Assembly (NCBI RefSeq): GCF_000330505.1
Contig: NW_004443556.1
Location: 121,553 to 185,552, forward strand
DNA length: 64,000 nucleotides
Direction: 5' to 3'
From: Entamoeba invadens IP1
Lineage: Eukaryota > Evosea > Mastigamoebida > Endamoebidae
In this document: positions 1 through 64,000 of the stretch, piece by piece
Position numbering within the stretch: position 1 is the stretch's first letter
How the letters are laid out: every line of letters begins with the position of its first letter
Notes under the pieces: generated by a model
Databases searched by the model: none
What the model saw: only the letters and a program-made list of their open reading frames with translations
What the model was told of the DNA's origin: nothing
Translations under genes and position numbers: made by a program

Positions 1-705
1 TCGATAAAGATTGTAACACTCTTTAAAAAACAATAAAAATATACACACATACTCTCTTTTGATAAAACTTTAATGTTTAATTTATATTTACAACTAAAAA
101 ATACTTAAAGAACACCTCGAGCGAGTAATTTTAACGCGACTAGTCTAATGAAATAATCAACACATTTTTCAAATTATTATCATCTACTTGAAACTTCCGG
201 TTATATTCAATAGCATATTGAATATTGTTATTTTACTCTTGTTTATATGACTTAGTATTATCTCAATAAAATTTATGTTTTTAAATATTTAGTGATACAT
301 CGTTAATATACTTTTTATATAAAGTTTTTAATAAAGACGGAAAAATAATTGTGTGCCGCTTACACATCAAGTTTTTAAGGTTTCGATGTTATTATTGGAG
401 TTTGTGTTGTTGGTAGTAAAGTTGTTGTTATTTGCATGTGTTGCTTTCAAAAGCATTTTATGATGGTAACTCACCAAGTTGTATTTAATCTAATTGATAA
501 TTTAAAAAACAAAAAATTGTTCGAACTTCACGAACAAATTTTACAATTTCTTAAAGTAACATATTTTTTAAGTTGTTCATTATTTAAAAGCAAGTTTTGA
601 TTTTTTAAAGTGTTATTAATTATTTAATTTCAAAATCCTTTTATCAAAAGAGAGTATGTGTGTATATTTTTATTGTTTTTTAAAGAGTGTTACAATCTTT
701 ATCGA
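1..705. mobile_element. Foldback/MITE-like element with 67-bp perfect terminal inverted repeats
   Basis: Bases 1-67 are the exact reverse complement of 639-705 (starting TCGATAAAGATTGTAACACT on the left). The ~570 bp between the arms is AT-rich, has no credible reading frame, and carries a smaller internal palindrome around 517-540 (TTGTTCGAACTTCACGAACAA). This is the architecture of a non-autonomous DNA transposon. The window begins at the first base of the left arm, so the arm may extend further and no target duplication can be checked. Confidence 0.85.
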
Positions 706-2520
706 ACAAAATTACACATTTATGAGACAAATTTTTATTGTTTTGAAACAAAATTGAATATAGGTGCAATTTTAATTTGTTTTGAGACAAATTCAATTTA
801 TTATGAGACTTGTTTCATTTGAATCCGAACTAACTGTACTCAAAAACAAAAATGTAACAAATATAACTTGTGACAATTTTCGTTTGTACAGATCCCAGAA
901 AAACATACCGGCACAGAAAAAACGACCGGCATAGAATAATTTATAGTATATTATAGTTTTTTTTTCTTTTTTTACAAAATTTTTATTGAAAAAACTATTA
1001 AATAGTTTTCAGAAACCATTTTTATAGTTTGCCGGTCAGTTTTTCTTTGCTGGTCGGTTTTTCCGGGGTTTGTAATTATTTATCTCTCCACAAAATAGCA
1101 ATAAATATAAAAACACATCTTTACAGTGCTTATTTTTTTGCGGTTTTACTATAAATAATAAAACAAACTGTTAAATGTATTTTTTTGTAAGAAAGAACGT
1201 TTATTATTAACAAATCATTTTTATATTTCATATTATTATCCATTTAATACAGTATAAATGTTTAAGGAAATACACCGCAAAAGCATAAATTTAAAAACAC
1301 AATTGAATTTTGGATCAATTCATTCGTCAACTTTTGTTATTCTGTAATACTATTATTTACACTCTCCCCAGTATTCAAACTTTTATTCAATATTGAAAAA
1401 CAATGAATAATTTAAATTTATCTGTTAGCGATATTTTATTGTTTAAAAATGACTTTATCAATACAAAATACGATCTTTATTATTCCCTTTATGTTTTAAA
1501 AATATATTCACCTAGAAAAAGACCACAAACCGCGTTTTATATTTTGCTGTTTAAAAAAATACAAATAATATTGAATTTAAAACAAATATATTCATGATAA
1601 ACATAATGTTTTATTGATAAATTATAAACCAATGAGTCAGAAGTCATATCATCATTGTTTTTTAAGTATTTGTTTGTTATATTAGTAAAATAATTATCAG
1701 CAAAATTATTTAAAATATGAAATACCTTTTCTAAAAACACTTTATTTATTTTTATAAATTAAAATACAAATAATTTTTATAGCTATAATTTAACCTTCGA
1801 CATTTTACATATTTATATTTTTTTTAATCAGATGAAATTAATAATGCTACTTTTTAATTAATTTTAACCAATCAATTAAATTGTTCATTATAGTAAATAT
1901 ATAACAAATAAACTAAAAATTGTTAAATGTGAAGGCCTAAATGAACAACCTCCAGTTAACATACCAAGTCTATTTTTAAGACAAACACAAATCGTTAATT
2001 ATGTTAGTATATTCATAGTTATCAATAGTTTAAATGTCTAAATTCATACCCATTTCAACGTCAAATTGAACGACTGTCTGAGTGAATTATTTAATTAACA
2101 AGAAAACAACTTCAAATTTTTGAACAACCATAAAAAGCTCAAAAAAGGCACAAATTATTTATAAAAATCTCTTTACATTGATTCTCCCCACTTTGTTAGC
2201 CTCTGAGCAGCCAAAACAATAAAGAAGTCGATCAATACCCATTTAAAACACAGAGTACATATGTATAAATAGAATTACTTGGAAATCCAAAAAAAAACGA
2301 ATTTTAGAATAAAAAAAAGACTAACGAAAATAGAAAGGAACTGTCCTCATCTTCTTCAAACCAAAAACACCAAAAAGGGCATTTCCATTTTAAAATGCTT
2401 TAAAGTCACATTTGGGCAAACCTGAAGTTTTCCGTTTCTTTTTTGTAACTTAGGGAAAGAAATCGATATATTTAATAAATTAAGAATGGATACAATTCGT
2501 TTGTAACTTCAAAAAACAGA
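706..2520. other. AT-rich intergenic region
   Basis: No supported gene. It holds the TA-flanked MITE at 889-1072 and a few loose copies of a TGAGACAAATT-like word at 722-810. The short open frames near 1400-1740 are pure AT-rich sequence with no family features. Confidence 0.6.
889..1072. mobile_element. 184-bp MITE with degenerate ~48-bp inverted ends and TA target duplication
   Basis: The left end (CAGATCCCAGAAAAACATAC) and the reverse complement of the right end (CAAACCCCGGAAAAACCGAC) pair over about 48 bp, including a shared GACCGGCA block. A TA dinucleotide sits immediately outside each end (887-888 and 1073-1074). TA duplications and ends starting CA are typical of Tc1/mariner/pogo elements; size is close to the 181-bp element at 29851. 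Confidence 0.75.
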
Positions 2521-3315
2521 ATGGAGTCTCGAAAAGGCAACACCAGTAGGAGTAAGAAAGCGTTCAACACAAGTGCATTGGTCTACTGCTCTCTTGAGAT
2601 GGGCGCACACATCAAATTCATACGTTCCAAAATCTCACAGAACTCTTTGAAAGTCTTGAGAGGAGAAGAAGTCAAATGGGACTTTAAAAGCACCACAGAC
2701 AACACACGCCATTTTATGGAGCAGTCGGACATCTTTTGTGATAAAATGACTGTTTTAGTTGAAACTGCACGAATAAGAAAGGTAACTGAGTTACTCATTG
2801 ATTGGAAAACACTGAATTCCGTTGAACCAAAGTCTTCCATGAGTAGTGTTGATGCCACACAACGATGGAAAGACTTGGACTATAATCAAGACTGTAGGAA
2901 CAAAGAAGCCTGCTTTGTGAATTACTTGTCATACAATTTACTCCAATTTGGATACTCCTTTTCTATTAATATCTCTCGTATTAAACCCTCAAAGAAAACA
3001 GCCAATTTCTTTATCTGGTCAGAGATATATACCCCAGACAACACAGTCATTGGCGTCAACAAAACCCCCCTCTTGGTGTCATTCATCCACCACGTCGAAA
3101 GTTTGTTAAACAGATCGAAGACGTCATGGATCGGATCGGATGACATTGCGCATAACTTCGCAAAGAACTCGCTTGTCGCGTCTACTGAGGCGGAAGATTC
3201 CCCTCAGACCCCAAGCGCGTTTAAACCACTCACAGACTCTCACTACTGTGTACTGCAAAACTTTGCTTTCACACAAACCCACCCATTTATACTCAACACA
3301 TTCGCATGTTATTGA
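2521..3315 (+). CDS. Hypothetical protein, 264 aa
   Basis: A single-exon ATG-started reading frame with GC content and codon use like neighbouring real genes. I do not recognise a family. There is no signal peptide or obvious membrane segment; the N-terminus is basic and serine-rich (MESRKGNTSRSKK), a central stretch around residues 135-200 is aromatic and hydrophobic with alternating patterning suggestive of a beta-rich fold, and the tail is Thr/Pro-rich. It is followed after only 86 bp by the VPS13-like gene on the same strand. A GTTTGTAA motif just upstream of the ATG looks like a splice donor but the distance to the next AG is only about 21 nt, so I did not extend the gene upstream. Confidence 0.6.
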   Translation: MESRKGNTSRSKKAFNTSALVYCSLEMGAHIKFIRSKISQNSLKVLRGEEVKWDFKSTTDNTRHFMEQSDIFCDKMTVLVETARIRKVTELLIDWKTLNSVEPKSSMSSVDATQRWKDLDYNQDCRNKEACFVNYLSYNLLQFGYSFSINISRIKPSKKTANFFIWSEIYTPDNTVIGVNKTPLLVSFIHHVESLLNRSKTSWIGSDDIAHNFAKNSLVASTEAEDSPQTPSAFKPLTDSHYCVLQNFAFTQTHPFILNTFACY

Positions 3316-3340
3316 TTATTTGTTTTTCTTTGTTATTTGA

Positions 3341-3376
3341 AATGTTATTAAAATGTTATTAAAATGTTATTAAAAT
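3341..3376. repeat. Short tandem repeat, three copies of an 11-bp unit
   Basis: AAAATGTTATT is repeated three times in the 86-bp gap between the two flanking genes, just upstream of the ATG at 3402. Confidence 0.8.
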
Positions 3377-3401
3377 AACTTAAAAATAACTTAAAGAATT
3401 T

Positions 3402-6400
3402 ATGGGGTGGCTTGCAAGAATTATCATCTGGACTGCGTCTTTTTTCTTTCCACTTTGGATTCTTATAAAGTCCACTTGGGAAGGGCACTCCCTCGTGATT
3501 GGAAAGACGTCGTGTGCCGCTGCTTTTAAAGTGTCGAATATAACATTTAAAATTCATAACAACAGTCTTTTAATTAAAGCAAAGAAAACGAAAGGGTTTG
3601 TCCACTTTGAGGAATTGAAAAAAATTTTTCAAAATGCGATGAATATACAAACAAAAACAGCACCAAATTATTTACAAATGACTTTAAAAATGATCATCTC
3701 AAAAGTTTTTAATTTGGTTGTGGCACTTTTGAATATCAAGACGATTAAATTGGAATGTAAACAAATTACTGTGGTGTTTGGACTCATCACAGTCGAAGAA
3801 AATGACTTTCAAGTGTCTTATTTAATGGACACAAACACCATTGAACTGACTCAAAATAACACAACCATTAAATGTTTAAACAAGGTATTCACAATACAAA
3901 CAAAAGGACTTTTTATCACTGATAAGTTGTTAAAGATTGTCGAGTGTAAATTTATTTGTCGAGACGTCTCTGTGCTTCTTTCATTGGACATCAATTTTCC
4001 ATCACAAACGCAGCATAATATTGTTTTAAGAATTCCTCCAATCTTGCTCTTTAAAAATACAACTGAAAGTGTTGGGTCAATCGACTTAGGAAACCAAATT
4101 GAAATTTATGGCAACAAAATTACATTCAATAAAATTAACACTTTTGTATCCGAAAATTTTCTTGTTATGCTCCAATTGGTGGACCTTTTGGTGTTTAAAA
4201 AAGTTGTTGGAGAAAAGCCGAAGTTATCAGTACGTGGGTCGTGTAATCAATTTGACATCTTTGTTACTGTAAATAAAGAAAAACTTTTGTTGTCATTACT
4301 AACAATCGACTTTTCTTTTGAAAGGGGTTTAATAAATTACACCACAAAAAGTGTTCAATTGTTGACTCAAAATGTCGTACTTCAAAATGTTGTTGCAATT
4401 TTGGACAACTTCTCTTTGTCACAAACAAACACAACAACATCCATCACAACACAAAAAGTGACAGTGACAATTAACAAAATGACTGTACTCACTGCTTTAA
4501 ATATCATAAACACTTGTTCTCAATATAAATCACAAATTGTAGATGTCAAAGAATTGTTTATTTGTGACTCTTTTGGAGAAGAAAATTTACTGTTTTTCGT
4601 TGTCTCTATTGCTGAAATTGAAATAACCTTTTCAGACAATAAAACTGTGAACCACAAAATAACAGTTTTCATATCAAAACCAATGTATTCACAAAATAGT
4701 GTATCATGTGACTCAAGTCACATTTTATTTAATACTACAAAATGTGCTGTGATTACTTCAATTACACTATTTGATATGTTCACAACTCCACATTTGGAGA
4801 TACGAACGTGCCAATTACTTTCACACCCAACAGACTTCATTCGAATGAAAAACGTGTTAAGTGACATTTGTTCAGTATTGTCAAATGAATTATGTCAAAT
4901 AATAAATGTTACTCCATACACTCTATGTATCACCACTTCAAAACAAATTATTGTACTCCCCAACTCGATTTCTGATGATGAAATAATTTTTGGTGAGTCG
5001 TTTAATGTGACTATTAACAATGAAAGCACTTTAATACACTTTCCGTACAACAAAATTGTATTTAAAAATTCCAGCCTTGATGTTAAATTGCGAAAGAACA
5101 AAATTACATTTTGTGGCGGTTTTATTATCAAAAACAGTTTGACCAAGTCTGTTGTTTTAACCTTTCCAAAAACGTCAAAATGTCTGTCACCTTCTGAAAA
5201 GTACTGTTTTGACGTTATAAATAAAAAAGAAAGACTTTCACTAATTTACAATGAACTTGCCTTGTCGTATCAATCAATGGAAACTATGGAAGACATTTTC
5301 TGTGATGAACAACACTCCCTTGTGATTAAGAAGAGTGGCCCAAATGTTGTGAAACTGAAACCATCGCGAAGAATAAGTAATGGACTTCCTTTCATTATAC
5401 ACGTAAATGCTATTAACAACACGCGGACAAATATCTTGTTGTATCCCAAAGAGAATATCTGTGTGTTTCCATACAATTCTGTGATATACACACTGTCGTT
5501 CATTGTGAATAAAGTGTGTTACAACAACATTAAAATTGGACAAGATTTTGTATTGCTAGATCAGCAGTGTATAGTGCACATTCACAATTGTATTAATACT
5601 ATCGTCTTCTGTGCAGATTTGGTCATCACTAACACAACTGATTTAAAACTCTTTTACTTCCCAGAGAAATTTGTTTTCTTGAAGGGAGGACGACCAATAC
5701 ATCCAGTTGTTATAACAGACAACACAAAAGAATTGTTTATTGGTGTTTCGACGTTAAGTGTCACACAAATAGATAATGACATGGAGCTTTATAATGACAC
5801 CAAAGTGTACAAACTGACATCACGAAAAAGAGTTTATTATGAAGAAAAGAGTAATGATATTATGTCTTATCTTATTGAAATCACACACAAATACGTGATC
5901 AAAAATAGCTCTGAAAACACAGAAATCGTTGCGATACATTTCAGTGGAGAAACGCTCTTTTTAAATAGTCGAGAGAGTAAACCTCTTGTTTTCGACCAGA
6001 ATAGAACATCCCAAATTAAGTTTGGTGTCTCGGGAGGTAACAACGACTTTGAAATATGTTGGAGTTCATTGTTCGATGTTGAAAAGGTCTTTCAAAATGC
6101 GGCGATGATCGAAATAAATAAAACTGATAAGACGATATCCACACAATTGGAAGATGGAATTTTGGTACTCAAAGTGACTCATAAAACTATGATGGAAGTC
6201 GTCAATACAACATCTTTGGTATTTTCATTTGAACAATCCGGACAACCACAAAAGTTTTTGATACTCCCAAACCAAAAACTTCCTTTAAATTTGCCCGACC
6301 CATTTGGGAAAAAAGCACTCAAATTGGAGTACAACAACGAAGAATGTGAAATTCCTTTAACAAAAAATGGGAATTACAAAATAGAAGGAAGTCCAGTGGT

Positions 6401-7094
6401 CTATCTCTCGGTGACTACTTTGCCACTCGTCATCGTGTTTGCAGAGACAAAAACGAAAAACCCAAACACAAAACTCTTTTCCTTGAAAACGCTTGACGTG
6501 CTCTTCAAGCCAAGTGTACACGTATCAGACATTTCTATTACAAAAGAAGAACTCCCGAAATTTTGCGCCAAACACAACCAACTCACAAAATCATATTCTA
6601 AGCGTCACTCTCAAAAATTATTTATTTACAAATGCTCAGCAGAAAAAGTGAATGTCGAAGTGGATACCATTGATACACTCACAACTTTTAATAAAGTCCA
6701 GGCAAGTTGCATCGTTCAAGATTGGACTGTTCTTTCCATCGAAATCGTCCCTCCACCTTTGGCTCTGCAAATAACACAAAAATTAAAAAATGTTATATAT
6801 AACAAAAATGACACGTTCGACGTAAAGAGTGTGATAGCCATTCCACCTCTTGTAATGACTCCATTCACTCTTTCTGTGTGTTTGAAAGACTTTTTCGACT
6901 TGAGGGGCATCCAGTTTTCCTTCAGTTCGTTCAGTAGCGATAAGTGTTCTTTGCCTCACTTTTTAGTGACGGTCTTCCAGTTCTACGAGTCGCAAGCTTA
7001 TGACCAAATACCACGCGTTGCACGGTCTGCTCTTGTGGCCAACTTCCCAGTCGACGCTCTTCTGAAGTTGTTATACTCATTGTCTGCACACTAA
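3402..7094 (+). CDS. Short VPS13-like / bridge-like lipid-transfer protein with six VAB-type modules (1230 aa)
   Basis: An N-terminal hydrophobic segment (about residues 5-24) is followed by ~470 residues of long alternating beta-strand pattern. From about residue 498 there are six modules, beginning near 498, 574, 665, 740, 830 and 932, each centred on an Asn-x-Ser/Thr motif (for example INVTPYTL, ITNTTDLKLF, VVNTTSLVF) followed by hydrophobic strands. Six repeats with an invariant Asn is the known layout of the VPS13 adaptor-binding (VAB) domain. The C-terminus (QDWTVLSIEIVPPPLALQ, then a terminal helical stretch) resembles the end of VPS13. VPS13 proteins carry lipids between organelles at contact sites. 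It is far shorter than the usual ~3000 residues, lacks a clear chorein N-terminus, and instead begins with a membrane segment as in Hobbit/Csf1-type relatives. The assignment rests on pattern only. Confidence 0.5.
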   Translation: MGWLARIIIWTASFFFPLWILIKSTWEGHSLVIGKTSCAAAFKVSNITFKIHNNSLLIKAKKTKGFVHFEELKKIFQNAMNIQTKTAPNYLQMTLKMIISKVFNLVVALLNIKTIKLECKQITVVFGLITVEENDFQVSYLMDTNTIELTQNNTTIKCLNKVFTIQTKGLFITDKLLKIVECKFICRDVSVLLSLDINFPSQTQHNIVLRIPPILLFKNTTESVGSIDLGNQIEIYGNKITFNKINTFVSENFLVMLQLVDLLVFKKVVGEKPKLSVRGSCNQFDIFVTVNKEKLLLSLLTIDFSFERGLINYTTKSVQLLTQNVVLQNVVAILDNFSLSQTNTTTSITTQKVTVTINKMTVLTALNIINTCSQYKSQIVDVKELFICDSFGEENLLFFVVSIAEIEITFSDNKTVNHKITVFISKPMYSQNSVSCDSSHILFNTTKCAVITSITLFDMFTTPHLEIRTCQLLSHPTDFIRMKNVLSDICSVLSNELCQIINVTPYTLCITTSKQIIVLPNSISDDEIIFGESFNVTINNESTLIHFPYNKIVFKNSSLDVKLRKNKITFCGGFIIKNSLTKSVVLTFPKTSKCLSPSEKYCFDVINKKERLSLIYNELALSYQSMETMEDIFCDEQHSLVIKKSGPNVVKLKPSRRISNGLPFIIHVNAINNTRTNILLYPKENICVFPYNSVIYTLSFIVNKVCYNNIKIGQDFVLLDQQCIVHIHNCINTIVFCADLVITNTTDLKLFYFPEKFVFLKGGRPIHPVVITDNTKELFIGVSTLSVTQIDNDMELYNDTKVYKLTSRKRVYYEEKSNDIMSYLIEITHKYVIKNSSENTEIVAIHFSGETLFLNSRESKPLVFDQNRTSQIKFGVSGGNNDFEICWSSLFDVEKVFQNAAMIEINKTDKTISTQLEDGILVLKVTHKTMMEVVNTTSLVFSFEQSGQPQKFLILPNQKLPLNLPDPFGKKALKLEYNNEECEIPLTKNGNYKIEGSPVVYLSVTTLPLVIVFAETKTKNPNTKLFSLKTLDVLFKPSVHVSDISITKEELPKFCAKHNQLTKSYSKRHSQKLFIYKCSAEKVNVEVDTIDTLTTFNKVQASCIVQDWTVLSIEIVPPPLALQITQKLKNVIYNKNDTFDVKSVIAIPPLVMTPFTLSVCLKDFFDLRGIQFSFSSFSSDKCSLPHFLVTVFQFYESQAYDQIPRVARSALVANFPVDALLKLLYSLSAH

Positions 7095-7255
7095 CTCGCG
7101 TTGTATGCGAAACTATCCACCAAGTTATAATTCAACTATAATTATAGTTACATTCCCTATTTCCCATCTTCAAATAATGAATAATAACTTATTAATAAAA
7201 ATATAGTACCCTGCAACACAAGGAGGCGAAACTGGAAAAGTAGTTAGAGTGTCCC

Positions 7256-8836
7256 ATGAGCTATATGTTGAATCCGACTATCATTCTTTTGAAGGACGGG
7301 ACCGACACAAGTCAGGGGAAGGGGCAGATCATTAGTAACATCAACGCGTGTCAGGCCATAGCGGACATTGTGAAGACAACACTTGGCCCACGTGGGATGG
7401 ACAAACTGTTTTTGGACAATGGGAAGATCTTAGTGACTAATGACGGTGCCACTGTTATGAAAAACTTGGATATCGTCCATCCGGCTGCTCAAGCACTTGT
7501 TGATATAGCAATGGCACAAGACTCTGAAGTGGGCGATGGGACTACAACCGTCGTAGTCTTAGCTGGGGAATTACTCTCGCAAGCTAAGAAGTTGATAGAA
7601 GATGGGATTCACTCGCAGGTCATCATTAAAGGGTTTCGAATGGCTGAGAAGAAAGCGAAGGAGACCATCAATGCGATGAAAATATCATTTGAGAAGAAAG
7701 ACCTGATCTCATACCTCCGCAATTGCGCTAAGACCTCGATGCAGAGCAAGTTGATTGCGATGCAACGGGAACACTTCACCGATATTGTTGTCCAGAGTGT
7801 GATGCAGTTGGACGACACCTTAGACATCGACATGATTGGGATCAAGAAAGAACAAGGCGGGTCGTTGGAAGACTCGTTCACATTAGAAGGCGTTGCGTTC
7901 AAGAAGTGTTTCTCATACGCAGGGTTCGAACAACAACCAAAGCTCTTTGTCAACCCTAAGATCATCTGCTTAAACATCGAACTTGAGCTGAAAAAGGAGA
8001 AGGACAATGCTGAAGTCCGTATCGATGACCCCACGCAGTACCAGAAAATTGTCGACGCCGAGTGGCAAATCCTCTACACGAAACTTGAAAACATCGTGAA
8101 GTCTGGAGCGAACATTGTCCTCTCCAAATTACCAATTGGAGACTTGGCAACACAATACTTTGCCGATCGTAAGATCTTCTGTGCTGGAAGAGTCGAAGAG
8201 CCGGACTTGAAACGCGTCTGTTTGGCGACGGGAGCGAAGATCCAAACGACGGTGAGTGAACTTGACGACACGGTGTTGGGGACTTGTGGGAAGTTTGAAG
8301 AGCAACAGATAGGGAAAGAGCGCTACAACTTGTTCAGCGGCTGCACGAAAGCGAAGAGCTCGACGATCATCTTGAGAGGCGGAGGAGAACATTTTATTGA
8401 TGAAGCTGAGCGATCGCTCCACGACGCGATTATGATAGTTCGACGAGCTATGAAACACAAAGAAATGGTCTGTGGAGGTGGAGCTGTTGAGATGGAAATA
8501 GCAAAGGAATTGAAGGAGTATGCGATGACTATTGAAGGGAAATTGCAATACGTTGTTTTGGGATATGCAAAGGCATTTGAAGGCATCCCACGCCAACTTG
8601 CGGACAACGCCGGGTTTGATCCCACGAACATCTTGAATTTACTCCGAAAGAAACACTCGGAAGGAGGGAAGTGGTTTGGCGTCGATGTCAATAACGAAAA
8701 TATCCTCGACATGATGGAAACTCAAGTGTGGGAACCGGCTCTTATCAAATTGAATGCAGTGGCTGCCGCTACTGAAGCCGCTGGGTTGATCATTTCGATC
8801 GACGAGACTATTAAGGCACCCGAGCACAAAAATTAA
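7256..8836 (+). CDS. CCT7: T-complex protein 1 subunit eta (CCT7)
   Basis: A 526-residue group II chaperonin subunit of full family length. It shows the nucleotide-binding signatures [22 protein letters not shown] and [16 protein letters not shown] in the N-terminal equatorial domain, and the C-terminal [13 protein letters not shown] and [10 protein letters not shown] signatures. The opening [22 protein letters not shown] is specific to the eta subunit (human CCT7 starts with nearly the same words). The product is one of eight subunits of the cytosolic TRiC/CCT ring that folds actin and tubulin with ATP. The ATG is at 7256; a second Met three codons later is possible. No intron is needed. GC content is high for the window, as expected of a highly expressed gene. 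Confidence 0.95.
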
Positions 8837-9017
8837 TCGACTTTTTGAGGTACGTTTTCACGTCTTTTGAATGTTTGGAACGTGTGTTGTATGAGTGACA
8901 CTGTACACAAGTGTGGATGTGATATAATTGAATGATAAAGAGTCACAATTGAAAGAGAAGTGTTCCACGAAACTTGTAATTAATAATAAATATAATACAC
9001 AATAGTACACTACACGA

Positions 9018-10736
9018 TCAATCAACGATCACTTCGACATCATCATCATCACCACAGGAGTCACCTAAGTCATTTATATACTTAAGTACTGTTCCGTTGG
9101 CATCTAACTCGATAAGACAGCAATCTGAAGGACACAACTGAATCAACGTTTTTAAGTGTTGGTCGATGGTGATCATCGAAAAGTAACAGGGCTTCTCACA
9201 GATTGGACAATTCCAATAACAGTTGTTAAGACAGTAATCTAACATCCCTTTCAAGTTAACGACGGTTGTGTGTTTGCATTCACATCCTCTCACTGGTATT
9301 TGGATCATTTGGAAACTTAACGGACATCGTAAATTGATTTGAGTCTTGCCCACAGAAACATCTTCACATTTGACCGACTTCTCTTCTTGTTTGAGAACAG
9401 AGTTGGGTGGTGCAGGTACCTCCTCCATCGGAAAGAATGTCTGTGTACTCCCTTTCACCACATTAGTATTCGACAACCCTTCATTCAAATCGTCATCGTC
9501 GTCAATATTGATGCAGTCCGTTGGAAAAACGGCTCTTTTTGTTTCAATCACCTTTATGACACTTTGAAAGTCGCAAAGTGCTTTGTACTGATTGTCAGGT
9601 TCATTCAGATTTAGCCCACTCTCAACGATTGTAAGTAATTCATCAATTTGTCTGTAGCTACACAACGAGATGACTAGAACAACATCACTCGAGTATTTGT
9701 TCACCATCACACTCAGGGAGTTCACACTCGAATAACAATTGGTGGTGATATCAAGTGGCTTTCTGACAACAGCGGGAGTCGAGTGCGGTTGTCCATAAAG
9801 TGGTTGCATGAGTCCGTCCAAATCCACAAAATTTGAGTTAGCGATGAGTTGTATGATGTATATATCTGCCGACTCCGTATTCGTCTTTGTGTCGAACACC
9901 CTCACTGTAATCCTTTGGTTGTTTTTCTTATTACCAATATTGATTTCCGTGCGCGCCTTATTTAACGGACTCAAAAACGGTTTGCAGTATAATATTTTGT
10001 CGATATAGTACTGTGGGTGTTGTGTTCTGAAGAATTCGACATTGAGAAGGTTCTGTTGCACGTCTGTGTTATAAGTATAACTAGTATTACTGGCGCTGTC
10101 ATCCTGGCAACACGCAGATTTCACATTTGGTGTGAATTTGTTGAAACCAGTAAAAGTGTTGTAAATGCTTTTGTAGATGTCGTTCGACAATTTAAAGGAG
10201 TAGTCAAGTAAGTTTTGTTGCGAACGTCTTGAACTTCCAAAAGATTGAGAAGAGATATTCTGAGTGCTTTGTAATGGACTTTGCGCAACATTTTGTGATG
10301 CGCTATTTGATCCAAAGTTTTTGGGAAGAGGTCGAATCTTATTGATCTTCTCTAACTCCATCTTCTCAGCCTCTTTCTTCGCATTAGTTATACTAAGCTC
10401 TTCCTCTTGACTACGACTTAGTTGTTGTGTTTTGTGTTGCGTTGCGACTGAAGTCTGAAACACTGAAGGGTTCAGTTCCCCCAATGATCCAATCGGAGCA
10501 GTTACAAGTTCCACTATATATTTGATATACGCCTTCTTCTTTGTGTTTCTCCTCTTGCGGAGCCTCAAGTCTGGAAATGTGTTTGAAATGATGTCTGCGA
10601 TCTTTTCTATCTGTGGAAGTGTGAGGTGTGCTATGCCCCCAGTTTCGGAAAAAAACATCGGGGCATTCGCAGTAGTAATTTTAAACTCTGTGAGTAACGA
10701 CTCACAAAGTTTAAATTGTGCAAGGACCGTATTCAT
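9018..10736 (-). CDS. PIAS/Siz-type SUMO E3 ligase (SP-RING)
   Basis: The 572-residue protein has an SP-RING/MIZ zinc finger at about 469-530: a CPLSF motif, PVRGCECKH, a hydrophobic helix and WNCPICEK, the exact spacing of PIAS/Siz ligases, which promote SUMO transfer from Ubc9. The region near residues 35-80 is SAP-like (helix, basic patch RKRRNTKKK, helix) and 215-385 is in the place of the PINIT substrate-binding domain. The protein ends in acidic residues plus VEVIVD, a textbook SUMO-interacting motif, positioned after the SP-RING just as in PIAS proteins. The domain order is therefore complete. It converges with CCT7 across a 180-bp gap. Confidence 0.85.
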   Translation of the reverse strand: MNTVLAQFKLCESLLTEFKITTANAPMFFSETGGIAHLTLPQIEKIADIISNTFPDLRLRKRRNTKKKAYIKYIVELVTAPIGSLGELNPSVFQTSVATQHKTQQLSRSQEEELSITNAKKEAEKMELEKINKIRPLPKNFGSNSASQNVAQSPLQSTQNISSQSFGSSRRSQQNLLDYSFKLSNDIYKSIYNTFTGFNKFTPNVKSACCQDDSASNTSYTYNTDVQQNLLNVEFFRTQHPQYYIDKILYCKPFLSPLNKARTEINIGNKKNNQRITVRVFDTKTNTESADIYIIQLIANSNFVDLDGLMQPLYGQPHSTPAVVRKPLDITTNCYSSVNSLSVMVNKYSSDVVLVISLCSYRQIDELLTIVESGLNLNEPDNQYKALCDFQSVIKVIETKRAVFPTDCINIDDDDDLNEGLSNTNVVKGSTQTFFPMEEVPAPPNSVLKQEEKSVKCEDVSVGKTQINLRCPLSFQMIQIPVRGCECKHTTVVNLKGMLDYCLNNCYWNCPICEKPCYFSMITIDQHLKTLIQLCPSDCCLIELDANGTVLKYINDLGDSCGDDDDVEVIVD

Positions 10737-11363
10737 CTTATTTAATCAGTTTCTCTCCTCTTTTTTTTCTTCAACAATTGGACTGAGTTTTCATTTTTCG
10801 TTTTGCATTAACTTTTTTTTAATAACTTTACTATTTATTTATAATTTTTTAGTTTAGTAAATATAATACCAATTTAATAGTATTGTTTTTATTTATTTGA
10901 GAATTATAATTTATATTATATAAATATAATTATTATATTAGATTATCTAATATTATTTATCTTATAGTTTTTTTAATTTAATTAACACCTAAAATAACAT
11001 TGAACAAAATTCAAGTGGTCTAAAAATCGGGAAATCTTGAGTTTATTAAATATTTTCCCTGTTTATTATATATTTATTGTGTCAATAACAATACACAAGC
11101 CAAAAAGGGAAAAACAGCTAAAAATTTCTATATATTTTTAAAACCAGGTCAATTCAAAAACAAAAGAGTTATTTTAAGTGTTATTAAAAAAATAAAAAAT
11201 ATTATTAAAATATAATTTTAATTTACTAAAAAATATTTTAGTCAATTTAGATGAGAATTAAAGATAAAAAAATATCTAACAAAAAAAGAAAAGCCTCAAA
11301 GTTCTGTAGTGAACACGTGGCAGTTCCAAAAGAACGAGTCAACAAAACTACAAATGTGTGCAA
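10737..11363. other. Divergent promoter region containing a MITE
   Basis: AT-rich spacer between the divergently transcribed SUMO ligase and Dcn1-like genes. The only structure I can support is the inverted-repeat element at 10984-11182. Confidence 0.6.
10984..11182. mobile_element. ~199-bp MITE, copy A of a dispersed family (ends AACACYTAAAATAAC)
   Basis: The ends pair (AACACCTAAAATAAC against GTTATTTTAAGTGTT). The whole element matches, in opposite orientation, the element at 41027-41228, with shared internal blocks such as CTAAAAATCGGGAAAT and CAATACACAAGCCAAAAA. Both copies lie about 155-180 bp upstream of a plus-strand gene start. Confidence 0.8.
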
Positions 11364-12029
11364 ATGAGCCAAATCCAGAAGGCGTTTGACAAGTACAAAA
11401 CGATTGGGAAATCCGGCCACGGTTCAATTAAAAGTGAAGAGCAGATTGGATCGTTTTGTTTAGCGTTAGGTTTAGACCAAGATGGGTCTGATTTGTATGT
11501 TTTAGGATTCATTGGTGAGTCAAAGAAGTATGGATATTTCAAAGAAAACGACATAAAGAAAATAACTAAAGTGTTTAATAAGGAAGAAGCGCTTCATGAC
11601 CAAATCCAAAACTATTTCAACAAAATGGAACGCCCTGAATACCGAAATTTCCTTTCAGTTATATATAAATGGGTGGATGAAATGTTAAAAGACATTCAAC
11701 ACAACGAGCCTCTTCCCAAAAAAGAAAATTTGAAAATTTCCAAACCAGTCTTTTTAGAAGGGCGGACTGAAATGATTCAAATCCTTCCTGACTTACTCGA
11801 CGCTATTATACAAACTAAACTCAAAACAGATCTTTTCGAGAACTTCGTTTACTTCATCACTAATGTGAGATGTCGAAGACTTTTGACCTTCGATGAATTC
11901 ACTTCTATAGTCGACTTCTTGACTCAATTTAAGACACTTTCATATGCGGCGCATTCGACTGACGACACCACTTCGTTACCTTTATTATATGATGACTTCG
12001 TCGTCTTCATCCAGACTAAGAAGAAGTGA
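11364..12029 (+). CDS. Dcn1-like protein (DCUN1/PONY domain), cullin neddylation factor
   Basis: A 221-residue protein whose whole length fits the Dcn1/DCUN1D fold: two EF-hand-like helical repeats early (GSDLYVLGFIGESKKYGYF aligned with the family's central acidic helix pair) and the diagnostic C-terminal potentiating region, with helices corresponding to ...LFENFVYFI... then LTFDEFTSIVDFLTQF and a final LPLLYDDFVVFIQ, where family members end with a W-P-hydrophobic-IDEFV motif. Dcn1 helps Ubc12 attach NEDD8 to cullins. No UBA domain is present. The ATG at 11364 is used; the frame stays open two codons further upstream but only to a GTG. A different-frame ATG lies at 11354. Confidence 0.75.
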   Translation: MSQIQKAFDKYKTIGKSGHGSIKSEEQIGSFCLALGLDQDGSDLYVLGFIGESKKYGYFKENDIKKITKVFNKEEALHDQIQNYFNKMERPEYRNFLSVIYKWVDEMLKDIQHNEPLPKKENLKISKPVFLEGRTEMIQILPDLLDAIIQTKLKTDLFENFVYFITNVRCRRLLTFDEFTSIVDFLTQFKTLSYAAHSTDDTTSLPLLYDDFVVFIQTKKK

Positions 12030-12184
12030 TTGCTTGCATACTATTTATTTTACTATATTTATTCTATTATTTATAATAGATGCTCTTGCTCTTCAATTTA
12101 TAGTTTCTTTATAATACCGTACTAGTATATATTAGATATATAACAAGAGTGTTCTATTAATATAAAGAATGACTGAATAAACTA

Positions 12185-12778
12185 TTAGGACTGCTTCTTC
12201 TTCCAAATTGAGGACTTGGTAGTTGCTTTAATGATTTCTTCGAGGATGGTTTTAGTGTCCAAATTGAGCATTACTGACGTTTCGAGATAAGCTGAGATCT
12301 TAGTCTTTTTCAACTCCGCCTTGACTTCTTTCTGTGATCTTATTTTTTGTTTGCCGAGTTTGCTCAGTGTTTCTTTGTCGTCTTTCAAGTCGATTTTGGT
12401 TGCAATGATGATGACGGGGATGTCAGGGGAGATGGTTCGAGCCTCTTTTGCTGCTTCAATCACTCGATCGAATGAACGAGGGATGTAAGGGCAGTAACAG
12501 ATAACTACACAGTCACTACTTGACATAGCAACTGAAGTTAATTTGGCATAGTCTGATGTTCCACTTGTATCGATGAGTGTTAAACTATATATTTGACCCC
12601 CATACACTGTTCGCATATTAAATTGTTCTTGTACAGTCGGTTCATATATGGTTGTGAAAGTGCCCCGTGTTATCACATTTAACATCTGAGTCTTTCCTAC
12701 ACCAGCAGCACCAGTGAAGGTCACGACTATCTTTTTGGTCATCACAGCGTTAACAGACATCTGCTTTTTCTTTGCCAT
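12185..12778 (-). CDS. Divergent Rho-family small GTPase
   Basis: A 197-residue GTPase with G1 GAAGVGKT (residues 23-30), switch I Thr in EPTV (48), G3 DTSGT (70-74), G4 TKID (127-130) and G5 ETS (166-168). After G4 there is a charged insert (LKDDKETLSKLGKQK) exactly where Rho proteins carry the Rho insert helix, which favours Rho/Rac over Ras or Rab. Two oddities: the glutamine equivalent to Ras Gln61 is Thr74, predicting weak intrinsic GTP hydrolysis, and the protein ends KKKQS with no CaaX box, so membrane attachment would have to rely on the basic ends. An N-terminal extension of about 15 residues precedes the G domain. Confidence 0.85.
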   Translation of the reverse strand: MAKKKQMSVNAVMTKKIVVTFTGAAGVGKTQMLNVITRGTFTTIYEPTVQEQFNMRTVYGGQIYSLTLIDTSGTSDYAKLTSVAMSSSDCVVICYCPYIPRSFDRVIEAAKEARTISPDIPVIIIATKIDLKDDKETLSKLGKQKIRSQKEVKAELKKTKISAYLETSVMLNLDTKTILEEIIKATTKSSIWKKKQS

Positions 12779-14242
12779 TTTTTAGATGATTTTGTTTTTT
12801 TACAAGCCAGGTCCATGTTCTCTATATTTCGCTCTCCTTTTCGGGATTTTTCACAAGATGTCTCAACTCCTTTTAGCTTCATGTTTTTTTTAGGTTCACC
12901 AACTCTGTTTGGTGTTTTCATCGTCTTTTTTAGATGTGAAAATCTGGTGTTGGGTGCATTTTGAAAAAAATTGCATTTTCTTTATTTGTGCTTTTTAGGG
13001 GCTTTTTGTGATCTAAAATTAGTACAATCAAGCCATCTAATAATATTTAATTTATTTAATTTTACTACCAGTTATTAAATTTGTCTTTTATTCGTTCAAA
13101 ATGAATCATTTTTTAGGATGGAAATTGCTATTAAAAAATGTTAAAATTGTATTTTTAGGTTGTTATTTAGTATGGTTATAGTTTAGTAATTCAAAATATA
13201 TATTATTATTATATTATTTATTTATTAAAATATGTGATCAAAAAAAAACAAAAATAGATTTAGTAATTCGACAAAAGTTACTTATTACTATATTATAGTA
13301 ATAAGTATTAAATAACAATTAAAATGTTATTTTTATTTCAAATGACGTTACAGATATAATGCAATATAAGTTTATATTGAGTAGAATAAACTTTATTATA
13401 GTATTTGAACTAAACAACTAAAATATAGTAAAAATAAATTAATTTTTATAATTTATAAATATTATTCATTTTTATTAACGAATCAGTAAATTAAGAATAA
13501 TTAGTGTTTTTATTTTTATTATATACTATAATTAATTATATTAAATCTAATTTATTATAATTATAATAGTAAATATATTATTAAAATTAATTTCTGATAC
13601 AAATTCACTTTTAATTACCAAAAAGTATTAAAAGCTTAAGTGAAAACTCTAAACCATATTTATTTATGAAAAAAACTATAACAAATAGTATTTTTCAGAA
13701 ATCAAACAATCAATCTTTTTTTTAACATAACAATTGATTCAACAGTCAACCCTACTTAAATTAACAACAAATAGTATTTTAATTAAAAATAAATAATTAA
13801 CATTTCAAATCAAACAGGTTGTTTCCATAAAAACTCAATTGACAGTTTACCCACTACTCCCGATATTTTACCGTTAAAAAGTTCATGTTAAAGAAAGATA
13901 ATTTTTTGTTAGCAATTTAGTTTTCATTGGGTGCTTTTTCTCTGAAACAGCCATCTCTTACTTCTTAAAAGGTTGTCTGAACCAAAATTTCTTCTTTGCC
14001 TTATTATTATTGTTATTAAACAAGTTTTAACAAAAAATGAAGAAAACAACAGAAAGGAGAAGTAATTTTTTTTTTCAACACCACCACTCGAAAGAACTTT
14101 TAACTTGTACTCTAAATAGTTCTTCAATAATTCATTTATAGTTATATATAATAACAATCGAACCAAACAAATTCACTGCGTCATTATAACGAGAACAAAA
14201 ATCATGAAATGAAAAAAATGAAAAAAAAAGACTGCTTATTTC
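12779..14242. other. Long AT-rich intergenic region
   Basis: No gene or paired terminal repeats recognised. It separates two divergently transcribed genes and is the presumed promoter space for both. Confidence 0.55.
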
Positions 14243-17200
14243 ATGTTCCTTTTTTTGTTTGTCGCTGCGGCTTTGTCTGCAGAATGTACAGAAACCCAGT
14301 ACTATGACCAAACAGAAAATCAGTGCAAAAATTGTGTTGCCAATTGTACCACTTGCTTCTCTGCAACAAAGTGCAAAACTTGTACTTCTGGACACTACAT
14401 TAACCCGGATTACCAATGTGTGAATAGACCAACGATAGCCAACTGTGCCACTTGGGATAACTTATATTGTACCAGTTGTGCAGCTCAATATTACTTGAAA
14501 GATCAGAAATGTGAATCATGTACTTCTAATTGTAATTACTGTAACTCCCAAGAGTGCTTCCAGTGTACATCTGGATACACATTAGTTAAGAATGGGAAGA
14601 GTTGCGTTGACTGTACAAAATCTGAAAATGACGCTGATTGTGGTCGTTGCCCACTCAACCAATATTTTGATACCAAACTCTTTACATGTGCTGCTTGCAA
14701 AACTAATTGTATTCGATGCTCCACAGCCACAAACTGTTTTATGTGTGGTGGAGACTATGCTCTTGAAGACCCGACGAATGCCGACTCCAACTGTTCTACA
14801 ATAGCGAATTGTCAAGCTGGTCATGTCTACGGTGACCACTGTGAATTGTGTTTAACTGGCTATTTCTTGAATAATGGTAAATGCACCGCTTGCAGTGTCG
14901 GGTGCAGTCGGTGCATAGATGAGAAGACGTGTATTGAGTGTTCTTCTTCCTTCAAATTACTTTCTGGGGCATGCGTCACTTCGATTGATCATTGTAATCG
15001 AGCAAATAACATTCAAGGCTGTTTAGAATGCAATGAAGGGTATTACTTGACGACGGGAAGCGTATGCACACAATGCAGTACACAGTGTTCGTCGTGTTTA
15101 AATAGTACGTACTGCTTCAGATGCTCTTCCACACACTACTTTGGTGAGAAAGAAGGCGAGTGCATTCGGATGTCAAGTAGTTGTAAAGTGACGGACCAAT
15201 ATGGATGCTTAGAGTGTGAGTATGATAAGAAATTGAGTGATGAATGTGAAAAGGACTTTGCAACAGATAAGACTATTAACTGCACAACACAATCATATGG
15301 TTACTTCTTATCAGTCACTAAACCAGAAGATGGATCTGCTCTTGTGTACGATAAAGTGTGTTCAAAATGTAATCCACACTGCAAAATCTGCGAGTATAAC
15401 TCAACTTGGTGCTCAGCTTGTAACGATGGATATGCACTTAAAGAAGATGCAGAAGCAAAAGACGCGTATAACAAGTTGACTGGAGAAACTGCGACAATTT
15501 ATGTCTGTGAAGTGAAGCCTGCAGAGTGTAGTCGAACGGGTTTGTTGGTATAACTACTTTTATATTATAATAATACTATAGTATTGGATTATACTATTAT
15601 AATATGATAAATTATACTATTAATACTATTATAATTAACACGAAGAAATGGGGTACTGTGTAGAGTGTATTGACACTTACTTCTTGAGTGGAGTGAAGTG
15701 TATTCAATGCGACAAGTCATGTGGATCGTGCACATCACCGGAGTTTTGTCAAACGTGTAACTCAGCGACGGATACTGAAGGGCATAACATCTATTGGAGA
15801 CCAAAGAGTTTCTCTGACAAAGAAGGAGAAGCTAAAGGGAAGTGCTTCTTAATAAATGAGACTGCTTCTGAATATGGATTGGACAAATGTGCGCATTACC
15901 CCACAACCTCTGGGTGTTCCAATTGCAATGCCGGGTATTACATCCACGAGAATTATTGTCGCAAATGCCCTGAACGATGTGGTGAATGTAAAGAAGTCGG
16001 AGACCCCACTGAGACATCAGATGGGATCATTTGCACGTCATGTTACAACAACACGTATATCTCCACTGAAACTAATGCGACGTGTTTGGCGTGTAGTACA
16101 ATAGATAAGTGTGTGACGTGTGAAAGCACTGGATGTCATGTCTGTGAAGACTCTTATAGTCCTTCATTGGATCGATTGAAGTGTACTAAAGTCAATTTGG
16201 CCCTCATTCTGCCATTGTCTATTGCTGGTGGATTAATTCTGATTGCCGTCATATTAGTCTTCATCTTCTTGTTATGGAGAAGACGCCGAAGAACAGAGAA
16301 AGAGCGCGAGACTGAGATTCGACCGTTTAGAGTCTCTTCCGACTTGGAACTTGCACTTCTCTCCGCAGACAATGAAAAGTTCCCGATGAAGATGTCGAAT
16401 TGGACGCTTGATTTTGGGCTGAAGTCTTCTAAAGCGATAGTCGACACGGCGTACACGCAGAAATTGGATATCATGAACTCGAGTTCGAAGACGTATTACT
16501 TTGAATTCTTAATCAACCCGTCCCACTGTTACGAATTAGAAATCAACCCTATTCGACAGACGTTGAAGCCAGGATACGCTGTCTCTGTTGAATTCAAAAT
16601 TACGATGATATGCACGGCAGTCGTCTCGCACGAAATTGGTATTGTCGCGATGGATGTCGACGACAACGAGAAGGAGACTGCGAAGCTGAAATTAGTGATA
16701 GAATCGGATCTGTCCACTAAATTGGACCACACCGAGTTGAAACCGATTATGCCGCCAATTGGCGAAGGCGCGTTTGGTCTTGTCTTCAGAGGGACTTACA
16801 GAGGGACTGAAGTTGCTATTAAGAAGATGAAAGCAAGGAATTTGACTGACGAGCAACAAAAGGAGTTCACACATGAAGTGACTATGTTGTCCCAATTAAG
16901 ACATCAAACCACAGTCAATTTAATTGGAGCGGTTTATACGGAAGGAGAAATAGCGATTGTCACCGAGTTTGCCGAGTTTGGGTCACTGAGTAAGATATGG
17001 GGAAAGAACCCGATTGGATACGACTTGAAAGTGAAAATTATGGACGACTTGGCGGTCGCATTGCAATTTTTACATCATAATCAAATCATCCACAGAGATA
17101 TTAAAGGAGAGAACGTCTTGATATACTCGCTGAACCCGCATTCAAGCGTTTGCGGAAAACTGACCGACTTTGGGACATGCAGAAATGTCTCTGAAAGAGC

Positions 17201-17717
17201 ATTAAGTACAAAACCATTGTCGACAGGTATTGGAACACCAACATATATGTCCCCGGAATCACTCCAAGGTACGTCGGATTATAGCTACCCAGTAGATATA
17301 TACGCGTATGGAATGGTGTTGTATGAGACGTATACAGAGAAACAGGGATACGAAAACGACGAGAGATTTAACCAACCGTGGATGATCCCACAATTCGTTA
17401 TCGAAGGAAAACGTCTCGAGAGAACAGAAGGGATGCCAGACAACTACTGGAACTTGCTCAACAAGTGTTGGGCCCAAGAGGCGGAGAAGAGACCAAACAT
17501 GTCCGAAATTTTGGAGACCATTTCGAGCTGGGGGCTGGATATCACACACGTCGGAGGTGAAATCGCACTCAAGAAAGTCGACATGGACAAGGCAGAGGGA
17601 CATGTCGATGATAAGGAAGAGAAGAAGGAAACTCCAATGTCAGAAGAACCAAAGAAGGTCGAAGAGAGCAAGGCCCAGAAGCTTGACTTGTCTTCGCCAG
17701 AGTCGTCGAGTCAATAA
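14243..17717 (+). CDS. Transmembrane receptor-like protein kinase (Entamoeba TMK family), one intron
   Basis: Exon 1 14243-15539, intron 15540-15645 (GTTTGTTGG...CACGAAG, 106 nt), exon 2 15646-17717; phase 1, giving 1122 residues. Splicing joins SRT-E-MGYC and restores a CxxC repeat interrupted by a stop. Layout: signal peptide (1-13), ~600-residue CXXC-rich furin/EGF-like ectodomain, membrane helix about 617-643 followed by RRRRR, an MSP-like beta domain about 678-788, and a kinase domain about 803-1065. The kinase has GEGAFG, VAIKKM (Lys ~825), HRDIKGEN (Asp ~917), DFG (~940) and an APE-like SPE, so it should be active; HRDIKGEN suggests Ser/Thr (TKL-like) activity. An acidic/lysine-rich tail follows. 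TMKs are surface sensors in Entamoeba; the ligand cannot be read from sequence. Confidence 0.9.
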
Positions 17718-17900
17718 AATAATTTGGGAGTAAGTGCCATTGTTGTTAAGTTGTGTTTTTACATTGAATTAATCTTCAATGAATTAAATAGATTTGTTAT
17801 AGTTTCATGAAGTAAAACAATTGTATTGTATTGTAATAATAATTTTACTATATCATTAATTAATTGATGGAATGAGAGAACTTATTTAAATATTTGTAAC

Positions 17901-20099
17901 ATGAACCAATGTTGCCCACAACAACAGATTCCTTCTCCAGTGATACAAATGTGTGGAAGTGTGGAGCAGTTGAAAAAAACGCTTGAAAACGTTTCTCCGT
18001 CACAAATATATTGGGGTGATGAGTTTGGGTATCAGTTTCAAGACAAACCTGGGAAAACGAGGCTGCAAGAACAGGGTTCGTACGGTTTTGTGTGTTTGTG
18101 TGGAGATGGTTCGCAAGTCAATCCAGTCGTTCTTCAAAGCCTTGGCACTGGTGTTTTTGTCAACAGAAAGATAACTCACAGCAGCTTTGTGTTTTGGTTC
18201 CAAAGTGTCTTCGCCAAAAATGTCAAAGACAAACACAAACAGTCCGAGTCCACAACAACTTATTTTGTAACAAACCCTGCGTTCGAACAATTTTTCATCC
18301 CCTTAGTCGATTTTCTTCGAACTGAAAACATCGTTGTTCTCTTTATTGACTCAACAAATCAAAGCAGTCCTTTTGATCGTCTCGTCTACTCCGTGAGTAC
18401 GGCGATAAAAACACAACACGATATAGTACAGAAGATGGGTGCAATGTGGTGGTTTGTCCTCGTTGAGCGGAATGTGTGGCGGTGTGCACAGTGGTTTACT
18501 GATTATTTCAAAAGTGAAGTAATATCGGTTCCTGAACCTACTGAAGCGCAACAGGCTCAGAAACCGAGTGAAGAAACATTCGATTTTTCCCCCTCAAATG
18601 TGCTTTCGTTACAACAAAACGATCTCAAGAAAAATGAGAACGATCTGAAAGATCTCCCCGACGAACAGAGTAATGGAACAAAAGAAACTGAGAAAGACAC
18701 TGATACTGATGAAGATGATATTTGTATTGACCTTGACGCTGACCCAGAAGAACTCGAAAAACAACTCACGAAATCTCGGCTCAAAAAGACAAGTTTACCA
18801 GAACGAGAAAGAAACACCTCGCCAGAAACACTAACTGGATATTTAAGCGATAAAAATGAAGAGGAAGTCCAGAAGAGGCCGCTTCAAAACGACACTATAA
18901 CACCAGTCACTACACTTGACGAGAAGGACATCCCACAACCGCCAAAGACGTGTGATACACTTACCTCAAAAATTAAGGAAGAGGCGTTTGAAACGAAAAC
19001 GTCTGAGGTTAAAATATGTAATAAGATCAAACGAATGATTAATCAAGGCGAAGCGGTGACGGAACTCACGTTGAAGGTCGAAAGCGCGGAGAGAGGAGAG
19101 GACTATGTGCGAATAAAGAATTTACTTGAGCAAGACGGAGTCGTGGGAACACACCAACACTTTCTCCCAGCAAACTACGAACAAGAAACCATGGAGTATT
19201 GGAATTTGAAGAACCACGAATTTGTTAATATTTTACAGACCAAGGGATTAACTGGTGACGAATGCCTTTACAATTTAACATCATTTGGAGATGAGTGTTG
19301 TGAAATTAATGATACAGTGTTTTACAACAACAAAGATACCCGATTTAAGGTTGTGGAAAAGACAAGGGAGTATTTTGGTGTGTGTTGTGTTGGGGATAAA
19401 GGAGGATTTGTGCAGATGAGTGTGAGCGTGCCAAAGGAAGTTGGGGATCAAATTAAATTAGGGTTCGAGTTGGTTCACGTCATGGAAGGGGAGTATTATT
19501 TTAAAAGAGAGGTTTTGAAAAAGTGGGTGAACGAAACATTGATAGAACAAATAAAAAAGAACAACGATGAGCAGCGGAGCAAACGAGGGATTCTCTTTTT
19601 GAGCGAAGCGATGAGGTGGATTGTTGATGAAACGTGTTTTAAGAGTAAAGGAGTCGAAGCGATCTATGTGGGAGAGAGGATGTGTAAATTTTTGCCCATT
19701 TACAAAATGGTCGAAAGGGTATACAGCGATTCTGTGAAGCGGAACTGCCTCACAAAAGAACTTTTCTGCTTCTCATTTATCGACTTTTTCTCGACTATCG
19801 ATATTAATACAATTCCAACATTTTTCGAGAAATTTAAAGGAGACAAAACAACGCTCGAAAGGATGCTGGTCGAAGGAGAAAAGATGCTCGACAAAAACGT
19901 CACGTTGCAACGGGTGGAGAATGACTGTATCAGGAATTTTGATGTGAGTGGATTACCAAGAGTATTTGAATGTGCGTTACGCAATATTGTGCTTGGCCAG
20001 CTGGGGGATTATGATAGGAAGGTGTTGCAGTGGTATCATTTCATATACAATGCTCCAGTTCTTCTTAAGTTTATTGGACAAATGTTTTTTGACAAGTGA
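17901..20099 (+). CDS. Hypothetical protein, 732 aa; N-terminus weakly resembles a Tc1/mariner-type DDE domain
   Basis: No confident family. The first ~215 residues alternate short hydrophobic strands with motifs suggestive of a mariner/pogo transposase core: WGDEFG (Asp40), CGDGSQVNP, then IVVLFIDSTNQS (Asp150) and FVLVERN (Glu189), a spacing of 38 between the last two acidic residues. This is a weak, pattern-based resemblance. Residues ~215-400 form an acidic Ser/Thr/Glu-rich linker (DEDDICIDLDADPEELEKQL), and ~400-732 are a folded, Cys- and aromatic-rich domain I do not recognise. Codon use is like neighbouring genes and the frame is intact, so it is a working gene rather than a dying transposon. 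A TATTTAAATA box lies 8-17 bp before the ATG. Confidence 0.6.
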   Translation: MNQCCPQQQIPSPVIQMCGSVEQLKKTLENVSPSQIYWGDEFGYQFQDKPGKTRLQEQGSYGFVCLCGDGSQVNPVVLQSLGTGVFVNRKITHSSFVFWFQSVFAKNVKDKHKQSESTTTYFVTNPAFEQFFIPLVDFLRTENIVVLFIDSTNQSSPFDRLVYSVSTAIKTQHDIVQKMGAMWWFVLVERNVWRCAQWFTDYFKSEVISVPEPTEAQQAQKPSEETFDFSPSNVLSLQQNDLKKNENDLKDLPDEQSNGTKETEKDTDTDEDDICIDLDADPEELEKQLTKSRLKKTSLPERERNTSPETLTGYLSDKNEEEVQKRPLQNDTITPVTTLDEKDIPQPPKTCDTLTSKIKEEAFETKTSEVKICNKIKRMINQGEAVTELTLKVESAERGEDYVRIKNLLEQDGVVGTHQHFLPANYEQETMEYWNLKNHEFVNILQTKGLTGDECLYNLTSFGDECCEINDTVFYNNKDTRFKVVEKTREYFGVCCVGDKGGFVQMSVSVPKEVGDQIKLGFELVHVMEGEYYFKREVLKKWVNETLIEQIKKNNDEQRSKRGILFLSEAMRWIVDETCFKSKGVEAIYVGERMCKFLPIYKMVERVYSDSVKRNCLTKELFCFSFIDFFSTIDINTIPTFFEKFKGDKTTLERMLVEGEKMLDKNVTLQRVENDCIRNFDVSGLPRVFECALRNIVLGQLGDYDRKVLQWYHFIYNAPVLLKFIGQMFFDK

Positions 20100-20525
20100 A
20101 AGTGTATTTGATTTTTGATTACTTTGCTTTCTTTTAATTACTTATTATTATATTTATAGTTTTGAGAAAAATTAGAAACAATTCGCAAAATATTTGTTCC
20201 AATGTTTAAGTGATTGTTTCAACATCTTTTCAATGAATAATATCATATTGATTGTAATTTAAAATCAATAATTAATCTAAAATTATTATAATAATTCAAA
20301 AAAATTTATTATTCATTTGATTGTTTTTTTTTCTTTATTTGTAATTCTTTCTAATAAAAAAACAAATATAAAAATATAAAAATATCAATTCCAAATTATT
20401 TAAATTACAATATAATTATCATTTGTTTGTAACAAAAGTAGAGTCTATATTATGTTTGTATAATATTCTTAAAGGTTATGATATCAATAAAAACACATAG
20501 AAAGATAATACAAACAACAATCAAA
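20100..20525. other. AT-rich spacer between convergent genes
   Basis: Nothing recognised beyond poly-A/T tracts; presumed 3' ends of both flanking genes. Confidence 0.5.
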
Positions 20526-21122
20526 TTATACATGAAAGAATGAGAATCTCTGTGGTATGAATTGAGAAAGAGTCGTGTCGTTTTTCTGTAAGGTAACCCT
20601 CCCTTTGGTTTCGACTAAATTGCTGAGGTAGTCGTTGACTTGTTTTCCCACTTTGATGATCTCGTTCTTTTGAAAAATCCTTATTTTTCCAAAATAGACT
20701 TCTTTGATTCTTTCAAGCTGAAGTGTCTTATCCGATTTTTTTGAAAGCTTTGAGTTGAAAAAGAAGCCTTTTTCAAGTAAAGTGTCAATAAAGAAATTTT
20801 GGATAAAAATGCTTTTGTTCTTTGAATACCGTCTTGATAATGTTTTCTCTTTAATCCCATCCTTTTCTTTGCCATTAAAAAGTAAAGAACATTGTTTCTC
20901 TGATAAGCGTTTTAAGTCTATTAATTCATCATTAACGACAATTCCAGCTATTCGTGGCATGGTTGTTGTTAAAACACTTTGCTTACCAGCTTTCTCCAAA
21001 GATACACCATACTCTTTATTTACCAGTAACACAAGGATCGCCTGTTCATAACAGAAGTCGTTTTTGAACTCATGCTCGCGTTCAACTGTCTTGTGCCTGT
21101 TGACACCCTTTTTGACTTCCAT
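20526..21122 (-). CDS. Hypothetical basic protein, 198 aa
   Basis: An ATG-started intact frame with a lysine-rich composition. I recognise no family. A hydrophobic stretch near residues 26-36 (YEQAILVLLVNKEYG) looks like a buried helix rather than a membrane segment; residues 60-80 (MPRIAGIVVNDELIDLKRL) have a strand-loop-helix pattern, and the C-terminal half is mixed helical with many Lys/Phe. Could be a nucleic-acid-binding protein, but there is no direct motif. Codon use is somewhat more AT-rich than in the neighbouring genes. Confidence 0.45.
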   Translation of the reverse strand: MEVKKGVNRHKTVEREHEFKNDFCYEQAILVLLVNKEYGVSLEKAGKQSVLTTTMPRIAGIVVNDELIDLKRLSEKQCSLLFNGKEKDGIKEKTLSRRYSKNKSIFIQNFFIDTLLEKGFFFNSKLSKKSDKTLQLERIKEVYFGKIRIFQKNEIIKVGKQVNDYLSNLVETKGRVTLQKNDTTLSQFIPQRFSFFHV

Positions 21123-22628
21123 CAGAACAAACTATAGGATTTTGAGTTAAAATACAGTGTTTTATAAGAAGCAATTAAAACCCTGCTTATTCAGCTCTCT
21201 AAATCGAACAGAACGGACACTTTTCTTGAACTCAACCCATTTCATCAGGACACCCTTGCTAAGATTTTTTATCATTCAGTTGATTTGACTTGTTGTGAAA
21301 AAATTTGGAACTTTTGTTCTAAAACATTTTGATTGTTCCCAAATCCGCTCTTTGTTATTTTTTAAGACCGAAACATCACTTGTTGAATTAAAAAATATCA
21401 TTTTTGGCGCATTTTATATAATACCAACGTAAATGAAATGTTTTCCAACGGCGATGAGTGAAGTTTATTTATATTTTCTATAATAAGGAATGAAAAACAA
21501 ACTATGAAGGGAGCATATTTTGGTATCAGCAAATTGTTTCAATTGTTAATATTCGACAATTCTGTGGATAATCTCGGGAAAACACCCAATTTAAAGAACA
21601 AATAAAACAATATTTTTGGTTAAAAAAAATCCGTGAACTAAAAGCAATATAATGTTGAAATGCCCAACTAAAAAAAAACAAGGTTAACCATCTTTGTTCT
21701 TAAATAAATAAAATTAAATGGAATTGTATTTTTTTACTATAAAATGGTATTTCATTTATAAGTTGTTTCGGATGTAACACAAAAGCAAAGAAATTATCAC
21801 TCAAAAGATGTTATAAATTTATAAAACACCTGAAATGGATCGACAAATTGATTGGATTTATAATTTGTATAAAATAACTCTTTATTTTTCAAAAGATAAT
21901 TACACATGCAAACTAGACTTTGGGGTTTTTTAACACACTATAAATATTTTGTCGACAAATTGCTTTTTAAGAAGAGCTAAGCGAATCTTTATTACCTGAA
22001 ATGGTTTTAAATGGTTATGGAAATCATTAAAATAATTATAATTATAATTTGGATTATTGAATTAATAAAAATCACTTGAAAAACTCGAAAGCTGAACAAA
22101 ACGGCTTTGGAATTCTACAAATTTGTCCAAGTATTGTGAATGATTTGTTGCAGTCAGCTCCATTAACTAACTAATTGAACTCTTATTTAAAAACTTAATA
22201 TAAGCATTATTTAATATTTTCTAACCAAATTTAAAGATAGTTAAAGACGGGTAATGTGTGGGTATGTAATGCAATTCAACAATTACATCAAAATGTGAAA
22301 AATATCATTAAATTTGATCATCAAAGTCTTTTCTTCTTACTTGTTTGTATATATCAATTTGTTATTATAATTATTGTATGAAAGCTCCTTTCTTTTGTGC
22401 CATTTGATAATGAAATTAAACAATATTTAGCACAAACAAGTCAATCACTAAAATGCTTCTGATTGCGATACAATTCATTCATTAACTTTAAAAAATTTCA
22501 TTTTTATTTTACAATTTCACAATTCTTAAATGGGGAAATGAAAATTACTGAATCGCAAGATTTATCGCAACGCAATGTAAATTATTCAAATTCAAAACCA
22601 CAAAATATCAATTAAATGCAAATAAAAT
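21123..22628. other. 1.5-kb AT-rich intergenic region
   Basis: No gene, tRNA or paired terminal repeat recognised. It contains a 14-bp perfect palindrome (ATTTGTCGACAAAT) near 21949-21962 whose meaning is unknown. Confidence 0.5.
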
Positions 22629-23447
22629 TTAAATGACGACGCAGTCAATCTTTAGAACATCACCAAAAGGTAATCCGTCCGGTGTAAACAGTCTACATTC
22701 CGTCGAACAATTTCCTTCGTTCTCAACGGAGAATTCAAAAGCGACTTCTATTTGATTTGCTCCGATTATAGGCTGTATTGGGAATGTAGACTTCTCTGGC
22801 GAGATTTTAGTTCCATTCCAATAGCCAACATAACATCCTTTAGGCCATTGCCAATTCCCGTTGTTCTTTACTCTCCACACTTTAATATGTTTAGTCATTT
22901 TTTTGACATTTGTTGGGTAGATGAATGTGACATGTCGTAAGAAGACCATATGGTACTTCACTGTTAACTCTTTTTCTTCTTCTTTAACCCTTTCAACGTC
23001 TTCTTGAGTGACAGTCTTACACTTTTTGTTGACGATGTCAACTAAAACTTTGCCGGCGTGTTGTACTTCATTGTCTTCAAATAAGTTTGACAACTCAGAC
23101 CAGAAGACTTCTTCCTTCCTTTCTTTATCACTTAGACATTTCACTGCAACAGTTTTGGTTAACCACTCGACCAATTCCTGTTTAGTAATTTTCAGACGTT
23201 CCTTTTGACCCAAGTGCACTTTCACTATTCCAAAACTCTCAACATAAAACTTGAGATATGTCTCTTGATCGTTCACTAGAGTCGTACCATTGACACCACA
23301 GTATATCATGACATAAACGGGCGGAAGCTGTCGGAAGGCTTTAGACATCCGCTTTTGGAAAAGTGTCCACTTCAAGACTGTTTGATCAATAACAACACGG
23401 TGCGTTTCTTTGCCGCACTCTGCGTCGACTAGAAATTGCTTTTCCAT
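22629..23447 (-). CDS. NBR1-like protein: PB1 domain plus FW (four-tryptophan) domain
   Basis: 272 residues from the ATG at 23447 (one codon inside the open frame, which begins with TTG). Numbered from there, residues ~4-79 look like a PB1 domain: a basic strand/helix start (HRVVIDQTVLKWTLFQKRM), YVMIYCGVNGTTLVNDQETY as the acidic OPCA-like turn. Residues ~165-272 form an FW/NBR1 domain: KVWRVKNNGNW, QWPKGC and YVGYW supply four tryptophans at 191, 199, 201 and 210, followed by GANQIEV, STECRLFTPDGLPFGDVL. NBR1 is the ancestral selective-autophagy receptor; its FW domain binds cargo or Atg8-linked partners and PB1 mediates polymerisation. ZZ and UBA domains are absent, so this may be a reduced receptor or an ILRUN-like relative. 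Confidence 0.7.
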   Translation of the reverse strand: MEKQFLVDAECGKETHRVVIDQTVLKWTLFQKRMSKAFRQLPPVYVMIYCGVNGTTLVNDQETYLKFYVESFGIVKVHLGQKERLKITKQELVEWLTKTVAVKCLSDKERKEEVFWSELSNLFEDNEVQHAGKVLVDIVNKKCKTVTQEDVERVKEEEKELTVKYHMVFLRHVTFIYPTNVKKMTKHIKVWRVKNNGNWQWPKGCYVGYWNGTKISPEKSTFPIQPIIGANQIEVAFEFSVENEGNCSTECRLFTPDGLPFGDVLKIDCVVI

Positions 23448-23801
23448 CAATTTCGGTGTTTACAGTTTGATTTATAACTTCGACTTTTCGTTTTGATTGA
23501 ATGACTAAAAGGTGTCTTTCTTTATTCTTTTAATGAATAATTTTATTATAATTTATTATGAAAATTAAGTTGTAACTTTTTTTCCTTCTCTTTGTTTAGT
23601 TATTATTATGTATTATTAATTTTATTATAATATTTACTAGAATTGATGTAATAGAATTGACTTTTTGTAATGGGATATTATATTATTGTCATTGAAATGA
23701 TATTACAAATAAATATATAATAACATTATGTCTTGAAAAACAAAACACCAACATTTGAATTGACTTATCACTTAATGTTATTGTCTATAGAATTGAATTA
23801 A

Positions 23802-24009
23802 AGTCTGTCTAAAAACGTTGTCCGCTTGTAAAAAGTTGTCCATGACAAAATTTTAGACAAAATAAGTTGAAAAATTTAGGAATTAGGTAAAAACGATCAA
23901 ATCCCGGTAAAAATTATGAAACAACGTTTTGGGAATGTTTCGAATTGTTTCCCGAAATATTCCAGTTTTGATGGTCCAAAAATGCCTGGACAACGTTTTC
24001 AGACTGACT
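23802..24009. mobile_element. ~208-bp MITE with ACGTTGTCC ends (copy 1)
   Basis: The left end (AGTCTGTCTAAAAACGTTGTCC region) pairs with the reverse complement of the right end (AGTCAGTCTGAAAACGTTGTCC region). It shares terminal and internal words (GGAATTAGGTAAAAA, ATATTCCA, ACCAAAAA..CAGGACAACG-type) with the element at 26643-26882. Confidence 0.75.
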
Positions 24010-24083
24010 ATATACAACTTTTTGAACTAAATGAATTAAAAATGAGTATTTTACTTTATATGTGTTAAAAACAATTTAACATA

Positions 24084-24321
24084 CAGTAGGAGGAAATATG
24101 GGGATGCTCGAAAAAGGAGGATGCTCGTAACTATTGGTTAATTTCAACTGAAAAATAATAAAATTACTATTAATTTTAATATAAATTATTAATCAAAAAA
24201 TTAATAAAAAGGAAAAACCGAATAAATTTATATTAATTATTTATTATTAATAATATTAAATAAATAAATATTAAGATGTAGATCCCCCTTTTTCTCAGCA
24301 TCCCACTTTTTCCGTTAACTG
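24084..24321. mobile_element. 238-bp TA-flanked MITE with CAGT ends
   Basis: The left end CAGTAGGAGGAAATATGGGG pairs with the reverse complement of the right end CAGTTAACGGAAAAAGTGGG; a second block GGATGCT is shared further in. TA lies outside both ends (24082-24083, 24322-24323). CAGT ends plus TA duplication suggest the pogo/Tigger or mariner group. Confidence 0.75.
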
Positions 24322-24897
24322 TACATAAAGTTATTATTTATATATTAAATTTTGACAACACATTTATATTAATTGTTAACTGTGTCTATGTTTTGTTATG
24401 ACAACTCAGAACAGAACAATTATTAAAATAATAAAGAGTTGTTGTTTTTTAATTTATGATTTGAACAAAATTCAATTATAATGAAGATTTATTTTACAAT
24501 TCATTCATTTGTCGCTATTTTCATTCATTAGTCCAATTTATGACTAAAAATATTGTGGTTTTACTTATTACAAACATGTTATTATCTTTTATAATAACTT
24601 AAATTGTTGAAAAAATGGGATAGTTTTTTGAGTTCTTTTCCAAATCGTTCTTTTAACATTGTATTTATATTTGCATTTTATAATAACTTCCCGAATTGTA
24701 TTATTAAAAACACCAACACATTATAAACACTGTTAAAAAATAATGGAAAAAACAAATAAGTGGCAAAATAATATGTTTACTACCATTTTCAGGGAAACAA
24801 TAATTCAAAAAATGGAGTTATTGAGAAGTTATTTTGTGGTTTACTTTTGAATGGAAACGTCCAATAAAAACACAACGTGAACAAATAATATCGTTCA

Positions 24898-25464
24898 ATG
24901 TTCTTTGTGCTTTTCTTTGTTGCCTTTTCAAACGCAGATTATGCAATTAAATACGAATCAACTGGCGAATTCAAAGCTTACAAACTTGGGAAGTGTTATT
25001 ACAAAGGTGATGGTCTTTATGTTCGATACGAGAAAAAGGATTCAAATCTTGAGTACTACTCTGGGTCTTCTTGTGACAAAACCGTTTTAGGCGGATCAGG
25101 AAGTGGGTTTGACAAACTTCAAGACTACCGATTGGAGTCTAAGCTTCCAAAATATTATTTAGTTAAAAAGACCTTTGAAGAGACCACAACATGCCTTTTT
25201 ACTGATGATGTGATTTCTCCAGAATATAAATATTATCCAGAAGGCTGTATAACCAGTGAGGGAGAGTCCAAAAAGTATAGTATTGATAACAACCTTGTTC
25301 ACGTCTATTCATACTTAAATTCCAAATGTGAAGGCACTGGTGAAATAGATACTGAAGAGTACAAAAAGTGTTTAATAAACGGAAAGAATAGTTGGATGTT
25401 CACCGACAGTTCTGTAAGCCTCTCCTTCGCTTTAGCAATCGGATTCCTCATTTTTATGTTCTAA
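24898..25464 (+). CDS. Small secreted, probably GPI-anchored surface protein, 188 aa
   Basis: A signal peptide (MFFVLFFVAFSNA) is followed by a hydrophilic Tyr/Lys/Ser-rich body with six cysteines (GKCYY, SSCDK, TTCLF, EGCIT, SKCEG, KKCLI) that could form three disulphides, and the protein ends in a hydrophobic stretch (LSFALAIGFLIFMF) with no cytoplasmic residues. That last feature is typical of a GPI-attachment signal; the likely cleavage region is the Ser/Asp-rich TDSSVS. I recognise no family beyond a secreted Entamoeba-type surface protein. Confidence 0.7.
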   Translation: MFFVLFFVAFSNADYAIKYESTGEFKAYKLGKCYYKGDGLYVRYEKKDSNLEYYSGSSCDKTVLGGSGSGFDKLQDYRLESKLPKYYLVKKTFEETTTCLFTDDVISPEYKYYPEGCITSEGESKKYSIDNNLVHVYSYLNSKCEGTGEIDTEEYKKCLINGKNSWMFTDSSVSLSFALAIGFLIFMF

Positions 25465-25927
25465 AGTAGGAACTATTAATTGAAACAAATTTACTATAAT
25501 TTTGTTCTGGAATTATAAAATAAACAATCAAAGGCGTCTATTTGTCGTAATATTAATTGTCGTACTTGCTTGTTTGTCACACAACTAAATAAATAATTAA
25601 ATGAATTATAATCATATTATTAATTATTATTAAAAATTAAACAATTGTACAACAATTTGTATTTTTACTAATATTTTATTTTATTATTGATAATATAATC
25701 AAAGTCGGTAATACTATTATTATTATTAATTTAATTACAATAGTATAAGTTAATTGATTAACAAAGGTATAATAATAATAGTATTTTTTACTTATTTTTT
25801 AATGATTATATTGTTTGTAAGCTTAAATCTGGCATATTGGAAAACCCCATTTTTGTCCTAAAAAGCAAAACACGATTCACTAAAAAGTTCGGTAATAAAA
25901 AATAGTAATTGTCATTTCGAAAAATAA
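25465..25927. other. AT-rich spacer
   Basis: Convergent 3' space; only A/T-rich microsatellite-like sequence seen. Confidence 0.5.
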
Positions 25928-26370
25928 TCAATTATCACAATAGGAATCAATAATTGCAGATAATACAGGATCGGTTATCTCAACATCGTGTGTAAATTTA
26001 TCGTCGTTTTCTAGTGTCATTTAAAGAATACAACAAAAAGCAACTTTCAACGTGTGAAGGTGACAATTGGTACGGTTTTGTTCTGAAACAACAGAATATG
26101 CATTTTGTATCAATTCTATGAATACCACACCATCAATTTTATTAAAAAGTGGATTTGTGGTTTTTGTATTAATACGTACACGTTCTCTTTGATGTCGAGT
26201 TTCTAAGTTTCTCAATTTAATTTCCAAGTTCCTTGCATCATAAACATCTCCAATTGCTGCAGCACGATATCTGTTAATTGTCTGATGTTTTTAAAGCAAA
26301 AACGTATTTTTAGTAAATGATTGTAAATTAAAAGAAAAAGAAAAAACGAATGCGGGTTTCCTAAATTCAT
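25928..26370 (-). CDS. Putative three-exon small protein gene (100 aa), unknown function
   Basis: On the minus strand: exon 1 26370-26348, intron 26347-26271 (GTTTTTTC...TTAACAG), exon 2 26270-26074, intron 26073-26011 (GTACCAAT...CACTAG), exon 3 26010-25928. The exons add to 303 nt, phases agree, and the joined product is charged and helical (NLEIKLRNLETRHQRERVRI, then DDKFTHDVEITDP). The second donor (GTACCA) is not the usual GTTTGT form, so the join at exon 2/3 is the weak point. A TATA-like GTATTTAAG lies 45 nt before the ATG. I do not recognise the family; it could also be a decayed gene. Confidence 0.4.
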
Positions 26371-26414
26371 TTGTGCCAGATTTAAGCGTTCAAACAATAA
26401 AACATCAAACAATT

Positions 26415-26423
26415 CTTAAATAC
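26415..26423 (-). promoter_or_regulatory. TATA-like core promoter element GTATTTAAG
   Basis: On the minus strand this matches the GTATTTAAA-type TATA element known from Entamoeba promoters, about 45 nt upstream of the proposed ATG at 26370, a spacing that allows a start site ~30 nt downstream and a very short leader. Confidence 0.4.
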
Positions 26424-27066
26424 CATGGTTTACATATAATACAGTCTGGTTTCTAACATTATTTGGTAACTTTTGGACCATAAAGATTGGAATATTTGGG
26501 AAAGCCATCCCAAAAATCTATCCCAATTGTTTCGGGTTTTTTCAAGTTTTTCTAATGCCCGATGTTTAGACAAAATTAAAGCTATTTTTTGTCCACCATA
26601 TGACACTAAAAGACTCTAATTAATTTAGAAAAATTTAAAATAGAGTTTGTTGTAAAACTTTGTCCCAGTCGCCAACGTTGTCCTTTTTATCAATTTATAC
26701 ACAAATAATTGTTTAAAACCCCGGGAATTAGGTAAAAATAGAAAAAAATGGGAAAAATTTAGGAAAAAAACTGAAACGACGATATTTTTATATTTCGAAC
26801 ATGATCCGGATATTTTCCAATTTTTATTGACCAAAAAGCGCAGGACAACGTTGGCGACGGGACAACGTTTTCCGACTAACTCTAGTGTTAAGTCCATATT
26901 CCATTACCCCAACCATTTCAATGTCAATGAAAAACAGAAATATAAGTTTTTCATTTTACATTTCTGAAATATAATGAAATAAGTTGGTAAATATGAAAAA
27001 AAAGAATTACCAAAAACCAAAATATATGCGACGGACGATTACAAACACGCGCAGCGTAAAATACAG
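26424..27066. other. Intergenic region with MITE and a degenerate relative
   Basis: Contains the element at 26643-26882. The stretch ~26465-26600 has, on the minus strand, words shared with the 23802 element (TTCCCAAATATTCCA, TGGTCCAAAA), so it is probably a decayed family member. Confidence 0.5.
26643..26882. mobile_element. 240-bp TA-flanked MITE with ACGTTGTCC ends (copy 2)
   Basis: About 41 bp at each end pair with few mismatches (left GAGTTTGTTGTAAAAC..., right reverse complement GAGTTAGTCGGAAAAC...), including an exact inner block GTCGCCAACGTTGTCC. TA lies outside both ends (26641-26642 and 26883-26884). The ACGTTGTCC word is doubled within each arm. Confidence 0.8.
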
Positions 27067-27524
27067 TCAGTCCTGCCCCATCTTTCTTTTGACTTTCTCC
27101 ATAGTTTTGAGTTGTTTTCCTTTACTTACGGCTTCATCTTTGTCTTTCACATCCTTTAAGTTATTTTCTAGTTGAGTTTTAAGATCCGAAAGAAAAGCAG
27201 AAGAACTCAACAAACTAAAACAAAAGGAAGGACTTCGTTGACATTACTGTCTTCGCCAAACCGTTTTGTAATAATTGATATCTTTTTATCTTTCACACTA
27301 TGGTCGTTCTCTTCAACTTGAAATGCAAGTGGGCGTTCCCCACTCATTTGTTTCACTTTGTCGGACTTTCGTATCATTTGCCCATTCATACTCGCCTCCT
27401 CTTCATCACTACACGACAAAAAAGGCTCGATCTTCCCAAGACTATCAGAGCGCCCAGTGATCTTCGCTAACTTCTCCGCTCGCAACTGACGCGCTCGCTC
27501 CTCTTCGGTCATCACCACAGACAT
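27067..27524 (-). CDS. Hypothetical charged protein, 136 aa, two exons
   Basis: Exon 1 27524-27262, intron 27261-27215 (GTTTGGCG...GTTTTAG, 47 nt), exon 2 27214-27067. Splicing extends the first frame, which otherwise ends in a short unlikely tail, by 49 residues of strongly coding-like, helical, Lys/Asp-rich sequence (SDLKTQLENNLKDVKDKD... ending KVKRKMGQD). Phases match and total length is 137 codons including stop. The N-terminus has a TEEERARQLRAEKLAKI basic/acidic helix; a SCSDEEE cluster looks like a CK2 site. No family recognised; possibly a small nuclear or RNA-associated protein, but that is only composition. Confidence 0.55.
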
Positions 27525-28034
27525 TCCCTCTTTTTTCTCAGTTCGTTTGCATTATTTTTAAAACTAAACTCCCCTTCTAAAATAAGTTGTCTTGTCTTTC
27601 ATAAGGTTTTTCTTGGTGGTTTTCATTCGCTGGACGATTCAGAAGTTACCTTCCATCCAAATCGGGTATGCCTATTTTTATAATTGTTTTACTATATTGT
27701 TACTAGTATTTTGAAACTATATATTTTAATTTGTTTATAGTATATTTAATAATACTTCTGATTATATCTGTTGCAACAGAAAATCAAAAAAATATAACCA
27801 CAGTTTTGAGAAGAAGTAACCAATAGTCTCAATCTATTTTTTTGATGATTTATTTGTTATACAAAATATTAGAAATGTTGGCTATTGAAAAAATTTGGAG
27901 AATTTATCTCAAAAATATGGAAATACTCAACACACCATTTTTTTATTTTTACAAATTTAGGAAACCCTATTTAACCCTCGGGTCTGTATTTTTAATTCCT
28001 CATTTTTACCTTAAAAAAACTTAAAAGAAAGACG
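27525..28034. other. Divergent AT-rich promoter region
   Basis: No gene or repeat pair recognised; a short open frame near 27842 is low-quality AT-rich sequence. Confidence 0.5.
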
Positions 28035-29603
28035 ATGAAACCGAAGACGACGCTGGTCGTTTCGAAGGTCACCCCAAAGGGGGTGCTCACAAAAATCAAT
28101 TTTGCACTAAGTAAGTTGGTAACGTCAATTGGAACAATTGGTGCTGACATCATGCTTAAGGAGGCAACAACACTTCAAGCTGTTTTAATTGTCGATACAA
28201 TCAACAATCCGTCTGGGATAATGTTCAACAGGGGAGAGGTTGGTTCCCTTTATGTAAACGGCCAACCGATCAACAAAAATATGACTTACCCAATCACCGC
28301 ACGTGACCTTATCCAGATATTGGATCATTTCCTTTATTTAACGTACGGTAAACCGGAAGAATCCGACAAAGACATTGTTCTACAGAAAATGAAGGTCGGG
28401 AAGAGAAAATCAATTTCAAGTACACCAATAAAGAGGGATAGTATAACCGTAAGGAGGTCTCAAGAACAACGGACCAGTATTAAGAAATTGGTTTCGGAAG
28501 ATAACCCAAAGGAGTTTAAGAATGAGGACAACGACTTCAACGTAAATTTTTCGCTTTTATCTTCCGTCATTCCAGAAGAGATTGAGATTGACAACGCGAA
28601 TGACAGCAAAGTTGAGAGTGGTGGAACGAAAGAAGATTTGAGGCGCAAAAAAGTGGAGAAAGTGAGAAAGCCAAGAAAAAGATCACAATCCCGCGAGGCG
28701 AGGAGAGAGACCTGTGAGATCGAGGAACTCAAAGATGAAGAGAAGAAAGAGGTTGTAATTCGTGTTTCGCAACAGAAGGGTAACGTCAAATCAATTATAA
28801 GCGAAACCGACTTTTTGAAAGGAAAGGTGTTTTACTTTGGGATGAACGATGAGATGATGAAAAAATACGAGCATATTATCAAGAAGTATGGTGGGAAAGT
28901 TGGTGACCGATACCCAAAATTTGATAAAGCTTTATTGCCAACAAAAGCTGAGCTTGACGCGTTTAAAAAAGAAGAAAAAGGAGAAGAGCTATTTCATAAG
29001 TGGGGCGTGAACGGTCCCAAAGAATGCGCCTTAGTCGTGAGTAAAGAAAATGAGGGTCCGCACATGGCTTACTTATGTTGCATTGTCAGCCAGGTTCCTG
29101 TCATCAGATCGGATTATTTTGACCAAATCGCTAAACAAAAGAAAGACGTTGGGATGTTCAATTTTCTTGCACCGGTTATACCAACATCAACAGGTGTTTT
29201 TGCAAATTCAGTTCAGCCAATTGAGTTCTTCCCATTTGAAACATACAACATTAATGAAGTTCCCAGAATTCAAATTCCGGCGAAAAAGAGTGAGTCGGAG
29301 AAGAATATCACTGAAACCTTTATCGTTAAAGTTGGGTGCAGGGTGGTGGACCGAACAATTACTCGGAAAAGCGAACTGAAACCGACGGGACTTGACAAAT
29401 CTGTTTACTCTTTTAGCCCCATCATGGAGTCTGAGGTGAAGAAAAATAGGATGAGCATGGGTACTCAAAGAAAAAGCGAGGCGCAACAAGACTTTCTTGT
29501 GCTATATCTTGATTGGGTTGTGAAGATGATTTTGGACGGCGGTTTTATAGCCCCACGAGACTACATTCTGAATAAGGACGTTGATGGGTATGACCAAATC
29601 TAA
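28035..29603 (+). CDS. FHA-like and BRCT-like protein, 522 aa (possible DNA-damage mediator)
   Basis: Residues ~5-105 fit an FHA beta-sandwich of the Ki-67/MDC1 type: SIGTIGADIML, then SLYVNGQPI, then ARDLIQILDHFLYLTY, matching the family's GR..DI, VNG and D.I.I...F.F elements, although the canonical Arg and His that contact phosphothreonine are not obvious (TIGADI for GR..DI). Residues ~110-250 are a basic, Ser/Arg-rich linker (RKPRKRSQSREARR). Residues ~258-370 fit a BRCT fold (FLKGKVFYFGM, KKYGGKVG, VSQVPVIRSDYFDQI), and ~487-512 (FLVLYLDWVVKMILDGG, then DYIL) look like the last helix of a second BRCT with its conserved Trp. FHA plus BRCT is the layout of Nbs1/MDC1-like checkpoint proteins. 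Assigned by pattern only. Confidence 0.55.
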   Translation: MKPKTTLVVSKVTPKGVLTKINFALSKLVTSIGTIGADIMLKEATTLQAVLIVDTINNPSGIMFNRGEVGSLYVNGQPINKNMTYPITARDLIQILDHFLYLTYGKPEESDKDIVLQKMKVGKRKSISSTPIKRDSITVRRSQEQRTSIKKLVSEDNPKEFKNEDNDFNVNFSLLSSVIPEEIEIDNANDSKVESGGTKEDLRRKKVEKVRKPRKRSQSREARRETCEIEELKDEEKKEVVIRVSQQKGNVKSIISETDFLKGKVFYFGMNDEMMKKYEHIIKKYGGKVGDRYPKFDKALLPTKAELDAFKKEEKGEELFHKWGVNGPKECALVVSKENEGPHMAYLCCIVSQVPVIRSDYFDQIAKQKKDVGMFNFLAPVIPTSTGVFANSVQPIEFFPFETYNINEVPRIQIPAKKSESEKNITETFIVKVGCRVVDRTITRKSELKPTGLDKSVYSFSPIMESEVKKNRMSMGTQRKSEAQQDFLVLYLDWVVKMILDGGFIAPRDYILNKDVDGYDQI

Positions 29604-29751
29604 GATCATTTTATTTTTTGTTGTACGTTGGTTCTTGTTTTTTTCATTAGTATAATTTCTAATATAAATTATTATTATTGAAATAAAATTTTTTTTAATG
29701 TTTTTTATTGGAACACAATTGAAAACTTGTTTTTTATTTTTACGTTTTATA

Positions 29752-30341
29752 GCTGTTCGGCGACTTTATAGTTTCTTTGAAAATCGCCGACTTTTCAGTG
29801 GTCTTAAAAGTCGCTGACCTAAATATTTAGTTAAATAACTATTCAAAATACAGTAAAACCTCCCAAGAGCGGTACCTCTGAAGAGCGGGTTCTCTCAAGA
29901 GCGGGCATTTTTTAGACTGAAACTAAAAATAGAGTTCTCTATCGAGCGGTTTATAAGGTTTGATTGGCTAAAAATGCCCGCTCTTGAGAGAACAAAATTA
30001 CCACATCTCCCGCTCTTGGGAGGTTTTACTGTACCATTTATCATGTAAAAGATATTGAAAAAAATAAACCATATAAATTTAATATAATTATTATTAAAAA
30101 GTAAAATGAAACAATACCGTCCCAATTATATCTTCTCAAATCATTTTTTAAATTATATTTATATGATTATAATATAACAAATTATAACAACTATTGTGTT
30201 TTTACACATTTTTGAGACTATAATGAATATGGTATAATTTATTAAAGTTAATAGTTATTTAGTTCTAAAAGAAGTCGGCGACTTTTGAAGGGACTCAAAA
30301 AGTCGCCCACTTCTCAGTAATATCAAAAGTCGCCGAACAGC
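29752..30341. mobile_element. Outer MITE with GCTGTTCGGCGACTTT ends, interrupted by another MITE
   Basis: GCTGTTCGGCGACTTT at 29752 is the reverse complement of AAAGTCGCCGAACAGC ending at 30341. Degenerate GTCGGCGACTTTT / AGTCGCTGACC words recur inside both arms. The inner 181-bp element at 29851-30031 sits in the middle; removing it leaves an element of about 407 bp. Flanks are TATA-like on both sides but no exact duplication is clear. Confidence 0.75.
29851..30031. mobile_element. 181-bp TA-flanked MITE nested in the outer element
   Basis: CAGTAAAACCTCCCAAGAGC at the left is matched by the reverse complement at the right end; further arm blocks (TCTCTCAAGAGCGGGCATTTTT region) also pair. 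TA lies outside both ends (29849-29850 and 30032-30033). The GAGCGG word is repeated several times across the arms. Pogo/mariner-like ends. Confidence 0.85.
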
Positions 30342-30510
30342 CATTATACTTCCGAATTATATTAAGAGTCTATTATATTGTATAGAATTATAATAATATT
30401 GAAAAGTAAAAATATAGACGTACTAGTAAACAATAACTAGAAATAGTTTTCAAGTGTTTCAAAAAGTTGTTAATGTTTTAAAAAACAATAAAACTAGTAA
30501 AAAGAAGAAC

Positions 30511-31503
30511 ATGTTTGGATTTGACAGCGACGATGGATACGATGTTCTTGAAGAAGACCAAGGACCAAAGACGAATTTTGTTGAAGTCACGATGTACATT
30601 CTGTGGGTGCTATTTTTAATCACAAGCATTCCATCTGTAGTTGTTTATTCCATGTTTTATCCGACGATCAAATTTACACTGGACGAGTTGAGTTATACGA
30701 TCCAACAAAATAACACATTTACACTGTCGTTAAGTTCTTCGAGTGAATCAGTGCAAGGAGGGGTGTATTCTGAATGTGTTCCTATTCGTCCTTTCTTGTC
30801 CTATTTGAAAGCTTCGATCAACAATAAATCGCTTGTTATAATTTCAACACACAAATTGATAACGAAAGACAAAGCGGCGATTAGTACAGGGGGCTATTTT
30901 AATATTCAAAAAGATACAAGAGCGGTACCAACAATTAACAAACAATATTTAGTAGTTGGGTATTACGACATGGACCAAAACGGGTATTTCACAATCACAA
31001 CTAACTACGACATGACTCAAGAAGAGATCGAAGATAATAATTTGCTGGAAGTGAACTCGACGTACTCAGTGATGAATTGGAGGGTTGGGGGATTACTCTC
31101 TGCGAATCGAGACGTTGAAATGTATGACTTCAATGAGTCTCTTGAAACGTTTGAAATCGTTGGGAATGCTATTGGACAGCCTTTTGTCATCTTTGGAGAG
31201 TCGATTTGTTTTACACTGAATGCTACAAGTCATAAGAATGTGACCAATTTTTGTGAAGATCGAATGTTCATAGAAAACACTTTTTATGTCTTAGAAGAGT
31301 CAAAGATCCCACCCGTGATCATATTGTCATACACACAATATGGTTACATCATTTCCGCAGACTCTAATTTGGAAGTGTATTCGTGTCAATTCGAAGAGTA
31401 TAATACTGTAAGGAATGACTCTTTACAAACGATCAAATGGACTACCAACAGATCAAAGGAAGTCAAAGCCATTCAAAATGTTCATTTCAAAATTCAGCAA
31501 TAA
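30511..31503 (+). CDS. Type II membrane protein of unknown function, 330 aa
   Basis: The open frame runs upstream to 30454 but with only a GTG, so I use the ATG at 30511 (MFGFDSDDGYD). An acidic cytoplasmic N-terminus of ~27 residues is followed by one membrane helix (VTMYILWVLFLITSIPSVVVYSM) and a ~270-residue extracytoplasmic domain with several N-glycosylation sites (NNTF, NESL, NATS, NVTN, NDSL, NRSK) and few cysteines. The ectodomain is beta-rich in pattern. I do not recognise the family; an Entamoeba-specific surface or endomembrane protein is the conservative reading. Confidence 0.6.
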   Translation: MFGFDSDDGYDVLEEDQGPKTNFVEVTMYILWVLFLITSIPSVVVYSMFYPTIKFTLDELSYTIQQNNTFTLSLSSSSESVQGGVYSECVPIRPFLSYLKASINNKSLVIISTHKLITKDKAAISTGGYFNIQKDTRAVPTINKQYLVVGYYDMDQNGYFTITTNYDMTQEEIEDNNLLEVNSTYSVMNWRVGGLLSANRDVEMYDFNESLETFEIVGNAIGQPFVIFGESICFTLNATSHKNVTNFCEDRMFIENTFYVLEESKIPPVIILSYTQYGYIISADSNLEVYSCQFEEYNTVRNDSLQTIKWTTNRSKEVKAIQNVHFKIQQ

Positions 31504-31813
31504 AGCAGTTTTGTATTATTTTAGTATTTCATAAGTTCTCTATATAATATCGAATAACTTTACTATAAAAAATATTATATTATAACTATAATAACTTAAT
31601 AATATAATATATAATATATAATATATAATATATAATATATAATATATAATATATAATATATAATATATAATATATAATATATAATATATAATATATAATA
31701 TATAATATATAATATATAATATATAATATATAATATATAATATATAATATATAATATATAATATATAATATTAATTAAAATAATTAATTAATAGAACTAA
31801 GTAAATAAGATTA
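31504..31813. other. Spacer dominated by an AT microsatellite
   Basis: Apart from the 7-bp tandem array at ~31600-31770 nothing else is seen. Confidence 0.7.
31600..31770. repeat. 7-bp tandem repeat (ATATATA), about 24 copies
   Basis: A near-perfect array of ATATATA units ending ~44 bp before the RTF2 start codon. Confidence 0.95.
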
Positions 31814-32452
31814 ATGGGATGCGATGGGGGGACTGTGGCGCGCCGGGATGATCACGTCAAAAAAGTGAAAGAGCCGAAACAAATTGAAGACACACAAAGT
31901 AGTGATAGGTACACCCACTGCTCATTATCACAACAACCTTTTAAGAAGAAAATTGTATGCGACAAAGTCGGGAGGATGTACAACAAAGACGCGATATTAA
32001 AGGCATTAATACAGAAGAGTATTCCCAAGGAAATGCGATATATCGCGGCGCGAAAGGATGTTATCGATTTGAATGTGTCATGGTCGAAGAACCATATAAT
32101 ATGTCCTTTAAAGAAAATAGAGTTCACACCAGGCCACCAATTTGTCGCACTTTCATGTGGGTGTGTCATCTCACAGTCAGCATACTTAGAACTCCTTGCA
32201 GTGAAAGGGACGAAGTGTCCAATTTGTGAAGACGTCTTGAGTGAGGCCATTCCGCTGAATCGACCATTTCAAGAGATGTTAGATACTATGCAACTTTATT
32301 GTAACATATACGACCACAAATTTGGAAAATGCGAAACTAAAGAAGAGATCGGAGAGGTTGTGAGTCATCAACCCAAATTAATAGCTTCTGAAGCCAAAAA
32401 TAAAATAATGAAAGAGAAAGCGGGTGAGAGTTATGCTCAACTATTTAAATAA
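31814..32452 (+). CDS. RTF2: Replication termination factor 2 family protein (RTF2)
   Basis: The N-terminus MGCDGGTVARRDDHVK is the RTF2 signature (family: MGCDGGTIPKRHELVK). It is followed by a first zinc-finger-like half (THCSLSQQPF...KIVCDKVGRMYNKDAIL) and a second RING-like half (HIICPLKKIEF, LSCGCVISQSAYLEL, KCPICED). The family has a degenerate double RING and acts at stalled replication forks (fission yeast Rtf2) and in pre-mRNA splicing or fork remodelling in other eukaryotes. At 212 residues it is shorter than the human protein (~300), mostly in the C-terminal tail. The gene is bracketed by two AT microsatellites. Confidence 0.9.
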   Translation: MGCDGGTVARRDDHVKKVKEPKQIEDTQSSDRYTHCSLSQQPFKKKIVCDKVGRMYNKDAILKALIQKSIPKEMRYIAARKDVIDLNVSWSKNHIICPLKKIEFTPGHQFVALSCGCVISQSAYLELLAVKGTKCPICEDVLSEAIPLNRPFQEMLDTMQLYCNIYDHKFGKCETKEEIGEVVSHQPKLIASEAKNKIMKEKAGESYAQLFK

Positions 32453-32558
32453 ATTATTAATTACTTTTATTATTGTATGTACTATGTTCTTTTTTATTAA
32501 TATAATAGAATACTTTTAATTTCTTTTATCTACTATAAAAGTATAGTTATTATAAATA

Positions 32559-32640
32559 TAATATAATATAATATAATATAATATAATATAATATAATATA
32601 ATATAATATAATATAATATAATATAATATAATATAATATA
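32559..32640. repeat. 5-bp tandem repeat (ATATA), about 16 copies
   Basis: A perfect array of 5-bp units ~105 bp downstream of the RTF2 stop codon and ~50 bp upstream of the small membrane protein gene. Confidence 0.95.
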
Positions 32641-32692
32641 CTATCTTATAATTACTTATAACTTGAAAATACTATTTGACCCTTCACAAACT

Positions 32693-32827
32693 ATGTTTCC
32701 AGACACAGTGAGCCCAGTTGGGTATTTTGTTGGATTAGTTGTTCTTCTCTTCTTTGTTGTGATACCTTTCATCAAAGCGTATCGTTCAATAAACAGTGTG
32801 ATAGGTGAGAATGAGCATGTTCTTTAA
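32693..32827 (+). CDS. Putative 44-residue single-pass membrane microprotein
   Basis: A short ATG-started frame: ten polar residues (MFPDTVSPVG), one clean membrane helix (YFVGLVVLLFFVVIPFI) and a short basic then acidic tail (KAYRSINSVIGENEHVL). Higher GC than the surrounding spacer and a sensible hydrophobic profile make it more likely a real gene than chance. Tiny one-helix subunits are common in ER complexes (oligosaccharyltransferase, signal peptidase, translocon), but I cannot place it in one. A GGTGAG near the end could be a splice donor to a further exon. Confidence 0.45.
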   Translation: MFPDTVSPVGYFVGLVVLLFFVVIPFIKAYRSINSVIGENEHVL

Positions 32828-32954
32828 TTAACTAATTAATTAATACTATATTACTATATTAATTATTGTCTTATATCTCTCACTTTGACATCTCTTCAAT
32901 AAAATAGGACTTATGGCATTACCCTTAACAGAACAGTAGAATAACACAATCAAC

Positions 32955-33818
32955 TCACTTCACCTTTTGAAAGACAAAAGCGTTGTAATACCCAATAATC
33001 TCCCATTGTTCCATCCTCACAGACCCTTTAGTCATCGACTCAAACAACTTTTTGTATTCTTCCTTATGAATCCAGTCATGATAGAATTGGTTCAAATCCC
33101 ACAACGCAACAAGTCGAAGCCCAAAGTCCTCACAGATCTTGTGGAACTCACAAAAAGGGATTAAGAACTCGGGCAAATCCTCAATCGCATCAACCAACTT
33201 AAAATTGTACTGAGCGCCATAGATCGGGATGTGCTCTTTATCAACGGCTTTGTCAAATTCTATTTTGAATAACCCATTCCCAAAGGACGTCCCAGGCACA
33301 CACCGCAGCTTTTTCACAACTCGATACGCATTCACTGTCGTCCCTAAAAAGATCCCCCCTACCTTCAATCGACTCGTCACATTCTCAATCGCTTGTCGTG
33401 CAGTCTCCGGCGATGAGAAGGAATAATGAATAGCAAATTGACACGATACAACGTCATAATCTAAATCGGGAAGTTTCCCTACAAAGTCTTGTGCAAAGCA
33501 GTCCCCGGGAACAGTTTGACAGTCAAACGACAATTTGTTCGTTCGACTCTTTATACGTTCCATCGCGTGTTCCAATGAGACCGTCGACAAGTCCGCTATC
33601 ACTAAATGCTTCACCTTCGAGTTATCAAACTTCTGAATATCTCCACCTTTCCCTCCGCAAAAGTCCAAGACAGTTGTGTTCTCTTGGACATATTCATGTA
33701 TTAAACATGCTTTCACCCAGTTGTTATATTTCCTCAAATCACTAATTTGTGATTTGTTACGTTCTTGCGTCGTCGTTTGTTTCTTTTTGTCGTATCCGCT
33801 TTCAATGGTCGTACTCAT
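32955..33818 (-). CDS. mRNA cap guanine-N7 methyltransferase (Abd1/RNMT type)
   Basis: 287 residues. The family signature LRKYNNWVKACLI (28-40) precedes SAM-binding motif I VLDFCGGKGGDIQKF (50-64; usually VLDLGCGKGGD). Later motifs include HLVIADLS, VVSCQFAIHYSF (the cap-recognition CQF/HY region), LKVGGIFLGTT and the C-terminal YNAFVFQK strand. The enzyme transfers a methyl group from SAM to N7 of the cap guanine in the nucleus. It is short, with only ~25 residues before the catalytic domain, as in other protist cap methyltransferases. Note the Leu-Gly-Cys to Phe-Cys-Gly change in motif I. Confidence 0.92.
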   Translation of the reverse strand: MSTTIESGYDKKKQTTTQERNKSQISDLRKYNNWVKACLIHEYVQENTTVLDFCGGKGGDIQKFDNSKVKHLVIADLSTVSLEHAMERIKSRTNKLSFDCQTVPGDCFAQDFVGKLPDLDYDVVSCQFAIHYSFSSPETARQAIENVTSRLKVGGIFLGTTVNAYRVVKKLRCVPGTSFGNGLFKIEFDKAVDKEHIPIYGAQYNFKLVDAIEDLPEFLIPFCEFHKICEDFGLRLVALWDLNQFYHDWIHKEEYKKLFESMTKGSVRMEQWEIIGYYNAFVFQKVK

Positions 33819-34074
33819 CCACTAGACTTTATTAGTTATTTTTTTAGTAATTTGATATTAGATTATTACTAATAATAAATATTAATATAAATCAATTAAA
33901 TAATAATAAAAAATTAATTATACTTTATTAGTTATTTTTTTATTAATTTGATATTAGAATAGTACTAATAATAATACTTGTTATTATTATTCAATGAGTA
34001 TAGTATTAAATAAGAATAATTAATTAATTACTTAACACAAGAGAATTACAATCAATTTGTCATATAAATAACAC

Positions 34075-35061
34075 TTAGTTCTGTTGAATATTGCGAACCA
34101 TAGAAGGGGGGACGGCTAAAACCAATTGTAAAAAAGGGAGTTTCATTGGTTGAGCCAACGAGTCAGTCAATTCCAACAAGTGTTGTACATTGACTCCGAA
34201 GGTATTAATATATTCGGGGTTGATTTTAGTTCCTGCGAAGAGACAAGCTTCCATGAAGTTGAGAATTGTGTTATTTTCTGTTACAAACGCGTTAATTTGT
34301 GTGAGTGTATTTGGGACATAGGTATAACTTTGTTGAGGGACATCCGTTTGACTATTAGCGACAGAGAAGTCGCTGACTTCGGTGACTTCATAACTCTGAG
34401 ACATTCGACTTGACTTCCTTTTCTCCTTTTCTTTTGGTGAGACGGGGATCACAAATTTCTTTTCTTGTTTCTGGATGTCAGCGGGGTCGATCTGTTGTTT
34501 CAGACTTCTTCGATTACGGGACGGCATCTTTTCTCCTTCGCTTTTGTGAACGATGGTATTTGTCGTTCCGTTGGGGACGCTCTGTCTTTTCTTTTTTTTC
34601 TCTTCATTGATTCGACTTGGGGAGATGTGGCATGACCGTCGTTGACACTTTTCCGTTTTAATTCGTGGAGACGTGTGGTTTGATATCTTAATTGGTTGAG
34701 TCACCACAGACGTTTTAATGTTTTCACAATAGTCTTCCCACGACATAGTCTATCTATTACTTACCAAATCAATGCAATAAAAGAAACAAACAGTTTTAAT
34801 GGCAATCCACTTCACTCTTGAAGTGATTTGTTGAATCGTTTTCGTTGGGAAGAGAAGAGATAATTCAAAGAGGGACTTTAAATTGGAGTCGGTGATGTGC
34901 AACTTCGTCATTTGGTCTTCTAAGAGCTTACTCTCTTCTTCGGACCAATACACAGAGGAGTTGCCAACCTCCGAACAGACGGACATATCTTCCGATTTCG
35001 ACGAGTACGTGTTCTTCGTGAGGCGAGACACACTGATAGAGGGCAGTGAAGTTTCTTCCAT
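34075..35061 (-). CDS. SANT/Myb-like DNA-binding protein (314 aa), one 42-nt intron
   Basis: Exon 1 35061-34792, intron 34791-34750 (GTTTGTTTC...AGATAG), exon 2 34749-34075; phase 0. Exon 1 has a SANT/Myb-like domain (YWSEEESKLLEDQ, LFPTKTIQQITSRVKWI) of the form seen in plant SANT proteins with a DUF3755 tail (WTPEEQ..L...LPDKTVRDVALRCRWM). Exon 2 has a basic Ser/Arg-rich middle (KKKKRQS, PSRNRRS) and a C-terminal helical part (INAFVTENNTILNFMEACL... INTFGVNVQHLLELT) comparable to that family's second domain. Because both parts of the same family architecture appear on either side, the splice is well supported. Likely a nuclear transcription or chromatin factor. Confidence 0.75.
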
Positions 35062-36100
35062 TGTGGATTTTGAGTTTGGGACTCAATAAAGAAAAAGTAT
35101 TGTATTCAAGACAAAACAGTTTTTGGCGATTGACTTTTCTTTTTGTTGTTTTCGAGTACCCTGGTTTCCCGAACAGCAGAGGTTTTCCTTTCTTCCTTCT
35201 TTTGAAATCTTTTGTTGAAAAAAGTATTGAAGAGGAGAATCTACTGTTATTAGTTTTGTTTTAGTTTATTCGCTTTAACTTATCATAAAAAATGGAGAAG
35301 AGTTGTATAAGGCTATTATTAACCTTTTTTACAAAAGAGATGAGATTGAAAAAGGTGAATTGGGTCGTTTTCCCAATATTGTGCTGGAAAAGCCACGTAA
35401 TATTCAGATAAAAAAATGTTGTTCAAATGGCAAATTTTTTGAAAAAATGAGTAATAGTATCTGTGGTTTTTTGAATAGTTAAAATGGAATATATAACATT
35501 TTGTAGAGTTATACTATTGATTTTGTTAAAATTAATAGTTTTTAACTCTTTCGTTTTTTTAAATGGCGTTTTCAAGCATTGTTTGTTGTTTTCCCGACAT
35601 TTTTCATTGGTAAAATCTGTTTTCATTTGAGAAGAAAAAATTGCCGAAAAACTCGTTTTCTTTGACAATTTCCACTAGTTTTTTTTACTTAAGTAAATAA
35701 TAACAATAACTTCGAATTTTTTTTCCCCAAACAAAAATTAATGATTTTTGAAGCCAAGGTGTTAATTTTTTGTATCATATTTATAATACAATTTAGCATT
35801 AAAACAATAAATCAACAAACTAAAAATCAAAACAAGTCTCATTTTTTTTACCAGCATAAACTTTTATCTTTTTATTGTATCATTTATTATAATTAAAAAA
35901 TAACTACTATTGGTACATTTTTTGAAGAACAGTTTTGTTTTTCAAAATACAAAAAAGCCAGTTTCCAAAACTTAATTCAATAAATTAATAAATTTTATAG
36001 TATTTTAACCATAAATAATAATAAATTATATGTAGTAATATTTCTAGAATATTACTATTATTATTAAAACTAGAAACACGTGTCACTTCATTAACTGTTT
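35062..36100. other. 1-kb AT-rich intergenic region
   Basis: No supported gene; short open frames on both strands lack any family features and are rich in Phe/Lys from A/T runs. Confidence 0.5.
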
Positions 36101-36682
36101 TTACTCGTCAAAAACCTTCTTTCGATCTTTCTTATCCTTTTTATCTTTCTTTTCATTGTCACTATCTGAACATACTCTCCCTTCATCATCTTCTAAAAAG
36201 ACACAGTACTTTTTTGATGACTTTTTCTCTTTCTCATCTTTGGCTTCTTTTGTTTCTTTTCCGTCTTTAGAATCTTGTGTTGTCTCTTTTTCATCTTTAT
36301 CTTTCAGACCTGCTTGTGTGTCTTTCACTTCGATTTTTTCTTCATCACTTTCTCGTGGAGAATTTATTTTTTTTTGCTTTTTCGTTTCTTTTTTATCAAG
36401 ACCGATCTTCTGTTTTAACTCTTGTTTCTGCTTTTTTTCTTCTTGTTTTTTCATCTCCTTTTCGGCTTTCTTTTGCTCTTTGGTCTCTTTTTCCGCTTTC
36501 TTTAACTCTTCTTTCGTTTTTTGAAGGGGTTTGTCTTGTTGCGCGTCGTGGACTATATCTAACACTTCAATTAACAAATTTAATATGTCTTTTTCGTTTT
36601 GGCTATACTCTTTTGTAGTCCCGCTTATACAATCTGTTATTTTCTTTCGTGTTTCTTCAATACGAGAATCTATGGCCGACAT
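36101..36682 (-). CDS. Lys/Glu-rich low-complexity protein, 193 aa
   Basis: After a short folded-looking helical N-terminus (residues 1-55, with NEKDILNLLIEVLDIVHD) almost the whole protein is Lys/Glu/Asp charged sequence (KEELKKAEKETKEQKK and similar) predicted to be a single long helix or disordered. Near the end is a short non-repetitive island KKYCVFLEDDEGRVCSDSD. No family can be assigned from such composition. The conserved-looking C-terminal island and N-terminal helix pair suggest a real gene. Confidence 0.6.
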   Translation of the reverse strand: MSAIDSRIEETRKKITDCISGTTKEYSQNEKDILNLLIEVLDIVHDAQQDKPLQKTKEELKKAEKETKEQKKAEKEMKKQEEKKQKQELKQKIGLDKKETKKQKKINSPRESDEEKIEVKDTQAGLKDKDEKETTQDSKDGKETKEAKDEKEKKSSKKYCVFLEDDEGRVCSDSDNEKKDKKDKKDRKKVFDE

Positions 36683-37533
36683 GTTTATTTCGAGTTCAGT
36701 TATATTGATTTAATACTATTTGGTGACAAATCAATTCAATAAGAAAAATATCCTTAAAATATCGTTTTTTTACTTGAAAAAGTGACTACTAGTGTATTAT
36801 AAGTTTTGAATCATATTGAACTAGATTACATTGTATTTCGGGGATTATACTTTGTTTTAATATTCTATAGTTTTTTATATACTTTTTAATTTCTCTACTA
36901 TTATTTATAGTAATATAATAATTTAATATCAATTAAAAAAAGGTGAAAATTACAAACTCAAACTTTTTAAACTTTTTTTCGATTATTGGGGTATTAACAT
37001 TTTAATTTATTATTATTAAAAAACCATATTTTTATATTAATAATTAATAATAACAAAATAATATTCAATTAAGAAATTAAAAAGCTTTAAATTGATTATT
37101 TAATAAATACAATAAACTATATATTAATAATTATATATTATATTTTATTAATATATTGAGAAAACCTCAAACTATATTTTATTAAATTTTTGATATCCAC
37201 AAAATACCCCATATATAGATATTATTATATGTAGTTTCCTTTTATAATACTCTTTACGAACTCAATAAAACTTTATTCCATTCTACCAGATCTCGAAGAG
37301 AAAAAAGAGAATAGTCCACACCGTCTATTACCTCAAATTTCTTTACAACAACTCAATGATGTCATTGAATTATAATTTCTAATAAATTAATTATACTTTA
37401 ATAGTAATTATTAATATAGAGAACTGCAGAGGTAAAAATGCGGAGTTTATTCTTCGACGAGTTCTATGCTTGTCCTGCAGAAACCGAACACCAACAGATA
37501 AAAGAAAACTGCAGATGATTCATTCAAAGACCA
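36683..37533. other. Divergent AT-rich intergenic region
   Basis: Very A/T-rich; a short ATG frame at 37438 just before the next gene ends after 21 codons and may be an upstream ORF in the leader. Confidence 0.45.
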
Positions 37534-38805
37534 ATGACAGAGGAATTTTGTATTGATAAAGTGCCACATGAAGTAGTTGGTGATATTCCCGACGAAGAGT
37601 GTCCAATTACAATAGCAGATGTCTATGCTGCTTCTCGTAGAATTCAAGGCCTTGCCTACAAAACGCCACTTGAGTTCTCCAACACCATTTCCAAGATTGC
37701 GGGATGCAAGACATACCTCAAACTCGAGAACTTACAGAAAACGGGTGCTTTTAAAGTGCGTGGTGCTATTAATAAAATCGCGACGTTAACACCCGAAGAG
37801 AAAGTTAAAGGTGTTGTAGCGGCATCAGCGGGGAACCATGCGCAAGGGGTTGCATTTGCCTCTTCCAATTTTGGGACGAAAGCGACGATAGTTATGCCTG
37901 AATTTGCTCCCACAGCGAAGGTGATGGCGACGAAAGGGTATGGTGCTGAAGTAGTCTTACACGGGAAAGTGTTTGATGAGTCTCTTGCATATGCCAAGAA
38001 ACTTTGTGAAGAGGAAGGAAAGGTATTTGTTCATCCCTTTGATGATAAATATGTGATGGCTGGACAAGGGACGATTTCTCTTGAAGTTTTGGATCAATTA
38101 GCTGATGCTGATGTTATTATAGGAGCTATAGGAGGTGGAGGAATGATGGGAGGAATTGGATTTGCAGCAAAGCAGTTGAACCCTAATATTAGGGTTATTG
38201 GGGTCCAAGCCCGTAGTTGTCCGTCTTATGCGCTTACACGAGCTGTAGGTAAAATGTGTTGTTTAAAGCAAGGTAAAACTATGGCTGATGGTATTCAAGT
38301 GAAGTTAACGGGGAGTAAGACAGTCAGTGTGTTAGCTAAATATGTCGATGAAGTAGTCACCGTTGATGAAGAAAGTATTGCAGAGGCGATGTTAGTCATG
38401 TTCGAGAGATGTAAAATTATTAGTGAAGGCGCGGGAGCTACACCAGTCGCTGCGTTATTGTCACATCAAATCAAAGGCCTGACAGAGAACACAAATGTCG
38501 TTTGTATTGTTTCTGGTGGTAATTTGGATGTCAACGTGATAAGTAAAGTGATCGAAAGAGGTTTAGTAAAAGCAGGCAGAAAAGTCAATTTCACGTTGGA
38601 GCTCCCAGACATTCCTGGCGCTATGAAAAATGTTATTAGTATCATTAACAAAGAAAGAGGTACTATTCTTGATATCCTCAGTCGAAGACCAGCCTCTGGT
38701 GATTTACATGTGTGCATTTGTGATATTGAAATGGAGTGTTATGGCGTTGAACATAGAGATAAAATATTCGACATCTTAAAGGAGAAAGGTTATGTGTTTA
38801 GATAA
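37534..38805 (+). CDS. Threonine dehydratase (PLP-dependent threonine/serine ammonia-lyase) with ACT domain
   Basis: 423 residues, fold type II PLP enzyme. PLP lysine in TGAFKVRGA (Lys74), Asn loop SAGNHAQG, phosphate-binding glycine loop IGGGGMMGG, and the C-terminal SGGNLD motif where Ser/Gly bind the pyridine ring. Residues ~345-423 form one ACT domain (FTLELPDIPGAMKNVISII). One ACT domain is as in the catabolic/hyperthermophile type rather than the two-domain biosynthetic IlvA. It converts L-threonine to 2-oxobutyrate and ammonia, which anaerobic amoebae can feed to pyruvate:ferredoxin oxidoreductase for energy. The bacterial look of the protein is consistent with an old lateral transfer, as proposed for many Entamoeba amino-acid catabolic genes. 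Confidence 0.93.
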   Translation: MTEEFCIDKVPHEVVGDIPDEECPITIADVYAASRRIQGLAYKTPLEFSNTISKIAGCKTYLKLENLQKTGAFKVRGAINKIATLTPEEKVKGVVAASAGNHAQGVAFASSNFGTKATIVMPEFAPTAKVMATKGYGAEVVLHGKVFDESLAYAKKLCEEEGKVFVHPFDDKYVMAGQGTISLEVLDQLADADVIIGAIGGGGMMGGIGFAAKQLNPNIRVIGVQARSCPSYALTRAVGKMCCLKQGKTMADGIQVKLTGSKTVSVLAKYVDEVVTVDEESIAEAMLVMFERCKIISEGAGATPVAALLSHQIKGLTENTNVVCIVSGGNLDVNVISKVIERGLVKAGRKVNFTLELPDIPGAMKNVISIINKERGTILDILSRRPASGDLHVCICDIEMECYGVEHRDKIFDILKEKGYVFR

Positions 38806-38996
38806 AGACGTAATTGCATGCAATCAAGTATGGTTTAATTTTATTAATAAATATACTATATTAATACTCCATGAATATTTACTGATAAAGATAATAAGAA
38901 TTTATAGTTTACTCTTACATATTTGTGTTTTATTATTACAATAATAAAAGAAACTATTATTTTTCTATGAACTGCAATTGAAGAGTACATAGCCCA

Positions 38997-39515
38997 ATGC
39001 CCAAGAAAAGTCAAAGTAAAGTATATGTCGTTTTTGAAGGTCGAGTGCGTGGGTTGTATGCCACATGGGCAGAGTGTGATGCACAAGTCAAAGGGTTTTC
39101 TGGTGCGAAGTATAAGAGTTATCCTTCACGAGAAGACGCGGAAGAAGCTTACATTAAGCACATTGACAAATTCCCAATAGCCAAAGAAGACAAGCGTGCT
39201 CCTCCTGAAGTACACAACCAGACTGCTGAACTTAAAGCAGCCATAACTGAAATCTTACACCGGAGTGTCTCTTCAAACACTGCATTAGGCCTTTTCTATA
39301 AAGAGATAAAGAGCATCAAAGGGTTATATAAGAGTGACACCAATGAGTTAATAGTTCCTGGCGAAGAGTCAATAGACTTATATAAAAAAGGATTTCAGTA
39401 TTTAGAAGAGCGTCATCTTCTCGAGTTAGGATACAAACTGTATCCCACTTCAACGTACGCCAATGCTCTTCAGGAGATAGACAAAGACTCTCTCTACATT
39501 GTCCCATGTAATTGA
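38997..39515 (+). CDS. RNase H1-type hybrid-binding (viroplasmin) domain protein without RNase H catalytic domain
   Basis: Residues ~6-55 are a clear hybrid-binding/viroplasmin domain: KVYVVFEGRVRGLYATW, CDAQVKGFSGAKYKSY, then REDAEEAYI, matching the RNase H1 N-terminal domain that grips RNA:DNA hybrids. The remaining ~115 residues are helical (AELKAAITEILHR..., ESIDLYKKGFQYLEERHLLE) and contain no RNase H D-E-D-D core. The 172-residue protein ends in its own stop and the next gene converges 70 bp away, so it is not truncated by an intron. Possibly a hybrid-binding adaptor. Start at the ATG 38997. Confidence 0.75.
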   Translation: MPKKSQSKVYVVFEGRVRGLYATWAECDAQVKGFSGAKYKSYPSREDAEEAYIKHIDKFPIAKEDKRAPPEVHNQTAELKAAITEILHRSVSSNTALGLFYKEIKSIKGLYKSDTNELIVPGEESIDLYKKGFQYLEERHLLELGYKLYPTSTYANALQEIDKDSLYIVPCN

Positions 39516-39584
39516 AATATAGTAAATTTATAGTAAGTAAATTAAAAAAGAATAGTAAACCCGATCAAAATCAAACACAATGAT

Positions 39585-40178
39585 TTAGAACAAGGCGCAC
39601 TTCCCACCCTGTTTTTTCGATTTAATAGGAGGTGGCACAGTTTTACCCTTTTGTGTGAGTTGTTTTATGCACTCTTCGATTGCGTCAGGAAGGATTGCGT
39701 TAAACATCGCGTCCAACCCTTCGCCAGTGGTTGTGCACACTTTGAAATCCTTCATAGGGTTTTTAGTCAAGAAGTCTCTGAAGTCGGACTCATTAATAGC
39801 GGAAGTTAAGTCTGATTTGTTCCCACACAACGCTTTTGGGATGTTACCTTTGTCCGGTCCGTAACGCTTTAACTCTCCCGCCCAGTTTTGAAGGGACAGG
39901 AGCGTATCGTTGTTCGCGACGTCATACACAAAGATGCAAGCACACGAGTTGTGATATAAAGCAGACGTGACAGTCGACATTTGTTCCGCACCACACGTGT
40001 CGTTGAAAATCAATTTCAACTTCCTGTTTTGAAAAATCATCGACTTTGTTAATATCTCTTTCATCTCACCAGTATATTCACAATACTTGTGGACCATCGA
40101 CGTCTTCCCAACACCAAGCTCACCTATAAGGATGATTTTAACAGATAATTCATCGGATGGCTCCTTCTTTATTGACAT
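39585..40178 (-). CDS. Rab/Ras-like small GTPase with C-terminal CaaX box
   Basis: 197 residues: G1 GELGVGKTS (19-27), G3 DTCGAE (60-65), G4 NKSD (120-123) and a C-terminal CALF prenylation box after a basic, Pro-rich hypervariable tail (VPPPIKSKKQGGK). Order and the LQNWAGELKRY helix resemble Rab proteins, but Rabs usually end in CC/CxC, whereas a single Cys CaaX ending in Phe suits geranylgeranyl or farnesyl transfer. The catalytic glutamine is replaced (DTCGA for DTAGQ) and the G5 SAK motif is TTT, so hydrolysis and nucleotide binding are likely altered. A divergent trafficking or signalling GTPase. Confidence 0.85.
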   Translation of the reverse strand: MSIKKEPSDELSVKIILIGELGVGKTSMVHKYCEYTGEMKEILTKSMIFQNRKLKLIFNDTCGAEQMSTVTSALYHNSCACIFVYDVANNDTLLSLQNWAGELKRYGPDKGNIPKALCGNKSDLTSAINESDFRDFLTKNPMKDFKVCTTTGEGLDAMFNAILPDAIEECIKQLTQKGKTVPPPIKSKKQGGKCALF

Positions 40179-40796
40179 CAGACTTTTCTTTCAAGTTCTT
40201 TTTTTAAGTTCTTTTTTGATTGGTATTTTTATTCGTTATGTTTTCTCTCGTTCCACAAATAAATCTCAAGCACTTTACTATTAAATTATAGTTGTTTTAT
40301 TATTTGGACATTATTCAAAAAACTCCTTGTGATTTTTTTTGAAAGATTTTTTTTTTTAAAACATTGAGTATTATGTTGCAGATTGAGAGTGCAAAATGAC
40401 GGGTTATTACATAGAATAGTTTTTAAATTTTTTTCGGTAGAGTTTTGTATAAAGTAAAAAACCCTTTTAGTTTTTTAAATAATTTAAACTGTTTTGTATG
40501 GTTTGTTTATTTTGATTATATTATAATTACTAAAACAAACAAAACATGTTTTTAATTATTTTTTTTTATTAACATAATTAATAAAATATTAGTTAAATAT
40601 AATTAATTTTATCTATTTTATTTTAAAATTATCATTTTACTAAAAAGGTTGAGAGAAATAATCAGAATATAAAGTGGTGAGTGAAACAATAATTATAATT
40701 ATTTTTAACATATTTTATTTTTCATATTCTATTTTAATATTAGAAACAATATTGTTATAAATAACTTTTTTTTATTTATGAAAAAACAAACTCAAC

Positions 40797-40832
40797 CATT
40801 TTTGACACGAAAAGTGTTTTTTCGTGTCAAAA
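40797..40832. repeat. Perfect inverted repeat / hairpin, 15-bp stem
   Basis: ATTTTTGACACGAAA pairs with TTTCGTGTCAAAAAT across a short AGTGTT loop. It is isolated from genes by several hundred bases; could be the tip of an unrecognised mobile element or a structured DNA site. Confidence 0.7.
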
Positions 40833-41026
40833 ATTTTGATGTTTTTATTTTTTTTGTACATTTATAAAACATTTCAGAAAAATAATTATATTTATAATAC
40901 TATAAATTAAAAAGTAATTATCGGTTCAATTGTTAATTAATAATTAAAATATAGTTTGTTTTTAATACAAATACTTTGAATTAAAAAAAAAGTTAACTTT
41001 GTTTTCTTTTATTTTCTTTTTTGCAT

Positions 41027-41228
41027 AACACTTAAAATAACGCTTTTATTTTTGTTTTGACCTGTTTTTCATGGGATATTAATCAAAATTTTGATGATTT
41101 TCCTTTTTTGGCTTGTGTATTGTTTATTACATAATATAAACTCTAAAAAAACGGAAATTTATTTAATAAACTCTATATTTCCCGATTTTTAGACTATTTG
41201 GATTTTGTTCAATGTTATTTAAAGTGTT
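41027..41228. mobile_element. ~202-bp MITE, copy B of the AACACYTAAAATAAC family (inverted relative to copy A)
   Basis: Ends AACACTTAAAATAAC and GTTATTTAAAGTGTT pair. Its reverse complement aligns along its length with 10984-11182, sharing TCTAAAAATCGGGAAAT, GAGTTTATTAAAT and CAATACACAAGCCAAAAA. Confidence 0.8.
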
Positions 41229-41383
41229 AATAAAAAAATAAAAAAATTAGTTTTCAACTTTTAGTTTAATATTAACAGCTTATTAATAAATAGTTAATAG
41301 TAAAATTGTTATATAAAATCAAACAATAGTTACAATTAGTTTTCCACAAAACGGCGACAAAAAGAGAAAAACAAAGAAAGAGA

Positions 41384-42164
41384 ATGGATAGTACGCGCAC
41401 ACACCCCAGACAATCTATTCAAGGATCTCGTCGACAACCCCAAGTAATTTTACCAAAGAAAGGAACAGGAGAAATTCCAATGGTGAAAACACTTTCCACA
41501 AATCAAGATGCCGAAACGTTGGACCTATTTAACAGGGTGGACCACTTTCAGTTGATGATGACTGAATTAATTGAACATGACACTTCCTTCTTCAATTGTC
41601 CAAAGGAATTGAAATGTATTAGTTTGTTTAGTATTGATATAGTATAAATACTAGTACTTGTATAATTTCTCAAATTATAATAAAATTACTATAATATATA
41701 ATACATTCAATTCATTTGCAGTCGAAGAGAAATTGGACTCATTTACACACGCACTCAAATACGATAGATACCTCAGAGTCGGGTATACTGAAGAGGATTG
41801 TGGAGATGTGGTTTTTTCAGAAACGGAGCGCGCACTGTTAAGTATTTTGCAAATGCAGGAAAAGCAACTCAAACAAATCGAAGACTTAAATTTGTTCATT
41901 GATAAGAGATGGGACGATAAGATTCAAAGCTCAGTCAATCCAAGCGTTGTGGAGAATATGGAAGAGTCTTTGGAAGAACAAACAGTTCAAGCTAATGATA
42001 TAGTCGAGTACTGTACACAATACATGATAACGGCAAATAAACTTAATGACTTGGTTGGTGTATTAAATGCTCAAACTGAATCTCTCAACAACTCTAACAA
42101 CTTTACAGCTTTCGAGGGACTTCTCAATTCGACAGAATGTAAGGAGGAAATAATAGATGAGTGA
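41384..42164 (+). CDS. Hypothetical coiled protein, 226 aa, one intron
   Basis: Exon 1 41384-41621, intron 41622-41721 (GTTTGTTTAG...TTTGCAG, 100 nt), exon 2 41722-42164; phase 1, total 227 codons with stop. Splicing joins KELKC-I-I-EEKLDSF and removes an A/T-rich stretch that both flanking frames would otherwise translate as nonsense. The N-terminal ~30 residues are basic and disordered; the rest is acidic and helical (MQEKQLKQIEDLNLFI, NMEESLEEQTVQANDIVEY) and likely forms a coiled-coil, as in small subunits of cytoskeletal or tethering complexes. No family recognised. Confidence 0.7.
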
Positions 42165-42504
42165 TATGTATTAGTTCTTTTTATAATCTATTTATAATTT
42201 ATTTTAAATACAGTTTTATTTTATTTGTAACAACTGTATTATATTTTATGTATTCATATATTATTTTTTATTTTTAAAATTAACAAATAGAATTGAGAAA
42301 AAAACAAAAAAAATATACTTATAATAAATTAATTATAAAAAAACTATTAACAATATCAAAAAAAATCAAAAAAAAAAGAAAAATTTGTTCATTAAAACAC
42401 ACAAAATCTTCTTAAAAAATGAACTAACTTTATTTTTGGTTTTAATTAATAATATAGTAAAACAATTATAATTATACTACAAAAAAAAGTACTTAATAAA
42501 AGTA
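42165..42504. other. AT-rich spacer
   Basis: Only A/T tracts seen between two plus-strand genes. Confidence 0.5.
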
Positions 42505-43245
42505 ATGACTACTTTTATGGCGAAGGAAATGATAGAGATTGGTTACTATTTTTGCACCCGCCAAGACTTTATCAACGCGATGTTAGTGTCAAAAAAGTTC
42601 CGCCACTTTGTGAGGGCGTACACATTCAACCCGATACCAGACACAAGTCTATTTCCTCACATGAAAATACAACGAATGTATTCGAGAGTGGACAAACGTA
42701 TAGAAGGGATGCCTTATATATTGTGTTACCCCATCACAGTCGAAGAATATGAGAAGGGCGATACCCATCCGACGTCCTTGATATTTGTTGCGAAGAACAG
42801 AATTGCCAACAACAAGAAACGCGCCTCATTTGGCGCTCGCTTGAAAATCATATGGGATAGAGCGTTTGAGAAGATGGATTTTAAAAGTATTAAAATTAAT
42901 CCAAAAGTCCATTTAATAGGGTTTGCTGCATTTAGAGACTGTTCAAAGCTTCTTTACATTGTCCTGTCCTCGTCACTTTTGCACATCGCAGCAAATGCGT
43001 TCGAGAGGTGCAAATGTCTCAGAGCAGTTGACTTTCCATCGAGTATCCGGTATATAGGAGATAGTGCCTTTAGAGGATGCGAAGGCCTGAAGACCGTCAA
43101 ATTCAAAAGTGATACTCTGTGCGAGTTTGGGAAGTGGGTCTTTTGTGGATGTTTCTCTATTACAAATGTCGAGTGTCCCGACGAGATGCGAAAGATGATA
43201 AACCCATATGATGGTATTCTGATTGATGTAGAGCTTGCAGTGTAA
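42505..43245 (+). CDS. BspA-like leucine-rich-repeat protein, 246 aa
   Basis: The N-terminal ~45 residues form the short helical cap common to Entamoeba LRR proteins (a DFINAMLVSKKFRHFV stretch). From about residue 110 there are repeats of the LRR_5/BspA form, ~23 residues each: WDRAFEKMDFKSIKIN, FAAFRDCSKLLYIVL, ANAFERCKCLRAVDFP, DSAFRGCEGLKTVKF, KWVFCGCFSITNVECP, with the diagnostic A-F-x-x-C-x-x-L core. Such proteins are a large family in Entamoeba and Trichomonas; one E. histolytica member is at the cell surface. There is no signal peptide. It has only five or so repeats, so it is a short member. Confidence 0.85.
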   Translation: MTTFMAKEMIEIGYYFCTRQDFINAMLVSKKFRHFVRAYTFNPIPDTSLFPHMKIQRMYSRVDKRIEGMPYILCYPITVEEYEKGDTHPTSLIFVAKNRIANNKKRASFGARLKIIWDRAFEKMDFKSIKINPKVHLIGFAAFRDCSKLLYIVLSSSLLHIAANAFERCKCLRAVDFPSSIRYIGDSAFRGCEGLKTVKFKSDTLCEFGKWVFCGCFSITNVECPDEMRKMINPYDGILIDVELAV

Positions 43246-43385
43246 AGATTGTGATTAACACAAGCGAAGTGTTGTTATTAAGTGCTATTTTATAAGACCT
43301 ATTTAATTTTGTATCATTTTGTGTCACATTTTTTTGTGACACTTTTTAACACACTCAAAATGAGAAATAAATTAGATACAGAGTG

Positions 43386-44033
43386 CTAAGAAACAGTGTT
43401 TGATGATTCAGACACATCTATGCTTGTCGTCGACAAATAGTTGAAGACTTTACTTTGTGAGAGGTGTATGAGTTCCATCTTTCTTCCATATAACTTTAAG
43501 TTGTCGTAAAAGACCACCCCTTCCTCGATGATATCAAGCTTATTCCACTCTCTATCTAAACTTATATGTTCCAGTATTCTTCTCTCAGGCATCCACGCGT
43601 TCTCTGGCTTTTTCTTGACGACTTCCTGAAATGTGAATCCAAAGTATTGTCTTAATAAGTCGAGTAACATATTGTCTATTGTAATTGCAATTACTCTTCG
43701 CTTTTTCTGTTGGTCGTCGGTGAGTAATTTTGACATTTTAATATCCTCCTCCACTGTATTTCTATCAAGAAGTGTCACATTATTAAATGTTAAAGATTCT
43801 ATTTTTAGCTTTTGAAACTTCCCTTCTTTTAATGTTCTTTTGAGTGTTATTTCACATCCCAAGTAATAAAATATCATCATCAGAAATCCTTCATTTCCAT
43901 AGTCGTTTCTATTGGCATTGACTCTATTCGCTCTCTTCCGTGTCCGAGTGTCTTCTATAGTAATTGCCTTCTTTTTGCGGCCACGTTTGTTCATTAAATT
44001 AGAACTAAGTGGTAATATAGTGTTTATGTTCAT
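43386..44033 (-). CDS. Hypothetical basic protein, 215 aa
   Basis: An intact ATG-started frame; an internal ATG 13 codons in (MNKRGRKKK) may be the true start and opens with an AT-hook-like RGRKKK patch, followed by RTRKRANR. The rest is mixed helix/strand (LTFNNVTLLDRNTVEED, AITIDNMLLDLLRQYFGFTFQEVVKKK) and unrecognised. The basic N-terminus suggests nuclear localisation or DNA binding; short C-terminal Ser-rich tail. The gene converges with the LRR gene at a 140-bp gap. Confidence 0.55.
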   Translation of the reverse strand: MNINTILPLSSNLMNKRGRKKKAITIEDTRTRKRANRVNANRNDYGNEGFLMMIFYYLGCEITLKRTLKEGKFQKLKIESLTFNNVTLLDRNTVEEDIKMSKLLTDDQQKKRRVIAITIDNMLLDLLRQYFGFTFQEVVKKKPENAWMPERRILEHISLDREWNKLDIIEEGVVFYDNLKLYGRKMELIHLSQSKVFNYLSTTSIDVSESSNTVS

Positions 44034-45112
44034 TCTATATGAGTCTGAGACTTTAAAGTTTTTGATTTATACATCGTATCTTCTATGACGAATGTGTTGT
44101 TGTCATAGTCGTGATATTGGAGGTTTCTCATAGTACATTTCATTGAGAAAACATAACAACAACAATGTCTTAGCTCTGACATTTGATGTTGAAGTGAATT
44201 TCGGCGGATATATATAGAATTTTTTTTTGTGAGGTGTGAGGAATTAATTATTGATTAGTATATGATGTGTTAGGTCGGGGTTGTTTGTTTAGACTTAACC
44301 TTCTACTCAAATTCAACATTCGACTCATGGCTTTTTATTAAGTTTTATCACATTTTTTATTATAATATATAATACTTTTCTTTCAAAACTAAATATTAAA
44401 AAAAATTGGTTCAAAATTATCAATTCAATAGTTTCATATCTTTGATTTTTAAAACTATTTTTTGTAATACATTTTTTTTAAAGTTTTTTATATTTGATAG
44501 TTATAATAAACAAACATTGACGTAAATTCACAGGATATCAGTTTATATTTACAATTGAATATCTAAATTTATATTATTTTTTAAATGGTTTAATAATTGT
44601 CTTCAATTAACTTATAAGTTAATAATAATAAAAACTATTAATAACTAATATTCAAAATAATAATTCATTTCAAATAAACTTCAACATCAACTTTAAATGT
44701 TTTTTTAATTTATTTTGATTGTTTTTTTTTTAAAATTATAAAAATGTTTAAACCATTTTAAAATAAAACTAGTTAAAAAATTATAAAAATAAACCAACAA
44801 TGCAAATAGTAATTAGTTAAACTATTTTTAATAATTGTTTTAACCTTTTAAACAAAATAATGAAATTTAATTAACTATAATTAACTAAAATTTATATTTT
44901 ATTTTATTTAATATCTAACAAATTATATTTGTTAGTAAAAAAAACAATCCAATACAATTAATGAAACGATACTATAAAACAAACAAATTATCTTCTTTTT
45001 TTTCATTTGAAATATTATCAATATTATAGTAAACACAACTAATAAATATAGTAAAAGAAGGTACTTGTTTTAAAAACTCTTGAACTGTGAAACAATCAAT
45101 TGTGGGAGTTCT
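44034..45112. other. Divergent AT-rich intergenic region
   Basis: No gene or paired repeat recognised in ~1 kb of very A/T-rich sequence. Confidence 0.5.
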
Positions 45113-46225
45113 ATGTCATGGGAGACGACGCAAGCAGTAATAACAATCGACGGGTATCATCTCGACATGGGCAGTGACCACCACCGATCTTTCCAAGACA
45201 TCTTGTTTCGGTTATGTGAGTATGCAACCATATGTATTCGATCAGCTTCGATCTTAGAGTCGAGCTCAAAGCAGTTACCACCAGAGAAGTATCAAGACTA
45301 TGTAGTTCAAATCACTGAATATATCAAAGAGTTGAATGACCCATTAAGTAAATTATATATTATAGTTGAGAGAGAGTGCACTATGTTGTCACACAAAAGT
45401 ATTCAAGACTCGACTCAAGACAGACTAATGGTCTTAAAAGACTTGACGACCAATTACCTTCAAAAGTTTGACAAGAACGACATGACCTCAATGATCTCAT
45501 TTTTTAAGACCACTTTAACTACAACCTTTTCTGTGATGAAAGCAGTCTTATCGGAATGCTCTGAGACTTTATGTGACAACTGTGATCTGATCATTCAAAA
45601 CATCGAAAAGACTCTTCTGTTAGAAGAAGACACTTTCAATCAGGGTTCTATCTTTGTTGCGTCACAAATAGTCAATGGGATAGGACTTCCTTTACGATAT
45701 CGTAAAAACAGTGTCTGTGGCATACTTGCCGATTTGTATGACGAGGTCGCTACCCGTTTAACACTCTCCCCAAACAAACAAGAGATTGTTCTCTGTAAGA
45801 CACTTGTTCTCAAGACAAAGGACGTCTTCAGGAGAAATGTTCAAGACGTCACCGTCAAAGTTGAGGTGATTAAGGTCGACAAGTCAACGGCTTCCTTAAC
45901 TGTCGTCCCCACTTTTAGAGATAAGGCGATGCTTGAGATGTTCTCCAATGACATTGAAGATCAAGGTCTTCGTGAATCGTTTGTGCAAGGGTCTATTTTG
46001 GAGAATGTTAATACATTCAGTAACATAGCTATAGAAGTCTCGCAGAACACAGTCACGCCGGAGAAGAAGCAGATGAGGGGGATGGAAGTGATTATAGAAG
46101 CAATCAATCATCTTGTCGATACAATCGACCCCAACGACGAAGTCTTTTTTAAGACGCAAACAGTGAAAATTGAGTCTGGGAACAAGAGCGATAGCATCTG
46201 TGGGGAGGGTTTAGTATCTGTATGA
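45113..46225 (+). CDS. Hypothetical helical protein, 370 aa
   Basis: The frame is open from 45080 but the upstream codon is TTG, so I place the start at the ATG 45113 (MSWETTQAV). The protein is strongly helical, with no signal peptide or membrane segment: helices at ~20-50 (FQDILFRLCEYATICIRS), 60-90, 115-185 (LTTNYLQKF, FFKTTLTTTFSVMKAVL, DLIIQNIEKTLLL), then a beta-patterned part (~225-290: VTVKVEVIKVDKSTASLTVVP). I recognise no family. The bundle-like helices recall cytoskeletal adaptors, but that is composition only. Confidence 0.55.
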   Translation: MSWETTQAVITIDGYHLDMGSDHHRSFQDILFRLCEYATICIRSASILESSSKQLPPEKYQDYVVQITEYIKELNDPLSKLYIIVERECTMLSHKSIQDSTQDRLMVLKDLTTNYLQKFDKNDMTSMISFFKTTLTTTFSVMKAVLSECSETLCDNCDLIIQNIEKTLLLEEDTFNQGSIFVASQIVNGIGLPLRYRKNSVCGILADLYDEVATRLTLSPNKQEIVLCKTLVLKTKDVFRRNVQDVTVKVEVIKVDKSTASLTVVPTFRDKAMLEMFSNDIEDQGLRESFVQGSILENVNTFSNIAIEVSQNTVTPEKKQMRGMEVIIEAINHLVDTIDPNDEVFFKTQTVKIESGNKSDSICGEGLVSV

Positions 46226-46299
46226 TGTAATTGTGTCTTTTGTGGATTTGGTGTTAGTTGAATAAGAGAAAAGTTTGAAAGAAAGCGACAAAGAGTTAT

Positions 46300-46698
46300 T
46301 TATTGGTTCGCAATAGTTAAGATCCACTTGTCGAGGAATGGTATCCCAATGAAGACACCAGAGTTGGCCTTGAAAACGGCAAGGAAGATTAAGACACACA
46401 TCACTAAGATGGCTACAACAAACATGATCCAGAAACAGACTATAAAGAACATCCCAGCCCAATAGAAACATAAGAAGAACAAGGCTATCAAGAACACTAT
46501 CCCATTCACTATGAAGGAATGAAGAGCTACAGCACGGACATATACATTCTGCTTCTCAAGGAAGAACAATACTATCCCTCCTATCCACCCAAAGGCAGTC
46601 GCTAAGATGGAAAGAACTAAAACAGAGCAAGAGAGCGATGTTGCTTGAGAATCGGTGTTTTGACTGTTTTGCGAATAATCATTAAAGGGGTCACTCAT
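46300..46698 (-). CDS. Small multi-pass membrane protein (Tic20/DUF4870-like), 132 aa
   Basis: The open frame extends to 46743 only through a TTG; the ATG at 46698 (MSDPFNDYSQ) is the likely start. Three hydrophobic helices follow a ~25-residue polar N-terminus: SCSVLVLSILATAFGWIGGIVLFFL, FIVNGIVFLIALFFLCFYWAG and FFIVCFWIMFVVAILVMCVLIFLAVF. The motif FGWIGGIVLFFLEKQNVYVRAVALHSF is the core of the DUF4870/Tic20-like family (A.fGw..gii.fFleK....vr.ha.qs), found widely in bacteria and protists and of unknown function. The ending IPFLDKWILTIANQ is polar. Confidence 0.65.
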   Translation of the reverse strand: MSDPFNDYSQNSQNTDSQATSLSCSVLVLSILATAFGWIGGIVLFFLEKQNVYVRAVALHSFIVNGIVFLIALFFLCFYWAGMFFIVCFWIMFVVAILVMCVLIFLAVFKANSGVFIGIPFLDKWILTIANQ

Positions 46699-47702
46699 TA
46701 CTATGTGGATTTCAAAGTTCTGTTTTTTCTCTTTACAGGCCAATAAAACCCAATGACATTTCTAATCTTATTTATGGTTTCTATTTAATAACTATTAATA
46801 TCATATCACGTTACTATTTACCAATGTAGGCGGGAAGTATTTCACATGTTTTGAAGTTCTATAAAAGAAAAAATCTTCCTTTTATAGTTCAAATAATTTT
46901 AGTAAAAAATAGTTCTCTTATTAATAATTTATATCAGGAAATTTATAAGTATGATTAATTATAGTTTTAATATTGTTTTTAATTACTTTTTTGGAAAAAA
47001 AAGAGAAAAAACTATTTTCCATTAAAATGTTTTTGAATTGTGTTATTCAAAATTTATTATTTACATCGATAATAGTATTAATTTACTTTAATTTCTTTAA
47101 TATAATAATTATGTCAATTAAAAATTTTATTAGTTTTTTTTAATTGATTTATAATTTTTTAAAATAATATAATAATGTTATACTTTTTTAATTAAATTAT
47201 AATAATTATTTTAATGTAAAATAAAATAAGTTAGATGTTAATTAAATAAAAACGATATAACATTATTATTTATATATATATTGTATTATATATCATAATA
47301 CACTCACAAACTTTATTTTTAACAAACTTTTAATTAAATTTAAATAAAATTAAAAAAATTGATAGAGAACAAAATGTAAATTCTTTAGTAATTAACTTTA
47401 ATAAAAATATAATAAATCAATTTATTAATAAAAACTAAAATTATTAATAATATAAAACTAGATAAAATCATCACAAAAAAATCACATCAAGTTGTGGAAA
47501 AAAAACCAAACATCACAAGATAATACCACAATATCAAATATATTATTTAGATATAATATATTAACCATATAATATTAAATAAAATTGTTTATAAAACCAA
47601 ACAATAAAAATTGCTGATCCGTTAAACACATATTTGACAACACTTCAAATCACCAAAAAGAATCTCAAAAATGAGAAAACAATCTTGAAAAATCATTGAG
47701 GA
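46699..47702. other. 1-kb AT-rich intergenic region
   Basis: No gene recognised; it acts as a shared upstream region for two divergently transcribed genes. Several long A/T-only stretches. Confidence 0.5.
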
Positions 47703-49076
47703 ATGTTGTTATTCCTACTCTTCATTTCTTTCACCTTCTCTCTTTCCGTTGAACCCATCAACTGGACTCGAGACACAACATACAATAACGTCGTCTCACA
47801 CATCTATTTTAATGAAAACTCTCAGAACAAGTACACCGCTGCTTTACGTTATGACCCCAGCACTCCACTCGCAATCACAATCGACATGTTCCACCCAAAA
47901 CTGTCGCAGAAGACTATTAAAGTGACTGCGTCGTCTGTCGTTCGCCCACAAGTCTCCATGTCGACTTCGAAGTTGTTCTTTTTGAATGACGGGAATGTCG
48001 AGGTGTGGAATGTCAGCACAGCCTCGCCGACGCCGTTGAAAATGCTCACGTTGACTGGCGTCGATAAGAACTCGCCGCTCGCACTTTTGGAAAAGAACTT
48101 TACGGCGAACAAACCATCAGTGTTTCTTTATATGTGTAAAGACTCTAAAATCGCTATTTACGACGAAAATTTGAAGTTGGTGCAACAAACGGGATTTCCA
48201 TGTGGAAGATACATGTCTGTGGGGAATAACATTCTTGCGGTCAAGAACACTACGCTCATCGAGATATACACCGTCGGCAGCACTGGCGCACTGACCGTCA
48301 ACACACAAACGGAAATAACAGGAACTTCGGAGTCAGTGATGTTGGACCCTATGATTGTGTCGAAGGCAGACATTATATACTCTGTTGTCTCTGACCAAAA
48401 GAAGATTCAAGTGAACTCACCAAATAACTATAAGACTGCTGTGTTTATCGAGAACGTCACTTTTTATGATAACACTGCGGTATCGACGGAATACGCCCCC
48501 ATCTTGAATAGTCTTGGATGTTTCATTGTTGTCGGTAGACTCGGCGCGAAGTCTGGAGTGAATGAAGTTGCTGGCGCAGTCACGGTGTACTTTGATAAGT
48601 ATTTTACTTCAGGATTAACTGATCCAAAACGGTTTGAAAAGATGCACGAGGTGAATGGGACAGCTACTTACTTCTACAAAGGATACTCAGTTGCTATGAC
48701 TGAAGACACTTTGTATGTTGGCGGTAAAGTCAATTACTTGACTAATGGAAGTCTTCAAGGACTCTCAAATAATGTCACTTTAGTCACTCAAAAGTGCTGC
48801 ACGAATGGAAAATGCTTCTGCCAAGAGGGATACTACTATGTTGATTCTGTTGGGAAATGCTTGTTAAATGTAGCACATAAGAAGAACAGAACTCTTGTCT
48901 ATATCCTTGCTGGTGTTGGTATTGGATTATTGTTACTCTTCTTGATTATCATTGTCGTGATCATCGTTGTGATGTCGAAGAGAAACGAAAAGAAGAAAGT
49001 GGACGAAGAGAGTGGACCGATTTTGGTGCCGTCAGCGGAAGGAGAACAACCAAAGACCGATGATTTTAAACCATAA
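47703..49076 (+). CDS. Type I membrane glycoprotein, 457 aa, unknown function
   Basis: Signal peptide (MLLFLLFISFTFSLS), ~380-residue lumenal/extracellular region that is beta-rich with short motifs resembling propeller blades (NDGNVEVWNV, KIAIYDENLKLV, TLIEIYTVG), a small cysteine-rich module near the membrane (KCCTNGKCFCQEGYYYVDSVGKC, EGF-like), a membrane helix (LVYILAGVGIGLLLLFLIIIVVIIVVM) and a short basic/acidic tail ending in DDFKP. Several N-glycosylation sites (NVST, NKPS, NTTL, NVTF, NGTA, NVTL). GC-rich coding. A propeller-type receptor or cargo adaptor is possible; no exact family recognised. Confidence 0.7.
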   Translation: MLLFLLFISFTFSLSVEPINWTRDTTYNNVVSHIYFNENSQNKYTAALRYDPSTPLAITIDMFHPKLSQKTIKVTASSVVRPQVSMSTSKLFFLNDGNVEVWNVSTASPTPLKMLTLTGVDKNSPLALLEKNFTANKPSVFLYMCKDSKIAIYDENLKLVQQTGFPCGRYMSVGNNILAVKNTTLIEIYTVGSTGALTVNTQTEITGTSESVMLDPMIVSKADIIYSVVSDQKKIQVNSPNNYKTAVFIENVTFYDNTAVSTEYAPILNSLGCFIVVGRLGAKSGVNEVAGAVTVYFDKYFTSGLTDPKRFEKMHEVNGTATYFYKGYSVAMTEDTLYVGGKVNYLTNGSLQGLSNNVTLVTQKCCTNGKCFCQEGYYYVDSVGKCLLNVAHKKNRTLVYILAGVGIGLLLLFLIIIVVIIVVMSKRNEKKKVDEESGPILVPSAEGEQPKTDDFKP

Positions 49077-50502
49077 TTCATTTTCATGCAGTTCGAGTTG
49101 TTTAATTATTTCAATTATGAAACAGTAGATAGTACTGTCTTATTTATTGTCACAAGAATTCTATGTTAATTTCTCACTGAATAATTGTTTTTTAATACAA
49201 GTTAAATAAAGGTGTTGTGGTGATACTCATTAAAATGTTATGTTCACGATGAAATAAGTTAAAACTAGAGTCAACATTAATTAAAATAGTAAGTAATAAG
49301 AAATGCCACAAATTTCATGTGTTGTCTAAAGATTTGATAATCCTAATCGATTTTGTTATAAAAGTACTTTCCACTCAAGGAAAGTAACATGGTGTTAAAG
49401 ATGTCGGCTTTTAAATTGCTCTTGTTGGAAGAAAAAACGCATTTAAAAGAAATAAAACCTCTGTTGTTTTTTATCTCCTGTTCTTTGTTTTTTTCTGTTG
49501 TAATAATAAACAATGAATGTTCAATGAATCCTTTTAAATTAGGTATTATTTACCTAAGATTTTTACTGTCACACTCTGTTATTATTTGATGTTTGTCATT
49601 TTGATTTGTCATTCATCGTTTTTTTTATATTTATAAATCTTAATATTATCAAGTATAATACAATTATTTTATCTGTTTAATAAAACTGTCGTTTTTTGTT
49701 TAAAATTAACTCGAGAAATTTGTAACTCAAGTGTATATTTTTTCTATAAATAATGAAAATAAAAAAGCTATAGTTATAGTTATTTAACTATTTTTTCTTC
49801 CTTATTTTTTATTATTTCAATAAGAAAAAGAAAAAAAGCGAGATTGGATGTGAGGAATCGGGTAAAAAAACCCAACAGAAAAAGGACCAAAAAAGAAGCG
49901 GTTATCTAAATATAGAGGATTTTTTGCTAGCTTTGTGAAGTATACTAATAGTAAAATAATTTATTTGAAAAAACACTGAATAATGAGATCCTGAGTTCAA
50001 GCTTCTTATTTTCAATTTTTTTCATTCTTAGTGTTATACATTGAAAAGCACTCAGAAATGGACCAAAACGATAAGTTTTGGTTTAAAAAACTATAACTGA
50101 ACTATATTTTCAACCCAAAACAAAAGTGCTTTTAAAAATCCGCAAAATGTTGAATTAGCCGAAACTAAAGAACAATTAAAAAAGCTAATAAAATGGCAGC
50201 TAAAACGGGCTTTCAAGAGCAATCATCTTTGCTGCCAATATTTACTCTGTAAAACCACTTAATTACAAAGCAACAAAACTATAATAAAAAAGTTAAGCAA
50301 CAGAGACGAAAACAATTTCAATGACCCATCGAAAGTTACTTCTTCTTAAAAGACCACAGAAATCACCAAATTCGAGTAAATGCCATTTAAGAGTCATAGA
50401 ATTGAAATAAGAAGACTAAAGTAGTGTTAAGTCTTTCTAAACCACGTCACATTTTCATCTGTTAAATTGAACAAACTTGGTTACTCAGTACACACCGCAC
50501 AC
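49077..50502. other. 1.4-kb intergenic region
   Basis: No supported gene. A 66-codon frame at 49389-49589 begins with ATG but is hydrophobic low-complexity sequence without other support. Confidence 0.5.
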
Positions 50503-51816
50503 ATGAACCCCTATTTAAAGACTTTTGTCGTCTCAATTGGAATGATGACAGACGCTTACGAGATCTTCCTGATGAACATCTGTTACGTCATTATAAAGAC
50601 CATATACGGCGAAACACCGTACTCCTCGATGTTGTCGTCAACGGTCCTCTTAGGGATGGCTATGGGGCAACTGATGTTTGGTATCTTAGGCGATGCCATT
50701 GGTAAGAAACTGATGTTTATCACTACGCTGATGATCCTCATAGTCTTTTCTATAGCGCAGGCGTTTTCGTTTGAAGTCCCCGATGACGCGGGCCCTTATA
50801 TCATTCTTGCAACTATTCGATTTGTTTTAGGGTTGGGGATAGGTGGGGAGTACCCCCTGTCCTCCTCCATAGCTTCCGAAGATGCCAAACCCAATAACAG
50901 AGGAAGAAAATTAGTCTTCATTTTCTCTATGCAGGGTATCGGAAACATTTTGGCGCCAACTATAGTCCTCATTTTGTTGGTAACACCACTTGACTTGGAT
51001 TTAGTCTGGAGAGTTGCTTTAGCACTTGGTGCAGTCCCATGTATCCTCACCTTATATCACAGAATTATAATGCCGATGCCAAAGAAGAAAGTAGCTGCAA
51101 AGACTACGAAGAGTGAGGTGAAGCGACTGATTAAGAAGAATTGGTATTACTTATTTGGGACCGCCGGGTGTTGGTTCTTTTTTGATATTGCGTTCTATGG
51201 CAACTCGATGTTTAATTCCACGGTACTACAAGTCATTGGATTTGGACCGAAAGACACAGACAGTGATCCCCGGCAAGGGCTTATCTCCACTGCTATTGGA
51301 AATTTGATATTAGTCTTAATAGCATTTCCTGGCTTCATAGTCAGTTTCTTATTAGTCGATCGGATAGGAAGAAAGCCATTACAGTTGTTTGGATTTGCTG
51401 GGACAGCAGTTTGTTTCTTCTTTATGGCGTTCTTCGAGAGTATAGTGTTGGACAACGTCCCCTATCTCTTCGTCGCTGTTTATGGCCTTTCATTTTTCTT
51501 CCAAAATATGGGGCCTAACACAACAACTTATATCAATGCCGCAGAAACATATGACCCACGAATTCGTGGGACTTTTAATGGACTCTCCGCGTCTTCGGGG
51601 AAAATAGGTGCTATGATCGGAACTGCTATTTTCGAACCATTCTCGTCCAAGTTTGGTCACTTGGCGACGTTCTGTACATGTGGTGGATTGATGATGATAG
51701 GGTTCTGTTTGTCGTTCATTGTCCCGGAAGGAAAGGGTGTCGATATCGAAGACGTTGATGTCCTCGACGGGTATGAGAGGTTCGAAGATGACACTTCCAA
51801 AAGTGTCGAGAAATAA
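50503..51816 (+). CDS. Major-facilitator phosphate:H+ symporter (PHO84/PHT1 type)
   Basis: The open frame starts at a TTG upstream; the ATG 50503 gives 437 residues (MNPYLKTFVVSIG). It has the family features: Asp in TM1 (MMTDAYEIFLMN, residues 15-26), the MFS loop GILGDAIGKK, the PHS signature GGEYPLSSSIASE in TM4 (114-126; fungal and plant proteins have GGDYPLS), the second loop DRIGRKP, and TFNGLSASSGKIGA in TM11. About twelve membrane helices. The Asp-to-Glu change in the phosphate-site motif keeps the charge. Takes up inorganic phosphate with protons at the plasma membrane or an internal membrane. Confidence 0.88.
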   Translation: MNPYLKTFVVSIGMMTDAYEIFLMNICYVIIKTIYGETPYSSMLSSTVLLGMAMGQLMFGILGDAIGKKLMFITTLMILIVFSIAQAFSFEVPDDAGPYIILATIRFVLGLGIGGEYPLSSSIASEDAKPNNRGRKLVFIFSMQGIGNILAPTIVLILLVTPLDLDLVWRVALALGAVPCILTLYHRIIMPMPKKKVAAKTTKSEVKRLIKKNWYYLFGTAGCWFFFDIAFYGNSMFNSTVLQVIGFGPKDTDSDPRQGLISTAIGNLILVLIAFPGFIVSFLLVDRIGRKPLQLFGFAGTAVCFFFMAFFESIVLDNVPYLFVAVYGLSFFFQNMGPNTTTYINAAETYDPRIRGTFNGLSASSGKIGAMIGTAIFEPFSSKFGHLATFCTCGGLMMIGFCLSFIVPEGKGVDIEDVDVLDGYERFEDDTSKSVEK

Positions 51817-52070
51817 AAATGATTGTTATTTACTTGGAAATGTTTGATGCAACTCTTTAACTATTGTTAATGGTTAATTTATCTATATTTTTAAAAATTG
51901 TCTCAATACGCCACAAGAAGTATGACTTACTAGTCTATAGTAATAATATTACTATAAATTATTATAACTATATAGTATTTCTATACTAGTATATTAATTA
52001 AAATATATAATATACCCTTGTATTAATTAAGTATAATAAAAAATAGTATGAAATGAACTAAAAAACACAA

Positions 52071-52615
52071 ATGGTTTATTATCTTGTGGTACTCCTCAGC
52101 GTTTTAGTAACAAGCGAGTGCTCGAATTGTAAGTTGTGTGAAGAAGGAAAATGCAAAGAATGTGAACCAACGTATACGATGTTTGGAGACGAGTGTATTA
52201 GTTTGTTTCTTTACCATACACCTTATTGAAATACTCAAATCGAGAGGGGGAAAGTGTTCTAGATCGATGCGTTGAATACGAGTCAACGAAATTTGGGTGT
52301 AAAAAGTGTGTCGAGGGTTTCACCCCTTCTGTGAATGGGCTTTGTCTCCGTTTGTTCACTTTTTTTCTATCTTAGACAATATATATATGATATAACAGTA
52401 AAGAATGTACCCACGTATTTGGTGTTGATTGTCTTGAGTGCGAACAAACATATTCTACTCAGTGCTCGAAATGTAAACAAGGGACTGTCTTAACTCGGGA
52501 AGGTGCCTGTATATTCTGTTCTAAGTATTTTACATATTGCGAGGAGTGTGATGGACAAACAATGCGATGTTTAAAGTGCAAGAATGGGAAAAGTCCTGCG
52601 ACGGGCTTTTGTTAA
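52071..52615 (+). CDS. Small secreted cysteine-rich (CXXC) protein, 142 aa, three exons
   Basis: Exon 1 52071-52200, intron 52201-52262 (GTTTGTTTC...GTTCTAG, 62 nt), exon 2 52263-52349, intron 52350-52403 (GTTTGTTCA...GTAAAG, 54 nt), exon 3 52404-52615. All phases are 1 and the total is 143 codons with stop. The joined protein has a signal peptide (MVYYLVVLLSVLVTSEC) and a string of CxxC pairs (CSNCKLC, CKECEP, GCKKC, CLQC, CLECEQT, CSKCKQG, CEECD, CLKCKNG) throughout, the same style as the TMK ectodomain. It ends without a membrane helix, so it is probably secreted. A GAACTA box (GAAC-like) lies just upstream. Continuous CxxC spacing across both joins supports the model. Confidence 0.75.
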
Positions 52616-52718
52616 AATTGAATAGTAAATTTAATTATTAAATTAAGTATTACTCTTTCATTTACAAATGAATTCTTTTATTTAAGAATTGAATAGTAAA
52701 TTATTATTTCATATTAAA

Positions 52719-54264
52719 TTATTCATAACAAAGCATCAAGACGTATTGCTGATACTTCTTTTGAAGATGAAAAATTTCGGGCAGAGTAATTCCTGTCTTC
52801 GAGGAAATCTCTTTCAAGTCTGTTTTTCCATCGAAGTACATCTCCATCTTCTTGAATTGCTTCAAGTCGTCGTCTAAAGTACTTTCTTCGTGGAGTTGTA
52901 AGTCATTGAACCACTTCTTGTCAATACAATACAAATACTTTCTCACTCGAATTAAGACATCATGTGCTATCAACCACGTAAATGCCTCAACAAAAGAGTC
53001 TTGATCGCCTTCTGGTATTGGTTCGAGTATTTTGTCCAAAGTCTTTTTCTCAATGAAACTGTTTAAGACTTTAGTGATGTCGCCCCCACACTCTTCTTTA
53101 AATCTCATTGCCAAAGTCTTCACTTTTATATGTGAAGATGTCCCGTCCTGTATTTTTTGTGGGCTTTCACAACACTCCTTTGGCAAGAAGTAACCCGGCT
53201 GCGTCTCTTTTGAAGGCGATAAGATGTAGACGTCATCCAAAAAGACTGCTTCGATGACTTTAGCCTTCCCCCAATAGACCAAATACCTCACAACATCATA
53301 TATTTCGAGTAATGGTATTTCCGTGGTCATCGATAAATATTGTAATGAAGTTTGCGGTGTTGAGACTTGAAGGACTTTTTTGACCTTTTCGAAGAACCCT
53401 TTGTTTTGGATGTGAGGGAATTGTTCGGGGAGGAGGATTAAGTCGTCGCTATTAGTCAAGCAGGATATCCACTCCTTCGACGTCTTAAATAAAAAGATCG
53501 AGTGATAAGGCAACAACTGTTGTGAGAAGACGTCGTCGTAATTTTTCAAAGAAATGGGTGGGAGGTATTTCTTATTCATTTTTGTGTGTGCGACGCCGTT
53601 TGTTTTTAAGTCGATGAAGATCTTTTGCATAGCCGAGGCCAAATCGCTCTTTGTGATGATTTCAGTGACCAACTCTTTGTAAGTTAAAGGGACGTCCCGT
53701 CTTATATTCTCTTGGCAGAACTTTTGTCGTGTTGAAAAGATCTTTCGGACTTGTGTAGAGACGTAGCCCGAGTTAATCTCTTCGAGGATAAGTGCCTTAG
53801 AAATCGTTTTAGAGACGGTCATAAAACCGTCGATAACAGAGCGGATATACACATCTTTTTGTAAGAGAAACACAGTACTGATCGATGTCAATTCACTGTC
53901 AGTCATTACTTTATGTTTCAATTGTATTCCATTGATAGTTAGTATCAATGGAAAACAAAAAATACACAAACTTCTCCTCATCTTCGTCTTCAGGAAACTC
54001 CTTAAGATACACCACAAGAGTGTATGTATCAACGGAAAACACAAAAGGACCTTCTTTCATTCGGCGAGGAACTAGAACAGAGCCAAAATTGACTATTTGA
54101 GCTTCGGAGGGATGATAATATTTTGCATTCCTTTGGTCGAGGATGGCTTGTTCGACACTGTTTGATAACGCAAAGGGCTCGTTGTCCATATTGAAACAGA
54201 ATAGTATGCGACTGCCTTCTGCTCGGCTGCGCACGGCAACTACAACGTGTTTGAGTGTTTCCAT
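52719..54264 (-). CDS. NPRL3-like subunit of GATOR1 (nitrogen permease regulator 3), one intron
   Basis: Exon 1 54264-53972, intron 53971-53896 (GTTTGTGTA...CTGACAG, 76 nt, with a TACTAAC-like branch site), exon 2 53895-52719; phase 2, total 490 codons with stop (489 residues). The start VVVAVRSRAEGSRILFCF and later IVNFGSVLVPRRM fit the longin-type N-terminus of NPRL3; ISTVFLLQ...SVIDGF then KALILEEINSGYVS match the region after it; VRYLVYWGKAKVIE...YILSP is the highly conserved HLVYWGKAKII...VYMLSP block. The protein continues into winged-helix-like segments at the C-terminus. GATOR1 (NPRL2-NPRL3-DEPDC5) is the GAP for Rag GTPases that turns off TORC1 when amino acids are scarce. Confidence 0.85.
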
Positions 54265-54407
54265 CTTCTAGTACATTTAATAGTTTCATTACTTTTTCTT
54301 TTAGTTTGAGCGAAGTGATCTATTTTTATTAAACAAAATTAAATAAATGAATTCAAGTGATTCATTGAGAATGATAGTATTTATATTAATAAAAGTACTA
54401 TACTCAA

Positions 54408-55514
54408 TCAATTTTTTATGGCTAGAAAGTAAATAGCATTATAATAGTTTTGAAGCAGGGAATGAGTTGGTTGGCAGTATGTGCACTTCACGACATTCTC
54501 TTTCTTAATTGTGAAGCCAATCTTGACTATAACAGTCTTCACTTCCTCCCAAGTCAATTCGATTGATAAAGAATCACTTTCTCGGTAATGATAGAGTAAA
54601 GGTCCTTCATTAATCCATATTCCTCCTTGTTTTAAAGTGTTATGAATCACTCTGAAATACTCGATAATGTTATGAGCAGTGTCTATGAAGAAACAAGTGA
54701 TGACGTAATCGAAAGCTTCCCGTCTTCCTTGGTAAAGATCTACAAAATCACCGGCTAACATCGCCATCTTCATTTCACCCAAATCAGCAACTTCATCTGG
54801 AAGTGTTGCAGAGACTAATAAGTCCGAAGAAGTGACGGCATTACACGTCTCAGTCGCCCAAGGATGAACTCGATACTTTTCCTTTGTTGAACACCCATTT
54901 AAGAGGAATGCGCCGACTACTAACATGTAATATGAGATTTCATTGCCTTCACACTGGACGCCTAATTTCGCTATTTCATAGGCTAACCGCCCTAATCCAG
55001 CACCAGGGACTAACACTTTGAGAGTACTCCGATTTGGAGCGTGTGATATAAGTTGCTCTAATTCACAGAGAATAGGGCCGTAACACAGAGAACGCTCGTG
55101 ACTCCCTTCAATACTCCAATCGCGATATAAATGCGTTAACATCGCTTTCACTTTATCTATTTTACTGCAAATCTCAGTACGAACGGCGGCGTCTTCGGAG
55201 AAGAGTAATGCCTCCTGTTTGGCGTCATTTAGTGGACTCAGTCCTAATGCGTCTTTTTGCGTTTCAACTACTTCATTGAAAAACAGTTGATTCGCTTGGA
55301 TGGAAGACGCAACACCTTTATATTTCATTAAATAATTCGGGAGTAACTCTTTGTCTTCTTCACTCAATGAGGAGTACATGTCCATTTGATGTTTCATTTG
55401 AAGAAAACAAAATTGACTATACACTTGAAACGCCTCTAACACACTTGAAAAGTACTTCTGTTCTTCATCAAGTTCTTCTTTAGTAAGTTGTTTAGGTAGG
55501 CCAGTTTCTTCCAT
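54408..55514 (-). CDS. Carnosine/histidine N-methyltransferase (CARNMT1, N2227 domain)
   Basis: 368 residues. The SAM motif VLVPGAGLGRLAYEIA (residues ~165-180) and the following CEGNEISYYML are near-exact family signatures (CARNMT1: VLVPGAGLGRLAWEIA...GNEWSFFML). Also present are RVHPWATETCN, MAGDF-like MLAGDFVDLY, FDYVITCFFIDTAHNIIEY (the catalytic ITCFFIDTA... motif) and GGIWINEGPLLYHY. The family methylates carnosine at His Npi and, in vertebrates, histidines of CCCH zinc-finger proteins; amoebae have no obvious carnosine, so the protein-histidine substrate is the more likely role (inference). The start ATG is at 55514. Confidence 0.92.
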   Translation of the reverse strand: MEETGLPKQLTKEELDEEQKYFSSVLEAFQVYSQFCFLQMKHQMDMYSSLSEEDKELLPNYLMKYKGVASSIQANQLFFNEVVETQKDALGLSPLNDAKQEALLFSEDAAVRTEICSKIDKVKAMLTHLYRDWSIEGSHERSLCYGPILCELEQLISHAPNRSTLKVLVPGAGLGRLAYEIAKLGVQCEGNEISYYMLVVGAFLLNGCSTKEKYRVHPWATETCNAVTSSDLLVSATLPDEVADLGEMKMAMLAGDFVDLYQGRREAFDYVITCFFIDTAHNIIEYFRVIHNTLKQGGIWINEGPLLYHYRESDSLSIELTWEEVKTVIVKIGFTIKKENVVKCTYCQPTHSLLQNYYNAIYFLAIKN

Positions 55515-55917
55515 TTAATTGATATTGATGTTTTTGAGTTAAACACATTTTGTGTTAATTTAGTAAATGTTATTATTAAATGTTATTATTAAATGTTATT
55601 ATTAAATGTTATTATTAAATGTTATTATAAATAATTTTTTTATATTACTTGAAAAACAGTTGTGTTATTATTTTTGAAAAAAAGAAGTTAATAAAATAAT
55701 AAGAAATAAATAAAAAATAGAATTTGTCAAGTGTATTAATTCTGTCGCTGAGCAAAATATTGATAATTCAACAGAAAAACGAATCTATATTAAAAGAAAT
55801 AATAAAATAAATTAAAACAATAAGAATATAAAGAGTTTGCACACCAAAGAGGAGAGAATATAACAATTGGATTTCCGCTAATATAATAAAAAGATAGAGA
55901 AAACTTTAAAAACAAAG
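55515..55917. other. Divergent intergenic region with tandem repeat
   Basis: AT-rich, contains five perfect copies of a 13-bp unit at 55564-55628. Confidence 0.6.
55564..55628. repeat. 13-bp tandem repeat, five perfect copies
   Basis: TAAATGTTATTAT repeated five times without change just upstream of the methyltransferase gene start (minus strand). Resembles the 11-bp AAAATGTTATT repeat at 3341. Confidence 0.95.
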
Positions 55918-58900
55918 ATGTCAATACGACGTGAATTAGGGAAGTCACAGAGCGTGATCTTATTTAAACGTTCCACCTCTGTGCGAATAAATGCGTATAA
56001 AATGTTTTTGAATTACATCAACAATGGGCAATATCAAGTGACGAACTTTTTTAATGATCTTACGAATGGATTGTCCTTGATTCTTTTTATGGAAACACTA
56101 TCACGGAATCATATGAAGCGATATAACAAGACACCAAAGTGTTTGATGCATTACAAAGACAATTTAGAAGGAGTCTTGAAATTTATGCGAGAGAATGGGA
56201 TTTTAGACAATATAGTCTCACAAGACATATTCGATAAAAATGAGAAGACCATTTTGATGGTCTTTAAGTCGATCATCAAACGATTTTGGTTCAAAGGTGT
56301 CGAATTGAAACCAAAGAACTTTAATGTGTGGCTTCAACGTGTTTTTCATAAGGAAGTCAATGCCTCAAATGAATGGAATACTCTTGTCTTTTGGGAAACT
56401 ATAATGAACTATTTGAAACCTAATTCAATTAATAAAGAAAATTTGCATGAAAATTTGAAGGAGAATTTGAATTATATTTTGAACGTCGCAAATAAAGAAC
56501 TCAAAATCCCTCTTATTATTGATGGACAAGTAATTGTCGATGGAATTATAGAAGAAGATATTATTGCTCTTTATTTAGTCTTTTTTGCATTGGCAGATAA
56601 CACTTTGTCCGAAGATGACGGAATTTTATTTTTGAGAAAAGATCCCCCTCAATTTAGTACCTTTGACGCAGACCGTGGATCGGAGACGCCAAAACGAAAA
56701 AGTGTCTCTTTGAGTAAAAGCACAATCGTCTCCTCTTCAAAATCAACAAGTTCTTTGGGACTCACTGCTGAGGTGATTGAAAAAAGCGAAAAAAAAACAG
56801 AAACGCCAAAGAAAGAGGTAAAAAACACTGAGATGGAGGAACTTAAGAAAAAACTCAAAGAAAGTGAGGAAAGGTGCAAAAAACTCGAAAACGAAAAAGA
56901 AAAAACGGAAAAAGAAAGAAAAAATACAGAAGAACAGAAAAATAAGGAAAAAGAAGATAACTCAAAAAATCTGGAGAAGATCAAAAAACTGGAGGAACTA
57001 GTCAAGGACTTGAACAAACAAAATGAGGAAATTGAAAAAGTGCGAGCTGAAAAACAGAAAGTGGAAAAGGAACTTGAAAATATAAATACAGAGCTGAATG
57101 ATGTGAAGGAAAAAATGAAAGACATTGAACAAAATAAAAAAATTGAGATTGAGCAATGTCGGAAAGAGAAAGACGATTTATCAAAACAAGTTAAAGAAAA
57201 TTCGACTAAAATTGCAGAACTTGAAAATGTGAAAACCGAAACGGAAAAAGAACTAAAAAATAAAAATAAAGAACTGAATGATGTTAATGATAAAATAAAA
57301 GATATGAATGAAAATCATGAAAATGAAATAGAGAAGAACAATAAAGAGAAAGAAGATGCACAAAAGAAAGTCGAAGAATTGACAACAAAGAATGCAGAAC
57401 TCGAGAAATTTAAAATGAAAAATGAACAATTGGAAAAGGAACTCAATGATAAAACAATACAACTTAATGACGTGAACGATAAAATGAAAGATTTTGAACA
57501 AAATAAAAAAACCGAGATTGAGAAGTGCCAGAACGAAAACAACGACCTTGAAAAGAAATTGGCTGAACAAGCTTCTAAAATTATTGAAATGGAAAAGCAA
57601 TATAAAGAAACGATGGAAAAGAACCAAACAACTCAAGCAGCCCGAGAAAAGGAATTTTTGGAACAAAACGAAAAGGTTAAAAAACTCGAAGAGGAAAATT
57701 CTCAAAACCAAAATGTTTTTGACAAAAAAACTCAAGAACTTGAAAATGTGATTCAAATCAAGGAAGAGGAAAAGCAAAAACTGAAGAACGACTGTGAAAC
57801 TTTGCAAATACAACTAACTGAAGAACAAAAACTTCAAAAATCTGGAAATGATGAGATTGAGAAATTGAAAAACGAAAAAGACGATTTATCGAAACAAGTT
57901 AAAGAAGTGATAGCAAAGAATGCAGAACTTGAAAATAAAAATACAGAGCTGAATGATGTGAACGATAAAATAAAAGATGTTGAACAAAAACTAAAAACCG
58001 AGATTGAGAAGTTGAGAAATGAAAAAGAAGATACAGAAAAGAAAGTCGAAGAGATGACAACAAAGAATGCAGAACTCGAAAACATGAAAACCGAAACGGA
58101 AAAAGAACTAAAAAATAAAAATAAAGAATTGAATGATGTGAATGATAAAATGAAAGAAATGAATGAAAATCACAAAAACGAGATTGAGCAATGTCAGAAA
58201 ATGAACGAAGAATTGACATTCAAGATTGAAGAAAGCGAAAAAGAGCGCAATGAAAAGGACAGAAAAAGAGAAGAGGAGATTGCGACATATAAAAAGGAGG
58301 AATCTGAACTGAGAAAACAAGTTGAAGAAGCCAAAAGTGTGAATCAGAGTTTAGTGGAACAGAATGAGTTGCTCAAAATCCAAATGAAAGAGCTTCAGAA
58401 GGCTAAAGAGGATATGGACTTGAAGATGATACAGAACGAAAATGTGTATAAAGGAGAGATCGACGGGTTGAATAAAGAACTTGAGGACTTGAATACGAAC
58501 TATCAGATGTTGATGCAAGACAACATGAGAGGGAACACTGACTTAGAGAACAAAATCAATGAAATGAATGAACTTGTAAAAACGAATGAAGAGAAGAACA
58601 AAGTGAAGGATGAGGAAATTAAAAAACAGAAAGAAGACAACAAAAAAATGCAAACCAACGAAGAAGAGATGAATAAGAAGATGAAAGAGCTTGTTGAGAA
58701 AATGAATAAAAACGAAGACAAGACAAAGGAGATGGAAAGTCAAGTGAAAGAGAAGGAACTTGCTGCGAAAATACTTAATGAACAAACACAGGAAATGCAA
58801 AATCAGATATCTGAGACGGTAAGACAATTAGAAAATATCAAGAGTAAGGCATTGGAGGAGAGCGAAAGGCTTGAAAATGCAGTTGTTGATGCAAAATTGA

Positions 58901-60312
58901 TGATGAGAGCAAACATTGAACAAAACAACACCAAAAACGAAGAGAAGATGAAAGAAAAGGAACACGAGATTGATGAATTGAGAAAAGAAATGGAAACTCG
59001 AGAAAAAGAGAACACCGAGTTGAGTGCGAATTTGGAAAAAATGAAAACACAGATGGGAGAAAATACGAAAAAGAGCAACAAAATAGCGGAGGGTCTGGAA
59101 CTTAAAATAGAGGATTTGGAGAATGCTCTCAAACAGAGTGAAAAAACGATCAAGCAGAAGAACGAAACCATTGAAAAATTAAAGGAAAGTGTGGAAAAGA
59201 TGGAAACTGAAGTCAAAACAATGAAAGATGCGGAGTTGTTACTGAAAGCCGAAATTGACAAACGCGAACAAGAAAATGCTACGTTACAAGGCGAGAATGA
59301 ACGCATCGAAAAGGATACAAAGGTATTGGAAGGCAAGATATGTTTGTTGGAGAAAGAAAATGAAAATCTAAAAACAGAGAGCGAGAGCATCAGAGAGAAA
59401 CAACTGGAAAGCGAAAGACAGAGCGAAAAAGAAGTTTTGGAAATGAAACAACAAATAGAACAGATGGAAAAAGAAAACCAAACACAGAAAGACACAATCG
59501 CTTTGTTGGAAGTTGAGAAAACACACAACTTGAAAATAGTCGAAGAAGCGAACGCAAGAGAAAAGGAATTGAAAATACAAATTGAAGAAACTGAAAAACT
59601 CAAAACAGAAGCTAACGATAAAGCAGGTGAAGAGACAAGGAAACGAAAAGAAGCTGAAAAACAAAACGAAATATTAAAACTACTTGTGGATGAAAAAGAG
59701 AAGCGGATCAACGAAAAGGACGAAGAAATTGAACGTGCAAAAACCGAACAACGCCAAAAGGAGGAGTTGCACAAACAAATTGAAGAACAGAACAATAAGG
59801 AAATAACAAGGCTGCAAGGCGAGTTTGCTGATCTCCAGCAATTGAGGAACGCTGAAATAGTTCAAAACGAAGAAAAACGCAGAGTTGATGAAAAAGAAGG
59901 AGAAAATGAAAATAATGATGAAAAAGAAAAAGAAAAGAAGAGAATTGAGGAGTTTGACAAGCGCATGGAACGTTTAGAGAAGATGATTTCTGATTTTGAG
60001 AAAGTCAATGAGAAAGCGAAAGGAGAGATGGAGGGGAGTTGCAACAAGTCGAAAGATGAGATCATTGCGAGTGTTGGAGAGGCCGAAAAGCGAATGAAGG
60101 AACTCAAGGATTTGATGAAAGAACGCAGTAAAGTGGAAATGAGAAAAAGCACAAAGGGAGAAGACAAAGAGAAGAAGGAAGAGAAAACGCAGATGGAAGA
60201 GTTGATGACAACCCACAAAAAGGAGATGGATAGTGTTTACAGCAGTACTAAAACAGCAATGCTTGCTGCTGTTGGTGTTGCTATTGTATCGCTTGCTATC
60301 CATTTTTTCTGA
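55918..60312 (+). CDS. Tail-anchored CH-domain long coiled-coil protein, 1464 aa
   Basis: Residues ~20-125 and ~130-230 resemble a tandem pair of calponin-homology domains (ITNFFNDLTNGLSLILFMETL-like first helix C, then KPKNFNVWLQRVF...WNTLVFWETIMNYL), the actin-binding module of alpha-actinin, filamin and nesprin. A Ser/Lys linker leads to ~1100 residues of continuous coiled coil (Lys/Glu/Asn heptads), part of which is an internal ~60-residue repeat. The protein ends in a hydrophobic stretch (AMLAAVGVAIVSLAIHFF) with no residues after it: a classic tail anchor for ER, nuclear envelope or Golgi. This is a nesprin- or giantin-like layout that could tie actin to an organelle. The CH assignment is moderate; coiled coil and tail anchor are plain in the sequence. 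Confidence 0.8.
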   Translation: MSIRRELGKSQSVILFKRSTSVRINAYKMFLNYINNGQYQVTNFFNDLTNGLSLILFMETLSRNHMKRYNKTPKCLMHYKDNLEGVLKFMRENGILDNIVSQDIFDKNEKTILMVFKSIIKRFWFKGVELKPKNFNVWLQRVFHKEVNASNEWNTLVFWETIMNYLKPNSINKENLHENLKENLNYILNVANKELKIPLIIDGQVIVDGIIEEDIIALYLVFFALADNTLSEDDGILFLRKDPPQFSTFDADRGSETPKRKSVSLSKSTIVSSSKSTSSLGLTAEVIEKSEKKTETPKKEVKNTEMEELKKKLKESEERCKKLENEKEKTEKERKNTEEQKNKEKEDNSKNLEKIKKLEELVKDLNKQNEEIEKVRAEKQKVEKELENINTELNDVKEKMKDIEQNKKIEIEQCRKEKDDLSKQVKENSTKIAELENVKTETEKELKNKNKELNDVNDKIKDMNENHENEIEKNNKEKEDAQKKVEELTTKNAELEKFKMKNEQLEKELNDKTIQLNDVNDKMKDFEQNKKTEIEKCQNENNDLEKKLAEQASKIIEMEKQYKETMEKNQTTQAAREKEFLEQNEKVKKLEEENSQNQNVFDKKTQELENVIQIKEEEKQKLKNDCETLQIQLTEEQKLQKSGNDEIEKLKNEKDDLSKQVKEVIAKNAELENKNTELNDVNDKIKDVEQKLKTEIEKLRNEKEDTEKKVEEMTTKNAELENMKTETEKELKNKNKELNDVNDKMKEMNENHKNEIEQCQKMNEELTFKIEESEKERNEKDRKREEEIATYKKEESELRKQVEEAKSVNQSLVEQNELLKIQMKELQKAKEDMDLKMIQNENVYKGEIDGLNKELEDLNTNYQMLMQDNMRGNTDLENKINEMNELVKTNEEKNKVKDEEIKKQKEDNKKMQTNEEEMNKKMKELVEKMNKNEDKTKEMESQVKEKELAAKILNEQTQEMQNQISETVRQLENIKSKALEESERLENAVVDAKLMMRANIEQNNTKNEEKMKEKEHEIDELRKEMETREKENTELSANLEKMKTQMGENTKKSNKIAEGLELKIEDLENALKQSEKTIKQKNETIEKLKESVEKMETEVKTMKDAELLLKAEIDKREQENATLQGENERIEKDTKVLEGKICLLEKENENLKTESESIREKQLESERQSEKEVLEMKQQIEQMEKENQTQKDTIALLEVEKTHNLKIVEEANAREKELKIQIEETEKLKTEANDKAGEETRKRKEAEKQNEILKLLVDEKEKRINEKDEEIERAKTEQRQKEELHKQIEEQNNKEITRLQGEFADLQQLRNAEIVQNEEKRRVDEKEGENENNDEKEKEKKRIEEFDKRMERLEKMISDFEKVNEKAKGEMEGSCNKSKDEIIASVGEAEKRMKELKDLMKERSKVEMRKSTKGEDKEKKEEKTQMEELMTTHKKEMDSVYSSTKTAMLAAVGVAIVSLAIHFF
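57091..58200 (+). repeat. Internal ~180-bp coding repeats in the coiled-coil gene
   Basis: The ELNDVNDKMKD...E..KKTEIE... segment recurs with a spacing of 60, 63 and 60 residues (starts near 57091, 57271, 57460, 57946, 58126), with high nucleotide as well as protein similarity, including a nearly identical block at 57217-57300 and 58081-58150. Confidence 0.8.
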
Positions 60313-60492
60313 GTAAATTTTATTAGAAAGTGATTTGTAAGATCTTTGTGGCATTTGGTGCCCGTTAGAAATGTTTTATAGAAATTTATATAATATGTAT
60401 AGTTTCCCCTGTTATTAATGAATTATAGTAAAAAATATTAGTATTATAATTTAATTATAAAACAATCAAAGAACTTATAAAGAGAACTAACC

Positions 60493-61035
60493 ATGTCAAT
60501 GCAGAGCACATATTTTGTTATTATTGGAGGGAATGACCGATTGTTGTATGAATATCCCAAAGAAAGTTCGATGAAGTATGCATCAGATAACGAGTATGTG
60601 TTAAACCAATTTGTGATCTTGTCTGCACTTGATTTTATCGAAGAGAAAAAGAAAAGTTCGTCTAAAATGTATTTCAAAACGATTGACGTCTACGGCTCAC
60701 ATCATCTCTCTGCCTTTGTTACCGCCGGCAGTTTGTTTTATCAATTCAATCATATTAAGAGAATAAAATAGTAAAATTATTATTACTTTTACTAATTAGA
60801 ATTGACATCAGAAGAATAAGAAATTATTAGAAATGGGAAGTATTTATTCTTAGATGTGAAATTCATTTTGATGAGTTCTGCAAAAACGGATGAAACAAAA
60901 GCGTTTTTCAATGCGGTGTATGAGCTTTATGTTAAAATAGTCTTAAATCCGTTCTACGAATTGCAATCGCCGATCGAGTCGGACACACTCACAGAAAAGA
61001 TTCAAGTGCTCCTCAAGACGAACAAACTGGAGTGA
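60493..61035 (+). CDS. TRAPPC2: TRAPP subunit 2 / sedlin (TRAPPC2, Trs20), one intron
   Basis: Exon 1 60493-60730, intron 60731-60853 (GTTTGTTTTA...TTCTTAG, 123 nt), exon 2 60854-61035; phase 1, 139 residues (human sedlin 140). Exon 1 has YFVIIGGNDRLLYEYP, LNQFVILSALDFIEE and MYFKTIDVYG..HLSAFVTAG; exon 2 completes NVKFILMSSAK, AFFNAVYELYVKIVLNPFYE and the closing helix IQVLLKTNK. The longin-fold subunit belongs to the TRAPP tethering complex (ER-Golgi Rab1 exchange and autophagy). The splice restores the conserved strand FVTAG-x-x-xFI, so confidence is high although exon 2 alone has no long reading frame of its own. Confidence 0.93.
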
Positions 61036-61207
61036 TGTTATTAGTTTATTTTATTAAACTAATAAGATTCATAAGTATTAGTTTAATTATGATTTAACTT
61101 CTATTCTTTCCATTGCAGGTGGTTGTATCTTTTTGTTATACTTTTACTATTCAAATAGTATCAACAAGGAACACCTAACAGATATGAATTACAAAGTACT
61201 TTTCAAA

Positions 61208-62052
61208 CTATCTAAAGCCCCCTGGAAAGATTTGGAAGGTACACATTTGAGGAAGGAAAAATGAAGGAGATTGGACGACTGCGGTTAAGTCTTTGTTAAG
61301 TGGTTGACAAAGGAAGATGAAATACTTAAAAAATGAAGAGAAATGAATCCCACAAGACCTGACGAAACACAACTTTAAGTCGGGAGTGGGGTTGAAAGTA
61401 GAAGAGAAGTAATTTGTGTTGATCTGCTTTGATGTGATGTTGTTCACGACGAGAACAAGTGCGTGGTGTGATCGACAATACGTTGCGAGTGCCGTCATGA
61501 CGGTAGTCATTGCTGAGAAGCGATAAGTCTCTTCTGTTTGTTTCATGAAAATTGGAAATGAGTCGATGATAATAACATTAGGAGGGGAATGTAGCAGATC
61601 TAATGACAATATAGAGGCCGAAAGCGTGAGGAGGGAATGTGGTCGAGAAATTTCAATTTTCGAGAGAATTGAGTCTTGAGTGACTTCGTCAGGAAATGAC
61701 TTGACTAAACATTCTGAGATCTCTGTGACCCTTTTTAATGATAAATTGTAACCACTGTCATAATAATGGACAACACCATTACACCCACCCAAAGAAATTG
61801 GTAATGTTGCATTGCAAGCTACTTGCATACTTCGTGTCAAACTCTTTCATGTGTTCAATAACAAACAAACCAGAGCTGTGATTTTCCAATTCCAGGAAAC
61901 CCAACAATTTGTATCATTTGTCCGAATTCTAAACCACCCTGAAGTATCCTGTCAAGATCTTCATTGAAAGTTGGAACATTTTTAATTTGTAATGTGCGCG
62001 TTTTCTCAAAGATGTCACTTAGTGTTTCTGTCTTCTTTTGGTCTTCTTCCAT
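61208..62052 (-). CDS. RAD51C-like RecA-family recombinase paralogue, one intron
   Basis: Start at the ATG 62052 (the frame opens upstream only with TTG). Exon 1 62052-61871, intron 61870-61830 (GTTTGTTTGTT...CACGAAG, 41 nt), exon 2 61829-61208; phase 2, 267 residues. The join makes GKSQLC-MQVACNATLP, continuing Walker A (GFPGIGKS) exactly as in RAD51C (GKTQLCMQLA). Walker B is NVIIIDS; LVVNNITSK matches the ILTNQMTTK motif; the end FQIFPGGFR matches FQIKPQGFR. RAD51C acts in homologous recombination as part of paralogue complexes. The N-terminal helical domain is short, and the Ser-Trp-Gly-His motif reads SCG-IH. Confidence 0.85.
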
Positions 62053-62241
62053 TGGTATTTTAATTGAATAAATTGTTTTTAATATATTCAACTTTTAATA
62101 AAGTATTAAATTAAATCATATAAGACTTTAATAATTAAATTAATTAATAAAATCTATTAGTATAATTTAATTATATATAGATATTTTGAAATAATACTTT
62201 TAACAATAACCTACTAAACATACTTATTTGCTCTATAAGAG

Positions 62242-63135
62242 ATGTATGAAATCCTTGTGTTGTTTGTGCTCCTTATTTTAATACTCGTCGCCATTTACTT
62301 TTTAAGGAAGGCGATGAGATATACAACAGATAAAGTACGCAAGAACAATAAAGTCCAAAAGAAAACATATAAAAGGAAAGTAGGGTTTCGCACCACAAGG
62401 AAAAACATTCAGAAAGCTTTTAGTAAATATTTACTTCCTTTGCTTATTGAGACAAAAAATCTGAAGTTTAAGAAATTTGCAATCATTGACAAAATTAAGG
62501 CAAAAGGGGACATTACAGAGGATGTCAAAGTGTATAACGAGACAGTCTCACAATTGCGAAAAAAAAGAAATAAAGCGGCAAATAAAGTTTTCAAAGTTGC
62601 GAACGAGTCGATCAAATATATCAATGTAATGGATTTGCATGGTCTCTTAGTTTCAGACGCTATTCAAATAGCGGTGACAAAGCTCCGGATGCTTCAAACC
62701 AATCCAAAAGTGAAAGTTGTTACATTTAGTTGTGGTGTCGGCAAACACAATAGTATTGGAGTTTCAATGATATTAAAGTCACTCGTAAGGTACTTGATCA
62801 ATAACGGAGTTCCTTTCTATAAGAACGTTAATAATGGCTTTGTGAGTGTGCAAATAGCAAAGTATGAGGGGACATTCCCAACAAAAGAAACTATAAGGAA
62901 AATTACACCAGACTATATAGAGAAGCTGAAAAGTCGATTCGTAGAAGAAGAGTCTGAAGACAATGAAGAAGATGTCGACTATGGGCAAAGTGATGATGAA
63001 TATGAATTGGCGTTGGAAGGTGTCGATGACAAAGTGGAGAAGAATGAGAACGAAGAAATGAACGAGGAAGAAAACAACAAATTTGGTGAAGATGTTGACA
63101 CTGATAACCTCGAAGATGGTTACACATTTTCTTGA
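62242..63135 (+). CDS. Membrane-anchored Smr-domain protein, 297 aa
   Basis: N-terminal membrane helix (ILVLFVLLILILVAIYFL, residues 4-21) followed by a strongly basic cytoplasmic stretch (KKTYKRKVGFRTTRK). Residues ~127-205 form an Smr domain: VMDLHGLLVSDAIQIAV (DLHG at 131-134), VVTFSCGVGKHNS (the GxG loop, usually GKGxHS) and LVRYLINNGVPFYKNVNNGFVSVQI. Smr domains are endonuclease-like and act in ribosome rescue/no-go decay (NONU-1, Cue2) or mismatch repair; a membrane-tethered form would cut RNA at a membrane, for example on ER-bound ribosomes (inference). The acidic C-terminal ~70 residues (EEESEDNEEDVDYG...) are disordered. Confidence 0.85.
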   Translation: MYEILVLFVLLILILVAIYFLRKAMRYTTDKVRKNNKVQKKTYKRKVGFRTTRKNIQKAFSKYLLPLLIETKNLKFKKFAIIDKIKAKGDITEDVKVYNETVSQLRKKRNKAANKVFKVANESIKYINVMDLHGLLVSDAIQIAVTKLRMLQTNPKVKVVTFSCGVGKHNSIGVSMILKSLVRYLINNGVPFYKNVNNGFVSVQIAKYEGTFPTKETIRKITPDYIEKLKSRFVEEESEDNEEDVDYGQSDDEYELALEGVDDKVEKNENEEMNEEENNKFGEDVDTDNLEDGYTFS

Positions 63136-64000
63136 ATGTTTTTTAAATTGTTTGAATTTTGAGTTTTTAAATACAACAACAATGATTTTTATTTTGGTGC
63201 AATTTAACTGCCAGAGAAAACAATTGAATGTTTTTTCGTGGTTTTGATTTGAAAAAGTTGTGTTGAGAAATAAAAACAGAAGCAAAGAATCCATGGAATA
63301 CTAATTTGTCAATAGTATAAATAATAAATGGATTGAGACTATTTTTAGTTTACAAATCAAATGTTTTGACCTCTTACGAAATTTGTTTCGAAAATGTTGT
63401 TATAAAAAATTTCACGTTGATTCCAAATGAAAACTTTTATATACCATTACGTTTGTCATAATTTCTAGTTCAAAACATAACATTATATGTTCATTGTCAT
63501 GATTTTAATTTATTGTTTTCAAAATGTTTTCACACAACTAATGAAACAGTAAACAATAAAAGATTATAAAAACATTTATAAAATAATTATAATGATTATT
63601 CAAATAAGCACAGTTTGTGTTTGTCAAATGGAGTTAATTAATTAATTAAAACTTCAAACATAAACTTTGTCTTTATATCAAAAATATTTATTGTAAAAAC
63701 ACATTTTTTTCAAATTAAAATTTTCTTGTTATCGAAAAAATACGAAAACATGTAAATTATTACAAATTAAACTATCCTTTATATTTAAAATTTATAATGA
63801 ATTAGTTTTTCATTATTTTAAAGTGGTTTTATAATAGTTTTCAGATTTCCTTATTCTTTAAAAATATAATTATGACATTGTTTTAATTATTTTTATCATT
63901 TGTTTTAGTTGATAAAGAATGCCGTTTTATGTGGATAACATTCCATATTACAAAAGTATAATTTGATTTTGGTCGTTTATCTTTGTAATAACTTCACTTC
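63136..64000. other. AT-rich intergenic sequence to the window end
   Basis: No gene or paired repeat recognised in the last ~0.86 kb. Confidence 0.5.

What the first reader, a model, noticed from the sequence alone, without database searches (positions are those of the whole stretch)
3402..7094. A mini VPS13: six Asn-centred VAB-type modules behind an N-terminal membrane helix
The protein shows six modules at ~75-100-residue spacing, each built round an N-x-S/T motif and a similar strand pattern. Six repeats with an invariant Asn is the known plan of the VPS13 VAB domain, but this protein is only 1230 aa, lacks a plain chorein N-terminus and starts with a membrane segment. It may be a shortened lipid-transfer bridge with cargo- or adaptor-binding repeats, or a new branch of the RBG family.
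Basis: partly seen in the sequence, partly recalled or inferred. Interest (0 to 1): 0.75.

Follow-up and report, generated by a model that had tools for sequence, protein, structure and literature searches.

The report
Divergent short VPS13-like adaptor-domain protein
An amoeba protein of 1230 residues carries the six-module adaptor-binding domain known from the lipid-bridge protein VPS13, but no recognisable bridge ends, which suggests a stripped-down, perhaps membrane-attached offshoot whose lipid-transfer role is unproven.

Summary
3402-7094 is an intact 1230-aa frame in an Entamoeba invadens genome. The six modules are real and match the VPS13 VAB domain. A chained VAB profile built without this protein picks exactly Asn 502, 578, 660, 744, 835 and 935 (48.4; 500 dipeptide shuffles at most 17.4, 500 block shuffles 33.2). 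hhalign pairs VAB6 with VAB6 (E 7.5e-4; 0 of 200 shuffles as high). Pfam VPS13_VAB hits one of six pieces in register, below cut-off. A moderate-confidence model of modules 5-6, built on VAB rows and so partly circular, has the Vps13 VAB crystal structure as best PDB match. The bridge is not shown: no chorein match; residues 1005-1230 do not match VPS13 C-termini, although those of three other short E. invadens VAB proteins do; the N-terminal half could not be tested with power. By-product: 4 of 7 VAB genes located here lack a detectable chorein N-terminus. Verdict: VPS13-related VAB protein, new variant; VAB homology about 0.9 likely, lipid bridge about 0.4.

The parts
3402..7094 (+). Whole gene: 1230-aa reading frame, no intron needed
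   Evidence: the only database copy found is a 605-aa entry identical to residues 626-1230
3420..3467 (+). Candidate membrane helix, residues 7-22 (IIIWTASFFFPLWILI)
   Evidence: not exceptional against shuffles (272 of 2000)
3489..4856 (+). N-terminal region, residues 30-485, no recognised family; the place where most of an RBG groove would have to be
   Evidence: no Pfam hit; profile tests not significant and of low power
4857..5084 (+). VAB-type module 1 (residues about 486-561, Asn 502)
   Evidence: chained profile; its Asn does not fall in the column of any relative's VAB1 Asn in the 11-sequence MAFFT
5085..5330 (+). VAB-type module 2 (about 562-643, Asn 578)
   Evidence: shared MAFFT column
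5331..5582 (+). VAB-type module 3 (about 644-727, Asn 660, NGLP; 6 of the 9 relatives with a located VAB3 Asn have N-x-LP there)
   Evidence: best single module score, 17.5; second hhalign hit, in register but not significant alone (E 0.13); N-x-LP count
5583..5855 (+). VAB-type module 4 (about 728-818, Asn 744)
   Evidence: shared MAFFT column in the larger sets only
5856..6155 (+). VAB-type module 5 (about 819-918, Asn 835)
   Evidence: Pfam VPS13_VAB profile 403-508 of 570 over residues 820-925, E 0.0013, 17.7 bits, cut-off 22.6
6156..6416 (+). VAB-type module 6 (about 919-1005, Asn 935)
   Evidence: hhalign local hit, residues 917-978, E 7.5e-4; best-modelled part, ten-residue means 70-90 over model residues 121-180
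6417..7091 (+). C-terminal region, residues 1006-1230; the position of RBG11/12 in VPS13 but not recognisable as such; no ATG2_C or PH match
   Evidence: no Q-x-D although a Q-x-D is invariant in the six relatives of A3

Best explanation
A highly divergent, shortened relative of VPS13. Its core is a six-module VAB domain (about residues 486-1005) in the VPS13 order, which should bind short peptides of adaptor proteins; in fungi that site lies between modules 5 and 6. The N-terminal hydrophobic helix probably holds it in a membrane, as in BLTP1 and BLTP2, and the VAB picks the second membrane through its adaptors, so the protein works at a contact site. The flanks (30-485 and 1006-1230) are at best a short groove: at about 2 nm per RBG domain they have room for perhaps 5 to 7 domains, 10-14 nm. 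Shown: frame, six modules, VAB homology. Inferred from the family: peptide binding and contact-site role. Guess: membrane insertion and lipid transfer.
For: Chained VAB profile finds exactly the six Asn: 39.2 against 1000 shuffles of mean -17.7, maximum 14.0; with 53 modules from 10 relatives 48.4, 0 of 500 dipeptide and 0 of 500 block shuffles as high. hhalign local 41.4 against 200 shuffles of at most 27.9, global 36.9 against 200 of at most 17.3; RBG-only controls at most 23.6 and 6.7. MAFFT of 11 slices puts the Asn of modules 2-6 in the columns of the relatives (one relative, c216, differs at module 3). Pfam VPS13_VAB on a piece, in register. Two-module model: best of 350,542 PDB chains is 7u8t, Vps13 VAB with Mcp1 peptide, E 2.3e-4, probability 1.00, first non-VAB chain 0.066. 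The conserved Asn is described as ending strand 1 and stabilising each module (PMC8978259, passages), and in the model the two Asn stand at the ends of such strands.
Confidence: 0.5

Rival explanations
1. A VAB protein without a lipid bridge: the VAB domain has been uncoupled from the groove and serves as a membrane-anchored receptor or tether that competes with or recruits the adaptors of the full-length VPS13s of the same cell.
For: VAB recognised, C-terminal RBG not: residues 1005-1230 score 13.1 against shuffles of mean 13.9 (89 of 150 as high), while held-out C-termini of three other short E. invadens VAB proteins score 63.5, 82.5 and 90.2. No chorein and no VPS13_C match.
Against: About 700 residues flank the VAB and are unexplained; a strongly diverged groove would look the same to these tests. 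The N-terminal test had little power: held-out canonical pieces scored only 18.6-25.7.
Confidence: 0.3
2. An unrelated secreted or surface protein with six Ig-like beta-sandwich repeats; the N-terminal helix is a signal peptide and N-x-S/T are glycosylation sites.
For: 22 sequons against 14.7 expected; hydrophobic N-terminus; VIA-align lists Ig-like folds within the tie of its first row.
Against: Two of six core Asn are not in a sequon. The module order and the N-x-LP of module 3 follow VPS13, and the Foldseek gap to the first non-VAB chain is 2.3e-4 against 0.066.
Confidence: 0.08
3. A decaying copy of a VPS13 gene, open by chance and without function.
For: Very high divergence; no orthologue found in the database.
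Against: 1230 codons open without a stop in a gene of 34% G+C, with six modules kept in order.
Confidence: 0.07

Closest known systems
VPS13 (VPS13A-D, yeast Vps13), VAB domain PF25036, solved as 7u8t
   Same: Six modules in tandem with an Asn at the end of strand 1, N-x-LP in module 3 of 6 of 9 relatives, long sequence on both sides (VAB is an insert between RBG10 and RBG11, PMC7613979 passages)
   Different: 1230 aa against 2909-3798 for P0001, P0005, P0006, P0009, P0010; modules 76-100 residues apart against 84-120 in P0001 and P0009; no detectable chorein N-terminus, RBG11/12, ATG2_C or PH
Short E. invadens VAB proteins at C132 (1422 aa), C216 (1717 aa), C136 (1626 aa)
   Same: VAB1 Asn only 433-440 residues after the first Met (502 in the window protein); no VPS13_N match; VAB Asn located at 6, 6 and 5 positions
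   Different: Their C-termini match VPS13, C216 and C136 also VPS13_C, C136 just under the cut-off of that scan; none begins with as hydrophobic a stretch
BLTP1/Tweek/Csf1 and BLTP2/Hobbit
   Same: Begin with a membrane helix (PMC7613979, passages)
   Different: VAB is called VPS13-specific there; Tweek/Csf1 members are much longer (2695-5093 aa); no Pfam match here
Arabidopsis VPS13X
   Same: Precedent for a shortened VPS13 recognised by its VAB (PMC7613979, section 5)
   Different: Still nine RBG domains

Membership tests
VPS13 | VAB domain of six Asn-centred modules | tested here: met
   Pfam's own cut-off is not reached (17.7 against 22.6 bits on one piece)
VPS13 | Chorein N-terminus (PF12624) | tested here: not met
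   No match up to E 1 whole or E 10 in pieces, nor at this locus in the genome search that rang on 7 other contigs; extreme divergence not excluded
VPS13 | RBG11/12 after the VAB | tested here: not met
   13.1 against shuffles of mean 13.9; five held-out relatives 63.5-154.9; extreme divergence not excluded
VPS13 | ATG2_C and PH at the C-terminus (Pfam VPS13_C, PF25037) | tested here: not met
   the genome search rings only at C216 and C136; the frame stops at 7094, 161 bases before the CCT gene's ATG
VPS13 | Elongated hydrophobic beta groove before the VAB | tested here: inconclusive
   (low power); the model starts at residue 480 and is unusable
BLTP1/BLTP2 | N-terminal transmembrane helix | tested here: inconclusive
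   Stretch present, 272 of 2000 shuffles as strong
BLTP1/BLTP2 | Family-specific sequence as modelled in Pfam | tested here: not met
   No Pfam match to them whole or in pieces; no profile comparison was made
VPS13-type lipid transfer | Moves lipids between membranes | not testable with these tools
   needs purified protein

The most novel reading that the evidence does not exclude
Entamoeba has taken the VPS13 machine apart. Alongside full-length VPS13s it keeps a set of short VAB proteins without the chorein entry, and in the window protein both ends of the bridge have gone while a membrane helix took over the anchor: a free-standing VAB receptor or tether, a VAB outside any lipid bridge (I recall no such case; the paper searches named in the report listed none).
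Probability: 0.3. Interest if true: 0.65.

Novelty: new variant of a known kind. Interest (0 to 1): 0.45.

Why it matters
VAB repeats have been used to identify a protein definitively as a VPS13 (PMC7613979). A protein with VAB but no recognisable bridge ends, next to three short VAB proteins without a detectable chorein end in one genome, makes two questions testable: can the adaptor-binding half of VPS13 work without the chorein end, and how short may a lipid bridge become.

Tried and rejected
Orthologues: two protein searches with the window protein gave only a 605-aa entry identical to its second half. The word-based search misses relatives of low identity, so absence from other Entamoeba is not shown.

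N- and C-terminal homology: by eye I found three different, mutually exclusive alignments of the last 90 or so residues to VPS13 C-termini. The tests did not support them: hhalign 13.1 local and 0.7 global; a restricted global test scored 10.0, with 2 of 200 shuffles and 0 of 190 other windows of the protein as high, but through yet another register. I dropped them.

Beta-alternation statistics did not separate known RBG from other regions and were dropped, so I do not claim that the flanks are beta. A single-module HMM was weak. AlphaFold of 480-1230 with 4 rows failed. Tiling overlapping module pairs as alignment rows gave a staircase and was replaced by non-overlapping pairs.

Module selection: I located 53 of 60 possible Asn positions in the 10 relatives; the 7 not located (VAB1 of P0005, P0006, c151 and c30, VAB2 of c30, VAB3 of c136, VAB6 of P0010) were left out of the profiles. 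The rows of A2 were chosen around these Asn, so their invariance is not independent evidence. Returned proteins P0004, P0007 and P0008 were left out of the 10 as near copies of P0001 and P0009.

Absence of a family from the VIA-align list is not taken as evidence.

Full report
Setting. The window is G000:C49:121553-185552 of a 35-Mb genome in 233 contigs. One VPS13 of that genome is 100% identical over the searched region (residues 1750-2720 of P0001) to 'tipc, putative' of Entamoeba invadens IP1, so the organism is E. invadens or a very near relative. The gene lies between an unassigned 264-aa frame (2521-3315) and a CCT chaperonin gene (7256-8836).

The frame. 3402-7094 + encodes 1230 aa without interruption. 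The only database entry found is 605 aa and equals residues 626-1230, so a database model begins at an internal Met. Why, I could not tell.

First look. Pfam whole, PDB by sequence, 5.8 billion proteins and the own genome by protein (only itself) gave no relative. The protein is extremely diverged.

Finding relatives. Pfam VPS13_VAB searched in the own genome rang at C151, C83 and C132; VPS13_N at C134, C30, C151, C83, C112, C158 and C72; VPS13_C at C216 and C136. Reading these frames gave seven genes in which I located VAB modules: the window, C132, C216, C136, C151, C83, C30; the last three also have VPS13_N. The VAB search had missed C30, C216, C136 and the window, so there may be more. C134, C112, C158 and C72 were not read through to a possible VAB. 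Of the 10 relatives used (six from this genome, E. histolytica P0005, and P0006, P0009, P0010), I located 53 of 60 module Asn.

What the modules mean. In the crystal structure each VAB module is a nine-stranded sandwich, the Asn ends strand 1 and stabilises the fold, and the adaptor's PxP peptide lies between modules 5 and 6 (PMC8978259, passages). In the window model the Asn of module 5 (model residue 24) follows strand 20-23 and that of module 6 (124) ends strand 120-124.

What is missing. Held-out C-termini of C132, C216, C136, C30 and C151 match the profile of the others with scores 63.5 to 154.9; the window C-terminus scores 13.1, at shuffle level, 89 of 150 shuffles as high. A Q-x-D that is invariant in the six aligned E. 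invadens relatives does not occur in residues 1005-1230. For the N-terminal 30-495 the test is weak even for true VPS13s, so nothing follows from its failure (15.0, 23 of 60 shuffles as high). The model of 480-1230 has mean pLDDT 31.4.

By-product. C132, C216 and C136 have their VAB1 Asn 433, 436 and 440 residues after the first Met and no VPS13_N match. C136 starts within 0.3 kb of a divergent neighbour frame, and C216 has one other frame of 110 aa or more, on the opposite strand at the far end, in 7.6 kb upstream; C132 has its nearest upstream frame of 250 aa or more about 0.8 kb away. Small upstream exons cannot be excluded. With the window gene, 4 of 7 VAB genes located here are short and without a detectable chorein end. 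The C-termini of the other three are of VPS13 type.

Literature. PMC7613979 (abstract, passages, section 5 part 2, section 6): VAB is a VPS13-specific insert between RBG10 and RBG11; a short plant VPS13X exists; Hobbit and Tweek start with membrane helices; 38 domains would exceed 75 nm, hence my 2 nm per domain. PMC10711303 (passages): Vps13 in all archamoebae examined, 42 cases. PMC8978259: passages. All other papers: listing only. Among the titles and abstract starts listed (one search listed 12 of 28) I saw none on a membrane-anchored or chorein-less VAB protein; only open-licence papers are held.

Judgement. VPS13-related by its VAB, but not filed as a VPS13 proper, because chorein, RBG11/12 and ATG2_C/PH were tested and not met. 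What it works like (adaptor-recruited contact-site protein) is inferred from the VAB; whether it carries lipid is open.

Noticed in passing
window 1-705: A 67-base perfect inverted repeat (arms 1-67 and 639-705, 571 bases between). Its first 38 bases occur 16 times in the genome, 8 in each direction, 11 exact and 5 with one mismatch; 14 of the 16 form 7 facing pairs about 0.62-0.67 kb apart. It looks like a recently active MITE family.
   Followed up: partly
L010 2607-7001, L036 670-5934, L037 4516-9393: Three further short VAB proteins (C132, C216, C136) with VPS13-type C-termini but no detectable chorein N-terminus.
   Followed up: partly
window 3402-7094 against P0012: The database entry for this gene begins at internal Met 626 and lacks the first half.
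   Followed up: partly
window 55918-60312: 1464-aa, strongly purine-rich gene for a long K/E/N-rich, coiled-coil-like protein with a hydrophobic C-terminal end, possibly tail-anchored (judged by eye).
   Followed up: no
window 14243-17717: Two adjoining frames, Cys-rich repeats, then a hydrophobic segment and a kinase-like stretch: looks like one transmembrane kinase gene split between frames or by an intron (by eye, not searched).
   Followed up: no
L033 about 1098-1510: Another short inverted-repeat element (arms containing GTCGCCGA) upstream of the C132 VAB gene, seen by eye.
   Followed up: no
L016/L017 (C112): VPS13_N matches inside a reported open frame of 14,651 aa; whether masked bases make the frame look open was not checked.
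   Followed up: no
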